A DNA stretch of 40,824 bases. It comes from Alcaligenaceae bacterium (GTDB taxonomy: Bacteria; Pseudomonadota; Gammaproteobacteria; Burkholderiales; Burkholderiaceae_B). A program made the position numbers and the translations under genes. Each line of letters begins with the position of its first letter. The stretch's first letter is position 1. The stretch is taken from NCBI GenBank assembly GCA_029268595.1, contig JAJUGB010000006.1, positions 1 to 40,824 on the forward strand, given 5' to 3'. Positions 1 through 40,824 of this stretch are shown here, piece by piece. A model generated the notes under the pieces. It was given only the letters and a program-made list of their open reading frames with translations, did no database searches and was not told the DNA's origin.

Positions 1-66
1 GCGCTTGCCGACGAATTGGAGCAATACGGCATGAAGGTGCTGGTTCAGGCCGACATCAAAAAGTAA
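1..66 (+). CDS. C-terminal tail of an unidentified protein (5' partial)
   Basis: The first 66 bases read in frame 1 as 21 residues (ALADELEQYG, then MKVLVQADIKK) followed by TAA. There is no start inside the window, so this is the end of a gene that begins to the left. The fragment is too short to assign to a family. It lies 119 bases before an oxygenase-type ferredoxin reductase on the same strand. It could therefore be the terminal component the reductase serves, but that is inference from position only. Confidence 0.55.
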   Translation, partial: ALADELEQYGMKVLVQADIKK

Positions 67-185
67 TTGAATCAAAATCGCTGGCAAGCACCGAAGCAAA
101 TCACGGAAGTCGGCCAGACCGAGAAGTCGCCCAGGCAAAAAGTGTCCGCATGGGCGGCACGGCGGCACACCCCAAGGAGGAGCTC

Positions 186-1202
186 ATGTCGAGTAAGGTC
201 CAAATCGCTGAAACAAATGATGTGTTTGAAGCGGCCGCCGACGAGACTATCTTGGCCGCGGCAACGCGGGCCGGAGTCAGCCTGCCCCATGAGTGCACTT
301 TTGGCGGCTGCGGCACTTGCCGGGTAAAGCTGCGTGAGGGCAAGGTGCGCTACGAGGAGTTTCCCATGGCGCTGTCCGAAGCAGACGAACAGGCCGGTTT
401 CGCTTTGGCCTGCCAGGCGCACGCGCTAAGCGACCTCATCATTGAGCCCACCGCCGGTAAGCTCACATTTCCCCCAACCGTCACCGTCTCGGCAAAAGTG
501 ACGGAAATCCGCAGCTTGACTCAAGACATCACCCATTTGACGCTCAGGCTGCCCGACGATGCGCCGCTCGCGTATCGGCCCGGCCAGTACATGAACATCG
601 TCCTTCCTGACGGCTCCACTCGCAGCTTCTCAATGGCCTCCGCCGCTTTGCCGGACAACCAGGTGGATTTCCATATTCGACACGTTCAAGGCGGGTATTT
701 CACCGGCGAGACACTGCCCCGGCTGACCTCGGCCGATACGCTTCTCGTGCAAATCCCGCTGGGCACGTTTTGCTATCGCGCTGACGACTGGCGTCCGATG
801 ATTTTGGCAGCCACCGGCACCGGCATAGCGCCCTTGAAAGCCATATTGGAATCCCTGCTGGACGACGACGACTGCCCGCCCGTCAGCCTTTACTGGGGCA
901 TGCGTACACAAGCCGACCTTTACCTGACGCACCTTGTTGAGTCCTGGCGCGACCGGCTCTACGACTTTCATTTCATACCCGTACTTTCGCGCGCAGACGA
1001 CACATGGACGGGCCGGCGCGGATACGTACAGGACGCTATTGTCCAGGACTACGACGACCTCTCCGAGCACGCGTTCTATTTATGCGGGGCGCCACGAATG
1101 ATCGATGCAGCCAAGCATATGTTCACCGAGCGGGGTGCGCAGTTGGATTACTTCTATTCCGACAGCTTCACCTTTCAGCACTCTGCTGCCGTCGCCATTT
1201 AG
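186..1202 (+). CDS. Oxygenase-type ferredoxin-NAD(P)H reductase (2Fe-2S, FAD, NAD)
   Basis: This 338-residue protein would move electrons from NAD(P)H through FAD to a 2Fe-2S centre and on to an oxygenase or a separate ferredoxin. The N-terminal plant-type ferredoxin domain has ligands C37, C42, C45 and C76. The FAD-binding motif RSFS lies at 146-149 after RPGQY. The nucleotide-binding motif ATGTGIAP is at 209-216 and CGAP at 300-303. Length and domain order match BenC and phenol-hydroxylase-type reductases. An upstream in-frame ATG at 150 is less likely, because AAGGAGG at about 174-180 sits correctly for the ATG at 186. The gene is followed after 13 bases by a ferredoxin gene, so they are probably co-transcribed. 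The substrate pathway cannot be named from the sequence. Confidence 0.9.
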   Translation: MSSKVQIAETNDVFEAAADETILAAATRAGVSLPHECTFGGCGTCRVKLREGKVRYEEFPMALSEADEQAGFALACQAHALSDLIIEPTAGKLTFPPTVTVSAKVTEIRSLTQDITHLTLRLPDDAPLAYRPGQYMNIVLPDGSTRSFSMASAALPDNQVDFHIRHVQGGYFTGETLPRLTSADTLLVQIPLGTFCYRADDWRPMILAATGTGIAPLKAILESLLDDDDCPPVSLYWGMRTQADLYLTHLVESWRDRLYDFHFIPVLSRADDTWTGRRGYVQDAIVQDYDDLSEHAFYLCGAPRMIDAAKHMFTERGAQLDYFYSDSFTFQHSAAVAI

Positions 1203-1215
1203 CGGAATCCAAGCC

Positions 1216-1530
1216 ATGCCTACTGTCACGTTTCACAAAGCCGGACAAGTGCATACCGGGGTAGTCAAAGACAACACCAACCTGGTTGTGCGAGCAGGAG
1301 TAAAAGACTTCCCCTACCCCAATCTCTCTTATAAGTGCGGCATGGGGAAATGCGCCACCTGCGCTTGCCGGGTGCTTGCGGGAGCCGAGCACCTGCCTGC
1401 GCCCAACTGGAAAGAAAAAAAACAACTGGGCGAAAAGATCAGCGAGGGATATAGGCTGGTATGCCAGCTATGGATTACCCACGACATCGAACTGACTCAA
1501 GACGTGGCGCCCATAGCGCAGCCGGCCTGA
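1216..1530 (+). CDS. Plant-type 2Fe-2S ferredoxin
   Basis: A 104-residue soluble ferredoxin. The cluster ligands are C41, C46, C49 and C83 in the plant-type CX4CX2C...C pattern, with an extra Cys at 51. The spacing GMGK between the first two Cys and the LVCQLW context around the last are typical of oxygenase-partner ferredoxins. The start at ATG 1216 follows the reductase stop by 13 bases. The reading frame stays open further upstream, but that would overlap the reductase. It probably carries electrons in the same chain as the reductase before it and the larger ferredoxin after it. The terminal acceptor is unknown. Confidence 0.88.
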   Translation: MPTVTFHKAGQVHTGVVKDNTNLVVRAGVKDFPYPNLSYKCGMGKCATCACRVLAGAEHLPAPNWKEKKQLGEKISEGYRLVCQLWITHDIELTQDVAPIAQPA

Positions 1531-1554
1531 AGAAACGGCTGACGGAACCTGCTT

Positions 1555-2190
1555 ATGTACATCATCCTGACCAGTAAGCCCGGACAGTACCGCTCACTAG
1601 CGGATAACGACACGGTGGTGGTGGAAGCTTATGACTACCTTTTCTACGGGCGTCTTAAAGCGGTCTACGAGGTGGCGCGCTTGCACGACGGGACAGCAGT
1701 ACGCATCACGGAAACCGATCCGCCTTATGTCAGCAACGACATTCCCCTTAAGTTTCTGGACAAATTCGATACATTGGAAGCGGCCCGCGCCGAGCTAGAA
1801 CAGCTCATCCGTTATGGCAATCTGGATGCACGCCTTCAACGTCGCGATACAGCCGACACAGCAGAACAACCCGCGATGGTCGAAATCACGTTTGTCAGCA
1901 ATAACGACAAACAGGTGCGCGTGCCCAAAAATAGCAATTTGCTGCGCGTTTCCATCAAAGAGCAAGGGGGCATTCCGTTCAAGTGCGGCGGTGGCCTATG
2001 CGGCACTTGCAAATGCCTGATCGAAGAAGGCCGGGAACATACCGATGACATCAAGCCCAAAGAGCGCCGCCACCTGACCCCTTCCGATTTCGAAGCCGGC
2101 TATCGGATGGCATGCCAGACCTTTGTTAATGGAAACATCAAGGTATCTTGGCAGCCTCGCGACAAGCAAGGTAACCACCACCGCGGCTAA
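1555..2190 (+). CDS. Two-domain protein: unknown N-terminal domain plus 2Fe-2S ferredoxin
   Basis: A 211-residue protein. Residues 1 to about 100 form a domain I do not recognise. It has no Cys and is rich in aromatic and charged residues, for example VEAYDYLFYGR near 23-33. Residues 108-200 are a plant-type ferredoxin with ligands C144, C149, C152 and C187. The gene starts 24 bases after the small ferredoxin on the same strand, so the cluster encodes three 2Fe-2S proteins in a row. The N-terminal domain may dock to a specific partner or bind a substrate, but that is speculation. An internal ATG at residue 108 could in principle give the ferredoxin domain alone. Confidence 0.8.
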   Translation: MYIILTSKPGQYRSLADNDTVVVEAYDYLFYGRLKAVYEVARLHDGTAVRITETDPPYVSNDIPLKFLDKFDTLEAARAELEQLIRYGNLDARLQRRDTADTAEQPAMVEITFVSNNDKQVRVPKNSNLLRVSIKEQGGIPFKCGGGLCGTCKCLIEEGREHTDDIKPKERRHLTPSDFEAGYRMACQTFVNGNIKVSWQPRDKQGNHHRG

Positions 2191-2203
2191 GCAGGACGCT
2201 CGA

Positions 2204-2710
2204 CTATGCAGGACGAGCGAACGGCGCAGCAATCAGATCGGTGACGCCAAAGTCGTAGCCCAGTTGAGACATCAGCGTGGTTACCTGCCCGCGATGGTGC
2301 GTCTGATGGTTGAACACGTGAAGCAATATCGTCCCCCGCGACATCGTCATTTCCTTCTGAGAGGTGAAAGAGGTATAGGTGATAAGCTCGTCCAGCGATT
2401 CTGGTCCATTAGCATCGACAACCGCCTCAAGTCCGGCGTCAGTCAGGCCGCGCTCGCGCCGCAGTTCCGGAAATTCAGCATACAGCTCTTGATTAAGAGC
2501 AGTGACGGCAAAAGGCTGCCCCGTCAGCCGGCTTAACCAAATGCGGTCGGCCAGGAGGATGTGATTCAGCGTTTGATGGACGCTACCAAAAAACGCTTTC
2601 ATGTCCCTTTTGCGCTCCTCATCCGGCATGCTGGCGCAGACCTCGTACAGCTTCTCGTTCATCCAGCGGTTGTAGCCGGCCATTGTCTTCATCATGGTCA
2701 ATCCGTTCAT
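2204..2710 (-). CDS. DinB-family putative metal-binding protein
   Basis: A 168-residue four-helix DinB/YfiT-like protein. The expected metal-binding histidines are H50 (in HQTLNH), H135 and H139 (in HVFNHQTHHRGQ). Family members bind a divalent metal. Some are thiol S-transferases, but most have no assigned activity. I chose the ATG at 2710 because the domain begins there (KTMAGYNRWMNEKL). The frame stays open to 2821, but the extra residues look non-coding. The gene converges with the ferredoxin gene, 13 bases between stops, and diverges from the amidase. It is thus inserted on the opposite strand in the catabolic cluster, and its role there is unclear. Confidence 0.85.
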   Translation of the reverse strand: MNGLTMMKTMAGYNRWMNEKLYEVCASMPDEERKRDMKAFFGSVHQTLNHILLADRIWLSRLTGQPFAVTALNQELYAEFPELRRERGLTDAGLEAVVDANGPESLDELITYTSFTSQKEMTMSRGTILLHVFNHQTHHRGQVTTLMSQLGYDFGVTDLIAAPFARPA

Positions 2711-2869
2711 GGTCACCCGATTCCCTCGCTTTGGCACTTTCCAATGGTCCAGCACTTGCCCGTGCTCCTTTTTAAAAGAAAGTTGAATTGGCGCCAAGAG
2801 AGAATCGCCATCGCCGCCCAACGGGGAAAACCCTTGTGTCGGGATCCTTGCCTTGAATCAGCCAGGGCA

Positions 2870-2893
2870 AACAGCTTTAATCAGGAAGCTGTT
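2870..2893. promoter_or_regulatory. Inverted repeat upstream of the amidase, candidate operator
   Basis: Perfect 8-base arms AACAGCTT (2870-2877) and AAGCTGTT (2886-2893) flank an 8-base spacer. It lies 50 bases before the amidase ATG, in the divergent region shared with the DinB gene. The size suits a dimeric repressor or activator site. A hairpin in the mRNA leader is the alternative. No candidate regulator gene is adjacent. Confidence 0.4.
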
Positions 2894-2943
2894 CTTTAGT
2901 CAGCCGCCCGCGGCTGCGCTCTCACAACCACAAGGAGGAAGAC

Positions 2944-4443
2944 ATGGCGTTTACATTTCCGGATCAATTCGGGCTGAGATACCTGGGCGAAGAGCTTGGC
3001 ATGGAACTGACCGAGTCAGAGGCCGACAGTTATCACGAGTTCCTTAGCGCCTTAACCCCCGCATTTCGAATGATCGAGAAACTTCCGGATATGGCGCCCG
3101 AAGTCAAATACCCTCGCACGCCTGGCTACCGCCCCGAAGGGGAGGACAACCCGCATAACGCCTGGTACTACAAGACCAGCATCAAGGGTGCGCCTCAGGG
3201 CAAACTGCAGGGAAAACGCATTGCCGTCAAAGATAACGTGCTGGTGGCTGGAGTGCCCTTAACCAACGGCGCATCAATACTTGAAGGCTATGTGCCCGAG
3301 ACGGACGCCACGATTGTCACTCGCATGCTCGATGCCGGCGCCGAAATCGCCGGCAAGTCCGTATGCGAATACCTATGCTTTGCCACCAATAGCGCGACTG
3401 CCAACACCGGTCCGGTCGACAATCCACGAGCACCCGGCCACACCACGGGCGGATCCAGTAACGGCAGTGCTGCGCTTGTCGCTGCTCACGAAGTCGACAT
3501 GGCCATTGGGGCGGACCAAGCCGGATCCATTCGCATGCCGGCGTCCTTTTGCGGCCTTGTGGGCCACAAACCCACCTATGGCTTGGTTCCCTATACGGGC
3601 GTATTGGGCATCGAGTACTCCTTCGACCACGTAGGCCCCATGGCCGATACCGTGCACGAATGCGCCCTGCTGCTCGAGGTCATTGCCGGCGACGACGGCG
3701 TCGATGGCCGACAAAAGGGGGTGCGCACCCAAGCTTACACAGAGGTTCTTGGCAAGGGAATAAAAGGTTTGCGGATAGGCGTCGTGCAGGAAGGCTTTGG
3801 ACGGCCAGAGTCTGAAGAAGGCGTCGACCGAACGGTACGCGAGGCGGCCAAGCGTCTGCAAGATCTGGGCGCCACCGTGGAAGAAATATCCATCCCGTGG
3901 CACAACATCGGCTCTGCACTGTGGCTGCCTATAGGTATAGAAGGCTCGTATCACAATATGGTGCATGGCCACGGCGTCACCTATGGCGTCAATGCGGCTT
4001 ATTCGCTTTCCTTCATGCGGGCCTTTGCCGGCTGGAAGCAACAGGCAAACGAACTGGCTCCCACCATCAAGGGTACGTTGCTTTCTGGCGAAGTGCTTCA
4101 CCGCCATGGCGGGCGCCTGTATGCCAAGGCGCGCAACCTGGTACGCCGGCTGCGCGCCGAATACGACGCCTGGCTGGATAAGTACGATGTGCTTATTATG
4201 CCGACCACGCCGATGACAGCCACCAAGCTGGTGTCAGAATACGCATCACCCAAAGAGGTGCTGGAGGCCAGCTGGGGACCTCTCAACAATACCTGCCCCT
4301 TCGACCTGACAGGCCATCCAGCCATTTCTGTGTGCTGCGGAATTTCCGACGACAAGCCGGTCGGGTTGATGATTATTGGCCGCCACTTTGAAGACGCCAC
4401 GGTGTTTCAGGTGGCGGATGTGGCGCATCAAGAGCAAGGTTGA
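2944..4443 (+). CDS. Amidase signature family amidohydrolase
   Basis: A 499-residue amidase that would hydrolyse a carboxamide to the acid and ammonia. The family's Ser-cisSer-Lys triad is visible as K96 (RIAVKDN), S171 in GGSSNGS, and nucleophile S195 in AGSIRMPAS. The length is typical of stand-alone catabolic amidases, not the GatA subunit, and no gatB or gatC is near. The start at ATG 2944 has AAGGAGGA four bases upstream, a very strong ribosome site. There is no signal peptide, so it should be cytoplasmic. Its proximity to the redox cluster suggests one nitrogen-containing aromatic or amide substrate pathway. That is inference, and the DinB gene interrupts the strand. Confidence 0.9.
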   Translation: MAFTFPDQFGLRYLGEELGMELTESEADSYHEFLSALTPAFRMIEKLPDMAPEVKYPRTPGYRPEGEDNPHNAWYYKTSIKGAPQGKLQGKRIAVKDNVLVAGVPLTNGASILEGYVPETDATIVTRMLDAGAEIAGKSVCEYLCFATNSATANTGPVDNPRAPGHTTGGSSNGSAALVAAHEVDMAIGADQAGSIRMPASFCGLVGHKPTYGLVPYTGVLGIEYSFDHVGPMADTVHECALLLEVIAGDDGVDGRQKGVRTQAYTEVLGKGIKGLRIGVVQEGFGRPESEEGVDRTVREAAKRLQDLGATVEEISIPWHNIGSALWLPIGIEGSYHNMVHGHGVTYGVNAAYSLSFMRAFAGWKQQANELAPTIKGTLLSGEVLHRHGGRLYAKARNLVRRLRAEYDAWLDKYDVLIMPTTPMTATKLVSEYASPKEVLEASWGPLNNTCPFDLTGHPAISVCCGISDDKPVGLMIIGRHFEDATVFQVADVAHQEQG

Positions 4444-4450
4444 TAGCAGC

Positions 4451-4475
4451 GGGCTGGCTACAAGGGGGCCAGCCC
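4451..4475 (+). terminator. GC-rich hairpin after the amidase, candidate terminator
   Basis: An 8-base perfect stem, GGGCTGGC (4451-4458) with GCCAGCCC (4468-4475), begins 8 bases after the amidase stop. There is no clear T tract, so it may be a weak or Rho-assisted terminator. Confidence 0.45.
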
Positions 4476-4576
4476 CGTCGATCCAATTCTCATAAAGTTG
4501 TGGTGCTGATAGACTTGGGAAGCTGCATACGACAGCAGCGACAAGAATCGTCCCGCTACAACTCAACCTCCCCACC

Positions 4577-5698
4577 ATGCCCAAGCTTTTGCATACGGCC
4601 GACTGGCAAATCGGCCGCCAGTACGGTCGATTTGCCCCCGAGGACGCGGCCATCCTTGCGGAGGCACGCTTTTCTACCGTAGAGCGCATTGCCGCGCTGG
4701 CCACCCATGAACTGGTCGATGCAGTCCTCGTCGCCGGCGACGTCTTCGACGCCCAGACCGTTTCCGACCGGACGATACGGCGGCTGTTTAACGCCTTGCA
4801 AGCCTACTCCGGTCCCTGGGTCATGATCCCCGGCAACCACGATGCAGCATTAGCGGAAAGCGTCTGGAGTCGAGCACAGCGTCTTTCTGCCATTCCATCG
4901 AATGTGCACGTTCTCTTGCAAGCAGGAGTACACGAATTCACCGAGCTGCGCATGGCTGTACTGTCAGCCCCCTTGACCCAACGCCAAACCCATCACGACC
5001 TCACTGCGTGGTTCGATAGCGCCGAGACCTCGCCGGGTCTGTTCCGTGTCGGCCTCGCCCACGGCAGCGTACAGGGCCTTTTGGCTGACGAAATCGACTC
5101 ATCCAACCCCATCGCGCCTGATCGGGCCCGCAGCGCTCGTCTCGACTACCTGGCACTGGGCGATTGGCATGGCCTGAAGCGCATCGATGAGCGTACTTGG
5201 TACAGCGGCACACCGGAACAAGAGCGCTTCAAGGACAACGGCGCGGGCCAGGTTCTACTAGTTGAACTTGCAGGCAACGGGGAGACACCCGCTGTGGAGC
5301 CTCGGCCCATCACGCAGTATGAGTGGCAAAGCTGGGAGGAGTCCCTGACGGTCGCATCGGACGTGGACGTTTTGATTCAAGGCCTGGAGCGATTGCCGGC
5401 AAACACAGTTTTGCAGCTTGCGCTTTCCGGAGAAATCGACCTTGCCGCACAGAACGAGCTGCAACAAGCACTTTCGGTCGCGCAAGGCCGCTGTCGCAGT
5501 ATAGAGGTCGATATGGCCGAGCTACGCCTCGTGCCTACTGACGAGGACATTGCCGCCTTACGCGCTGACGGCTATCTGGGCGAGGTGCTGGCCGAACTGC
5601 ACGAGCGCCAGCAGGGCCCGGATGCGGAGACGGCGCGCGATGCGCTGGCCATCTTGGCCGGCATGCTGCGCGACAAGCAGCCAATGGAAAAATCATGA
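4577..5698 (+). CDS. SbcD/YhaO-like metallophosphoesterase, DNA repair nuclease subunit
   Basis: A 373-residue calcineurin-type phosphoesterase of the SbcD/Mre11/YhaO group. The metal motifs appear in order: H6 and D9 in HTADWQIG, GDVFD at 54-58, GNHD at 86-89, H162 in AHGS and the GDWHG motif at 195-199. The family's usual final motif is G-x-H-x, so GDWHG is close to standard. After about residue 270 comes a capping region with no obvious motif. Its stop overlaps the start of the ATPase gene in ATGA at 5695-5698, so the two are translationally coupled. Family knowledge suggests exo- or endonuclease activity on DNA ends. This is the YhaO-type branch rather than canonical SbcD, and I give no symbol. 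Confidence 0.88.
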   Translation: MPKLLHTADWQIGRQYGRFAPEDAAILAEARFSTVERIAALATHELVDAVLVAGDVFDAQTVSDRTIRRLFNALQAYSGPWVMIPGNHDAALAESVWSRAQRLSAIPSNVHVLLQAGVHEFTELRMAVLSAPLTQRQTHHDLTAWFDSAETSPGLFRVGLAHGSVQGLLADEIDSSNPIAPDRARSARLDYLALGDWHGLKRIDERTWYSGTPEQERFKDNGAGQVLLVELAGNGETPAVEPRPITQYEWQSWEESLTVASDVDVLIQGLERLPANTVLQLALSGEIDLAAQNELQQALSVAQGRCRSIEVDMAELRLVPTDEDIAALRADGYLGEVLAELHERQQGPDAETARDALAILAGMLRDKQPMEKS

Positions 5699-8343
5699 AG
5701 TTACGTCGATTGCGCATAGAACAGTTTCGCCAGTTTCGCGACCCTCTCGAAATTCGCAGCCTCGACGGGGGCATCAACTTGTTCGTGGGCCCGAACGAGT
5801 CGGGCAAAAGCACTGTCGTTCGTGCTATACGCGCCGCCTTTTTCGAACGCTCCCGCTCCAGCAGCGTGGACGATCTCCAGCCCTGGGGTGACTCTTCGGC
5901 GGCGCCCAGCGTGCAGCTGGAGTTCGAATGGCAAGGTAAAGCATGGAAGCTCAGTAAAAGCTTTCTGAAAACCAAGCGGTGCGACTTGGAAGTCGCCGGC
6001 CAGGTCACCAGCGGCGAGGAGGCCGAAGGGCTGCTTGCCGATCTGCTGGGTTATCAGTTCTCGGGCCGAGGGGCCAGCAAAGCCGAGCACTGGGGCATTC
6101 CGGGCTTGCTATGGATAGAGCAAGGGACGGGGCAGGATATTCATGGCCCCGTTACCTACGCGGGCAGCTACCTGAAATCGGTACTGGGAGAAAGCTTGGG
6201 CGAAGTCGCCAGCAGCGCCGGGGACGAGCTGATTACGCAAGTAGAACGGGAACGTGCTGTGTTGTTGACGGCGGGTGGCCGCCCGACCGGCGACTATGCC
6301 AAAGCGAATCAGCTACTGACGGAGACGAAGGACCGTCTGCACGAGCTTGACACCGCAATCACACACTATCGCCAGCAAGTGGATCGCTTGGGCGAGCTGC
6401 GCAAACAGCAGGAGCAAGACGCCTCCAAACCTTGGCGAAGCTACCGGGAGCAGGCCACTCAAGCGCAGGAACGGCTCGCCGAGGTGCAACGATGGGAGCT
6501 TGATCAACAGCGGGAAGAGAAGGAACTGCAAGACTGCTTGAAGAGCCAGGAGCTCTGTCGCGACCAACTGGCGCACTTTGCCAAGCAGCAAGAAGATCTC
6601 GCCCAGCGATCACGAGAAAAGCAGCGGGCCGAGCGCGCATTGGGCGAAATACAGGCTCGGCGCACGGCCATCGAGGATCAGCTGGCCAAAGCGCAACAGC
6701 TCTATCAGCAAGCAGAGACCGCACTGAAGGCGGCCCGCCAGACCGAGCAGCGCCGCACGCTTGAGCGTGAATCGATCCAGCTGAGCCGCGAGATGGGCGA
6801 ACTGGCAGACCATTTGGGCAAGTCGCGCGAGCTTCAACAGCAACTTTTGAGGCGCCGGGCTCAACTGCAAGCGATCCGCATCGACGCAGCTTCTTTGAAG
6901 CGCCTGCAAGCTCTATACAGGCAACTCGACGAGCTTGAGATACAAGGACAGTCCGTTGCCACGCGCTTGGAGTTTGACTTCGAACCGGGAAAGAGCCTGC
7001 TCCTGGGCGATGAGAATTTAACTGGACACGGGCAACGTCTATTACTCGAGCCCGTCGAGCTGAACATCCCGGACGTGGGCCGCTTACGAATTCAGCCCGG
7101 AGGCGAAGACACCGGCGACCTCGCCCGCCGTCGCCAGGCGGCGCAAGACAGCTTGAACGCGTTGCTGGCGGAGCTGAAGGTGGCAAGCTTGAGCGAGGCC
7201 GAGACCCTTGTCGAAAACCGTCGTACCCTGGAAGAAGACCTGAGACGGGACGAGCTGGTGTTGTCGACTCTCGCGCCCAGGGGCGTCGAGGACCTTGCCT
7301 CTCGTCTTGATCTTTGCCGGCAACGACAACAAGAACTAAGCAGCCAGTTGACAGCCCTGCCTGCCGCAGGTTCGGACGACACAAGCGTGACGGCCGCCGA
7401 AAGCCGATTGAAGGCCGCCGGCCTGCAACTCAAGGAGGCAGAACAGTCAAACGCTCAGTTCGAAAGAGAATTAAGCCTGGCCCACCAGGCGATGTTGAGC
7501 GCAGACGAAGAGTGGCAAAAGCTGCACAATGCCTTGCAAGATGGGACGCGGCAACAGCGCGAGCGAGAATTGAACGGTCAGCTGGTCGCGTTGCGCGCCA
7601 GCCAGGCAGCGCTCGAAGCGTCGGTGGACGAGCGCAAGCGTCGTATTGCAGCTGCCAATCCGGGCTTCCTGCGCCAAGACATAGAACGCTACACGCGCAC
7701 GGCCGATGCCATGGAGCAGGACGCGCAAAGGCGAGAACTGGAGCTTGCCAGCCTCCAAAGCCGGCTGGATGCCCTGGGCGCCGACGGGCTCGAAGAGCGT
7801 CGCGCAGAACTGGCACAGGAGATGGACGCTCTCGCTCGCCGCTGCAAGGAATACGACCGGCGTGCCGGCGCCCTTAACCTACTGCTGGAACTCTTGAAGG
7901 CCAAGCGGCAAGAGCTAACCCGCCGAATCCAGGCGCCGCTGCAACGCCATCTCAATCATTACCTGCAACTGCTCTTTCCCGAAGCGCGCCTGCACGTCAA
8001 CGAAGACCTGATCCCCGAGCTACTGGAGCGGGCCGAGAACGGTGCTTCCACCCATGCCGACTTCAGCAGCCTGAGTTTTGGCGCACGTGAACAAATGAGC
8101 TTGATCAGCCGTCTGGCCTACGCAGACCTGTTGAAAGAGGCAGGCCGACCCACTTTGCTCATCCTGGATGACGCGCTAGTGCACAGCGATGAATACCGCC
8201 GCACGCAAATGAAGCGCATATTGTTTGACGCCGCGCAGCGACATCAAATTCTTCTATTTACCTGCCATCCCGAAAACTGGCACGACCTTGGCGTCGCGCC
8301 GCATCACATGCAGTCGCTGAAGATGAATGGCGCCGCGGGCTAA
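5695..8343 (+). CDS. SbcC/YhaN-like SMC-type ATPase partner
   Basis: An 882-residue ABC/SMC-type ATPase. Walker A is GPNESGKST at 32-40, the signature-like LSFGAREQ is at about 793-800, and Walker B LLILDDALV is at 821-829. Between the head halves lie long Gln/Glu/Arg-rich coiled-coil segments, roughly 210-410 and 475-770. At about 415-475 the coil is broken by a short beta-rich stretch (VELNIPDVGRLRI). I find no CxxC zinc hook there or elsewhere in the coils. SbcC and Rad50 normally dimerise through that hook, so this branch probably joins by another means. It shares an operon with the upstream phosphoesterase, and the pair most likely forms a DNA-end-processing complex. Confidence 0.88.
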   Translation: MKLRRLRIEQFRQFRDPLEIRSLDGGINLFVGPNESGKSTVVRAIRAAFFERSRSSSVDDLQPWGDSSAAPSVQLEFEWQGKAWKLSKSFLKTKRCDLEVAGQVTSGEEAEGLLADLLGYQFSGRGASKAEHWGIPGLLWIEQGTGQDIHGPVTYAGSYLKSVLGESLGEVASSAGDELITQVERERAVLLTAGGRPTGDYAKANQLLTETKDRLHELDTAITHYRQQVDRLGELRKQQEQDASKPWRSYREQATQAQERLAEVQRWELDQQREEKELQDCLKSQELCRDQLAHFAKQQEDLAQRSREKQRAERALGEIQARRTAIEDQLAKAQQLYQQAETALKAARQTEQRRTLERESIQLSREMGELADHLGKSRELQQQLLRRRAQLQAIRIDAASLKRLQALYRQLDELEIQGQSVATRLEFDFEPGKSLLLGDENLTGHGQRLLLEPVELNIPDVGRLRIQPGGEDTGDLARRRQAAQDSLNALLAELKVASLSEAETLVENRRTLEEDLRRDELVLSTLAPRGVEDLASRLDLCRQRQQELSSQLTALPAAGSDDTSVTAAESRLKAAGLQLKEAEQSNAQFERELSLAHQAMLSADEEWQKLHNALQDGTRQQRERELNGQLVALRASQAALEASVDERKRRIAAANPGFLRQDIERYTRTADAMEQDAQRRELELASLQSRLDALGADGLEERRAELAQEMDALARRCKEYDRRAGALNLLLELLKAKRQELTRRIQAPLQRHLNHYLQLLFPEARLHVNEDLIPELLERAENGASTHADFSSLSFGAREQMSLISRLAYADLLKEAGRPTLLILDDALVHSDEYRRTQMKRILFDAAQRHQILLFTCHPENWHDLGVAPHHMQSLKMNGAAG

Positions 8344-8414
8344 TGGGAAAGGAGCAGCGCCGTTCTCATAAATTCCTCGGGGGACACTGCCAAATCTTGC
8401 CGTCGTAGCCGAGC

Positions 8415-8432
8415 CGGGCTCTTCGCCCGTTT
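8415..8432 (+). terminator. Hairpin in the convergent gap after the ATPase
   Basis: The stem CGGGC/GCCCG (8415-8419 and 8425-8429) has a TCTTC loop and is followed by TTT. A second small stem, GAGGT/ACCTC, lies at 8446-8460. Both are in the 138-base gap between the converging ATPase and YaiI-like genes, where terminators are expected. Confidence 0.4.
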
Positions 8433-8481
8433 GCTCAGAAGGAATGAGGTCTTGCACCTCTTAACTGTAAGGAAGCCCGTC

Positions 8482-8940
8482 TCAAGCCTGCTTTGTTTGG
8501 GTGGAGTTCATCAATCGGTCCAGAGCATTGGCAAAAGCTCGTCGATCTGCCTGACTGAGTGATGCCGGACCTCCGGTATCTACACCCGAATCCCGAAGCT
8601 CTTGCAGCATGTCGCGCAGGGAGAGCCTTTCGCGGATGGTATCGGCGCTATACCGTTCGCCGCGCGGACTCAGCACGAAGGCATTCTTTTCCAATACTTC
8701 CGCCGCCAGGGGAATATCGCCGGTGATGACTAAATCTCCCGCAGCGACGTGGCGGACAATGTAATCGTCCGCCACATCAAAACCGCGCGGCACCTGGACG
8801 GCGCGCAGCCAAGGTGAAGGCGGAGTACGCAGCATCTGGTTGGCCACCAGTGTCAGCGGCCGCTGCCATCTGCTTGCCGCTCTATACAAGATGTCTTTAA
8901 TTACCGCGGGGCAAGCGTCGGCATCTACCCAAATTTGCAT
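8482..8940 (-). CDS. YaiI/YqxD family protein (UPF0178)
   Basis: A 152-residue protein that starts [11 protein letters not shown], the hallmark of the UPF0178 family, a PIN-like fold. D6 and D8 are candidate acidic metal ligands. The conserved [19 protein letters not shown] segment follows mid-protein, and PRGERYS comes later. The biochemical function of the family is not established. The frame is open upstream to 9099, but the family start is clearly the ATG at 8940. It diverges from the glycosidase gene across a 206-base gap. Confidence 0.88.
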
Positions 8941-9146
8941 GGCGCCATGTCTAAGATATGCGCAAGGATGCGCGGGACCAGCCAGTGCTCCAAAGTATAG
9001 CGGTAAGCGTAAAGCGATCATCCGGGATCTCGGGCGCACTTCTTGCAAAGCGGCGCTGCCACTTCTCTGAGGCCAAGCAGTGGCAACGGCCCGGGACATT
9101 TCCTGGCCACACGGAGCGCCTTGAGCTTACACACACCGGTCAAAAG

Positions 9147-10262
9147 ATGACACAACTGTTTGATAGTTACTTTATGGGCGGCTTCGAGTGCTCCAGCCAC
9201 CGACGCAAAGACGGCCGACGGCTCGACCTGCTGCTTTCAACCAAACATGATATTTATGCCGCCCAGGACTATCGCTCGTTGATTGACCATGGAATACGCA
9301 CTGTGCGTGATGGCGTGCGCTGGCACCGCATCGAGGCATCACCGGGCACCTACGACTGGTCCAGCTTTCTGCCTCAATTACATGCCGCACGAGAAACCGG
9401 AGTTCAGCCCATCTGGGACGTCTGCCACTACGGCTGGCCTGACGACATCGATATATGGTCGCCCGCCTTCGTCACCCGGTTCGCCAATTTCGCAGGCGCC
9501 CTTGCGGCTTTGATTCGAGATGAGTGGCCCGACATTCCGTACTACTGTCCCATGAACGAGATCTCCTTCTGGGCATGGGCCGGCGGTGACACCGGCAGCA
9601 TCGCTCCTTACCAGCGGTGGCGGGGCATGGAGCTGAAACGCCAACTCGTGCGCGCAACCATAGCGGCCATAGAGGCAATACGCGAAGTCGACCCCCGTGC
9701 GCGCTTTGTGTCCGTGGATCCGCTCATTAATGTGGTTCCCAAGAACGAGCGTCAACGGCGAAAAGCAGAGAACGCCAGGCTGGCCCAATACGGTGCCTGG
9801 GATATGTTGCTGGGCAAGCTGATGCCTGAACTTGGCGGCAAACCCGACTACCTCGACATCATGGGCGTCAATTTTTACTCGCACAACCAGTGGTATTTAA
9901 ACGGCCCCACCATCCGAAAAGGACAGCCCAACTACCGGCCGCTGCGCGATATTCTGACCGAGGTCTACCAGCGTTACGAGCGGCCGCTCTTTATTGCAGA
10001 AACCGGAGCCGAGGGCGACCGCCGGGTCCCGTGGCTGCAATACGTCTGTGACGAAGTGGCGGCGGCCTTGGAAGGAGGTGTGCCTGTCGGGGGCATATGC
10101 CTGTACCCCATTACCGATTATCCGGGTTGGGAGAACTACCGGCACTGTCCGACTGGCCTACTGGGCTATGTCGAAGAGGGCGGCCGCCCCGTTTACCAGG
10201 AACTGGCAATGGAAATACGCCGCCAAAGCGAGCGCTTTGAGCGCTTGTTCGAACCTGCCTAA
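9147..10262 (+). CDS. Glycoside hydrolase family 1-like beta-glycosidase
   Basis: A 371-residue (beta/alpha)8-type glycosidase. The acid/base motif is NE at 137-138 (CPMNEIS), and the nucleophile motif is ETG with E285 (LFIAETGAEGD), both as in clan A retaining enzymes. It begins DSYFMGGFECS, as GH1 proteins do. At 371 residues it is shorter than the usual 440-480 of GH1 beta-glucosidases, so loops are missing. There is no signal peptide, and no sugar transporter or regulator is adjacent. The frame continues upstream to 8958, but homology-like sequence begins at ATG 9147. The substrate is unknown. Confidence 0.82.
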   Translation: MTQLFDSYFMGGFECSSHRRKDGRRLDLLLSTKHDIYAAQDYRSLIDHGIRTVRDGVRWHRIEASPGTYDWSSFLPQLHAARETGVQPIWDVCHYGWPDDIDIWSPAFVTRFANFAGALAALIRDEWPDIPYYCPMNEISFWAWAGGDTGSIAPYQRWRGMELKRQLVRATIAAIEAIREVDPRARFVSVDPLINVVPKNERQRRKAENARLAQYGAWDMLLGKLMPELGGKPDYLDIMGVNFYSHNQWYLNGPTIRKGQPNYRPLRDILTEVYQRYERPLFIAETGAEGDRRVPWLQYVCDEVAAALEGGVPVGGICLYPITDYPGWENYRHCPTGLLGYVEEGGRPVYQELAMEIRRQSERFERLFEPA

Positions 10263-10379
10263 AGGTACAGCACAAGCAACTTGCCTACTTTTCTCGGAAA
10301 CGGTCAGGGGTTAGACGATGCGGTAATATGGAAAACAGCCGCCGAGCCCTCGGCCGCAGTCTTCCGACAAGGACGTATC

Positions 10380-10577
10380 ATGGCAAAGAAACAAGAGCTC
10401 GATCCAGATGAAGTAGCGCTGATCGAATGGTGTATAGAAGTCGAGGGCTTCCTGGTCGCCGCGGGAGCAACGGAACGCGAAGCGCAGGACTACATCGAAG
10501 AGAACGCGGAATGGTTTACCGACCTGTTCTATAACGGCTTGACGCCGGAAGAGGCGGCAAAAGAAGCGCTGAACTAG
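10380..10577 (+). CDS. Small acidic hypothetical protein
   Basis: A 65-residue protein starting MAKKQELDPDEVALIEWC, rich in Glu and Asp (EENAEWFTDLFYNGLTPEEAAKEAL), probably all helical. There is one Cys, and no signal peptide or membrane segment. AAGGA at about 10370-10374 supports the ATG at 10380. A GCCGA/TCGGC hairpin lies in the leader at 10341-10354, and a compact hairpin follows the stop. I do not recognise the family. The 118-base gap from the glycosidase suggests its own transcript. Confidence 0.7.
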   Translation: MAKKQELDPDEVALIEWCIEVEGFLVAAGATEREAQDYIEENAEWFTDLFYNGLTPEEAAKEALN

Positions 10578-10584
10578 GGAACGA

Positions 10585-10600
10585 TTCCCCGTAAGGGGAA
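10585..10600 (+). terminator. GNRA-loop hairpin after the small ORF
   Basis: A perfect 6-base stem, TTCCCC/GGGGAA, is closed by a GTAA tetraloop (GUAA in RNA, a stable GNRA loop). It starts 7 bases after the stop of the 65-residue gene. There is no T tract, so it may act as a 3'-end stabiliser or a weak terminator. Confidence 0.5.
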
Positions 10601-10695
10601 GAGCCAGGGTCTTGGCCCTATGCGGTTGGGATGGTGTGATGCACCGTGCTTGATGAGTGCCCGTCCCCCGATTATGGAGAAGAGCCAAGAGCCAC

Positions 10696-10770
10696 TGGTG
10701 GGCGGTACTGGGTTCGAACCAGTGACCCCTGCCGTGTGAAGGCAGTGCTCTACCACTGAGCTAACCGCCC
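10696..10770 (-). tRNA. tRNA-Val (anticodon CAC)
   Basis: Reading the minus strand gives a full cloverleaf. The acceptor is GGGCGGT/ACCGCCC. The D arm contains AGCTCAGTGGTAGAGC. The anticodon stem is CTGCC/GGCAG around loop TTCACAC, so the anticodon is CAC. The T arm is ACTGG-TTCGAAC-CCAGT. The discriminator is A and the 3' CCA is encoded. CAC reads the GUG codon. Confidence 0.97.
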
Positions 10771-10812
10771 GTTTGACGCGAGGCCGGGGCCTGCAACAAC
10801 GGAAAGAAAAAA

Positions 10813-10818
10813 ATTATA
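10813..10818 (-). promoter_or_regulatory. Candidate -10 element of the tRNA-Val promoter
   Basis: On the minus strand a perfect TATAAT lies 43 bases upstream of the mature tRNA 5' end, preceded by GC and followed by a T-rich run. I see no good -35 at 17 bases. A GC-rich discriminator and short leader would be normal for a tRNA gene. Confidence 0.5.
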
Positions 10819-11053
10819 GCACCGTTCCGTACTGCACCGGGCGCGGGTCAGACGTGCACTTAACGGGCCTTAACAAGCGATCGCACTAGCTCATACTTTT
10901 GCACCGTTACCCGTTGACATAGGAGGACGGGAACTCGCCCATAAACAAATCACGCATCTGTGTTGGACGGCTCACAAATGTGGTCCAATTGCGACGACTA
11001 TCACCTGCAGGTCAAAGCCGCCTGCACCACCCCCACCACTTACAATACATCCG

Positions 11054-11081
11054 TTTACAACCCGCATACGTTTGAGATACT
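11054..11081 (+). promoter_or_regulatory. Candidate promoter for the receptor-kinase operon
   Basis: TTTACA (11054-11059) and GATACT (11076-11081), spaced by 16 bases, are the best sigma70-like pair I see before the receptor. This would give a leader of about 175 bases. It is a weak match found by eye. Confidence 0.3.
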
Positions 11082-11265
11082 CTAGCGGGTGCTCAAAACA
11101 TGCTCGGTGCGACGAGCCCGCAGTACACCATCCGGCACCGGCGCATCAGCACACGTCTTTCTTGTCTGCCAAGTTTTCTGGCCTCGCGCGCAACAAAAGA
11201 ACGGGCCTTTAGAAGCGGTGTTGAGGCTATGCCCGTTGGCCTTTCTTCTCTCCCGTGTTAACAGC

Positions 11266-13383
11266 ATGACCCACTCTGTCGGACGCTGCCTTGTCCCGTC
11301 CCTTTTTCTCTCGCTAGCAATTGCGCCTTGCGTCGCTTCAACCCAGACAGCACAACCGGCGGAACTGCAGCCGATTACGGTACATGGGCTGGAGGATGCG
11401 TCACTGCTGGCCCCATCCGCACAGCGGGCGCAAGAAGATTTGCAGCGATGGCCGGGCGCAGTTAGCTTGGTGTCTAGCGAAGAATATGCCGACACGACCG
11501 TCCTGGGCTTGCAGGACGCACTTGCCAGTGTGCCGGGGGTGCTGGTGCAAAGCGCCGCTGGCCAGCAATTGGTGAAGTTGTCGATCAGGGGCTCTGGTCT
11601 GGCCTCCCCCCTGGGAGTGAGGGGCGTTCAGTTACTGCGGGATGGTCTGCCATTGTCTCGAGCAGACGGCGTGTCGGACCCCGCTTATGCAGATCCATTC
11701 AACGCCGACTACATTGAGGTCTACCGAGGCGCGAACGCCATGCGTTACGGTGCCGCCACTTTGGGTGGGGCGGTTAATATTGTGTCGCCGACGGGGTACT
11801 CTCATCCTGGCCTGGAGGTACAGGCTCAGGGCGGGTCGCACCACTACATGCGCTTGCAAGCGCGGGCAGGCCAAGTCTTTGAAAACGGCATGGACGCTTT
11901 CGCGTCAGTCAGCCGCTACCAAACGGACGGCTCCACCGATACGGCCGGCCAAGCGATTTCCCGCTTCTATGGCAATGTGGGTTGGCGATTTGGCGAGACC
12001 TCGGAAGGTCGTTTCCACATAGACCTCGGAAAATACGACCAACATCTGGTCAACCCTCTGACATTGGCGCAGGTGCAGGGCAAGCCGGAGGCAATCGCCG
12101 TGCGGCCGAACTGGCCAGATCGACGTGTGCAGACCGACCCCTACGCACGCCTGGCTTATCAACACACCATCAGAGGCCAGGGTCAAAACAGCCTGACCTT
12201 TGGCATTTACTACATTCGCACCAAGTTTGGCATCGGTGGCCATACCGTGCCTGTCCACTACGACGCGCACGATTACGGCATATCAGTACGCGGCGAAATC
12301 CACGGAACCATCGGTAACCGGCAAAATCTGTTGATATGGGGCGCCAATTTGAGCCATGGCAAAAGCCATAACGTCACTACCGGTCCGCTGAGATTCCCGG
12401 GCGGAATCATTGTCGACCCGTCCACTGCGCAGTTTGAAGACATTCACGGGGCTCGCCGAACCGCAGAACTATATATAGAAAACCAACTCAGCCTCACGCC
12501 TCGCCTCAAACTGGTGACGGGCCTGCAGGGCGTAAGAGCGCTACGCGAAACCCATATCGACGGGCTTCGACTCCCGTTTTCTGATCAGAGCCATAAAGAG
12601 TACTACCAAGGTCTGAGCCCGAAGGCCGGATTGCTTTGGCAGGTCACCCCGGCGATACAGGCCTTCGGCAATATCAGCGGCAGCTTCGAACCGCCCACCA
12701 GTACGGAGTTCTACAACGCACAAGGTCCCACCAGACCACAGCGCGCCGTCACCTACGAATTGGGCGGTCGCGGCCAGAGCGGCCTGTGGAAATGGGAAGC
12801 CACTGTGTTTCACAGCCGCATCCGGGATGAGCTGTTGAATGTATTCCCTCAGGGCCTGTCGCCCCTGTACACCTCGGACATGCTGACGTTCTACCAGCCG
12901 CGCAATATTGACCGCTCGACGCGCACAGGGATTGAACTGAATGTGGAAGGCGGAAGCAAACTGAATCAGCTGCCCGGCCGCTTGGAGTGGGGCCTTACTT
13001 ACACCTGGAACCGGTTTCGCATGGTGGACGACCCGCTCTTCGGCAATAACGCCTTGCCCGGTGTACCGCCCCACTACGGCAACCTGAGACTGTTCTACCG
13101 TCACCCCACCGGCGTCTATGCCGGGTCAAGCCTCGACTTTGCGTCCTCTTGGCAGGCGGACCAGGCCAATACGATCAAGGCGCCCGGCTACGGGATAGTG
13201 AACCTGGCATTGGGGTACGCCGCACCTGGCGGTCGATACCGCTATTTTGTAGAAGCGCGAAACGTGGCTGACAAACGCTACGCCGCCTCATCAGAATTTG
13301 TCGCCCACGCCACGGCACAAAGCCAAATTTTCAATCCGGGCCTACGCCGCTCGATCTTTGTCGGCGCCCAATTTAATTGGTAA
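11266..13383 (+). CDS. TonB-dependent outer membrane receptor
   Basis: A 705-residue outer membrane transporter that would take up a ligand with energy from TonB-ExbBD. It has an N-terminal signal peptide (cleavage near residues 24-26, CVAST), a TonB-box-like LQPITVHG at about 34-41 and a plug domain up to about 200. The plug contains typical motifs such as LKLSIRGSG-like KLSIRGSG and YRGANAMRYGAATLGGAVN. A beta-barrel follows, ending in FVGAQFNW. The start at ATG 11266 gives the signal peptide directly. The frame extends upstream without one. The stop TAA overlaps the ATG of the following sensor kinase (TAATG). The ligand is unknown. The plug resembles iron-chelate receptors, but no Fur box is visible. 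Confidence 0.88.
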   Translation: MTHSVGRCLVPSLFLSLAIAPCVASTQTAQPAELQPITVHGLEDASLLAPSAQRAQEDLQRWPGAVSLVSSEEYADTTVLGLQDALASVPGVLVQSAAGQQLVKLSIRGSGLASPLGVRGVQLLRDGLPLSRADGVSDPAYADPFNADYIEVYRGANAMRYGAATLGGAVNIVSPTGYSHPGLEVQAQGGSHHYMRLQARAGQVFENGMDAFASVSRYQTDGSTDTAGQAISRFYGNVGWRFGETSEGRFHIDLGKYDQHLVNPLTLAQVQGKPEAIAVRPNWPDRRVQTDPYARLAYQHTIRGQGQNSLTFGIYYIRTKFGIGGHTVPVHYDAHDYGISVRGEIHGTIGNRQNLLIWGANLSHGKSHNVTTGPLRFPGGIIVDPSTAQFEDIHGARRTAELYIENQLSLTPRLKLVTGLQGVRALRETHIDGLRLPFSDQSHKEYYQGLSPKAGLLWQVTPAIQAFGNISGSFEPPTSTEFYNAQGPTRPQRAVTYELGGRGQSGLWKWEATVFHSRIRDELLNVFPQGLSPLYTSDMLTFYQPRNIDRSTRTGIELNVEGGSKLNQLPGRLEWGLTYTWNRFRMVDDPLFGNNALPGVPPHYGNLRLFYRHPTGVYAGSSLDFASSWQADQANTIKAPGYGIVNLALGYAAPGGRYRYFVEARNVADKRYAASSEFVAHATAQSQIFNPGLRRSIFVGAQFNW

Positions 13384-15755
13384 TGGATACAGACCGCATC
13401 CGGAATCGCCAAGAGCTCTGCGGGGCGACAAGATCGACCTGCCAGCTCCGGGCTCTCGGTTTTCTGCGGCTGCTACACATATGGCTGCTGTTTATAGTCG
13501 CCTGCCTTGTTTTTCCACTTGCTCACGCCGACACCATTTCCATAGATCGAACAGCGTCCTGGCCGCTGGATATCGCCACTCAAACAAAGGTTTTCAAGGA
13601 CGACACCGGCGCGCTTTCCTTGCGTGAGGTACAAAATGCCTTGCAGACCGACCCGTCGCGGTTCACACCGCTTACTGATACACATGTGCAGGCCGAGCCC
13701 AGGAATGCATGGTGGTTCAACTGGTCCATTACAAACTTCGACGATCACCCCGTAACGCTCAGGCTAGTGCTTGGCCCGTTCAACGTCCGAGAGCTGGACT
13801 TCTACGTTGCCAAAGGCGGCGACTGGACGCATATCCGCGGCGGATGGGCCCTGCCTGCCAGTCAGCACGACTTCAGTTCCCGGCTGCCCTCCTTGCCCTT
13901 GGTGTTGGATGCCGGACAGACCGTGGTGGTGTGGGCACGAAGCGCGGCAGACCGAACGCGCGTAGTCAGACCGCATCTTTACACAGAGGCCGGTTTCCAG
14001 GCCTATGAGTTGCGCATGGCCCTGTGGGACGCCATCTTGTTTGGCGGCCTGCTTGCCCTTGCGTGGACCTCCCTGATGATTGCCTTGATGGCCAAGAACC
14101 GGGCCTTTTTGATGCTGGCGCTGCTGACACTGAGCATCTCCATTTTCGAGGCAGCTGTACGAGGCTACCTGCAGATCTACCTATGGCCTGAAAGCCCGTT
14201 TTTGCGTTATCGGATTGTGCCGGTCTTGGGGCATTTGAGTATCGGCCTGTTCAGCTTTTTTATCCTGGAACTGAGTCGACAGGAAAAGTTTCGGATTCCC
14301 CTGAGCCAAGGGTTTGTGGTGATGGGGATTCTTCATTGCGTGCTGGCTGGGATGGCAGCGGCCGGCCATATCCATTTTGCAGAATCCATTGCCTCCTACA
14401 GCCGCTTGCTGTTTGCGGCGCTCATGCTTGCTTGCGCGGTCATTCTAATTCGACAGGGCGCCCCCTCTCGGCGGTTGATGCTGATGGTGGGTTTGTTCAT
14501 TGCGGCCAGGGCGCTGGTGAAATTCCTGGAGCAGTGGGGTTGGTTGCCCGATTTCATATCTCCGCCCGGACTGGACAGTGTCGGCATCAATCCCGTAGTT
14601 GCCCTGCTGGGCTTTTACATTAACCTGACTCTACTGTCGGGCTGGATCACCTTGGTGGGCAAGCAGCGCACCGAAGCACACCAGGCCCTGGCTAGCTGGC
14701 AAGAGCAGGAGAACCTGCGCCTGAGCGCCGAGGTCGAAAAGCAAACGCAGGCCCTCAGCGAAGCGCTGAAATATGCGCATGAAAAGAACCGGCAGAAGAC
14801 AGAAATTCTCGGCTATGTCGGGCACGATCTGCGCGCCCCACTCGCCACGATTGTGGGGTACAGCCGGCTGATTGAAACGGCGGACGAAGCGGCCAAAGCC
14901 GAGTATCTGAAGGCCATTCAACGTAATGCACGTTATCAAATGGACCTGATCGACGAACTGCTCAACTACGCAAAGTCGGAGCTGAAACCACTAGAGCTAC
15001 GCCCGTTGCCCACTCCCATAGCCACTGTATTGAACGACGTGGCGCAACAGGCCGGCTTCTTGAGCCAGCAGCAGGGAAACCAGTTCGTGTGTATTTCAGA
15101 TGGCGAGCTACCTGCCATCGTCCACGTCGACGAGCGCCGGTTGAAGCAGGCCCTGTTGAATCTGATAGCGAACGCAGCGAAGTTTACCCGCCGGGGCACC
15201 ATCAGTCTGACCGTGGCAGCCCGCCCGGCCCCCGAGGCCCCACAATGGCTGCTTCAGTTTGCGGTGGCCGATACCGGTACCGGCATAGAGCTTGACCAGC
15301 AGCGCCACATCCTTGAAGGGATGTCCCGAGCGCCCGCAGCGAACCGCAAAATGGGTCTGGGGCTGCATATCGTGCAAAACATCGTACGCCGGATGGACGG
15401 CGAACTCTACTTGCACAGCGTTCCGAACCAGGGCAGCTGCTTTGCCTTCCAGGTGGGCGTAAAGGCTGAAGGATCGGACACCATTGTGTGGCAGCCACCC
15501 CTGCAGCCTTCGTCACGCGACAGCGCCCGCGCAAATAAGCCGGCCGCAACGCCGGCATCCAACGCTATTCCCGCGGAAGATCGCATGGAACTGGCGATAC
15601 TGGCGCGCGATGGGCACCTCACCGATATTGAGCTCTGGTTGCAACGCATCGCGAGCACGCAGCCCGACTGTCAAGACTTCATCAACGAAATCTACCGCGC
15701 CTTGCAAGTCCTGGATTTGCCGCGTATAGAAGCACTGGCTTTAGCCGAGCGTTAA
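13383..15755 (+). CDS. 7TMR-DISM sensor histidine kinase
   Basis: A 790-residue membrane kinase. The segment at about 27-49 is a signal peptide ending LAHAD. Residues 52-190 resemble the periplasmic 7TMR-DISM extracellular domain (WWFNWSITN). Seven membrane helices follow at about 208-420, then a coiled coil at 430-470. The HisKA phospho-acceptor is H481 (GHDLRAPL), and the ATPase core has N597 (NLIANAAKF), DTGTG and GLGLHIV. A tail of about 90 residues follows, with no receiver domain. The ATG at 13383 shares its A with the receptor stop, so translation is coupled. No response regulator is encoded nearby, so the partner must be elsewhere. The pairing suggests sensing linked to the receptor ligand, which is inference. 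Confidence 0.9.
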   Translation: MDTDRIRNRQELCGATRSTCQLRALGFLRLLHIWLLFIVACLVFPLAHADTISIDRTASWPLDIATQTKVFKDDTGALSLREVQNALQTDPSRFTPLTDTHVQAEPRNAWWFNWSITNFDDHPVTLRLVLGPFNVRELDFYVAKGGDWTHIRGGWALPASQHDFSSRLPSLPLVLDAGQTVVVWARSAADRTRVVRPHLYTEAGFQAYELRMALWDAILFGGLLALAWTSLMIALMAKNRAFLMLALLTLSISIFEAAVRGYLQIYLWPESPFLRYRIVPVLGHLSIGLFSFFILELSRQEKFRIPLSQGFVVMGILHCVLAGMAAAGHIHFAESIASYSRLLFAALMLACAVILIRQGAPSRRLMLMVGLFIAARALVKFLEQWGWLPDFISPPGLDSVGINPVVALLGFYINLTLLSGWITLVGKQRTEAHQALASWQEQENLRLSAEVEKQTQALSEALKYAHEKNRQKTEILGYVGHDLRAPLATIVGYSRLIETADEAAKAEYLKAIQRNARYQMDLIDELLNYAKSELKPLELRPLPTPIATVLNDVAQQAGFLSQQQGNQFVCISDGELPAIVHVDERRLKQALLNLIANAAKFTRRGTISLTVAARPAPEAPQWLLQFAVADTGTGIELDQQRHILEGMSRAPAANRKMGLGLHIVQNIVRRMDGELYLHSVPNQGSCFAFQVGVKAEGSDTIVWQPPLQPSSRDSARANKPAATPASNAIPAEDRMELAILARDGHLTDIELWLQRIASTQPDCQDFINEIYRALQVLDLPRIEALALAER

Positions 15756-15760
15756 AGCTC

Positions 15761-15783
15761 TGGCCTATGCGGCCAATGTTTTG
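15761..15783 (+). terminator. Hairpin with T run after the sensor kinase
   Basis: TGGCC/GGCCA (15761-15765 and 15771-15775) with a TATGC loop is followed by ATGTTTTG. It lies six bases past the kinase stop and is a plausible intrinsic terminator with a short stem. Confidence 0.5.
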
Positions 15784-15914
15784 CCCGCGCAGGCTTGTGC
15801 GATTTTGCAGCCGCTCTGCACTGACAAGACAAACTTTGCGGTGTATTGATAGCTTTCCTCATCGCCCGCGCCGTATGCTGACCTCCGGATGATCCATTAC
15901 ACGGAGGCAAAATC

Positions 15915-17042
15915 ATGCAAACTCATCCCTTTTTGAATAAGGGTCACTTTTTGCTGGGCACGTTTTCAACGAACTGCTCCGGCGGCATGACCGTTTCAAA
16001 ACTTGAAGACCGCTGGACAGCGGACTGGCAAAGCAACCTTACCCTGGCCCGCATGCTGGACGATGCCGGCATAGACTTCATGCTTCCGATTGCCCGCTGG
16101 ATCGGGTACGGCGGCGAAACCAACTTCCACGGCTATGTCCTGGAAACCATCACTTGGGCCACCGCCCTTCTGGCGCACACGCGCCAGATCACCATATTCG
16201 GCACCGTGCACACCACGGCTAACCACCCCGTGGTCGTAGCCAAACAGTTGGCCACCATGGATCAAATGAGTGGCAGCCGGGTGGGTCTGAATATTGTCGC
16301 CGGCTGGAACAAGCCGGAATACGAGGCGCTAGGCCTCACCCTGCCGGACGATCACGAGACCCGTTACGGTTACGCACAAGAGTGGTACGACATCATCAAG
16401 AAGCTCTGGACGCACGAGGGCCGCTTCGACTGGAACGGTAAGTACTTCCAGCTCAAGAACACGCATAGCGATCCCAAGCCGGCCATGCTGCCGCCCATTT
16501 TCAATGCCGCCGGATCCGGTCTGGGCCGCGAATTTGCCAGCCGCAACGCCAACTTTTTGTTCACTCCCGCCATCGACCTGGAGCGCTCCAAGACGGAAGT
16601 GGCCGAACTAAAGGCTCAGGCCCGAGACCAGGGGCGCGAAGTGGGCGTCCTGACGTTCTCGCATGTCATTTGCCGCCCCAACCAGGCAGATGCCGACGCG
16701 CGTTGGCAAGAGCTCCTGGACAACGCCGACTGGGAGGCCGTCGACAACCTGGTTCGTCTGCAATTTGCCCATGCGCAGTCGTTCCCGCACGATTTGCTGG
16801 CCATGATTCGCGAGCGTATGGCGGCAGGGCACGGTGGCTTCCCCTTGGTTGGCACTCCTGAGCGCGTCGCGGACGGCATTTGCGCTTTACACGAGGCCGG
16901 CTTCAGCGGCACCACGCTGTCCTTCTTTGATTACGCCAAGGAGTTTCCCTATTTCCGTGACACCGTGCTGCCAATTCTTGAGGCGCGCGGAATTCGCCCG
17001 CCGGTCACAGCTAAAGCTATGGAAAACCCTTTGATTGCGTAA
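15915..17042 (+). CDS. LLM-class flavin-dependent monooxygenase
   Basis: A 375-residue bacterial-luciferase-like enzyme that would use reduced FMN and oxygen to oxidise a small organic substrate. The TIM-barrel family features are an N-terminal GTFSTNCSGGM, the HPVVVAKQLATMDQMSGSR region and GLNIVAGWNKPEYEALG. These fit the RutA/SfnG/alkanesulfonate monooxygenase branch. It needs a separate flavin reductase, and none is adjacent. ACGGAGG at 15901-15907 supports the ATG at 15915. No rut or sulfonate genes surround it, so it should not be called RutA or SfnG without more evidence. The following AraC gene could be its regulator, although a hairpin separates them. Confidence 0.87.
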   Translation: MQTHPFLNKGHFLLGTFSTNCSGGMTVSKLEDRWTADWQSNLTLARMLDDAGIDFMLPIARWIGYGGETNFHGYVLETITWATALLAHTRQITIFGTVHTTANHPVVVAKQLATMDQMSGSRVGLNIVAGWNKPEYEALGLTLPDDHETRYGYAQEWYDIIKKLWTHEGRFDWNGKYFQLKNTHSDPKPAMLPPIFNAAGSGLGREFASRNANFLFTPAIDLERSKTEVAELKAQARDQGREVGVLTFSHVICRPNQADADARWQELLDNADWEAVDNLVRLQFAHAQSFPHDLLAMIRERMAAGHGGFPLVGTPERVADGICALHEAGFSGTTLSFFDYAKEFPYFRDTVLPILEARGIRPPVTAKAMENPLIA

Positions 17043-17080
17043 AGTCGTTTAGCGATAAACTGGCTGTCTCTTTATGTGGG

Positions 17081-17105
17081 GGGCCCGGCGCACGCCCGGG
17101 CCCTT
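17081..17105 (+). terminator. Very GC-rich hairpin after the flavin monooxygenase
   Basis: GGGCCCGGCG and CGCCCGGGCCC form a near-perfect stem with one bulge, followed only by TT. It lies about 40 bases after the monooxygenase stop and 23 bases before the AraC start. Confidence 0.5.
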
Positions 17106-17127
17106 GTCCTCATGTAAAGGTCAGCCC

Positions 17128-18117
17128 ATGCCTACCACTCACCTATCTTCGCATCTGCTAAGCCGTTTCCCAGCCGTTCGCTCGAACGATCTCGAAGAGG
17201 TCCGAAAGCAGGTGGCCGATGTGTTTTGCGATCACGAATTACGGCTCGTAGGCGGTCAACGCAACCTCAACACCCAGATGCATTACCGCCCGCTGCAAAA
17301 AGTCGGTTACGGGCGCATGCTGTATGGGGCAGCGGTCGATATCGATCCGGGTCAGCTGCACAATTTTTTCCTGGTGCAAATACTGTTGCGTGGTGAGGAG
17401 ACCATCTTTGCCGGCAGTCAACCTTTTCGCTCCACAGCGCGTCTGGCGTCTATCATTAGTCCCACTATCGGCTTTCGGATGCGCCACGAAAAAGACACCG
17501 AAAAGCTGTTCTTGCGCATAGATCGCGACGCTTTCGAGCGCAAATGCGCGCAATATTGCGGACGGCCTTTAAGTAAACCGCTAGAGTTCACGCCCGGCAT
17601 CCCGCTTGATTCTCCGGCAGGCCGCTCTTTGCGTCAGCTTGCCCTATGGCAAATCACTCAAGCATCGGAAGGTCTTCTGTTCGACCACCCCCTGGTTGCG
17701 GCCCAGCTTGAAGACACCTTGATGCTGGCTTTGCTCGACACCTTGCCGCATAACCAGGTATATGAAAACCGTCTGCCCGCCCCGCTTACTCCGCAGTTTG
17801 TGCGTCGAGCCGAAGAATACATTCATCAGCATGCACACCAGCCCATCAGCACAGGCGATATCGCACAGCACGCAGGGGTGAGTGCCCGAACCTTATATGC
17901 CGGCTTTCGCAAACATCGCGACACCACGCCCATGGCGTATTTGAAGGCGGTTAGACTGGACCGCGTGCACGAGGTGCTTAGCGCGGGCGGAAGCCACCTC
18001 AATGTGACCCGCGTGGCGCTTGAATGGGGCTTTTCGCATCTGGGCCAGTTCTCGGCCGATTACCAGCGTCGCCATGGCCAACTGCCCTCTGAAACCCTGC
18101 GCAAGGCGCGCTCTTAA
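17128..18117 (+). CDS. AraC/XylS-family transcriptional regulator
   Basis: A 329-residue regulator. The C-terminal part, about 225-329, is the double helix-turn-helix DNA-binding domain, with DIAQHAGVSARTLYAGFRKH as the first helix-turn-helix and ALEWGFSHLGQFSADYQ in the second. The N-terminal 200 residues resemble the AraC-binding-like (AraC_N/cupin) domain of the XylS branch (RMLYGAAVDID). I chose the ATG at 17128 because AAAGG at 17116-17120 is placed correctly. An in-frame start at 17074 would fall in the terminator. It is convergent with dnaQ. The inducer and targets are unknown, and the preceding monooxygenase is the nearest candidate. Confidence 0.88.
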   Translation: MPTTHLSSHLLSRFPAVRSNDLEEVRKQVADVFCDHELRLVGGQRNLNTQMHYRPLQKVGYGRMLYGAAVDIDPGQLHNFFLVQILLRGEETIFAGSQPFRSTARLASIISPTIGFRMRHEKDTEKLFLRIDRDAFERKCAQYCGRPLSKPLEFTPGIPLDSPAGRSLRQLALWQITQASEGLLFDHPLVAAQLEDTLMLALLDTLPHNQVYENRLPAPLTPQFVRRAEEYIHQHAHQPISTGDIAQHAGVSARTLYAGFRKHRDTTPMAYLKAVRLDRVHEVLSAGGSHLNVTRVALEWGFSHLGQFSADYQRRHGQLPSETLRKARS

Positions 18118-18144
18118 GCACTTTTGCCGTGCCAGGTTGCTTGC

Positions 18145-18876
18145 TCAATGCACCGCTTCAGCTTGCTCGACCGTCTCGTAGCTACGCCACAAGCAAGGTT
18201 TACGAGCCGCACCATCGAGCGCCTCGAGATACGCTTCGTGTTCGGCAAGTTCTTGGGGGTTAGCTGGCACGACTTTCAGAACGCTGGGGTCGAAGGCTTC
18301 GAAACGCCCACCCCCACCGCCTACGGATTCCGCCGCGTCGAACTCCATCAAGAGCGTGTCCTGCCCGCGCGTCATGGCCAGCCACACATCGGCCAATAGC
18401 TCGGAGTCGAGCAATGCGCCGTGCAAGGTTCGGTGCGCATTCGAAATACCGTAACGTTCGCACAGCGCATCGAGCGAATTGCGCTTGCCGGGATGCAGCT
18501 CTCGTGCATGCAGCAACGAATCGGTGATCTTTACGCAGCAGCTTTCAAATTGCGGATGTCCGCAGCGCTGCAGCTCGGCATTCAGAAACTTAAGATCGAA
18601 GGCGGCATTATGGATGATGACCTCTGCGCCCTGAATGAAGTCGATAATCTGCTGAGCCACCTCTTCGAACCGGGGATGGCTCGACAGAAACTCTGTTGTA
18701 AGGCCGTGAATCGCCAGCGCTTCAGGGTCGCTGTCGCGGTCGGGATTGATGTACAGATGCAAATTGCGCCCCGTGAGGGAGCGATTCACCATTTCGACGC
18801 AAGCCACCTCGATAATCCGGTGACCCTGCGCGGGATCCAGACCTGTGGTCTCAGTATCCAGAATGATTTGGCGCAT
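18145..18876 (-). CDS. dnaQ: DNA polymerase III epsilon subunit (3'-5' proofreading exonuclease)
   Basis: A 243-residue DEDDh exonuclease that proofreads for DNA polymerase III. ExoI is DTETTG with D7 and E9, ExoII is HNAAFD with D94, and ExoIII has H152 and D157 in HGALLDSELL. Residues up to about 180 are the nuclease domain. The remaining 60 are Gly-rich and then end in a segment with PCLWRSY, consistent with the alpha-subunit-binding tail. AAGGA precedes the ATG at 18876. In E. coli dnaQ lies next to rnhA. Here it shares a strand with rnhA but is separated from it by two efflux genes. Confidence 0.95.
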   Translation of the reverse strand: MRQIILDTETTGLDPAQGHRIIEVACVEMVNRSLTGRNLHLYINPDRDSDPEALAIHGLTTEFLSSHPRFEEVAQQIIDFIQGAEVIIHNAAFDLKFLNAELQRCGHPQFESCCVKITDSLLHARELHPGKRNSLDALCERYGISNAHRTLHGALLDSELLADVWLAMTRGQDTLLMEFDAAESVGGGGGRFEAFDPSVLKVVPANPQELAEHEAYLEALDGAARKPCLWRSYETVEQAEAVH

Positions 18877-18932
18877 GCGATTCCTTGACTGCTTTGCGGC
18901 TGCCCGCAGGCAAAACCATGATTTTAGACCAG

Positions 18933-21900
18933 TTAGTCGCGGTGGCCTCTAACCTTGCCGCTGATCACGGTATATGCCACGGGGACCACGAATAGCGTAA
19001 AAAGTGTGCCAAGCGTAAGACCGCCAACCAGGACCCAACCGATCTGTTCCCGCGACTCGGCGCCTGCTCCGGACGCGTACGCCAGAGGCAGCGCGCCCAG
19101 CACCATGGCTCCGGTAGTCATTAGTATGGGCCGCAGGCGCAGCACGCTGGCTTGAATAACAGCCTGAACTTTGTCCAGGCCTTGCTCGCGCAACTGGGTG
19201 GCGAACTCCACAATAAGAATACCGTGCTTGGTGATCAGGCCAACCAAGGTGATCAGGCCGATCTGACTATAAATGGACAAGGAGCCACCAGACAACCACA
19301 GCGCAAGCAGCGCCCCCGTCATCGACAAAGGCACCGAGAACATAATAATGAGCGGATTACGCCAGCTTTCAAATTGAGCGGCGAGCACCAGATAGATGAA
19401 CGCCAAGGCCATGACAAACACGAGGTAAATGCTGCCGGACGAATCGCGATATTCGCGCGACTGCCCGTCCAGATCGGTCTGCACCGACTGCGGCAAGGTT
19501 TCGCTGGCAACCGCATTCATATGCTCCAGCACCTCGCCCAGCCCGTAACCGGGAGCCACGGCCGCCTGTATCTTGACCGCCCGCAGACGATTGAAGTGGT
19601 TCAGCGACTGAGGCGAGACGGTCTCGACGATTTCCAGGAAGTTCGACAGCTGCACCATGGAGCCATCCTTGGCGCGCACATAAATGTTGGAAATATCGTG
19701 CGGGTCAGTGCGATCGGCCTTGTTTACTTGCACGATGACGTCGTACTGCTCGCCGCTATCGCGAAAGCGCGTTACCTGGCGTCCGCCCAACATCGACTCC
19801 AGCGTGCGCCCTACCGTATCCACGTCAATACCGACGTCTGCCAGCTTGTCGCGGTTGACAGTGACTTTCAGTTCCGGTGTATTCAAGCGCAAGTCGGTGT
19901 CGATATTCTGCAGCCCGGGATAGGACTCGAGCTTTTGCACAAACTCGTCCACCATGCGTGCGATTTCCGGATACGGCGCCTGACTCATCACCACATATTC
20001 AATGGGCTTGGAGGTAGAGCGCTGCCCTAATGATGGCGGGGTTACGGCAAAGGCGCGCACTCCCGGCAACTGGTTGAACTGCGGCCGCAATAGCTCGGCA
20101 AGGTCCAGTGAAGACCGATCGCGCTCGTCCCAATGTTTCAGCCGCAAAATGGCAAACGCGTCTGTGACGGTGGGAAAACCTACCACCGATTGGTTACCCG
20201 ACGCTTCCGATATGCCAGCGTACATTTGCTCTATCTGTCGAACGCTTTGCAGCGTGTAGTCCAGCGTGGCGCCGTCAGGGGCAGTGACAACGCCATAAAT
20301 GACGCCGCGGTCCTCCATGGGCGCAAGCTCGCTTTTTACGGCGGTAAAAAGGACGCCGCTACACAGGGCCACCACCAGCCCCAGACCCAACACCACAAGC
20401 CGATGACGCAAGGCCAGCTCAAGAGCCCGCTGATAAGCGGAAGTCAGCCCGACCAGAAACGACTCAACAGCCCGGTAGAGGCGTCCGTGGGCGGCTTGAT
20501 GGCGCAACAAGGTGGAGCACATCATGGGCGTCAGGGTCAACGCCACAAAACCGGACACCAGAACCGCCGACGCCAGAGTGAGCGCAAACTCGATGAACAA
20601 GCGCCCGGTACGGCCGGTGGCAAAGGCCAGCGGCGCGTAAACGGCCACGAGGGTAAGGGTCATGGCAATAACCGCAAAGCCGATTTCCCGCGCCCCCAAA
20701 AACGCAGCCTCGAGACGCGTCTTGCCTTCTTCAATATGCCTGTAGATGTTCTCCAGGACCACAATTGCGTCATCCACGACCAGACCAATGGCCAACACCA
20801 TGGCAAGCAAGGTCAGCGTATTGATGGAGAAACCGAATGCATACATGATGGCGAAAGCGCCAATCAAGGAGACCGGTATGGTGACAATGGGAATCAGGCT
20901 GGCCCGTATGCTGCGCAAGAAAAAGAAAATGACCAGCACCACTAATATGACGGCCTCGGTGATGGTGGCGTAGACCGAATCAAGCGACTCCTGGATGAAG
21001 ACTGAACTATCGTAGGCGATGTCCAGTTTCATGCCCGGCGGCAATGTCTCGTTGATGAGCTCGATCTCGGCCCTGGCCGCCTTAGACAAGTCCAGCGGGT
21101 TGGCGGTCGACTGCTTGGTAATTCCAATTAACAGACCATCGCTGCCGTTAAAGCGCGACAAAATCCGATCGTTAGCTGCGCCAATGCGAACATCGGCCAC
21201 GTCCTGCATGCGCACCGGGTAGCCGCTGGCCGAGGCAACTATGACTTGATTGAATTGGTCGATTGTCTGCAAGTCCGTGGTAGATACCACGGAAAACTCG
21301 CGGTCGGCCGACTCAATGCGGCCGGCCGGAATCATTACGTTCTGCCCCCGCAAGGCGTTTTCGACGTCTTGTACCGTCAGGCTGTAGGCGCCCAATTTGA
21401 CCCTGTCCACATATATGCGCATGGCGGGCAGGCGCTCTCCGTACACGCGGATCTCGGCCGCGCCGGGCAAGACGGACAGGCGGTTCTTGATATAGCGATG
21501 GATGTAGTCGGATGCCTCGATGGTGCTTAAGGAGCCCGCGTCCACCGCCACAAACATGATGGGTGAGGAATCCGCTTCCACCTTGCTGATAATCGGTTCG
21601 TCGATTTCGTCCGGCAAGAATCGGCGCGCGCGCGAGACTTTGTCGCGCACATCGGCCGCGGCTGCATCCGGGTCGCGAGACAGGTTGAACTTGATATTGA
21701 TGTAACTGGTTTCCGAGCGGCTACGGGACGTCATGACGTCCACGCCTTCCATGCCGGCCAACTGATCTTCCAAGGGTTTGGTTACCTGCGACTCGATCAC
21801 TTCGGGCGACGCCCCTTTGTAATCGGTTCGTACCGACACCACCGGCTCATCAATGGCCGGATACTCGCGCACGGTCAGCCGCTCGTAAGAGATCAGCCCC

Positions 21901-21971
21901 ACGAGGACAATCAATAAGGAAAGGACCGTTGCAAAGACCGGCCGCTTGATGCAGACATCGGAAAGTATCAT
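18933..21971 (-). CDS. RND efflux pump inner membrane permease
   Basis: A 1012-residue HAE1-type RND transporter of the AcrB/MexB superfamily that would export drugs or other amphiphiles using the proton gradient. It starts MILSDVCIKRPVFATVLSLL, the standard first transmembrane helix. The proton-relay Asp pair is at about 399-400 in GLVVDDAIVVLENI. The two large periplasmic repeats, including EYPAIDEP and the region before RLRPILMTT, are intact, and the length is normal. It starts 12 bases after the adaptor gene. No outer membrane factor gene is present, so it probably uses a TolC-like partner from elsewhere. The substrate cannot be predicted. Confidence 0.94.
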   Translation of the reverse strand: MILSDVCIKRPVFATVLSLLIVLVGLISYERLTVREYPAIDEPVVSVRTDYKGASPEVIESQVTKPLEDQLAGMEGVDVMTSRSRSETSYINIKFNLSRDPDAAAADVRDKVSRARRFLPDEIDEPIISKVEADSSPIMFVAVDAGSLSTIEASDYIHRYIKNRLSVLPGAAEIRVYGERLPAMRIYVDRVKLGAYSLTVQDVENALRGQNVMIPAGRIESADREFSVVSTTDLQTIDQFNQVIVASASGYPVRMQDVADVRIGAANDRILSRFNGSDGLLIGITKQSTANPLDLSKAARAEIELINETLPPGMKLDIAYDSSVFIQESLDSVYATITEAVILVVLVIFFFLRSIRASLIPIVTIPVSLIGAFAIMYAFGFSINTLTLLAMVLAIGLVVDDAIVVLENIYRHIEEGKTRLEAAFLGAREIGFAVIAMTLTLVAVYAPLAFATGRTGRLFIEFALTLASAVLVSGFVALTLTPMMCSTLLRHQAAHGRLYRAVESFLVGLTSAYQRALELALRHRLVVLGLGLVVALCSGVLFTAVKSELAPMEDRGVIYGVVTAPDGATLDYTLQSVRQIEQMYAGISEASGNQSVVGFPTVTDAFAILRLKHWDERDRSSLDLAELLRPQFNQLPGVRAFAVTPPSLGQRSTSKPIEYVVMSQAPYPEIARMVDEFVQKLESYPGLQNIDTDLRLNTPELKVTVNRDKLADVGIDVDTVGRTLESMLGGRQVTRFRDSGEQYDVIVQVNKADRTDPHDISNIYVRAKDGSMVQLSNFLEIVETVSPQSLNHFNRLRAVKIQAAVAPGYGLGEVLEHMNAVASETLPQSVQTDLDGQSREYRDSSGSIYLVFVMALAFIYLVLAAQFESWRNPLIIMFSVPLSMTGALLALWLSGGSLSIYSQIGLITLVGLITKHGILIVEFATQLREQGLDKVQAVIQASVLRLRPILMTTGAMVLGALPLAYASGAGAESREQIGWVLVGGLTLGTLFTLFVVPVAYTVISGKVRGHRD

Positions 21972-21983
21972 GAGGGCCGGCCG

Positions 21984-23087
21984 CTATGGCGACGTTGCGG
22001 CGCTGGCCGCTTGAGACAGCACTCGCACTGCTGCGCCGTCGGAAATCTTCTGCAAGCCTGCTACCACCACCTGATCTGTTTCAGCTAAGGGCCCACTCAC
22101 TTCAACCTGGCCTTCGCGGCGCTGGATTATTTTCACTGCTATGCGCTGCACGCGCTCGCCGTCCAACTTATATACGTACTGCTCGTCGCCGGACGAAAAA
22201 ATGGCCGCTTCGGGAACGACCAGGCCCGTGTCGTCGGAAAACTGCAATTGAACTCGTGCGAACATGCCCGGGCGCAAGGTTCCGTCTTGATTAGGCACAT
22301 TGGCCCTGAGCAGGATCGAACGCCCGCCTACGTCCACCTGGGGACTGATGGCGCCAACCCGCCCTTGTCGGGTCACACCCGGCAAGGCGTCAAAGCTGAG
22401 GGTAAGGCTCAGGCCCGGTTGCACCTGACTCAAATATTGTTCGGGAATACGGAAATCCACCTGTAACGGATCAATGGAGTCGATGGGCACCAAGTCAGTG
22501 CCCGGGCTGACATAATCGCCCACTGAAACGTTCCGCAGCCCGATCATGCCGTCGAAGGGCGCGAGAATTGCCGTTTTCTCCAGCTGCGCCTTAGCCAAAG
22601 CCACAGCGGCCTGCTGCACGCGCAATTGACTCACGGCCTCGTCGCGCGCTTGCTTGCTGATAAAACCTTGCTTGGTCAGTTCGGCTGCACGTCGGTTCTG
22701 ACTGGCCGCCAAGCTTAGGTTGGCCTCGGCCTGTTGCAGCTGCGCCCTGGCAACGCTGTCGTCCAGCCGAATGACCACCTGGCCCTTGGCGACTTGGCCG
22801 CCTTCATCAATGTTTATTTCAGCAATGCGACCGGTAATCTCTGGACGCAGGATGACCGAATCTTGTGAACGCAGGGACCCTACGGCCGATACCTGCCGGG
22901 AAATAGCCATGCTACGCACTGGGGCAACCTGCACTACAGGGGCAGAAGCAGGCGCAGGCGCGCTTGCCGCAGGAGGCGCCGCATCGGCCCTGCCCCCGTT
23001 ATCGGACAAGACAAAGCGAGCGACCCCCACACCCAATAGAACGCCTAGCATCAAAGTGACGACCAGCGCTAGCGTATTGACTTTCAT
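21984..23087 (-). CDS. RND efflux periplasmic adaptor (membrane fusion protein)
   Basis: A 367-residue adaptor that links the permease to an outer membrane channel. It has one N-terminal membrane anchor (about 5-27) with no lipobox Cys, followed by an Ala/Pro-rich linker. The lipoyl half-motifs (GRIAEINIDEGGQVAKGQ and LAPFDGMIGLRNVSVGDYV) surround a coiled-coil hairpin, and beta-barrel domains follow. Stop-to-start spacing to the permease is 12 bases, so they form one operon. No regulator gene adjoins it. The 96-base gap to rnhA must hold any private promoter, but I see no convincing sigma70 pair there. Confidence 0.92.
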   Translation of the reverse strand: MKVNTLALVVTLMLGVLLGVGVARFVLSDNGGRADAAPPAASAPAPASAPVVQVAPVRSMAISRQVSAVGSLRSQDSVILRPEITGRIAEINIDEGGQVAKGQVVIRLDDSVARAQLQQAEANLSLAASQNRRAAELTKQGFISKQARDEAVSQLRVQQAAVALAKAQLEKTAILAPFDGMIGLRNVSVGDYVSPGTDLVPIDSIDPLQVDFRIPEQYLSQVQPGLSLTLSFDALPGVTRQGRVGAISPQVDVGGRSILLRANVPNQDGTLRPGMFARVQLQFSDDTGLVVPEAAIFSSGDEQYVYKLDGERVQRIAVKIIQRREGQVEVSGPLAETDQVVVAGLQKISDGAAVRVLSQAASAATSP

Positions 23088-23183
23088 GAGGGAAATAAAC
23101 GAGGAAGAAGGCGGGTTAACAACTGGTTTCTAGCGTCGCAAATAGTAGCGCATACTGGCTAGGCAGCGTAACCCGCATCAGCC

Positions 23184-23651
23184 CTATATAGAGTCAGCTA
23201 CCGCGGCGGCCTTTCGGGCCTGCTCCACCCCCAAGTTGGCCAGTTGGTCGGCGCGCTCATTACCGGGGTCGCCCGCATGGCCGCGCACCCATCGCCAGCT
23301 AACATCGTGTTGCTGTACCAGCTCATCCAGGCGCTGCCATAAGTCGGCATTTTTAACGGGCTTTTTATCGGCTGTACGCCAATTGCGACGCTTCCAATTC
23401 GGAAGCCATTCAGTCATCCCTTTTTGCACATACTGGGAATCTGTATGGATCACCACCTGGCATTGCCGCTTCAACGCCTCGAGCGAGCGGATCACCGCGA
23501 GAAGCTCCATCCGGTTATTGGTCGTGTTGGGTTCGCCGCCGTAAAGAGACTTCTCGTGTGGGCCTTGTCTCAGGAGGGCGCCCCAGCCGCCCCACCCGGG
23601 ATTGCCTTTGCATGCGCCGTCGGTCCAGATGTCGACCTGTTTACTGCTCAT
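23184..23651 (-). CDS. rnhA: Ribonuclease HI
   Basis: A 155-residue RNase HI that degrades the RNA strand of RNA-DNA hybrids. The active-site residues D11 (WTDGACKGN), E49 (NNRMEL), D71 (HTDSQY) and D135 (NERADQLA) are all present, with H125 in the flexible loop. The length equals the E. coli enzyme. The frame is open upstream to 23765, but the ATG at 23651 is the family start. It overlaps the end of the methyltransferase gene by 11 bases, so the two are probably coupled. Confidence 0.96.
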
Positions 23652-24453
23652 TGTTTTCCTTACTGACTGTTTGACACCAGCGATACGCCGCACCGTCGGC
23701 CTGGCGCCCGGCCACCACGGCCTGCGCGCGCAGCTTCTGCTTGCTCTTTTTCCATGCCGGGCCAATCAGACGCATGCCCGGAACACGCTTCACCGCCGAG
23801 ACCACGTAGAGGGCTCCGCAGAACGGCCACCAGCGATCACCGGCCTTCTCCATAAAAGACCACCGCTCGATCCAGCGAGTGGTGACACAGGGCGGCACAT
23901 AGCAGCCGAAGTGGCCCCGATCAACTTCGAAGGACAGGAGCTTGAACCAGTCTTTGAGCCGGACTAAAGACACTTGCATGTGCGCAGGCACCGGTACGAT
24001 GGGATCCAGACCGGGAATACGTTCATGCGCGCCCCAAAGACTCCAGGGATTGAAGCCGCTGATTACCACCCGCCCCTCCGGGACCAGCACGCGCTCGGCC
24101 TCTCGGAGGACCTGATGCGGGCTATTGGAACACTCCAGCACATGGGGTAATATCAGCAAGTCGATACTCTGGCTATCGAAAGGTAGGTGTTCCGGCTCAG
24201 CCACGACCGACACCTGCGGCAGCCCGTCTGCGCCGGTTTGTACGTCCCAATGAGTACGACCCTTATTCGGGATGCGGTTAGCTTCCAGAAGATCCCAGTG
24301 CGGCAAGCCCACTTGTATGGCATGGTATCCAAAGACATTAGTCACCATGCCGCTGATTTTTTTTTGCTCCCATTGCTGAACATACTGTCCCACCGGTGTG
24401 GCCAGCCATTCGGCAAATTCATCGGTCAACGGCCGGTCGCACGACTCTGACAC
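23641..24453 (-). CDS. YafS-like class I SAM-dependent methyltransferase
   Basis: A 270-residue methyltransferase of the Methyltransf_11 type. The post-I region [26 protein letters not shown] and the motif [15 protein letters not shown] match the E. coli YafS pattern, and position between gloB and rnhA is the same. The methylated substrate is not known. The frame is open to an ATG at 24531 inside gloB, but a GTG at 24453 has AGGAG five bases upstream, so I prefer it. This leaves only 16 bases between the divergent starts of this gene and gloB. Confidence 0.85.
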
Positions 24454-24469
24454 AGGGGCTCCTAGCGTT

Positions 24470-25273
24470 ATGGTACATATCGAAGACAGCGAACGCATCC
24501 AACTGACACCCGTACCCGCGTTCTCAGACAACTATATATGGGTTCTGTCCAAAGGCCGGCGCGCAGTGGTTGTCGATCCGGGCGAAGCCGCCCCCATCGA
24601 AAAGCTCCTGAAAGAATACCAGCTTACGCTCGACTCCATTCTGATCACGCACCATCATCCGGATCACGTCGGCGGGGTCTTGCAACTTAAGCAAGCTACA
24701 GGCGCAACCGTCTACGGCCCCCTGGGCGAGACTCTGCCGGTTTGTGATGTCCCCTTGAAAGAAGGCGATGAAATCGCCCTGGACGCTTTTAATCTCGATT
24801 TGACCGTGCTGGACATCCCCGGCCACACTGCCGGCCATATTGCGTATTTCGGCTATATCGAGCCCAACACCCCCGCCGTATTTTGCGGTGATACACTCTT
24901 TGCCGGTGGTTGCGGACGGTTGTTTGAAGGCACCCCTGCACAAATGGTGAACTCGCTGGCCAAACTCAAAGAGCTTCCCCTGGAAACCCTGGTTTGCTGC
25001 GCGCACGAATACACCTTGTCCAATTTGCGGTGGGCCCTCAAGGTTGAGCCGGACAATCCGGCCTTGCACAAGCGGTGGGAGTCAGCTCAACAACTGCGCG
25101 ACAAAGGCTTGCCGACGCTGCCTTCCACCATAGGCCTCGAGCTTGAAACCAACCCGTTTTTGCGCCCATTACAAGAAACCGTGGCACAATCCGCCCAAAA
25201 TTGGGCGGGCCGCCCGCTAACTTCCGCTGTAGCAGTTTTTGCCAGTCTGCGCGAATGGAAAAACAATACCTAA
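24470..25273 (+). CDS. gloB: Hydroxyacylglutathione hydrolase (glyoxalase II)
   Basis: A 267-residue metallo-beta-lactamase-fold enzyme that hydrolyses S-lactoylglutathione, the second step of methylglyoxal detoxification. The metal-binding motif THHHPDH gives H61, H63, D65 and H66. GHTAGH gives H119, CGDTLF gives D141 and CAHEYT gives H179, the full dinuclear set. The C-terminal substrate domain contains ALHKRW and ETNPFLR. The ATG at 24470 begins the conserved LTPVPAFSDNY region 11 residues in. mltD follows after 10 bases. Confidence 0.95.
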   Translation: MVHIEDSERIQLTPVPAFSDNYIWVLSKGRRAVVVDPGEAAPIEKLLKEYQLTLDSILITHHHPDHVGGVLQLKQATGATVYGPLGETLPVCDVPLKEGDEIALDAFNLDLTVLDIPGHTAGHIAYFGYIEPNTPAVFCGDTLFAGGCGRLFEGTPAQMVNSLAKLKELPLETLVCCAHEYTLSNLRWALKVEPDNPALHKRWESAQQLRDKGLPTLPSTIGLELETNPFLRPLQETVAQSAQNWAGRPLTSAVAVFASLREWKNNT

Positions 25274-25283
25274 TGTACTCACA

Positions 25284-26726
25284 ATGAACCGCCTACGCTT
25301 ATTCATCCTTTTCTTAGTAGCGGTTTTGGCTGGTTGCGCCGGCACATCGCGCCAATATGCCACAGAAGACAACAAGGTATTCGTCGCTACCGACACATCC
25401 CGAACCATCGATCTAACGCATCCCCCACGCGATATGTGGGACCGTATCCGGCGCGGCTTTGCCATTCCCAACCTGCAATCCGACCTCACCGAACAATGGA
25501 CGATGTATTACGCGTCGCACCCCGAGTCGGTGTATCAGATGAGTCAGCGGGCCAGCAGATACCTGTACTTTATCGTCGACGAACTCGAGCGCCGCGGGCT
25601 TCCCTCCGAATTGGCGCTACTGCCCTTCGTCGAAAGCGCATACAACCCCACGGCTTATTCGCGCTCGCATGCGTCCGGGTTATGGCAGTTCATTCCCAGC
25701 ACAGGCCGTTATTACAACCTTCAGCAAGATTCGTGGCGAGATCAACGGCGCGACCCCATCGCATCCACACATGCGGCGCTCGATTACCTAAGTTATTTAT
25801 ACGACTTCCAAGGCGACTGGTATCTGGCCCTGGCCTCGTATAACTGGGGAGAAGGAGCAGTAAAGCGGGCGCTAGAGCGCAATGCGCAGTCGGGACTGCC
25901 CCTCGATTACATCTCGCTGTCCATGCCCGACGAAACACGCAATTACGTCCCCAAGCTTCAGGCTATAAAAAACATCATCGCCAACCCGAAGAAATTTGGT
26001 CTCAAGCTGCCGCATGTGGCTAACGCCCCCTACTTCACCACTGTGCACCGCTCGCCCACTATGGAAGTCGAAACCGCGGCGCAGTTGGCAGAAATGTCGG
26101 TTGAAGAGTTCAAGCTGCTCAACGCTTCATTTAATCGTCCGGTGATTCTCGCCGAGCACAATGCCACGCTGCTGGTTCCCGCCGAGAAGGCTGAGGTTTT
26201 CCACGAGAACCTCAAGGCTTATCAAGCTCAGGGCGCTCTAAACACTTGGCAGACTTACCAAGCTCGTAAGGGCGAATCGTTTGCTGCCATCGCCAAAAAG
26301 TTTGGGGTAACACTTGCTGCGCTGCGCAAGGTCAACGGCCTGAACACAAAAGGCAATAAAACCGTCGAGAACACCATCCTTGTCATACCCCACAAGGGTG
26401 CAAGCCCGGTTCAGCTGGCTTCACTTGAATACCCCGCAGCCAGTCCTTCAGTGTCGGGCACCTCCTCGTCGTCTCAGCCCTCAACCGCCGCCGGCACTGC
26501 TCGAAAAGTCAGTGCGCGGCCCAATAGCCGAAACAGCGACGTAGTGGTGGTAAAGGGCAAGGGTAATGTCCGGTCGCACACGGTCAAAAAAGGCGAAACG
26601 CTATTTGGTCTGGCAAAGCGCTATAACACCTCGGTGGCAGAGCTACGCCAACTCAATAACCTTCGGGGCGATAAGCTCACGCTAGGAACGCGTTTACGCA
26701 TACCCGGCACAAATGTCCGGGGCTAG
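25284..26726 (+). CDS. mltD: MltD-like membrane-bound lytic transglycosylase, LysM lipoprotein
   Basis: A 480-residue peptidoglycan-cleaving lipoprotein. The lipobox LAGC places the lipidated Cys at 18. The SLT domain has catalytic E117 in PFVESAYNP, followed by ASGLWQFIPSTG and ASYNWGEGAV. Two LysM repeats for glycan binding lie near 325-372 (YQARKGESFAAIAKKFG) and 433-478 (HTVKKGETLFGLAKRY). A Ser/Thr/Ala-rich linker separates them. It follows gloB by 10 bases, as gloB and mltD are also neighbours in E. coli. ATG 25284 gives the signal peptide directly, and an in-frame start at 25239 would lie inside gloB. Confidence 0.94.
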   Translation: MNRLRLFILFLVAVLAGCAGTSRQYATEDNKVFVATDTSRTIDLTHPPRDMWDRIRRGFAIPNLQSDLTEQWTMYYASHPESVYQMSQRASRYLYFIVDELERRGLPSELALLPFVESAYNPTAYSRSHASGLWQFIPSTGRYYNLQQDSWRDQRRDPIASTHAALDYLSYLYDFQGDWYLALASYNWGEGAVKRALERNAQSGLPLDYISLSMPDETRNYVPKLQAIKNIIANPKKFGLKLPHVANAPYFTTVHRSPTMEVETAAQLAEMSVEEFKLLNASFNRPVILAEHNATLLVPAEKAEVFHENLKAYQAQGALNTWQTYQARKGESFAAIAKKFGVTLAALRKVNGLNTKGNKTVENTILVIPHKGASPVQLASLEYPAASPSVSGTSSSSQPSTAAGTARKVSARPNSRNSDVVVVKGKGNVRSHTVKKGETLFGLAKRYNTSVAELRQLNNLRGDKLTLGTRLRIPGTNVRG

Positions 26727-26753
26727 TTACAACACACTAACAGGATCATTCAA

Positions 26754-27536
26754 ATGGGTTTCTTAGAGGGCAAACGCATCCTTGTGACAGGGGTGCTGTC
26801 CAATCGCTCCATTGCTTATGGCATTGCTCAAGCTTGCCGCCAACAGGGCGCCGAACTGGCTTTCACCTATGTGGGCGATCGCTTCAAAGAGCGCGTGGAA
26901 GGGTATGCGTCCGACTTGGGCAGCGATATTGTGATTCCCTGCGATGTCTCCGACGACGAGCAAATCGCATCCGCCATCGAGCAATTGCAGTCCCGCTGGG
27001 ACGGCATGGACGGCCTGGTCCATTCCATTGGCTTTGCACCCCGCGAAGCCATTGCCGGCGACTTCCTGGAAGGCTTGTCACGTGAAGCGTTCAAAGTAGC
27101 CCACGATATTTCCGCGTACAGTTTCCCGGCGCTGGCCAAAGCGGCGCTACCGCTATTAGAAGGCCGCAATAGCTCGGTACTGACGCTTACCTACCTGGGT
27201 TCAGAAAAAGTCGTACCCAACTACAACACAATGGGACTGGCGAAGGCGTCGCTGGAAGCCAGTGTGCGGTATTTGGCCAGTGCTCTCGGCCCCTTGGGCA
27301 TTCGTGCCAACGCCATTTCTGCCGGCCCCATCAAAACGCTGGCGGCCAGTGGCATCAAGGATTTCGGATCCATACTCAAGTTCGTGGAAGCCCACGCCCC
27401 CTTGCGGCGCAACGTCACCATTGAAGATGTCGGTAATGTAGCGGCCTTCCTGCTTTCCGATCTGGCGGCTGGCGTCACGGGTGAGATCACCCACGTTGAC
27501 GCGGGCTTTTCTACCGTCGTGCCGGGAATGGAATAA
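26754..27536 (+). CDS. fabI: Enoyl-[acyl-carrier-protein] reductase (NADH)
   Basis: A 260-residue short-chain dehydrogenase-type enoyl-ACP reductase, the last reductive step of fatty acid elongation. The NAD motif is [11 protein letters not shown] at 13-23. The catalytic Tyr-Tyr-Lys set is Y147, Y157 and K164 ([10 protein letters not shown]), with the Y-x6-K spacing that marks FabI. Length and the HVDAGFSTV end fit the family. FabI is the target of triclosan, and I see nothing unusual in its active-site context. It lies 27 bases after mltD, so it may be the third gene of a gloB-mltD-fabI run. Confidence 0.96.
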
Positions 27537-27559
27537 GACGAAACGAATTTTCCCACCAG

Positions 27560-27585
27560 CGCGGCCTACTGGCCGCGTTTTGTTT
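27560..27585 (+). terminator. Intrinsic terminator after fabI
   Basis: The stem CGCGGCC/GGCCGCG (27560-27566 and 27571-27577), with a TACT tetraloop, is followed by TTTTGTTT. It starts 24 bases after the fabI stop in the convergent gap. It is the best-formed terminator of the window. Confidence 0.85.
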
Positions 27586-27648
27586 GAGCCAGGCTTTTGC
27601 CTCTTGCGGGGCGCAGCAGTCCCGATACAATTCGACCGCGTTGCCGCT

Positions 27649-28326
27649 TTAGCTTGCGCCTGTACTATTTGGCGGGAACACTTCACCTGAAACACTCTCG
27701 TCCCACGGCTTGTACTTGTACATCACCTGATCAAACAGCTTCGATTCGATCCAGGTACTTAACCAATGCGACAGCCCTGCCCACTCCTGTGCGTCGAACC
27801 ACTCTTTATCGGTATGAGCAAACTGGCGCACAAAGGGCGCGATGGCCATATCTCCCAGACTGGCACGCTCGCCAAATAAATGGCTCTGGACCGACAGGCG
27901 CTCGTCGAGCTGCCTGAGCCAGGCGGCCGCTTCATCCCGGCTGAGGACCGGGTCGGCATCAGGATAACGTGGCGGATATTTATAGCGGTCCAGACGCGGT
28001 TTGAAGTAAGTGTCGCACGCCTTGATCAAGTCCAGCATCTCTTCCAGGCTGACCGCGGCGCCGGCATTCAACCAGGACAAGGGGTCGTTGCGCCGCAATG
28101 CCCACAACATGATGTCCAGGCTCTCGTCCACTACCTGACCCTCTGGCAGTACCAGCACGGGTACCGTACCCTTGGGCGAGGCATTTAAGAGTGCAGCCGG
28201 CTTTGCACGCAAAACCACCTCTCGCAACTCGACTCGGATCTCGCTTGCAACCAACGCCAGGCGTGCGCGCATCGCATAAGGACAACGGCGAAAGGAATAG
28301 AAAATGGGAAGAGACTGGATACTCAA
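27649..28326 (-). CDS. Glutathione S-transferase-like protein
   Basis: A 225-residue protein with an N-terminal thioredoxin-fold GST domain starting IFYSFRRCPYAMRARLAL. The CPYA motif near residues 15-18 is the usual active-site Cys position of the glutaredoxin-like GST classes. A helical C-terminal half follows. The start is TTG at 28326, overlapping the stop of the preceding flavoprotein gene as TTGA. No ATG lies before the CPYA motif, so a non-ATG start is needed. It is the last gene of the trhO-nitronate monooxygenase-GST run. The substrate is unknown. Confidence 0.82.
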   Translation of the reverse strand: MSIQSLPIFYSFRRCPYAMRARLALVASEIRVELREVVLRAKPAALLNASPKGTVPVLVLPEGQVVDESLDIMLWALRRNDPLSWLNAGAAVSLEEMLDLIKACDTYFKPRLDRYKYPPRYPDADPVLSRDEAAAWLRQLDERLSVQSHLFGERASLGDMAIAPFVRQFAHTDKEWFDAQEWAGLSHWLSTWIESKLFDQVMYKYKPWDESVSGEVFPPNSTGAS

Positions 28327-29285
28327 GACAGATAAGCAGGCGCCCTGCGCAAGGCGGCCTGGGCTTCCTCCATGAAACTGTGCAATATCGTGGCCGCATC
28401 GGCCACTTCATTGATAAGATCGACCGCTTCGCTGGCCCACACCATGGCTGTGTCGTAATCGCCCTCTTGCACTGCCGTCCAGAAGGACGCGGCTTCGACA
28501 CCCTGCTGCGCCATGAGCTGAGCCTCGTCATTATGCCAGCGCTGAGTAAAAGCATTACGAAGGGCTCGGCCAGTGTAGCCATTGGGCCAATCATACCCTC
28601 GCACAATATCGAACACGCGCGTCCGAACGGTGTGGTCTCCCCCCGACTGAACCAGGCGGGCCTTGGCTTGTTCATGGCCCAGCGCCTCGGTGCTTGCGTA
28701 GAACCGGGTGCCAACCAGCACACCCTGCGCACCCAACATGAGTGCGGCAGCAAGACCGCGACCGTCTGCAACACCGCCGGCCGCGAGAACTGGTACTGAG
28801 CCGGCCAAATCGACCACCGTGGGCACCAAAGCCAAAGTACCCCGCGAGCCACCGTGGCCCCCGGCTTCAGTGCCCTGGGCCACCACAAGATCGGCGCCCG
28901 CCTCCAGCGCCCACCGTGCCCCTTCCAAATCTTGCACCTGACAAATAAGCTTGCACCCTGCCGCCTTGATGACGTCTGCATGGGGACGAGGATCACCGAA
29001 AGAAAGCATCAGGGCCGTCGGCTGCGCATCAAGCACTTGCCGCAATACGCCTGGTGTCATTGACCAGGTAATCAGACCCGCCCCCCAGGGCTTGTCGGTG
29101 GAGCTGGCGACAATGGCTAATTCCGTTTCCAGCCAGCGCGGGTCCCAATAGCCTCCCCCGACCATTCCGAGCCCACCGGCGTTGGATACCGCCGCAGCCA
29201 GGCGACCGCCTGCCACGCCACCCATGGGCGCCAGCACCACCGGACACGCAACACCAAATGCTTTCATGAAAGGGGTGCTTATCAT
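28323..29285 (-). CDS. Nitronate monooxygenase family FMN-dependent oxidoreductase
   Basis: A 320-residue TIM-barrel flavoprotein of the 2-nitropropane dioxygenase/NMO family. The family motifs are VVLAPMGGVAGGRLAAAVSN, the FMN-binding AQGTEAGGHGG, LAAGGVADGRGLAAALMLG and GTRFYAS. It may oxidise nitronates or act as an NADH-quinone reductase, since the family is often overcalled. It starts 31 bases after trhO and overlaps the next gene by four bases. An internal ATG at residue 7 is an alternative start. Confidence 0.88.
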   Translation of the reverse strand: MISTPFMKAFGVACPVVLAPMGGVAGGRLAAAVSNAGGLGMVGGGYWDPRWLETELAIVASSTDKPWGAGLITWSMTPGVLRQVLDAQPTALMLSFGDPRPHADVIKAAGCKLICQVQDLEGARWALEAGADLVVAQGTEAGGHGGSRGTLALVPTVVDLAGSVPVLAAGGVADGRGLAAALMLGAQGVLVGTRFYASTEALGHEQAKARLVQSGGDHTVRTRVFDIVRGYDWPNGYTGRALRNAFTQRWHNDEAQLMAQQGVEAASFWTAVQEGDYDTAMVWASEAVDLINEVADAATILHSFMEEAQAALRRAPAYLS

Positions 29286-29316
29286 GCCTTGGTCCTAAGC
29301 GAAGCCTTCGAAATGG

Positions 29317-30261
29317 TTAACTGGAGCGCGTGTGCTCCATCTTGACACCGATATGGCGTTGGTTGCGCGCTCGGGCCAGCTCGATTTGCTTCTGACGCTC
29401 GCGGAAACGTTCTAGCTGCTCGGGCGAGTGAGTACCGTGGCAGTGAGGACAACTGATGCCCTCTTCGTACTCGGGCGCTGCCTTGTCCTGGGCGCTAAGT
29501 GGTTGGCGGCAGGCCCGGCATAGTTCATAGTGGCCGGGAGCCAAGCCATGTTGCACGGAAACCCGCTCGTCAAACACAAAACACTCGCCGTCCCAGCGGC
29601 TTTGTTCGGGCGGAACAGTTTCCAGGTACTTAAGAATTCCGCCATCCAGGTGAAAGACTTCTTCGTAGCCTTGCGAACGCAAGTAGGCCGTGGATTTTTC
29701 GCAGCGGATGCCGCCGGTGCAGAACATGGCAACCCGGCGTTTGCCATGCAGCACCCCACCCTCTTGGGATTGCTCCTGCACCCATTGGGGAAACTCCGTA
29801 AAGCTACGGGTGCGCGGATTAACGGCGCCTTGAAAGCTGCCTATAGAGACTTCATAGTCGTTCCGGACATCCACAACCACCACGTCCGGGTCATCCACGA
29901 GTCGATTCCAGTCCTGAGGCTTCACGTAGGTGCCTGCCATGGTGGCCGGATCCAACTCGGGCACGCCCATGGTGACGATCTCGCGCTTAAGCTTCACCTT
30001 TAATCGATAAAACGGTTGAGCATCTGCCCAAGACTCTTTGTGACTCAGATCAGATAGGCGCGGATCTTGCCTTAAGTAATCCAGGACAGCACGAACTCCG
30101 GCTTCCGAGCCGGCAATGGTGCCGTTAATGCCCTCGTGCGCCAGCAGCAAAGTGCCCTTTACACCTTGGGCGTCGCAAAAGTTGAACAAAGGGTCGCGCA
30201 AACTGCGAAAATCGTCGAGCGAAACAAATTTATAAAGGGCGGCAACCAGGAATTCGGCCAT
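29317..30261 (-). CDS. trhO: tRNA uridine(34) hydroxylase, rhodanese-like (TrhO)
   Basis: A 314-residue protein matching the TrhO/YceA family, which makes 5-hydroxyuridine at tRNA wobble position 34 using oxygen and prephenate-linked metabolism. An N-terminal domain with HEGINGT is followed by a rhodanese domain at about 120-220, with the active-loop [11 protein letters not shown] (C181 and C187). Two CxxC pairs near the end (CRAC and CPHC) suggest a bound metal. The ATG at 30261 fits the family start. The longer open frame upstream overlaps the promoter area of the divergent dehydrogenase gene. Confidence 0.92.
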
Positions 30262-30405
30262 GACCAGATGTTGAAGAAAGATAAAGAAAAAGCGAGAAAC
30301 CAAGCAGCCGGGTAGGTAGCTTGGGCATGCGCAGACGCCACTTATAACTGGGCTTGCGAAGACACCGCTTATTTTAGCGCCCCGCGGCGCAGGACGTTGG
30401 TACCC

Positions 30406-31398
30406 ATGAATATCACCATTCCCGATGATTACCAAGACTGTGTGCGGTATCTGCAGTGTTTCGACAAGCTGAAGCATCACGCCGTGCAGGTCTTTAATGA
30501 CAGCGGCAAAGACGTGTCAGAACTTGCAGCGCGGTTTTCCACGGCACATGCCTTGGTCCTCATGCGAGAACGGACCGTGATTTCGGCCGCCCTGCTCGAG
30601 AGACTTCCGCGTTTGCGGCTTATCAGCCAAGCCGGCCGTGCAGGCTCTCATATCGACCTGGAGGCCTGCACCCGCTTGGGCGTCGCTGTCACCGAAACAC
30701 AAGGCGACGGCACACCTACAGCAGAACTGACTTGGGCCTTGATCCTTGCCAGCCGCCGGCACCTTGTCTCCGAGGCGAATCGCTTGCGGGACGGCTTGTG
30801 GCAAGGGCAGTTGGGCCAACGTCTACAAGGGCAGACTCTGGGCATCTGGGGGTACGGTCGCATCGGGCAGCAAGTGGCGCGGTACGGCCAAGCCTTTCAT
30901 ATGCGCGTCCTCGTATGGGGCAGCGCCACCTCCCGGAGCCGAGCCAGCGCCCATGGGTTTGAGGCAGCCCCTTCGCAAGAAGCGTTCTTTGCCCAATGCG
31001 ATGTCCTGTCCTTACACTTGAAACTGACGCCTCAAACCCAAGGGGTGATCACACAACGAGATTTAGGGCTGATGAAGCCGACCGCGTTATTGGTCAATAC
31101 CAGCCGGGCCGAACTGATCGAAGCTGGTGCGCTCGAGCGGGCGCTGCGGCATGGGCGCCCGGGTTTCGCAGCCGTAGATGTGTACGAGGACGAGCCGGTT
31201 CAGGGGGCGAGACATCCGCTATTGAGCCTGCCCAACGTACTGGGCACACCGCATATCGGCTTTGTCGAGCGCGAGACCTACGAACGCTACTATGGCGACG
31301 CCTTCGACAACCTGCTGCGCTATGCCCGGGGCGATTACAGCCCCGTAATGAACCCGGCCGTCTTACTGCACGACAGACAAATCAGCCTGGTGTCTTAG
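30406..31398 (+). CDS. D-isomer-specific 2-hydroxyacid dehydrogenase
   Basis: A 330-residue NAD-dependent dehydrogenase of the D-2-hydroxyacid family. The Rossmann motif is GYGRIG (149-154). The catalytic set is R234 (NTSRAELI), E263 (EDEPV) and H283 (GTPHIGF). Candidate substrates include phosphoglycerate, glyoxylate and hydroxypyruvate, but none is fixed by sequence. It lacks the C-terminal ACT domain of SerA. The ATG at 30406 is preferred over an upstream TTG at 30397. It diverges from trhO across 144 bases and converges with the aminotransferase, 13 bases between stops. Confidence 0.88.
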
Positions 31399-31411
31399 CA
31401 GGTGCAAGAAA

Positions 31412-32617
31412 CTACTTGAGCACGGCGGCGAATGCGCGCGCCGCGCGATCGACATTAGACGCGTTCAGACCGGCCACACAGATGCGACCTGACTCAATAA
31501 TGTAGACACCAAACTCGTCCCGCAAGCGCAGCATATGCTGTCCCAGAACGGGCGCGTAGCTAAACATGCCACGCTGGGCCAGCAAGAAATCCCAGTCAAA
31601 TTCGGGCAGTTCCTGCACCAGGCCCCGATATAAACGGGTACGCATGGATTCTATGCGTTGACGCATGTCCCCCACCTCGGATTCCCATAAACTGCGCAAG
31701 GTGCTGTCCAACAGCACTGTCTCGACCAAACGAGCGCCGTAGGCCGCCGGACTGGAGTAATTGCGGCGAACGGCTTGCTGCATCTGGCCCACCGCCCGCG
31801 CCGCCTCATCAGCGTTTGCACAGACCATACTCAAACTGCCGCAGCGCTCGCCATACAGCGAAAATATCTTTGAAAACGAGTTTGCCACCAAAAAGGGCAG
31901 CTCGGCCTTGACCAAAGCCCGCACCAGATAGGCGTCCGACTCAAAGCCTTCGCCCAACCCCTGGTAGGCCATGTCGAGGAAAGGCAGAAGACGGCGGCGG
32001 CTGACGATATTGACTACCTCATCCCATTGCTCGGTATTGAGATCGGCGCCCGTGGGGTTGTGGCAGCAGGGGTGCAGGACGATGATGGTCTCTTCAGGCA
32101 AACCATCCAGATAAGCCGCCATTGCGGCGAAATCCAGCCGTTGAGTCTCGCGGTTGAAGTACGGGTAGGTTTCAACTGGGAAACCCGCCCCTTCGAATAT
32201 GGCCCGGTGGTTGTCCCAAGTAGGATCACTAATGCGCGCGGTTGACTCTGGAAAAAACTTCTTCAAGACGTCGGCGCCCACCTTCAATGCGCCGGAGCCG
32301 CCCAAGGTTTGTATGGTGGCCACGCGGCCCGACCGGACAATGTCCGAATCCACACCAAACACCACGCTTTGCGCCCCTTTGCAATAAGCGGGGTTACCGC
32401 TCATGGGCAGATACACGCATGGCTCGTGCAACTGATTGACAAGTTCCCGCGCCTTCTGCACGGACTGAAGCTGAGGAATATGGCCGTCCTCGTCGTAATA
32501 CAGGCCGATACTAAGGTTGATTTTGTCGGCGCGGGCATCCTCGCGATAAGCCAGTTGCAAGGAAAGTATGGGGTCGCCCCCGTAGGGAGAAAGCTTGCTG
32601 AACAAGGTGATATCCAA
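31412..32617 (-). CDS. tyrB: Aromatic amino acid aminotransferase (class I PLP)
   Basis: A 401-residue class I aminotransferase that interconverts aromatic amino acids and 2-oxoacids, possibly also aspartate. The PLP Lys is K250 in NSFSKIFSLYGER. Supporting motifs are NLSIGLYYDEDG, HPCCHNPTGAD and the C-terminal R in ESGRICVAGLN. No ATG precedes the conserved LFSKLSPYGGDP region. TTG at 32617 is the most likely start, but TTG at 32605 is possible, and neither has a strong ribosome site. TyrB and AspC are close relatives, so the symbol is likely but not certain. A nested inverted repeat lies just upstream. Confidence 0.83.
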   Translation of the reverse strand: MDITLFSKLSPYGGDPILSLQLAYREDARADKINLSIGLYYDEDGHIPQLQSVQKARELVNQLHEPCVYLPMSGNPAYCKGAQSVVFGVDSDIVRSGRVATIQTLGGSGALKVGADVLKKFFPESTARISDPTWDNHRAIFEGAGFPVETYPYFNRETQRLDFAAMAAYLDGLPEETIIVLHPCCHNPTGADLNTEQWDEVVNIVSRRRLLPFLDMAYQGLGEGFESDAYLVRALVKAELPFLVANSFSKIFSLYGERCGSLSMVCANADEAARAVGQMQQAVRRNYSSPAAYGARLVETVLLDSTLRSLWESEVGDMRQRIESMRTRLYRGLVQELPEFDWDFLLAQRGMFSYAPVLGQHMLRLRDEFGVYIIESGRICVAGLNASNVDRAARAFAAVLK

Positions 32618-32634
32618 GGACCGCGCCGCAATGG

Positions 32635-32701
32635 CTCAGCCAGTACGAGTTGACGATGGCCGGTATTTTATACCGCCGGATCGTCTCTGATACTGGCTGA
32701 G
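32635..32701 (-). repeat. Nested inverted repeat upstream of tyrB, candidate operator or leader hairpin
   Basis: Outer arms CTCAGCCAGTA (32635-32645) and TACTGGCTGAG (32691-32701) match over 11 bases. Inner arms GACGAT (32652-32657) and ATCGTC (32680-32685) match over 6, and CGGTA/TACCG (32661-32665 and 32671-32675) surrounds a TTTTA loop. On the minus strand the loop reads TATAAA, a possible -10. It could be a DNA operator or a 67-base RNA hairpin. Confidence 0.6.
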
Positions 32702-32775
32702 AGATTTCTATGCGCGGAGGCTGTCTGCATCCCACACGCCATATCCGAAGGGAGCTCTTGGCAGTGACAGGCTCT

Positions 32776-32795
32776 GCCCGAACCCCCTCTCGGGC
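32776..32795 (-). terminator. Hairpin after the siderophore receptor
   Basis: A 6-base stem, GCCCGA/TCGGGC, with an 8-base loop begins 12 bases beyond the receptor stop on the minus strand. It has no T tract, so termination may be inefficient or Rho-dependent. Confidence 0.45.
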
Positions 32796-32807
32796 GGAGG
32801 TTCCTAC

Positions 32808-35114
32808 CTAGAACTTGGCTTGGGCATTCAGGAAGATGGTGCGTCCGGCGCCCGGTATACCGAACAACTGGAAACCATCCGAACTGGATGAACCGCGCTG
32901 CAAGTAGAACTTGTCGAAGATGTTGTTGACCGTCAAACGCAGCCCGAAGTTGTCATTGACCTGATAGCCAACCGAGGCGTTAAAGAGCCAGAAGCTGGGC
33001 ATATACACGTCCGCCGTGTGACCGCCTTTTCCGCTTACCGTATTGCCCGCGGTAAACCGACGCTTGCCCACGTATTGCGCACCTACGCCTGCGTCCCACT
33101 GGTCGGTAAAGGCATAGTTCGTCCACAAGTTGAAGGTCATGTCCGGCACGTTCTTCATCTTGCCGCCGACCTGGCTGGGATCCTCGTCGTTCTCAAGGAT
33201 TTCACTATCGAGCACGGTGAATCCACCATAGGCCGACCAACGACGCGTGATATTACCCGCCAACCCCAACTCAAAGCCGCGTACGCGTTCTTTGGCGCCG
33301 GTCTGAATGACATCCAGGGGATCATCGGGATTGGTGTCTGTCGGATTGCTGCGCTCTACCTGGAATACTGCAGCCGTCAGGGATAGTTGCTCGTCAAGAA
33401 GATCCCACTTCGTGCCCAGTTCCCATGTCTTGGCTTTGCCGGGCGAATAGTTGGCCACGTTATCGTCGGCGCCGCCCCCGCTACGAGACGCCGCTGCAGC
33501 CGCTGAGGGTTGTGATGCTTGGCTGTAAGACAAATAAATGCTGCCGTACTGAACCGGCTTGTACACCAGGCCCAGGCGTCCGCTCCATACACCCTCGCTC
33601 TGGCTGAACGGCTCGCGGTTTCCGTTGGCATCGAACCACTTCACTTTGAAGCGGTCATAACGCAGGCCCGCTGCGACTTCCCAGTGCTCGTTCAAAGTAA
33701 TCTGATCGTAAGCGTAGACGCCCACGTTAGTGATTTCGGCACCGCTATTGTCGGTGTACTCGAGGTTCTGCCACGGACCGGTGTAGTGCGTATCGGGATT
33801 ACGTACATCAATGACTCGACGGCCAGACCCTATGGCTGGGGCCGAGTAGCTGCGCGGATTTTTGCGATAGCTTTCCTCGTAGACTTCCAGGCCAGTAACC
33901 AACTGGTGACGCACGCTGCCTGTGTTGAAGTCCAGATTCAAATCGGTCTGGTTGGCAACGATGCGGCCTTTGTAAGAGTTGACGTTGCTTTGTAGTCGGG
34001 GAACTGCCCAGAATCCGGATGGATACACCTCATTGCCTTGATTGTCGTAACCCCAGTAGTTGCTGGTTCCGGGATTGGGAATGATTTGTCCCTGGAAACT
34101 TGCGCCCGGTGCGTTCAACAGACGACCGCCAGTATTCAATAAAGTGAATCGTTCCGTTTCCGACCACCGTGTCTGGTTGCGTATTGACGCCTTCTCATTG
34201 AAGTCGTGCTCCACGCGCAATGTAGCGCTTTGGGTTTCGGTTTCCTCGGTATCGACATTGGACAATGAGCCCCAGTATTCGCGACTGATGCCGTTCAGGC
34301 GGTGGCCGCTACGGTTCAGGGGCACACCCCAGTCCGGCGTATTTTCGTCCTTCTGATAGAAGTACTGCGCAGTAATACGCGTGTCCGTGCCGAAGCCCCA
34401 CGTAAAAGAAGGTGCGATGCCCCAACGCTTGAAGTCGGTCGGGCCGCGTTTCGCTACGTCATTCTCGTGCCACATGGCATTCAGACGAGCTGCCGCCCGA
34501 TCGCCGATTTGCTGGTTCAGATCAATGGTGGTCCGCCGATAGTGGTCGGTACCCAGAGCCACGTTGGCTTCATAAAACGTCGTGGGCTTTGGGGTTTTGG
34601 TCACCAGGTTTACCGAGCCGCCCACTGCGGCCACACCCGACTCAATAGAGCCCGTACCCTTGAATACCTCAGCCTGCTCCAAATTGAAAATGTCCGTGCG
34701 CGTGCTGAGCGCGCTGTCCCGCACGCCGTCAACGGTAATACTTTGCTCGGCTGAGAACCCGCGAATGGTGAACATATCGCCCCAGCCAGCCCCGCCCTCA
34801 CCGGACGAGAACGTGATTCCGGGCACGTTGCTAAGCACATCCTGCAAACTTTGCGCCCCTTGCTGTTGAAGAACTTGCGAGGGAACAATATTGATGGTTT
34901 GAGGCGTGTCCAATAACGGAGCTTGGAACTTGACCGACTGCACCGCCTCGGGTTTGAAATCCGGCGCGGCGCCTTGCACTTGGATTGGCGCCAACTGAGA
35001 AACATCGTTCTGCTGCGCCATGGCCAAAGAGCCTGTGGCGAGCGTACTGCAAACGGCTATCGGCAGCACTCCCAAGCGTTGCGCCGTCGTTGCGGACTTT
35101 TTCTTGTCAGCCAT
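32808..35114 (-). CDS. TonB-dependent siderophore receptor, catecholate (Fiu-like) type
   Basis: A 768-residue outer membrane receptor. The signal peptide ends at about residue 33 (SLAMA). The TonB-box-like APIQVQG follows, and a plug domain with LQDVLSNVPGITF, FTIRGFS and VFKGTGSIESG at about 60-190. The barrel ends NAQAKF with a terminal Phe. The plug and early barrel resemble Fiu-type catecholate receptors, so the ligand may be ferric-catechol derivatives. The barrel has a low-complexity loop, QPSAAAAASRSGGG, probably exposed. A Fur box over its promoter supports iron repression. GGAG lies about 11 bases before the ATG at 35114. Confidence 0.92.
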   Translation of the reverse strand: MADKKKSATTAQRLGVLPIAVCSTLATGSLAMAQQNDVSQLAPIQVQGAAPDFKPEAVQSVKFQAPLLDTPQTINIVPSQVLQQQGAQSLQDVLSNVPGITFSSGEGGAGWGDMFTIRGFSAEQSITVDGVRDSALSTRTDIFNLEQAEVFKGTGSIESGVAAVGGSVNLVTKTPKPTTFYEANVALGTDHYRRTTIDLNQQIGDRAAARLNAMWHENDVAKRGPTDFKRWGIAPSFTWGFGTDTRITAQYFYQKDENTPDWGVPLNRSGHRLNGISREYWGSLSNVDTEETETQSATLRVEHDFNEKASIRNQTRWSETERFTLLNTGGRLLNAPGASFQGQIIPNPGTSNYWGYDNQGNEVYPSGFWAVPRLQSNVNSYKGRIVANQTDLNLDFNTGSVRHQLVTGLEVYEESYRKNPRSYSAPAIGSGRRVIDVRNPDTHYTGPWQNLEYTDNSGAEITNVGVYAYDQITLNEHWEVAAGLRYDRFKVKWFDANGNREPFSQSEGVWSGRLGLVYKPVQYGSIYLSYSQASQPSAAAAASRSGGGADDNVANYSPGKAKTWELGTKWDLLDEQLSLTAAVFQVERSNPTDTNPDDPLDVIQTGAKERVRGFELGLAGNITRRWSAYGGFTVLDSEILENDEDPSQVGGKMKNVPDMTFNLWTNYAFTDQWDAGVGAQYVGKRRFTAGNTVSGKGGHTADVYMPSFWLFNASVGYQVNDNFGLRLTVNNIFDKFYLQRGSSSSDGFQLFGIPGAGRTIFLNAQAKF

Positions 35115-35251
35115 TGATTGTCTTGCTCCGGAAAAAATAGGGGCTGTCGTACTGTCCGCTTGCGCGCGGTCCTCCCTTCAGCCCGCCGAGATAAGCTAGG
35201 GACGCCAACCCGCTGGCCGCTACCCTGTCTCGAGTCATAAAAATAAACGAA

Positions 35252-35280
35252 ACGATAATGATTCTTAATATCCGCGTCAA
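35252..35280 (-). promoter_or_regulatory. Promoter of the siderophore receptor
   Basis: On the minus strand TTGACG (35275-35280) and TATCGT (35252-35257) are separated by 17 bases. This is a reasonable sigma70 promoter about 140 bases before the receptor ATG. The Fur box covers its spacer and part of the -10. Confidence 0.65.
35254..35272. promoter_or_regulatory. Fur box
   Basis: GATAATGATTCTTAATATC matches the 19-base Fur consensus at 15 positions, with the first nine identical. It overlaps the receptor promoter, the position expected for iron-dependent repression. Confidence 0.82.
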
Positions 35281-35395
35281 CAAATTTCAGCAAGAATATG
35301 GGCTTTGTCGGATATTTGCAGCAAGAAACAAGGGCGATTGGCGGCACAGGCAGCCAACGACGTCGGCGATTTTATGGGGGAATGCAATATGAGCG

Positions 35396-35414
35396 GTCGC
35401 GCAACGGGCGCGAC
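35396..35414 (-). terminator. Perfect GC hairpin downstream of the exported protein gene
   Basis: GTCGCGC (35396-35402) pairs with GCGCGAC (35408-35414) around a 5-base loop, 19 bases past the stop at 35433 on the minus strand. No T tract follows, so the terminator role is tentative. Confidence 0.4.
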
Positions 35415-35432
35415 GCCATTGTCGAAACAGGG

Positions 35433-36392
35433 CTAAGGCAAGGCCGAGTAGAAATCAACCGACTCCAGCACCTCGTCGGAAACTGGTGCGAATAAATCTC
35501 GCCACATGCGATGTGGCTCGGCGAACATATTCTGGGAAAGCTCTTTGTCGCCCATTAAGGTTTGCAGAAAGGACAAGGCCCCTTCTACCGTGAAAATGTT
35601 TTCCGCATAGAAGATACGCGTCCCCAACAATTCCTTCCCGAGGGCAGAGGCGGTGACCGCTGTTTCCAGGTTCTTGCGACGTGGTGTGGACGGGCCGGTC
35701 ACCACGGCTATCACCTGCGCCCATTCTTCTGGCGTGGCGTCTTTCTTGGCTCGTTCAAACGCTTGGCGTAAATATGCCGCGTGCTGCTGCCCCGCTGTTT
35801 TTACCAGTTGCATGGCGGCCGACCTGACCCGCGCCAAAGTCCGGGCGATTCGCTCTTCGTCTATAAACTGCCGCTTAATCGCCTCAACGACCGATGCGCG
35901 CAATGAAATCACTACTTTGCCAGCCAATGCCTGTTGCGTGGAGTTTAAAGACGTATGCGGCAGTTCTTGCTGCAAACGATCCAGACTGCCAACGAAGGCT
36001 TGAGCTCGACTCCAATCTGCCGACGGTCCGGCGCTTCGCAAGCTGTTCATCAGCCCATGGAAACCCAGCAAGGCATGCATGATTGAACGAGCTTCGTTGT
36101 ATGCCTGTATCGGTACGGGATAGAGACGGCGTTGATCTCCACGGACAGCAGTCACCAAGCTGTTCTGCACAATCAACACCAGGGGCAGTTCGCCGACCAC
36201 CTGCGCGGTGCGCTCGTGATACAGAGCGCGAAACTGCGCATTGAGCTCGTCCAAGGGTTCAGCGGCTTCGGCGGCATGGGACGATGTGGCTGCGCCACCA
36301 ATGACGATCGTCAGCGACACACAGCCCATCAGAAGATGGCGCGAGAGCTTTGGGGTGAGGGCCCTGGCCCGACCTGTCGTGCGCGGAATCAT
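35433..36392 (-). CDS. Hypothetical exported protein
   Basis: A 319-residue protein with an N-terminal signal peptide (about 1-40, hydrophobic LLMGCVSLTIVIGGAA, cleavage near SHA). The rest is largely helical, with no Cys after the signal region, no membrane helices and no motif I know. Landmarks are ELPLVLIVQNSLVTAVRGD, QRRLYPVPIQAYNEARS and the C-terminal MWRDLFAPVSDEVLES. AGAAAGG lies just before the ATG at 36392. It lies 97 bases after cysI on the same strand and 318 bases before the Fur-regulated receptor. Co-function with sulfur or iron metabolism is only positional. Confidence 0.8.
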   Translation of the reverse strand: MIPRTTGRARALTPKLSRHLLMGCVSLTIVIGGAATSSHAAEAAEPLDELNAQFRALYHERTAQVVGELPLVLIVQNSLVTAVRGDQRRLYPVPIQAYNEARSIMHALLGFHGLMNSLRSAGPSADWSRAQAFVGSLDRLQQELPHTSLNSTQQALAGKVVISLRASVVEAIKRQFIDEERIARTLARVRSAAMQLVKTAGQQHAAYLRQAFERAKKDATPEEWAQVIAVVTGPSTPRRKNLETAVTASALGKELLGTRIFYAENIFTVEGALSFLQTLMGDKELSQNMFAEPHRMWRDLFAPVSDEVLESVDFYSALP

Positions 36393-36489
36393 GACTACCT
36401 TTCTTCTATTGAACGATCTGGAACGCCGCCGTCAGGTCGTCGTCTGGGCCGCCATTTTATCTCTTGTTACATGGGCAGAGCCATGTGCA

Positions 36490-38235
36490 TTACACAGCGG
36501 TCGCCGGGGTAAGCCAAACAATAGGAGTAAGCGTGGGACCGGGCGGGGGAAGGATGCCGGCGCGAAGGAGATAGTCGCCGAAGTGCTCGTCGGCCTGTCG
36601 ATCATTTGCGTAATTTCTCAAAAGCTCGTCCAATTCCTGCAGAATCGCTGGTTCAGCAATGTTGTGGCGATAGACGACGTTCAGACGCTGCCCGGAGAAA
36701 TCGGCACCCAGCCGCAGGTCGTATCGGCCAGGCGCCCGACCCACCAAGGCGATCTCTCCCAGATAAGGCCGCGAGCATCCGTTAGGGCAACCCGACAGGC
36801 GCAACAAAATCGGAGCGTTTAATAGCTGGTAACGGGCGAGTATGGCTTCCAGTTTATGTAGGAGCTCAGGAGCGTAACGCTCGCTTTCGGCCATGGCCAA
36901 ACCACAAGTCGGCAAAGCCACGCAGGCCGCGGTGTTGCGCCGCATGGCACTGTGGGTCTTGTACCCATCCAGTCCCCATTTGGTAACCAAGTCGTCTATG
37001 CGGCCGCGCTCCTGGTCTGGCACATTGGCCACGACAAGATTCTGATTGCATGTAAGGCGAAATTCGCCATGGTGAACTTGGGCAATTTGACGAACGCCGG
37101 TTTGCAACCGCTGGTCATTCGCATCCCATAAGCGGCCCGACTCTATGTACAGCCCTAGATGCCAACGGCCGTCTTCACCCTGCTTCCACCCGAAGTCGTC
37201 ACCATTGCGATCAAAGTGATACGTGCGGGCTGGGGCCAGCTCGAACCCCGCCCGCTTTTCCACCTCGCACTTAAACCATTCGAGGCCACGGTGATCTATC
37301 GTGTACTTGAGACGCGCATATTGACGCTCGGATCGATTGCCAAAGTCGCGTTGAGTGGTCACCACCGCTTCTGCCACCGTCAGGAGCTGCTGGGGCGTGA
37401 CGAAGCCAATCACGCTGGCCAATCGCGGGTAAGTCGTCTCGTCCCCGTGCGTGGCGCCCATCCCCCCTCCAACCGCGACGTTGAATCCGGAAAGCTGACC
37501 GTCTTCAATAATGGCTATCAGCCCCAGGTCCTGGGCGAATACGTCAATATCGTTGAGCGGAGGGATGGCTACGCCCATTTTAAATTTACGAGGCAGGTAC
37601 AAGTTGCCATAGATGGGCTCCTCTTCCGGCTCATCGGTGATCCGTTCGCCATCCAGCCATATCTCGTGATAAGCACGGGTGCGAGGGATGAAGTGATCGG
37701 ACAAGGCCTTGGCCCACTCCCATACCAAAGCATGCTGACCCGACAAATGCGGGTTTACCGAACAGACAACTTGGCGATTCACATCGCCGCAGGCAGCAAT
37801 GGTGGTTGCCAGGGCGTTATGTATGCCTTGCATGGTGGCTTTCAGATTTCGCTTGACCACCCCGTGCCATTGAAAAGTTTGGCGTGTTGTGATGCGCAGA
37901 CCGCGAGTCGAATAGCGCCGGGCAATGTCGTCGAAGGCCAGCCATTGATCGGGTGTCACCACCCCGCCCGGCAGGCGAGCGCGGATCATGAATGAATACG
38001 CGGGCTCGAGCTTCTGACGCCGCCTCTCATCCCGTAGATCCCGATCATCCTGCTGGTAACTGCCATGAAACTTCAACAGCTTGTTGTCATCGTCACTGAT
38101 GGCGCCGGTGACGGCATCGTTCAGACCGTTTTCTATCGTGCCGCGCAACAAACGGCTGCGCGCCTTGATGTCCTCAAGGTGAGAAACCGGCTTTGCCGAC
38201 TGAAGGAGTGTGGCCGAGGAGTTTTCCCTATACAT
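36490..38235 (-). CDS. cysI: Sulfite reductase hemoprotein, beta subunit
   Basis: A 581-residue siroheme and 4Fe-4S protein that reduces sulfite to sulfide in cysteine biosynthesis. The cluster and siroheme ligands are C438, C444, C483 and C487 ([10 protein letters not shown] and [10 protein letters not shown]). They lie at +4 relative to the E. coli numbering I recall, so no gap is implied. The siroheme-binding [12 protein letters not shown] region is intact near 115-126. It starts 12 bases after cysJ, so cysJI form one transcript. The electron donor is the CysJ subunit, making this the NADPH-type enzyme. Confidence 0.95.
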
Positions 38236-38247
38236 ATCCGCTCCAAC

Positions 38248-40056
38248 TTAATAGACGTCCCGCGCGTAGCGGCCCTGTGCTGCCAATTGGTCCAGCCACG
38301 CACGTGCTTGGACTTCGTCTTTTTTCCCTTCATGGCGCGCAACGCGAAGCAGGGTTTCCTGCACATCAACGGCCATACGACTGGCATCGCCGCACACATA
38401 TAGATGGGCGCCGGCCTCCAGCCATTCGAACAGCTCGGACCGACGTTCCCACAAGAGATGCTGCACGTAGACTTTCTCTTCCTGATCTCGGGAAAACGCC
38501 AGATCCAGCCGATCCAGATGGCCGTCCTTCAAGGCTCGCTGCCATTCCGACTGGTACAGGAAGTCGGAGGAGAAATGAGGGTTGCCAAAGAAGAGCCAAT
38601 TGCGACCTGTTGCTTGAGTCTCCACCCGGTGTTGTACGAAGGCGCGAAAGGGAGCGATGCCCGTTCCTGGTCCTATCATGATGATGTCGCGCCCCGGGTC
38701 GGAGGGGAGCCGAAAACGGGTGTTCTCTTCAATAAAGATCGGTAGGTGCTGCCCCTCTTCCAGCTGTGACAGGTACTGGGACGCCGCCCCCCAGCGCGCC
38801 TCTCCTCCCACCTCGAAAGCCACATTAGCCACGGTCAGATGAACCTCCTCACCCACGGCAAGGGGGCTGGAAGCGATGGAATATAAACGCGGGGTAAGTG
38901 GCCTCAGAGCTTGTACCAGCTCGGTCGCCGTCCACGGCGCCGGCCACGTACGGAGAACATCAATAAGCTGCCTCGTTTCGAGCCAGCGGCGCAGGTCCGA
39001 TGCTCCTGCCGGCTGGAGCAGCTCGTGAAGACCTTGTGCATCCACACGTGCGGCATGCGCAGTTAAAAAAGGTCGTGTAATCTGGGTAAGCTCGCGCCAC
39101 CGTGTAAGCCACTCTCGCAATGGACGAGAACTGTCCTTGCACACCACAGTTTCGTTGCCGTCCAGAGCCAATGCGTCCACGATCTGGTCAACGAGGCTGT
39201 CCGACTGAGTGGGCCAAACCCCCAACGCATCACCCGGCTGGTAGGACAAACCACTGCCCTCCAGAGCAATTTCAATATGGCGCACATCTTTTTCGCTGTC
39301 GCGTCCCGTGATGCGCTGGTTGACCAGCAGTTCTGCCTGATAGGGGCGTTCACGTGTATAGGCGGATTTCGGCCGGAGGGGCGTTACCGTACCGACTTTG
39401 CCCACCGCCTTCGCATCATCCAGTTCGGACCGAGCATGTTGCAAGGCTTCGTCGGTCCAGGGGGTTGCCACCGAGTCTATGTCCAGGTCAGCCGCACCGG
39501 GCGCCAGCAGGCGCTGCGCGCCCAACTCGGCCAGGCGGTCATCAAGGCGCTGCGAAATCCCGCAGAACACGGGATAACTGGAATCGCCCAAACCGAGGAC
39601 CCCGTACTTCAGCTGAGACAGTTTCGGCGCCCGTCTGCCGTTCAAGAATTCGACAAAAGCGATGGAGTCGTCAGGCGGGTCGCCGTCGCCCTGCGTGCTC
39701 ATCACAATGTAGAGCAGGACCTCGTCCTTGAGCTCCTTGGTGGAGTAACGATCGGCTCGGACCAGTCGTACGGGCAGTCCTTCGGATTCCAGCCGCTCGT
39801 AAAGCGCTTCAGCGACACGCTGGGCGTTGCCCGTCTGACTGCCATAAAGCACTGTAGCGCGCCGGTTGACGCCAACTTCGCCAACCACCGCACTAATGAC
39901 CGGAGCGGTGGGCACGGGGGCATCGTTCGCGGGGCGCGCCTCCGCCAATCCGGCAAAATAGCCAGAGAGCCAAGTCAAGGAATGCTGATCCAGTCCTGTA
40001 GCCAACTCTGACAACAAATTGTGCTTGGATGCCGGAAGGCTGGAAGTCACGGTCAT
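38248..40056 (-). CDS. cysJ: Sulfite reductase flavoprotein, alpha subunit
   Basis: A 602-residue diflavin reductase that passes NADPH electrons through FAD and FMN to CysI. The FMN domain begins at YGSQTGNAQRVAEAL (71-85). The FAD motif RLYSIASSP and the NADPH motif GPGTGIAPFRAFVQHR follow, and it ends in the usual aromatic GRYARDVY. The start at ATG 40056 fits the family N-terminus (SLPASKHNLLSELATGLD). A longer frame to 40110 is possible, and neither start has a strong ribosome site. The gene lies downstream of the CysG-like gene across a 114-base AT-rich gap. Confidence 0.95.
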   Translation of the reverse strand: MTVTSSLPASKHNLLSELATGLDQHSLTWLSGYFAGLAEARPANDAPVPTAPVISAVVGEVGVNRRATVLYGSQTGNAQRVAEALYERLESEGLPVRLVRADRYSTKELKDEVLLYIVMSTQGDGDPPDDSIAFVEFLNGRRAPKLSQLKYGVLGLGDSSYPVFCGISQRLDDRLAELGAQRLLAPGAADLDIDSVATPWTDEALQHARSELDDAKAVGKVGTVTPLRPKSAYTRERPYQAELLVNQRITGRDSEKDVRHIEIALEGSGLSYQPGDALGVWPTQSDSLVDQIVDALALDGNETVVCKDSSRPLREWLTRWRELTQITRPFLTAHAARVDAQGLHELLQPAGASDLRRWLETRQLIDVLRTWPAPWTATELVQALRPLTPRLYSIASSPLAVGEEVHLTVANVAFEVGGEARWGAASQYLSQLEEGQHLPIFIEENTRFRLPSDPGRDIIMIGPGTGIAPFRAFVQHRVETQATGRNWLFFGNPHFSSDFLYQSEWQRALKDGHLDRLDLAFSRDQEEKVYVQHLLWERRSELFEWLEAGAHLYVCGDASRMAVDVQETLLRVARHEGKKDEVQARAWLDQLAAQGRYARDVY

Positions 40057-40110
40057 ATCGCGTTCACACCTAGAAAGTCGAAGCATGGCAGCGATTTTAG
40101 GTATGGCCAT

Positions 40111-40170
40111 GACCTAGGTGAACGAAGAGTTATTTATTTCCTTATGGCTTATAAGCTTATATTTGGGAGG
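40111..40170 (-). promoter_or_regulatory. AT-rich palindromic region before cysJ, candidate promoter or CysB site
   Basis: This 60-base stretch is far more AT-rich than its surroundings and contains a perfect 12-base palindrome, TATAAGCTTATA (40150-40161), with another ATAAG nearby. LysR-type activators such as CysB bind AT-rich dyads upstream of cys operons. That role is inferred, not shown. Confidence 0.45.
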
Positions 40171-40824
40171 CTATAAGTCGTCGCCCACCGAGCGGCTCGC
40201 GCTTTTGCGCAGACGACGTCCACTTTCCACAAGTTCAAACGTAACGTCTGTATGGCCCAACGATGTGCAGGCGGTCTCGCAGGCCTCTACCGAATGCGCC
40301 GACTGGCACAGGACCACCACCTGTCTATGTCGATCCAAGACGTCACTAACGAGCGAAGCGAACTGATCAGCGCTGCGCCGGGACTGGGCGTTGTCGAGGT
40401 ATCTTTCGGCGTCCCGGCGCGCCAAATCCATGACGGAAAGAGCGGCATTCGAACATTGTTCATAGATCAAGGCGTCGGCCGTGTTCAGCGCACGCAGCCC
40501 GTCCAAAGTCACGCTTCCTGAATCTGGATCCGTCAAATGGAGCACCGTGAGGCGTCTGATGGCCTTCGGAGGCTGGGACTGCAGAAGTTGATTCGCGAGC
40601 AGCGACTCCGCCTGTACACTGCGACCCTGGCTTAACAGAAATCGTACTGGTCCGTCGTAGACGCCATCATAGAAATCACGCCGGTCGTCCAGATTGGGAT
40701 AGGCGGCAGCGATGCGCTGGCGGTGACGGGCGAGTAGCGCCGCCAGAGGCCCGGTGTGGTGATCCACCATAGCCTCGATACCTTCTCGGATTCGCCTCGC
40801 CAGCATGGGGGCTGCACCTCCTGA
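40171..40824 (-). CDS. Siroheme synthase-like protein (CysG) with eroded methyltransferase domain, 5' partial
   Basis: The frame is open to the window edge, so the start is outside. The visible part begins SGGAAPMLARRIREGIEAM, matching the end of the CysG precorrin-2 dehydrogenase/ferrochelatase domain. The helical module HHTGPLAALLARHRQRI and YDGVYDGPVRFLL comes next. The usual uroporphyrinogen III methyltransferase domain is reduced to about 120 residues. TLDGLRALNTADALIYE and LARRDAERYLDNA recall its early part, but the Gly-rich SAM-binding loop is missing. It lies upstream of cysJI, fitting siroheme supply. The AGGAGG before the ATG at 40806 is part of the Ser-Gly-Gly codons, so that ATG need not be a start. 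Confidence 0.8.
   Translation of the reverse strand, partial: SGGAAPMLARRIREGIEAMVDHHTGPLAALLARHRQRIAAAYPNLDDRRDFYDGVYDGPVRFLLSQGRSVQAESLLANQLLQSQPPKAIRRLTVLHLTDPDSGSVTLDGLRALNTADALIYEQCSNAALSVMDLARRDAERYLDNAQSRRSADQFASLVSDVLDRHRQVVVLCQSAHSVEACETACTSLGHTDVTFELVESGRRLRKSASRSVGDDL

Follow-up and report, generated by a model that had tools for sequence, protein, structure and literature searches.

An overlapping TonB-dependent receptor and 7TMR-DISM sensor kinase gene pair recurs in related genomes and may belong to a nutrient-sensing system

The genes for a TonB-dependent outer-membrane receptor and a 7TMR-DISM sensor histidine kinase overlap in the window (the whole stretch of 40,824 nucleotides of Alcaligenaceae DNA analyzed here), and comparison with related genomes indicates that this receptor-kinase module is real and conserved, but not obligate. 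With a probability of about 0.53, slightly better than even, we read the two proteins as receptor and sensor within a trans-envelope nutrient-sensing system similar to PfeA-PfeS-PfeR, whose response regulator would be encoded on a different contig (C5). The basis for this reading consists of the protein domains, the gene overlap, the conservation of the pair, the linkage of regulator and kinase genes in relatives, and the finding of one candidate regulator. The window lies on C6, one of the 267 contigs of a genome (G000) of 3.14 Mb and 90.8% completeness, and its nearest named relatives, judged by the receptor, are Pusillimonas, a member of the Alcaligenaceae, and Pollutimonas.

The receptor ORF (11266..13383, forward strand) runs from an ATG at 11266 to a TAA stop codon at 13381-13383 and encodes a protein of 705 amino acids. 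Pfam detected a plug (residues 59-169, 3.7e-18) and a TonB_dep_Rec_b-barrel domain (residues 242-666, 1.1e-40) only, and an STN signaling domain was not found. The structural model has a mean pLDDT of 80.8 and a predicted disordered N-terminus, with values below 50 at nearly every position from residue 1 to 41, a range that takes in the signal peptide. The solved structure closest to the receptor by sequence is that of YncD/PqqU (6v81, 3e-27); a profile search returned 6v81 and 9c4o, and the closest fold is 9c4o (TM 0.81, by query length). These nearest structures suggested PQQ as the ligand, but the receptor does not have the published signature residues and this candidate was rejected. The residues named in excerpts of PMC12124388 are Y99, R304, and R365, and the corresponding positions of the window receptor (aromatic 99, Arg304, and Arg365 in E. 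coli numbering) hold L, T, and N, respectively, position 304 being less sure because it lies beside an alignment gap. Thus, although PqqU is the closest solved structure by both sequence and fold, the window receptor lacks its signature and scores 117.1 bits against the NCBIfam model NF041535 (PqqU), far below the cut-off of 1200 bits; it was under the NCBIfam cut-offs in all 21 families listed.

The kinase (13383..15755, forward strand, 790 amino acids) contains a periplasmic 7TMR-DISMED2 domain (residues 66-200, 13578..13982, 1.5e-15), a 7TMR-DISM_7TM membrane domain (residues 214-391, 14022..14555, 5.4e-18), a HisKA domain (14793..14981, 2.2e-11) with the predicted phospho-acceptor His481 in the motif HDLRAPL, and a HATPase_c domain (residues 583-691, 15129..15455, 3.1e-18), all over the Pfam cut-offs. 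His481 and N597 of the N box are kept in at least 18 of 20 aligned kinases, and the motifs that we take to be catalytic are intact in both the window kinase and the candidate regulator on C5. An AlphaFold model of the sensor domain (residues 46-212, pLDDT 88.5) matched best in the PDB to the RetS sensor (3jyb, E 1e-8). RetS itself belongs to the Gac network as a hybrid kinase. The window kinase resembles RetS-type kinases in its DISMED2, 7TM, HisKA, and HATPase_c domains and in its sensor fold, but differs from them in having no receiver domain and in being linked to an uptake receptor. The sensor domain of the window kinase is only 23-36% identical to those of the 19 other aligned kinases and ligands may therefore differ among them. 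All 20 proteins also share a conserved C-terminal tail (residues 730-788, 15570..15746) with no Pfam match; this segment also matches shorter kinases (frames of approximately 541-685 amino acids) that have no N-terminal match to the query.

The receptor stop codon and the ATG of the kinase (13383-13385) share 1 nucleotide (TAATG). The original prediction described this overlap between a receptor and a 7TM kinase with no response regulator alongside, and the ORFs, the Pfam matches, and the lack of any receiver domain on contig C6 bear it out. In 4 relatives that share this gene order (G090, G034, G098, and the metagenome-assembled genome L077), the kinase ATG overlaps the Trp and stop codons of the receptor by 7 nucleotides, which argues that the overlap is not due to chance. 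At the homologous start position the window has a TTG (TTGGTAATG, 13377..13385, forward strand, including the receptor TAA and both candidate kinase starts), with the ATG 6 bases further on; hence the kinase may start at TTG 13377, with a 7-nucleotide overlap, instead of at ATG 13383. By this comparison the overlap of the 2 genes is conserved, but its exact form is not.

To what extent the 2 genes travel together was analyzed in 268 genomes of the family, with cut-offs of 1e-80 for the kinase and 1e-110 for the receptor. The receptor clade was found in 13 genomes, the kinase in 23, and both in 9; the kinase was thus present in 9 of the 13 genomes with the receptor vs 14 of the 255 others (Fisher p 2.8e-8, a value that ignores relatedness). 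Receptor and kinase genes adjoin in 8 of the 9 genomes with both, half of them overlapping and in tandem orientation (window, G090, G034, and G098) and half as divergent genes (G121, G101, G104, and G082), and L077 provides a fifth overlapping pair beyond the 268-genome count. In the ninth genome, G017, the 2 genes lie approximately 11 kb apart on one contig of 3.9 Mb, and a large repetitive surface-type protein, assigned by eye, adjoins the receptor (L159:10870-13500). Receptor and kinase are 100% identical between G090 and Pusillimonas caeni (L075) and between G034 and P. noertemannii (L076), and G082 likewise corresponds to Pollutimonas harenae (L080). An autotransporter gene, identified by Pfam, is located near the G034 cluster (L042:2291-5521). 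Of the 2 outcomes named as fatal to the original prediction, the first, a pair restricted to one strain, is therefore not what was found. The other, that relatives carry the kinase without any receptor, held in part: the receptor clade is missing from 14 of the 23 genomes with the kinase and present in 9. Conversely, at the cut-off applied the kinase is missing from 4 of the 13 genomes with the receptor.

No receptor was found in the examined stretch at 13 of 20 kinase loci (24 receptor queries), one of these 13 being that of G017, whose receptor lies approximately 11 kb away, or at any of 6 further kinase loci searched with the same number of queries. Of 80 receptor loci, 10 (L075-L084) belong to the clade and 70 are more distant. 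None of the distant loci, many of which end at contig ends, had a kinase-family match covering the sensor domain; 11 showed partial matches, all beginning after residue 337 of the query and comprising mostly the kinase core. At 2 of these 11 loci, from Lysobacter aestuarii and a metagenome-assembled genome (L095:3274-7293 and L119:3655-7302), a hybrid kinase adjoins the receptor; with Reg_prop, Y_Y_Y, HisKA, HATPase_c, and receiver domains, these are propeller-type and not DISM kinases. The neighborhood of acnA (identified by Pfam in L043 and L156 and by matching sequence start in L038 and L039) holds the receptor-kinase pair in G101 and G121, the kinase without the receptor in G079, which belongs to the same genus, and the receptor without the kinase in G060, so either partner can be missing. 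Among 399 genomes sampled evenly across the order, some of them family members, 2 outside the family have the receptor (37-39% identity) and 2 others have the kinase alone; none outside the family has both. A kinase of the window type was not seen on the 2 extra-family receptor contigs, which are short (4.8 and 6.0 kb).

Phylogenetic trees were built for both proteins. The receptor tree comprised 14 clade rows and 8 outgroup rows picked from the 70 distant loci, without the L083 receptor. It retained the N-terminally truncated receptor of G098, whose gene (L046:7289-8602) lacks approximately the first 280 codons; the kinase gene alongside is intact. The kinase tree and alignment comprised 20 kinases (19 from the window or the examined kinase loci, and that of L077) and left out G076, G099, G119, the broken G029:C4 copy, and the copies of G101:C1, G121:C11:682244, G208, and G210, in which the match begins at or near the 7TM domain. 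A second kinase copy in G029 (L160:9171-11491) is split in 2 overlapping frames and is 73-77% like the G062:C11 kinase. The overlapping pairs (window, G090, G034, L077, and G098) group together in the receptor tree, with G109 (support 99), and in the kinase tree, with G062a (support 96), and stand apart from the divergent pairs in both. The G121/G101 and G104/G082 pairs are each tight (support 100) in the 2 trees, and the 4 divergent rows form one group in the receptor tree only, with a support of 5.

The original prediction proposed a search of other genomes for the orphan response regulator of the pair; in the window genome, a candidate was located on contig C5. None of the 19 receiver domains found in G000 (90.8% complete) lies on contig C6. 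By coordinates, a receiver lies within approximately 1.5 kb of, or in the same frame as, 11 of its 12 HisKA kinases (one of these kinases is below the Pfam cut-off and one kinase-receiver pair is on opposite strands), the window kinase being the sole exception in a census that covers the HisKA class only and a genome of which approximately 9% may be missing. The C5 gene (G000:C5:41401-42354; L074:8402-9358) encodes a REC-AraC protein with Response_reg (4.3e-23) and HTH_18 (5.5e-24) domains, and it is the one match to its family in the window genome at E<=1e-40, in a search of 151 of the 268 family genomes. Its neighbors are a gene encoding a GGDEF protein, identified by Pfam, and a partial chemotaxis receptor gene, assigned by eye and cut by the contig end; the 10 kb examined, which end at that contig end, showed no kinase gene next to the regulator. 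In relatives, a homologous regulator gene lies beside the kinase or the receptor-kinase pair at 11 of the 20 kinase loci examined (G017, G062:C1, G029, G090, G034, G104, G082, G058, G049, G134, and G023), and also in L077, and no adjoining REC-AraC regulator was found at the other 9. The regulator shares its locus with the receptor-kinase pair in G090, G034, L077, G104, and G082, but not on the window contig; the receptor sits between regulator and kinase in G090 and G034, and regulator and kinase genes overlap by 4 nucleotides in G104 and G082. The C5 regulator is most closely related to those of G104 and G082 (65% identity), whose kinases are only 36-39% like the window kinase. The latter clusters with the overlapping pairs, and the regulator and kinase trees thus do not match. 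Taken with the homologues that accompany the kinase in relatives, the C5 gene is probably the missing regulator of the window kinase, and the pairing of this orphan kinase with this orphan regulator is now testable.

The statement that outer-membrane receptors are not linked directly to kinases proved too strong. According to excerpts of PMC8001512 and PMC10281387, in the PfeA/PfeS/PfeR system of Pseudomonas aeruginosa a two-component system controls the TonB-dependent receptor for ferric enterobactin, and PfeS, a kinase of the inner membrane, senses the ligand in the periplasm after its import. The PirA/PirS/PirR system is described as similar in PMC8001512 and PirSR as putative in PMC10281387, again in excerpts of both. 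As in the Pfe system, receptor and histidine kinase genes adjoin in 8 of 9 family genomes that carry the two, the window genome included; unlike in the Pfe system, the sensor is of the 7TMR-DISM type, the candidate regulator is a REC-AraC protein, the receptor and kinase genes overlap, and the candidate regulator is unlinked from them in the window genome. PfeR belongs to the OmpR class, and PfeS is not known to be a DISM-type kinase. The FecA/FecR/FecI cell-surface signaling system also links a receptor to signal transduction, but the window receptor has no STN domain that Pfam could find, and no sigma or anti-sigma factor gene was present among the 4 other window genes tested by Pfam. We found no report of a TonB-dependent receptor paired with a 7TMR-DISM kinase in the open-licence literature, among the matches listed, and one may be published elsewhere. 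Judged by its domains, the window pair would add to the known receptor/two-component systems, with the recurring diguanylate cyclase tie described below as the most novel part.

In the system that we favor, the receptor would bring a substrate into the periplasm, where the RetS-type DISMED2 domain of the kinase would detect either that substrate itself or one of its products or carriers. Phosphorylation by the kinase would then reach the REC-AraC regulator of G000:C5:41401-42354, which would in turn activate the receptor-kinase operon and other uptake genes. By analogy with the Pfe system, it is plausible that the periplasmic domain of the kinase senses the ligand imported by the receptor, and we infer phosphotransfer, ligand sensing, target promoters, and positive feedback. 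If this is correct, 7TMR-DISM proteins would be a new sensor class among the two-component systems that govern TonB-dependent uptake.

Other explanations of the pair have to be weighed. The receptor could be merely a target gene of a kinase that senses an envelope or surface cue unrelated to the cargo, the shared operon making the sensor autoregulated along with one of its outputs. The kinase and the REC-AraC regulator do occur with no receptor in the examined stretch (for instance in G062:C1, G029, G058, G049, G134, and G023), and the sensor has the fold of RetS, so we regard this reading as possible, if doubtful; the overlapping and divergent gene orders fall in separate tree groups, however, which suggests selection for the pair rather than inheritance of one frozen operon. 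That the operon is a loosely inherited linkage with no functional tie, the true partner of the kinase lying elsewhere, seems unlikely to us: each gene occurs without the other in many genomes, as in G079 and G060 near acnA, but the co-occurrence, the adjacency, and the existence of 2 gene orders speak against it. We consider direct contact, through which the kinase would monitor the state of the receptor or of TonB-driven import instead of a soluble ligand, very improbable. Overlapping genes would favor matched amounts of the 2 proteins, and the receptor has no STN domain for signaling to an anti-sigma factor, but its N-terminus is short and, with a pLDDT below 50 over nearly all of residues 1-41, predicted to be disordered.

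A different kind of neighbor accompanies the receptor where the kinase is missing at the cut-off. In all 4 family genomes of this kind (G109, G060, G055, and G019), a GGDEF gene adjoins the receptor. The 2 genes are convergent and 54 nucleotides apart in G109; in G060 the GGDEF protein has 737 amino acids, is encoded on the same strand as the receptor, and presumably also carries an EAL domain, judging by a motif; and in G055 and G019, which are of one genus, the GGDEF gene is on the same strand and abuts the receptor. These 4 genomes contain 6 to 20 GGDEF domains each (counts cover 10 genomes), and we estimate that roughly 1% of genes or fewer would have such a neighbor by chance. The GGDEF proteins of G109, G055, G019, and L077 have in common a membrane domain of approximately 215 residues (37-69% identity), in which Pfam gave no match outside GGDEF, so receptors of both groups have neighbors from a single cyclase family. 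In L077, the genes for the regulator, the receptor, the kinase, and this cyclase lie side by side. In P. caeni, a different, dCache-type GGDEF protein gene adjoins the regulator, and the C5 regulator of the window genome is divergent from yet another GGDEF gene. With 5 cyclase queries, no GGDEF gene was found beside the receptor in the window, G034, G101, G121, G104, G082, G098, or G017, and the genomes of G104 and G101 contain no GGDEF domain. G055 and G019 belong to the genus of G104, yet they carry a GGDEF gene beside the receptor. From these gene neighborhoods, the receptor-GGDEF link is recurrent but not universal.

These neighborhoods allow a broader and tentative reading, to which we give well under even odds. 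The receptor clade could form the outer-membrane half of a sensing system built from modules, which uses neither sigma factors nor a receptor signaling domain and has interchangeable inner-membrane transducers, either the 7TMR-DISM kinase with its REC-AraC regulator or else a diguanylate cyclase in the membrane. Import of one compound would then be read as transcription or as c-di-GMP depending on the species. If so, the module of the window genome would be split, with the receptor and kinase on C6 and the regulator on C5, next to a GGDEF gene of another kind. Receptors of one clade that occur with a kinase or with a diguanylate cyclase would offer a natural comparison for what 7TMR-DISM sensors detect.

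Upstream regions were analyzed for regulatory sequences. A Fur-like sequence (15/19, a score that Markov resampling of the region reached 20 times in 20000) lies at L074:8488-8506, just before the candidate regulator starts at 8537 and 8552, and hints that iron supply sets the level of the C5 regulator in the window organism. Iron was rejected as the signal of the system, since there is no comparable site in 17 upstream regions of relatives (best 13/19) or upstream of the window receptor (11/19, p 0.46), and 2 sites of at least 15/19 occur in 375 kb of relatives' loci. Iron control is thus a lead for the C5 regulator only, and the Fur-like site may act on the divergent GGDEF gene as well. The Fur-like sequence between these 2 genes contains a perfect 9-bp inverted repeat, ATGATAATC/GATTATCAT (L074:8488-8514, G000:C5). 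Pairwise alignment and a search for direct repeats revealed no shared operator upstream of the receptors. A promoter scan found 3 sites vs 2.7 expected by chance, and terminator-like sites numbered 13 vs 7.8. Downstream of the kinase, the window encodes an LLM-class flavin monooxygenase (15915-17042; nearest to SfnG and RutA, below the cut-offs) and an AraC-type regulator (17074-18117; nearest to AndR, below the cut-off), which were left out as operon members because of a 159-nucleotide gap and because they are unmatched in the 20 kinase loci. A second TonB-dependent receptor is encoded in the window on the reverse strand (32808-35114), and upstream of it is a Fur-box-like sequence (35254-35272, 16/19, GATAATGATTCTTAATATC), the sole place in the window with at least 14/19 Fur-box matches.
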